A DNA stretch of 7,802 nt from Candidatus Aegiribacteria sp. (GTDB taxonomy: Bacteria; Fermentibacterota; Fermentibacteria; Fermentibacterales; Fermentibacteraceae): NCBI GenBank assembly GCA_030634715.1, contig DAOWAG010000047.1, positions 1 through 7,802 on the forward strand. Direction: 5' to 3'. The translations under genes were made by a program, and so were the position numbers. The first letter of the stretch is position 1. The number at the start of each line of letters is the position of its first letter. The notes under the pieces are model-generated. The model worked only from the letters and a program-made list of their open reading frames with translations. It was not told where the DNA came from and did no database searches. Shown in pieces: positions 1-7,802 of the stretch.

Positions 1-1
1 G

Positions 2-1027
2 ATGCTTAACAAGGAAAGCGGTGTTAAGGGTCTGTCCGGATTAACGAACGATTTCAGAGAGCTTGAAGATGCAGCTGGTGCCGGGAACCGATTGGCTCTC
101 ATGGCGCTTCATGTCTATTGCTACCGCATCAGGAAGTACATAGGTGCATATATAGCTGCAATGGGTGGAGTGGATGTGCTTGTATTCTCAGGCGGAGTCG
201 GTGAATACAGTCCATGGGTGCGTGGTCTTGCATGTCAGGGTCTGGAACAGATAGGTATCTCTGTCGATGATATTAAGAGCAGATCCATTTTGCGCGGTGA
301 AGACAAACTTGTTGACATATCCGGAGAAGACTCGCGGGTGAGGGTTCTTGTGATTCCCACTGACGAAGGACGAATGATAGCAAGGGAGACTATCAGAACG
401 CTCGGATATCATTCCAAGAGCGAGCTGATCCGGAGTTTAGAAGACAGAAATACCCCGATCAGGGTCTCCGATCGTCATGCACATCTCTGCCGTGCCGATG
501 CGGAAGCTCTTTTCGGTAAGGATTCGGAGCTTAGATATCTTCGCACACTTTCTCAACCGGATCAGTATGCAGCCAGGGAAACAGTCGATATTGAAGGTCC
601 GCGCGGGAGCATACAGGGTATTAATGTCTATGGACCATACAGGGAGCACAGCCAGGTGGAAATTTCACAGGCGGATGAAACAATTCTTGGTTTGAAAGCA
701 CCTATCAGGAGATCTGGTGATGTTAAGGGATCTCCAGGAGTACTGCTCACCGGTCCTGCTAGTTCGTGCAGGTTGTCCTGCGGTGTCATTCGTTTTCACA
801 GGCATATTCACATGACACCGGGAGATGCTCTAACCTTCGGCCTTAGGAAAGGCGACCGGGTTATGGTGAAAATCGAAGGAGAGAGAGGTCTGATATTCGA
901 CAACGTCCTGGTTAGAATTGATCCCGATTTCGAACTCTGTATGCACATCGACATCGATGAAGCGAAAGCCGCCGGCATCACAACAGAAAGTACCGGAGAA
1001 CTCCTGGGTATTCACGACCAGAAATAA
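2..1027 (+). CDS. Acetate kinase-PduL phosphotransacylase fusion, C-terminal part (5' truncated by window edge)
   Basis: One uninterrupted frame joins two enzymes of the acetate-forming pathway. Residues 1-135 are the C-terminal third of an acetate kinase: LNKESG near the start, IRKYIGAY at 43-50, the GGVGEYSPWVR nucleotide-site motif at 64-74, and the usual family ending VIPTDEGRMIA at 118-127. After a linker of about 15-20 residues, a PduL-type phosphate acyltransferase (PTAC) domain fills 152-341. It keeps the metal- and phosphate-site residues known for PduL: VSDRHAHL (H159, H161), R214, E220 in QVEIS, RHIHM (H268, H270) and H315 in MHID. Together these would convert acyl-CoA to acyl phosphate, then to acid plus ATP, in the cytosol. 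No microcompartment-targeting peptide is visible, since the PduL part is internal. About 270 N-terminal kinase residues lie off the left edge, and the first ATG is an internal Met. Acetate rather than propionate as substrate is an inference. The domain calls are secure. The TAA stop lies 30 bp from the convergent racemase gene. Confidence 0.93.
   Translation: MLNKESGVKGLSGLTNDFRELEDAAGAGNRLALMALHVYCYRIRKYIGAYIAAMGGVDVLVFSGGVGEYSPWVRGLACQGLEQIGISVDDIKSRSILRGEDKLVDISGEDSRVRVLVIPTDEGRMIARETIRTLGYHSKSELIRSLEDRNTPIRVSDRHAHLCRADAEALFGKDSELRYLRTLSQPDQYAARETVDIEGPRGSIQGINVYGPYREHSQVEISQADETILGLKAPIRRSGDVKGSPGVLLTGPASSCRLSCGVIRFHRHIHMTPGDALTFGLRKGDRVMVKIEGERGLIFDNVLVRIDPDFELCMHIDIDEAKAAGITTESTGELLGIHDQK
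515..1027 (+). repeat. Left arm of 513-bp inverted duplication (PduL domain)
   Basis: This segment matches the complement of 7290-7802 with no insertions or deletions over 513 bp, with about 56 mismatches by hand count (about 89% identity). The inner boundary is sharp: similarity stops at the TAA codon, and the downstream bases are unrelated. The outer boundary lies beyond the right edge for the other arm. Confidence 0.88.
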
Positions 1028-1057
1028 TTAGATTGTGTCCGTATTTTTTCTGTGCAT
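1028..1057. other. Short convergent intergenic gap with a T-tract
   Basis: Only 30 bp separate the stops of the rightward AckA-PduL gene and the leftward racemase gene. A run of six T at about 1044-1049 could help end rightward transcription. I see no convincing GC-rich stem before it on either strand, so I do not call a terminator. Read-through from either side would be antisense to the neighbour. Confidence 0.5.
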
Positions 1058-2296
1058 TTACAATTTCGGAACAGACATAGAGCCGCTCATCAATACGACG
1101 ATCTTTGAGCTGGCTCCCTTCAGCGTAATTGCCTCTTTAACAGCTTTCTGAAGGTCGGATTTCGGGCTTATGAAGCAGGAACTCAACACATCTTCATCAA
1201 TATCAGTGACTCCCCACATTGAACCTCGGATTGCTATTTCAGCCATTTTGCCTGCTTTGTGCCACCCAAGTTCATAACCTTCACTGAGTTTATTCAGAGT
1301 ATCCTCCGGTGTGTTGCATGAAGCAAGTAATTTGATAAAAGCATCCTCTCCGACTCCCATTCGGCACTTGGAGACAAGGATGAGAATCCCGCCATCCTTC
1401 AAAGCGAGTTTTCCGTTATCAAGAGCTTTCTGGGATTGATAAAGGTCAATATCCATTGGGTAGGGGGCAATACTGATGACAATGTCAGCTTTTCCCGATA
1501 CAGGCACACAATAGATATCATTGGCTTTATCGATGGCTGCGTAAAAACTCCCGTGTATGTGTCCCGCAGTAGCAGCATAGATGCGGTGCTCGCCGTCAAG
1601 GATCGTCATAATGGAAAAGATGGGTTTTTCAGCAATCGTCTTAAGGGCATCAATCATGTCTTCGTGAACCGGATTGCCTTCGAGAGCGAGAGCATGGGAA
1701 TCAGGGCGCAGGGCATACTTATGATTCTGCTCAATTGTCTTGAATGATGCTATCCCGGGAAGGAATGCCTTACGACCGCCTGTATAACCTGCAAAATAAT
1801 GCGGCTCAACTGAACCTATAATGACAATTTCATCCGCCTCAACACCCGCTTTGTTGACGTACATCTCTGTACCGTTTTCGGATGTACCGATATGCACCAT
1901 GTCCTCTTCCCGACGGGCATCATGCATAATTATGTTGTCTTTGACCTCCGGATAAAGGCTACCGAATATCTCCTTCAGTTCGTCTTCCGTGGATGCGCGG
2001 TGAACACCGGTGGCAACAATGAACTTATGCGGTATTTTCTTAAGGTCATTCCAAATGAGCGATAGTACCTTCGCTGTTGGAGTGGGTCTGGTCCCATCAT
2101 TCACGATCACAAGAGTATTACGGCAGTTCTCAACGAAATCAGAAAAGGAAGGGGAATCGATCGGGTTCTCAAGAGCTTCTCTGAGAGTTTTGCCTTCGTC
2201 AACAGCCGGGACTTTATTGGGATGAACCACTTCAGCATCATCTGGTAATTCAAGCGGAATGAAATCATCTTTTCCGTATGGAATATCGATCTTCAT
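1058..2296 (-). CDS. LarA-family nickel-pincer 2-hydroxyacid racemase/epimerase (DUF2088)
   Basis: A full-length 412-residue member of the LarA superfamily, which racemises or epimerises 2-hydroxyacids by hydride transfer to a nickel-pincer nucleotide cofactor. Visible family hallmarks are DGTRPTP at 67-73, ATGVHR with H99 (equivalent to catalytic H108 of Lactiplantibacillus LarA), EPHYFAGYTGGRK at 164-176 with H166 and K176 (H174 and the cofactor-attaching K184), and YQSQKAL at 286-292, the substrate-binding Q/K segment. All these residues are present, so it should be active if the cofactor is made. No larB, larC or larE cofactor gene is in the window. The ATG is supported by a GGGGGA Shine-Dalgarno site 8 nt upstream. 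It starts 24 nt after the aconitase stop, so it is probably the last gene of the citrate synthase-aconitase operon. The substrate cannot be read from sequence. Lactate is the prototype, but family members act on other 2-hydroxyacids such as malate. The name 'lactate racemase' would be over-specific. Confidence 0.87.
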   Translation of the reverse strand: MKIDIPYGKDDFIPLELPDDAEVVHPNKVPAVDEGKTLREALENPIDSPSFSDFVENCRNTLVIVNDGTRPTPTAKVLSLIWNDLKKIPHKFIVATGVHRASTEDELKEIFGSLYPEVKDNIIMHDARREEDMVHIGTSENGTEMYVNKAGVEADEIVIIGSVEPHYFAGYTGGRKAFLPGIASFKTIEQNHKYALRPDSHALALEGNPVHEDMIDALKTIAEKPIFSIMTILDGEHRIYAATAGHIHGSFYAAIDKANDIYCVPVSGKADIVISIAPYPMDIDLYQSQKALDNGKLALKDGGILILVSKCRMGVGEDAFIKLLASCNTPEDTLNKLSEGYELGWHKAGKMAEIAIRGSMWGVTDIDEDVLSSCFISPKSDLQKAVKEAITLKGASSKIVVLMSGSMSVPKL

Positions 2297-2320
2297 GATA
2301 TTTCCCCCATTAATAGAGTT

Positions 2321-4255
2321 CTATTTATCCGCTGAGCGGTACCAGTTCAGGAAGCCACCTGCAAGTATCATCTCAATATCACGCTCTGAGAGATCATGGA
2401 TCACCTGGAAACCAGTTCCCAATGTATGATTCTTAACCGTTAGAGGTTTTCTTTCAGAAAGGTTTTCAGTTGGATTTTGAATTTCAAGCTCATATCCGGT
2501 CTCAAGGTTGTCATAGTCAATTCTATTCTCAAAGCAGAGCGGCAATATGCCGAAATTGATCAAATTGGCTGCATGAATTCTTTCAAAGGAAAGAGCAAAC
2601 ACAGCTTTGACCCCGAGGTGCATAGGACAGATAGCCGCATGTTCACGGCTTGAGCCCTGCCCGTAGCTGATGCCGGCAACTATGAAGTTAAATGAACCAC
2701 TTTTTAGATTCTCCCTGCATCGTTCCGGGAATGTCGGATCAACTCCTTCAAAAACGAAATCAGAGTATCTCTCTATGTTAGAGCGATATATAAGCCGCTT
2801 ACCAGCGGGCATGATATGATCGGTGGTGACCTTATCACCGACTTTCAGTAGAACTTCTCCTCTAAGTCGTTCAGGAAGAGGATCGTTGACAGGTGGTGGA
2901 CCGATATTAGGTCCTCTGACCGGCTCGGTTGAGGGGTCATGCTCATCAATGACCATACTGTCATCAAATGCGAAGACATCAGGAATTGATATGGAAGGCC
3001 AGGGTATCCCAAGTGTTCTCGGATCCGTGAACTCTCCGGTTATAGCGGATGCTGCCGCCACTTCAGGACTGACAAGATAAACTTGCGCGCTTGCAGTTCC
3101 TGATCTGCCTTCGAAGTTTCTGTTGGCGGTTCTGAGTGATACGGCATCCGTGTTAGGAGCCATACCGTTGCCGATACAGAATCCACATGTACTCTCTGCA
3201 ACTCGAGCACCTGAAGCGATCAGTGATGCGAGATGACCGGAACCAGCGATCATAGAAAGCACCTGTCTCGAACCCGGACCTATAACGAGACTGGTATTCT
3301 CGCTGACGATTCTACCTCGAAGTATCTCTGCAGCCATAGCCAGGTCCCTGTAAGAAGAATTCGTACATGAACCTATACAAACTTGATCCACATGCATTCC
3401 GGTAAGTTCGGATACAGCCATAACGTTACCCGGTGAGTGGGGAGTTGCTGCCATGGATTCAATTTCAGAAAGGTCAACTTCAATTACCCTGTCATAAACA
3501 CAATCGGAATCAGCCTTCAGCGACTTCCATGCTTCCCCGCGTCCCTGGGCAATTAGAAATTCATGTGTGATCTCATCCGAGGGGAATATCGATGTTGTTG
3601 CACCGGTTTCAGCACCCATGTTCGTGATCGTCGCTCTGTCCTGAGCGGTCAGAGTCGATAAACCGTTTCCAAAATACTCGATTACTGTTCCGACATTTCC
3701 CCTTGTGGAGAGGATGGAAAGAACTTTGAGAATGATATCCTTCGCAGAGACAAAAACCCCCAGTTTCCCGATCAGTCTTATACCTGTCACACTGGGGTAA
3801 GTGATCCAGAAAGGTTCTCCTGCCATCGCACAGGCGACATCGAGACCACCTGCACCCATGGCGAACATACCCATACCGCCTGCAGTGGGTGTATGGCTGT
3901 CTGATCCGAGCAGAGTCTTACCTGGGATTCCGAATCGTTCGAAGTGAACCTGGTGACAGATACCGTTGCCAGGTCTTGAGAATTGAACGCCATACTTTTT
4001 GGCAACTGACTGAAGGTACCTGTGATCATCCGCATTTTCAAACGCGCTCTGCACCATATTATGATCAACATAGGAGATCGACAGTTCTGTTCTGCAGCGA
4101 TCAACTCCCATCGCTTCAAGTTGAAGGAATGCCATTGTACCTGTAGCATCCTGCGTGAGAGTCTGGTCAATTCTTATGGCAACCCTTTCTCCAGGTTCAG
4201 GCTTGCCTTTGACAATGTGTTCTCCAATGATTTTTTCCGCTACTGTGAGTCCCAT
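2321..4255 (-). CDS. acnA: Aconitate hydratase (aconitase), about 644 aa type
   Basis: Interconverts citrate and isocitrate in the cytosol using a [4Fe-4S] cluster. Counting from the chosen start, the N-terminal catalytic region carries GSDSHTPTAGG at 117-127. The cluster cysteines are C297 (in IGSCTNSS) and C357 and C360 (in STCGFCIGNG). The C-terminal swivel domain carries TTDHIMPAG at 477-485 and the SYGQGSSREHA substrate loop at 530-540. All three cluster ligands and the active-site Ser/Arg segment are present. Length is shorter than the roughly 890-residue AcnA/B proteins of enterobacteria and fits the compact bacterial aconitases of about 640-650 residues. I chose the ATG at 4255 rather than the one at 4276 because GGGAGGA lies just upstream of it and the protein then begins MGLTVAEKI as in relatives. 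It lies 75 nt after the citrate synthase stop, across a strong hairpin, and 24 nt before the racemase. Homoaconitase or isopropylmalate isomerase is less likely given the fused swivel domain and the citrate synthase neighbour. The gene symbol is used loosely. Confidence 0.93.
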   Translation of the reverse strand: MGLTVAEKIIGEHIVKGKPEPGERVAIRIDQTLTQDATGTMAFLQLEAMGVDRCRTELSISYVDHNMVQSAFENADDHRYLQSVAKKYGVQFSRPGNGICHQVHFERFGIPGKTLLGSDSHTPTAGGMGMFAMGAGGLDVACAMAGEPFWITYPSVTGIRLIGKLGVFVSAKDIILKVLSILSTRGNVGTVIEYFGNGLSTLTAQDRATITNMGAETGATTSIFPSDEITHEFLIAQGRGEAWKSLKADSDCVYDRVIEVDLSEIESMAATPHSPGNVMAVSELTGMHVDQVCIGSCTNSSYRDLAMAAEILRGRIVSENTSLVIGPGSRQVLSMIAGSGHLASLIASGARVAESTCGFCIGNGMAPNTDAVSLRTANRNFEGRSGTASAQVYLVSPEVAAASAITGEFTDPRTLGIPWPSISIPDVFAFDDSMVIDEHDPSTEPVRGPNIGPPPVNDPLPERLRGEVLLKVGDKVTTDHIMPAGKRLIYRSNIERYSDFVFEGVDPTFPERCRENLKSGSFNFIVAGISYGQGSSREHAAICPMHLGVKAVFALSFERIHAANLINFGILPLCFENRIDYDNLETGYELEIQNPTENLSERKPLTVKNHTLGTGFQVIHDLSERDIEMILAGGFLNWYRSADK

Positions 4256-4282
4256 TCTTCCTCCCGGAAAGTTCATGCATGA

Positions 4283-4308
4283 AGAGCCCCGGCGTGAACC
4301 GGGGCTCT
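4283..4308 (-). other. Perfect 10-bp intercistronic hairpin between citrate synthase and aconitase genes
   Basis: Arms of 10 bp (4283-4292 and 4299-4308, agagccccgg and its exact complement) flank a 6-nt loop. In the leftward transcript it falls after the citrate synthase stop and ends about 27 nt before the aconitase ATG. No U-tract follows it on the transcribed strand, so a plain intrinsic terminator is not well supported. An mRNA-stabilising or processing stem that sets the ratio of the two enzymes, or a partial attenuator, fits better. The hairpin itself is certain from sequence; its role is inferred. Confidence 0.72.
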
Positions 4309-4330
4309 ATAATCACCTCAAAGCAGCCGA

Positions 4331-5611
4331 TCAGCTTTCAGAAATCTGTGCTTTAAGCCAGCCTGTTTCAACAGATTTCGGTCTCGTGATCGGTTCCAAC
4401 ATTGCACGGGAGATTACTGCCTGAGCACACATTCCCATCGATCTGGAAACTGCGAAAAGTACAGTGTAGTATTCGAATTCGCTCATACCATAATGATAGA
4501 GCAATGCTCCGGATCCTGCGTCAACATTGGGCCACGGGCTCTTTGCTTTTCCATGTTCCTTCAGCACACCAGGGACGATTTCATAAAGCTTGTTAACAAG
4601 CTGAAGCACTTCATCTTCCTTGAAGTGTTTCAGACCGAATTCACTGAGTGCGATGAAACGCGGGTCTGTGACCCTGAGAACAGCATGACCGTAGCCAGGG
4701 ATAACTCTTCCTGACTCGAGAGTTTCCCAGCACTCTTCCTTTATCTGCTCATCATCGGGTACTCCGCTGAACCTGTCGAGTATCCAGAGAACAAACTTCA
4801 GGCATTCCTGATTGGCAAGTCCATGAAGTGGTCCTGCAAGACCGTTCAAACCAGCAGAAACGGAATAGTACAGGTCTGAAAGAGCAGAGTTGACCACATG
4901 GCAGGTAAAAGCACTTACATTTCCACCCTCATGGTCACAATGAAGTACAAGGTAGAGCCGCATCATATCCTCGAAGACAGGATCATTTGTACTTAGACCA
5001 AGCATGTGGGCGAAGTTACCGCCCCAGTCAAGTTTGGGATTTCTGGGGATTCGAGGTCCTTTGTTAAATCTCATGCGATAGATACCAGCGGCAATTTCCG
5101 GAAGTCTTGAGAGTAAAATAAGAGCATCTTCAAGAGTTGATTCCCAGTAATTGGGTTTTTTAACGCCTGAATCATACGCTATTTTGAATCTGGATTCCCT
5201 CTGCATGGAGAGAATAGCAAGGTTGAACATTGCCATAGGATGTGAGTTCTTCGGCATTGCTTCAAGGATATTCCAGACATAAGCTGGTACTTCAGCCCTT
5301 TCATTGTATTCCTCCTGCAGTTTGGAGAGAGCTGCTTCATCAGGCAGTTCTCCCGTCATGAGAAGGAAAAATATTTCTTCGGGGATCCTGTCGGTCAGTT
5401 CAAGAATGGGTATTCCGCGGACTATAAGTCCTTTGTCAGGTTCGACGAGTGATGTGTTACAGATAAGACCCTTTACTCCCCGAAGGCCTCCTAATACCTG
5501 CTGGATTTTTACTTCAGAGACTGTTTTATCACCGTGTTCAACAACAAGTTCGCGTAATTCATCTCGCCACTTGGGTATCTTTTCACGAAGAATTTTTCTC
5601 AATCTAGGCAT
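4331..5611 (-). CDS. gltA: Citrate (Si)-synthase, eukaryote-like type
   Basis: Condenses acetyl-CoA and oxaloacetate to citrate, the entry step of the TCA cycle. The 426-residue protein carries the full catalytic triad: H263 in GPLHG, H309 in PGYGHAVLR, and D364 in NVDAGSG. It also has the oxaloacetate-binding region CDHEGGN around 225-231, RVTDPRF after the second histidine, and a C-terminal SRAMLEPITRPKSVE segment with binding arginines. The length, the ITRPKS ending and the residues around the triad resemble mitochondrial citrate synthase and the related Geobacter-type bacterial enzymes more than the hexameric E. coli GltA. It is clearly not Re-citrate synthase. A longer frame begins at a TTG at 5635, but AAGGAGG sits 5 nt before the ATG at 5611 and would lie inside that extension, so 5611 is the start. 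First gene of the leftward operon, probably transcribed from the promoter in the divergent gap. Confidence 0.94.
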   Translation of the reverse strand: MPRLRKILREKIPKWRDELRELVVEHGDKTVSEVKIQQVLGGLRGVKGLICNTSLVEPDKGLIVRGIPILELTDRIPEEIFFLLMTGELPDEAALSKLQEEYNERAEVPAYVWNILEAMPKNSHPMAMFNLAILSMQRESRFKIAYDSGVKKPNYWESTLEDALILLSRLPEIAAGIYRMRFNKGPRIPRNPKLDWGGNFAHMLGLSTNDPVFEDMMRLYLVLHCDHEGGNVSAFTCHVVNSALSDLYYSVSAGLNGLAGPLHGLANQECLKFVLWILDRFSGVPDDEQIKEECWETLESGRVIPGYGHAVLRVTDPRFIALSEFGLKHFKEDEVLQLVNKLYEIVPGVLKEHGKAKSPWPNVDAGSGALLYHYGMSEFEYYTVLFAVSRSMGMCAQAVISRAMLEPITRPKSVETGWLKAQISES

Positions 5612-5658
5612 TTTTTCCTCCTTCCGGTTATTCAAACTCAGTAAATAGCTGCATGTTG

Positions 5659-5687
5659 AAAATATTGATGAATAATCATTAATGCAA
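5659..5687 (-). promoter_or_regulatory. Candidate sigma70-type promoter for citrate synthase operon, with imperfect palindrome
   Basis: On the minus strand TTGCAT (5687-5682) and TATTTT (5664-5659) are exactly 17 nt apart, about 50 nt upstream of the citrate synthase start. The spacer is filled by an imperfect inverted repeat at 5664-5683 (8-bp arms with one mismatch, 4-nt loop ATAA), placed where a repressor would block polymerase. Match to consensus is moderate and the regulator is unknown. Confidence 0.42.
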
Positions 5688-5721
5688 GTTCCGTTTATCC
5701 TGATGTTTGGCGATGTTGAAT

Positions 5722-5750
5722 TTGTTAGTGGTTTCCAGAAAAATTATTGT
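5722..5750 (+). promoter_or_regulatory. Candidate sigma70-type promoter for isocitrate dehydrogenase gene
   Basis: TTGTTA (5722-5727) and TATTGT (5745-5750) are 17 nt apart on the plus strand. If real, the transcript begins near 5757 and has a 5' leader of about 145 nt before the GTG start. This leader would cover most of the in-frame upstream extension, which argues against that extension being translated. Based on consensus match only. Confidence 0.38.
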
Positions 5751-5902
5751 ATTCTTTCGAGACTCAGATCTGGACAACATTTAATAAGCTGGTGAAAGAT
5801 GCAGATTCGTCGTATTGGATAATACTGAACTCATCAATTGCAAATAAGAAACCTTTAGCGATATATTTAACTTTCATCATTCAGAGAGCAAGGAGGTCCA
5901 GA

Positions 5903-7246
5903 GTGTCGGAATTTAAAATAGTGAATATTCCAGAAGGTGATCTGATAGAGATCAAGAACGGTACACCGGTCATCGGTGATCATCCAGTCATCGGGTATCT
6001 CCGGGGTGATGGCATTGGTCTGGATATTACACCAGTTATGCAGAATGTTGTTGATAAGGCGGTGAATAAAGCCTATGCTGGAACAAGGAAGATTGCCTGG
6101 TGTCCGCTGTATGCAGGCCTGCAGGGACTTCAACACTATGGAAGTGAATTTCCGGATGAGACAGTGGAAGCCATTAGACATCTGAAGATTGCCATAAAAG
6201 GTCCCTACACAACTCCGATAGGTGAAGAAACTCATGTTTGTCTGTATTGCGCTCACCAGCAGTATCATCCTGGAAAATGTGATAAATGCAGAAAAGATGA
6301 TGGTGTCTGCGAGCGGTTCCGTTCTATTAATGTTCGATTTCGCCAGTATCTTGATCTTTTTGCATGCGTCCGTCCGGTTAGATACTTCAAAGGTGTACCA
6401 TCTCCGAACAAGTACGCAGATAAAGTTGATTTCATGATTTTCCGCGAGAACACCGAAGATGTTTATGCAGGGTTTGATTTTGAACGTGGCAGTGATACCG
6501 CACTTGCGATAATTGAACTTATTAAAGAAAAGACGGGCAGGCAAATTCGTACTGATTCCGGTATCGGTGTGAAACCAATCTCCGTCTTCGGTACAGAAAG
6601 GCTTGTACGGAAAGCTATACAATGGGCAGTTGACCATGATCTTCCATCGGTCACTCTGGTCCATAAGGGCAATATCATGAAATTTACGGAAGGTTCGTTC
6701 TGCAAATGGGGTTATGAACTCGCAAAGAGGGAATTCGGTGATGTTACCATTACTGAAAAAGAACTCTGGGATGAATTCGATGGTAGGATGCCCGAAGGAA
6801 ATATCCTGATAAAGGACAGGATTGCCGATTCAATCTTCCAGCAGATCCAGATCCGTCCGGAGGATTATTCTGTTCTTGCTCTTCCGAACCTGAATGGTGA
6901 CTATCTTTCCGATGCAGCAATCGCTCTTGTAGGCGGATTAGGACTTGGCCCGGGAGCGAATATGTCGGATGATATCGCTCTTTTTGAAGCTACTCATGGG
7001 ACTGCACCAAAATACACGGGCATGGATAAGGTCAATCCCGGTTCATTGCTGTTATCAGCAGTTATGATGCTTGAGTATATGGGCTGGGGAGAAGCTGCGA
7101 AGATGATAAAGCACGGAATGGAGAGATCAATAATAGACGGTTTTGTTACATACGATCTGGCTCGACTGATGACTAGAGAAGGCAGAGAGGATGTCACCGA
7201 GGTATCCTGTTCAGGCTTCGGCAATTCCATTATTGAGCGTATGTAA
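5903..7246 (+). CDS. icd: NADP-type isocitrate dehydrogenase with cysteine-rich insert
   Basis: Oxidatively decarboxylates isocitrate to 2-oxoglutarate. The 447-residue protein aligns along its length with E. coli Icd (416 residues). Isocitrate-site residues are kept: S141, N143, R147, R157, R181, Y188 and K255 (E. coli S113, N115, R119, R129, R153, Y160, K230), with metal ligands D333 and D337 in NLNGDYLSD. The cofactor determinants K370, Y371, Y417 and R421 match E. coli K344, Y345, Y391 and R395, so NADP+ is predicted. The extra length is almost wholly one insert at about 108-139, between GPYTTPIG and RSINVRFRQ. It carries C113, C116, C126, C129 and C136 (C-x2-C-x9-C-x2-C-x6-C) plus three histidines, suggesting a zinc or redox-sensitive element. 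The start is the GTG at 5903, because AGGAGG lies 6 nt before it and E. coli-like sequence begins shortly after. An open extension back to 5747 is rejected. Divergent from the citrate synthase operon. Confidence 0.94.
   Translation: MSEFKIVNIPEGDLIEIKNGTPVIGDHPVIGYLRGDGIGLDITPVMQNVVDKAVNKAYAGTRKIAWCPLYAGLQGLQHYGSEFPDETVEAIRHLKIAIKGPYTTPIGEETHVCLYCAHQQYHPGKCDKCRKDDGVCERFRSINVRFRQYLDLFACVRPVRYFKGVPSPNKYADKVDFMIFRENTEDVYAGFDFERGSDTALAIIELIKEKTGRQIRTDSGIGVKPISVFGTERLVRKAIQWAVDHDLPSVTLVHKGNIMKFTEGSFCKWGYELAKREFGDVTITEKELWDEFDGRMPEGNILIKDRIADSIFQQIQIRPEDYSVLALPNLNGDYLSDAAIALVGGLGLGPGANMSDDIALFEATHGTAPKYTGMDKVNPGSLLLSAVMMLEYMGWGEAAKMIKHGMERSIIDGFVTYDLARLMTREGREDVTEVSCSGFGNSIIERM
6224..6319 (+). other. 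Cysteine-rich insert in isocitrate dehydrogenase (residues 108-139)
   Basis: About 32 codons replace the 3 residues (GGI) that link the same flanking motifs in E. coli Icd. It has two CxxC pairs (CLYC, CDKC), a fifth cysteine and histidines at 111, 118 and 122, a zinc-ribbon-like pattern. The insert is in frame and the flanking catalytic residues are intact, so it is a genuine part of the protein rather than damage. Metal binding is inferred from the spacing alone. Confidence 0.75.
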
Positions 7247-7252
7247 AGCAGC

Positions 7253-7284
7253 AAAAGGGGTCAGGTCTTGCAAGACCCAACCCC
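7253..7284 (-). terminator. Hairpin terminator for second PduL gene, also REP-like palindrome
   Basis: A near-perfect palindrome at 7257-7284: ggggt and acccc arms outside, a 2-nt mismatch, then ggtcttg/caagacc arms inside. On the minus strand it begins 5 nt after the PduL stop and is followed by TTTT (7256-7253), as in an intrinsic terminator. On the plus strand it follows the icd stop by 10 nt but lacks a T-run directly after. From memory, CAAGACCTGACCCC-type ends are like REP palindromes linked to REP-associated tyrosine transposases in many bacteria, so it may be a dispersed element serving as a terminator. No transposase is present here. Confidence 0.6.
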
Positions 7285-7289
7285 AAAGT

Positions 7290-7802
7290 TTATTTCTGGT
7301 CGTGAACGCCCAGGAGTTCTCCGGTGCTTTCTGTTGTAATGTCAGCGGCTTTCGCTTCATCGACATCGATGTGCATACAGAGTTCAAAATCGGGATCAAT
7401 TCTAACGAGAACATTATCGAATATCAGACCTCTATCTCCTTCGATTTTCACCATGACGCGGTCGCTATTCTTCAGGCCGAAGGTAAGCGCATCTCCGGGC
7501 GTCATGTGAATATGCCTGTGAAAACGAATAACACCGCAGGACAACCTGCACGAACCGGCAGGACCCCTCAGCAGTACTCCTGGAGAACCCTTAACATCAC
7601 CAGATCTTCTGATGGGTGCTTTCAAACCAAGAATTGTTTCATCCGCATGTGAAATTTCCACCTGGCTCTGCTCCCTGTATGGTCCATAGACATTAATATC
7701 CCGCATGACCCCGCGCGGACCTTCAATATCAACTGTCTCCTTAGCTGCAAACAGATACGGTTGAGAAAGTGCGCGAACATGTGTTAGTTTCGAGCCCTTA
7801 CC
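7290..7802 (-). CDS. Second PduL-type phosphotransacylase domain (5' truncated by window edge)
   Basis: The minus-strand frame is open from the right edge (codon GGT at 7802-7800) to TAA at 7290, giving 170 residues that correspond to residues 172-341 of the fusion protein at the left edge. By hand count 25 of 170 residues differ and no gaps are needed. The kept PduL residues include LSQP and GPRG near its start, GPYR and QVEIS (phosphate Arg and metal Glu), RHIHM (two His) and MHID (His). The first metal motif, RHAHL in the left copy, would be just beyond the window. An ATG at 7706 is not the start, because homology continues upstream of it to the edge with family-typical sequence. Whether this copy is also fused to acetate kinase or stands alone cannot be seen. 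It is convergent with icd, and the stops are 43 bp apart. Confidence 0.88.
   Translation of the reverse strand, partial: GKGSKLTHVRALSQPYLFAAKETVDIEGPRGVMRDINVYGPYREQSQVEISHADETILGLKAPIRRSGDVKGSPGVLLRGPAGSCRLSCGVIRFHRHIHMTPGDALTFGLKNSDRVMVKIEGDRGLIFDNVLVRIDPDFELCMHIDVDEAKAADITTESTGELLGVHDQK
7290..7802 (-). repeat. Right arm of 513-bp inverted duplication (PduL domain)
   Basis: Inverted counterpart of 515-1027, continuing past the window edge. Identity is uneven: about 91% over the last 411 bp and about 80% over the 102 bp nearest the edge. The arms bracket the racemase, aconitase, citrate synthase and isocitrate dehydrogenase genes, about 6.3 kb in all. Confidence 0.88.

Follow-up and report, generated by a model that had tools for sequence, protein, structure and literature searches.

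An acetate kinase-PduL fusion gene of Candidatus Aegiribacteria, most likely the tail of a CNB-fronted enzyme that may be gated by a small ligand

We analyzed a 7,802-nt stretch of DNA from Candidatus Aegiribacteria sp. (contig DAOWAG010000047.1), referred to here as the window, whose left end carries the last part of a gene for an acetate kinase (AckA) fused to a PduL-type phosphotransacylase (Table 1). The open reading frame at 2..1027 (+) is a single frame of 341 aa with zero internal stops, and it encodes, in order, the C-terminal 128 residues of AckA, 23 linker residues and a complete PduL domain. In Pfam, profile positions 265-392 of PF00871 match fusion residues 1-128 (117.9 bits, cut-off 22), and profile positions 1-175 of 176 of PF06130 (PTAC) match residues 152-326 (223.5 bits, cut-off 25). 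About two-thirds of AckA lies beyond the left window edge; structure alignment of the AckA part brings in 1g99 and 1tuu (Methanosarcina) and 2iir (Thermotoga) from their residue 266-267, starting at window residue 1, and the second part of the fusion aligns with Rhodopseudomonas palustris PduL (5cuo). A second pduL copy lies at the right end of the window, such that the two copies form an inverted repeat around larA and the genes for aconitase, citrate synthase and isocitrate dehydrogenase (icd), and the contig ends inside the right copy. Over 515-1027 and 7290-7802 the copies differ at 56 of 513 nt, distributed 10/11/35 over the three codon positions, with a dN/dS of ~0.24 (NG86) or 0.28 (YN00). 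This codon-position pattern and the low ratio fit maintenance of both copies as coding sequence.

Table 1. Features of the fusion gene and its surroundings in the window.
Feature	Position	Strand	Basis or remark
AckA, C-terminal 128 residues	2..385	+	PF00871 265-392; gene continues past left window edge
AckA-PduL linker, 23 residues	386..454	+	Gap between both Pfam stretches
PduL-type phosphotransacylase domain	455..979	+	PF06130 1-175; residue mapping to 5cuo
Stop codon of fusion gene	1025..1027	+	ORF reading
LarA-type nickel-dependent racemase gene	1058..2296	-	Lar_N, LarA_C; convergent with fusion gene
Second pduL copy, cut by right edge	7290..7802	-	PF06130 21-175; 89% complementary to 515-1027

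An earlier note on this DNA had claimed that AckA is fused to PduL in one polypeptide, and the open frame without a stop, together with two Pfam domains over cut-off, bears this out. The same note had named a sequencing error or frameshift at the junction as a possible undoing of the claim. Such an error is ruled out by the relatives: when the window protein was used as the query, 113 of the 120 matches listed carried both Pfam domains and 7 carried PF06130 alone. This search accepted proteins of up to 1.75 times the query length, which places the triple fusions described below outside its scope, and many of its matches come from short metagenome contigs. The stretch that matches the window is exactly 341 aa long in 27 of 47 excised relatives, and a relative from Candidatus Aminicenantes (L001) likewise has 23 residues (561-583) between AckA and PduL. 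Judged by the shared domain pair and the matching length of the stretch, the junction is genuine and free of local sequencing error.

Both enzyme halves of the fusion look active, since the relevant AckA and PduL residues are kept across an alignment of 139 rows; one of these (L034, part of a malic enzyme gene) is in the wrong frame and contributes gaps or odd letters. The metal and phosphate residues that had been read in the PduL half are indeed all there: mapped to 5cuo, the window keeps the six Zn ligands (H48, H50, E109, H157, H159, and H204) and the equivalents of Arg103 and Ser127. The roles of the ligands, of Arg103 (phosphate) and of Ser127 are those given by Erbilgin et al. (2016; PMC4784909). 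Each ligand position differs in no more than one of the rows that have a letter there. In the AckA part of the window, the equivalents of 1tuu D283, R285, G331, and E384 are present, and the equivalent of N335 is Tyr, with Gly in 126 rows of the alignment. Six further 1tuu positions fall beyond the window edge; among relatives with a letter there, N7 is kept in 126/126 rows, R91 in 129/130, H123 in 131/132, D148 in 132/132, H180 in 133/133, and R241 in 134/135, and E384 is replaced in at most one of the rows that cover it. We take these AckA positions mapped from 1tuu to be catalytic residues.

Full-length relatives of the fusion carry a CNB domain in front of AckA. The L001 protein has 773 residues, with CNB at 32-115, AckA at 169-560 and PduL at 584-758. 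When it was used as the query, PF00027, PF00871, and PF06130 were found together in 120 of the 120 matches listed, of which 106 were exactly 773 aa long. Its AF2 model (pLDDT 87.4, pTM 0.86) resembles solved structures of AckA, PduL and CNB proteins, and its sequence shares 43-52% identity with the five first-listed solved AckA entries and 43% with R. palustris PduL. The mean share of the majority residue is 0.78 in the CNB region, 0.82 in AckA, and 0.86 in PduL. The full kinase N-terminus that the earlier note expected upstream is seen in relatives, where AckA is complete (PF00871 1-392 of 392 in L001; 2-392 in L042), the window itself being cut off. Two-domain AckA-PduL proteins of ~590 aa exist apart from the triple fusions.

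Mapping the architecture onto taxa, as the earlier note had proposed, showed AckA and PduL in one chain in many relatives, with the CNB-AckA-PduL family in at least three phyla. In the phylum of genome G002, which holds the nearest kin of the window, a CNB-AckA gene occurs in only 4 of 42 genomes: that of G043 (the same phylum as L002, below) is a whole CNB-AckA-PduL of 773 aa, those of G002 and G025 are cut by contig ends, and that of G008 lacks PduL; PduL was detected in 1 of the 42. Nine of 142 genomes of G001's class match at E <= 1e-130. At least 5 of 396 genomes match in G001's phylum, with G001 and G643 aligning over the whole query, and at least 5 of 398 in G185's phylum reach E <= 1e-100 with the two-domain query, at least three of them spanning both enzyme domains; these phylum counts are lower bounds, at most two and three candidates per genome, respectively, having been scored. 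One of the three spanning matches, in G478, is a triple fusion. Restriction of the fusion to the lineage of the window is ruled out by the matches in these three phyla. PF00871 has a single match, the fusion, in the assembled sequence of G478 and of each of the 10 genomes of G001's phylum in which a triple fusion was detected; the fusion lies on a contig of 4.43 million bases in G046 and of 4.35 million bases in G047. G002 has a second, separate AckA besides the fusion, and further weak partial PF00871 matches occur in G043, G002, and G008.

The G008 gene (L013 1495-3192) encodes CNB-AckA without PduL and has a worn phosphate cassette, which indicates that the parts of the triple fusion are separable. 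In a tree of AckA domains (64 rows; a motif and length filter removed the stand-alone AckAs of L003-L007), 29 triple fusions share one side of a branch with G008 (100/99), which in turn groups with the pair of triple-type rows from its phylum (100/98). Its position among triple-type rows suggests that PduL was lost in the G008 lineage, the direction of change being read from a midpoint root.

Five of the 10 genomes detected with a triple fusion in G001's phylum (G001, G046, G047, G049, and G071, the last with its fusion cut at a contig edge so that only the tail of the CNB part is visible) have a class III cyclase gene next to the fusion; these five genomes are related and do not count as independent. 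The cyclase faces the fusion in three of them and runs in the same direction in two, with a gap of 3 nt in G047. Four of the cyclases are whole and have FHA and GAF domains, and that of G049, cut by the contig end, shows GAF and the cyclase domain. All are over the PF00211 cut-off, and the metal Asp pair and the Lys, Thr, Asn, and Arg positions are identical in 5/5 to those of CyaB 3r5g, the solved structure that one of them matches best; these positions presumably have the same catalytic roles. Each of these genomes has one to three PF00211 matches, the neighbor in G046 being the sole match of its genome. No cyclase lies beside the fusion in the other five (G050, G080, G153, G154, and G643), nor among the neighbors of the G043 fusion (L042), and G080 has zero PF00211 matches in its genome. 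In L002 and L042, both of the Aegiribacteria phylum, the upstream gene instead encodes a malic enzyme that carries a PTA_PTB domain; G154 likewise has a gene for malic enzyme near its fusion. As a separate observation, G046 encodes a 121-residue single-CNB protein just before its cyclase (L044 2776-3141), whose cassette has Arg (LRSANV).

Since the CNB domain itself would lie outside the window, the type to which the window's gene belongs has to be judged from its relatives. In a tree of the 341-residue stretch (49 rows), the two copies of the window, two metagenome fragments and G043 form one set (100/100) among CNB-bearing rows, and the 14 two-domain rows cluster apart from them (100/99). 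Furthermore, a contig end from Candidatus Aegiribacteria (L002) matches positions 1-143 of the window with 97% identity over 143 nt, and this contig codes for CNB-AckA up to the point where it breaks off. On the basis of this placement and the contig end, a CNB domain is expected in the window's gene, which most likely belongs to the CNB-AckA-PduL type of ~773 residues, the last 341 of which are in the window. It could be argued instead that the gene encodes a plain AckA-PduL protein of ~590 aa with no CNB, like the fusion type already in print. The window shows AckA and PduL alone, the length limit of the window-protein search kept triple fusions out of its listing, G882 has a 589-aa protein with AckA and PduL and no CNB match, and the AckA N-terminus opens 25 of the 28 printed proteins longer than 560 aa among P0084-P0121 (GSSS within the first 20 residues, by eye). 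However, the separation of the two-domain rows from the set that holds the window and CNB-bearing G043, and the near-identical contig end, disfavor this reading, and we consider it very unlikely. A different doubt concerns the contig, as the window may be a real rearrangement or a chimera that joins the fusion-larA part of one genome to the aconitase-citrate synthase-icd part of another. DNA identity of the latter block (2337-7244) is 94% to G020, 90% to G024, and 76-92% to G014, G018, and G021. By eye, larA, the fusion and pduL are absent from the visible flanks of the block (aconitase side in G014 and G021; icd side in G014, G018, G020, and G021), and those genomes gave no PF06130 match. In addition, the block has no DNA match in G002, the genome that matches the window at its fusion end, and the right contig end falls inside a repeat of the left part. 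On the other hand, GC content is alike across the parts (0.47, 0.46, and 0.49), and larA recurs with the CNB-AckA gene in G008 (L013; adjoining by eye, placed downstream and on the opposite strand like that of the window) and near the fusion in G043 (L042; Pfam). A chimera is thus quite unlikely in our view, and the fusion claim stands either way, since the suspect junction lies outside the fusion ORF.

Returning to the CNB-AckA-PduL type, the ligand of its CNB domain is a second matter on which readings differ. The relatives share with PKA/PKG regulatory domains, CRP and CNG channels the CNB fold, PF00027 over cut-off and the cassette Gly-Glu, but their output is a metabolic kinase and their cassette Arg is nearly always Thr. 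Indeed, the phosphate-cassette Arg of canonical cAMP receptors (Arg209 of PKA RI-alpha) is not kept: among 126 rows this position is Thr in 120, Ser in 5, and Arg in 1. Its replacement in 125 of 126 rows disfavors ordinary cAMP binding, so that the CNB domain of the relatives might sense cAMP in an unusual way or respond to a different ligand. A candidate stand-in for the lost Arg is CNB position 48 (Arg in 106 of 126 rows, Lys in 7, Gln in 6, Ser in 4, and single others). A search for stand-alone CNB domains yielded 21 short proteins. Several of these continue into the start of AckA and are apparently N-terminal fragments of the fusions themselves, so that the search supplies no outside yardstick for the loss. 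The missing phosphate Arg and the worn cassette of G008 could be taken to mean that the fold persists as a dimerization or spacer domain with ligand sensing lost. This is unlikely given that the altered cassette is tightly kept (G in 126, E in 125, and T in 120 of 126 rows), that majority-residue conservation in the CNB region comes close to that of the two enzyme domains, and that a cyclase gene is a recurrent neighbor. Somewhat less doubtful, if still on the unlikely side, is that the domain binds a nucleoside or other non-cyclic metabolite, tying acetate formation to that metabolite and not to cAMP. The precedent is the PKA regulatory subunit (PKAR) of trypanosomatids; that of Trypanosoma brucei is described as nucleoside-regulated and cAMP-independent, with T318 at the cassette position (PMC10959531), to which the Thr of the relatives is equivalent, and the top-ranked Foldseek CNB chain for the L001 model is T. 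cruzi PKAR with inosine. In the mutants reported there, however, changing positions 318/442 to Arg left the inosine response without significant change and Glu 311/435 mattered most (PMC10959531), so that Thr by itself hardly matters for inosine, which weakens the nucleoside reading. At this ribose-binding position the relatives have Ser (123 of 126 rows; Ala in 2, Pro in 1; column 85), not Glu, and their output domain is unrelated. Moreover, the Foldseek E-values are nearly equal (3.7e-10 inosine-bound vs. 7.0e-10 cAMP-bound), VIA-align puts cGMP- and cAMP-bound chains first, and the adjoining cyclase favors a cyclic nucleotide.

Taken together, we favor, with somewhat better than even confidence, a one-chain converter of acetyl-CoA to acetate that is fronted by a CNB domain and gated by a small ligand. 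Counting against this reading are the replaced cassette Arg, the separability seen in G008, the five of 10 fusions with no cyclase beside them, and the small share of CNB-AckA genes (4 of 42 genomes) in the phylum of the nearest kin. A single chain would convert acetyl-CoA, Pi, and ADP to acetate, CoA, and ATP, or the reverse, with PduL making acetyl phosphate and AckA consuming it. Acetyl phosphate might be handed on within the chain or oligomer, and the N-terminal CNB fold would control the enzyme allosterically upon binding a small ligand, conceivably a cyclic nucleotide or other nucleotide-like molecule. The CNB domain in the window's own gene, its gating, the type of ligand and the transfer of acetyl phosphate are what we infer from sequence; likewise, channeling, a fixed ratio of the two activities and low leakage of acetyl phosphate, as the earlier note proposed, would be plausible consequences of the fusion. 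More tentatively, and a little short of an even bet, CNB-AckA-PduL may, in this family of at least three phyla, be the only acetate kinase of the cell, with conversion of acetyl-CoA to acetate and ATP switched by a second messenger through the Arg-to-Thr cassette and, in several genomes, with the cyclase next door.

Acetate kinase and phosphotransacylase are a main ATP source in fermenting bacteria and set the level of acetyl phosphate. Relative to the pathway of separate AckA and Pta or PduL, the two reactions are the same, but here they are joined in one polypeptide, to which full-length relatives add an N-terminal CNB fold. If the proposal is true, both enzymes and a ligand-sensing domain in one chain would allow an energy step to be controlled at the enzyme by a small signaling molecule, for which the adjoining cyclase suggests an input to the CNB-bearing enzyme, and this control could be addressed with one purified protein. 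The earlier note had left room for the AckA-PduL architecture being undescribed; the one-chain arrangement stands, but its novelty does not, because PF06130 is already reported in multidomain proteins mostly annotated as Acks, with substrate channeling suggested (Erbilgin et al., 2016; PMC4784909). Those fusions likewise have PF06130 and acetate kinase in one open frame, whereas a CNB domain and a cyclase neighbor go unmentioned in the sections of that paper drawn on here. Similarly, none of the 30 CNB families tabulated by Kannan et al. (2007; PMC2246266; Table 1) is described as acetate kinase, with unspecified kinases in the Other_bacterial row. We found no description of a CNB-acetate kinase fusion in the open-access literature, judged mostly by titles and opening lines of abstracts, which does not in itself prove absence; one paper that did surface concerns CRP acetylation in mycobacteria; as far as that search reaches, the CNB-bearing and partly cyclase-neighbored version is undescribed.

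Two minor features of the window lie toward its right end. The isocitrate dehydrogenase (5903-7246, +) has a Cys-rich insert of ~30 residues (HVCLYCAHQQYHPGKCDKCRKDDGVC) that looks like a small metal-binding loop and is lacking in the enzyme of G043; the icd genes of G014, G018, G020, and G021 are 88-96% identical over nearly their whole length. Between icd and the second pduL lies a palindrome, GGGGTCAGGTCTTGCAAGACCCAACCCC, at 7257-7284, which when folded as DNA gave z = -2.25, with 8 of 200 shuffles folding as well.
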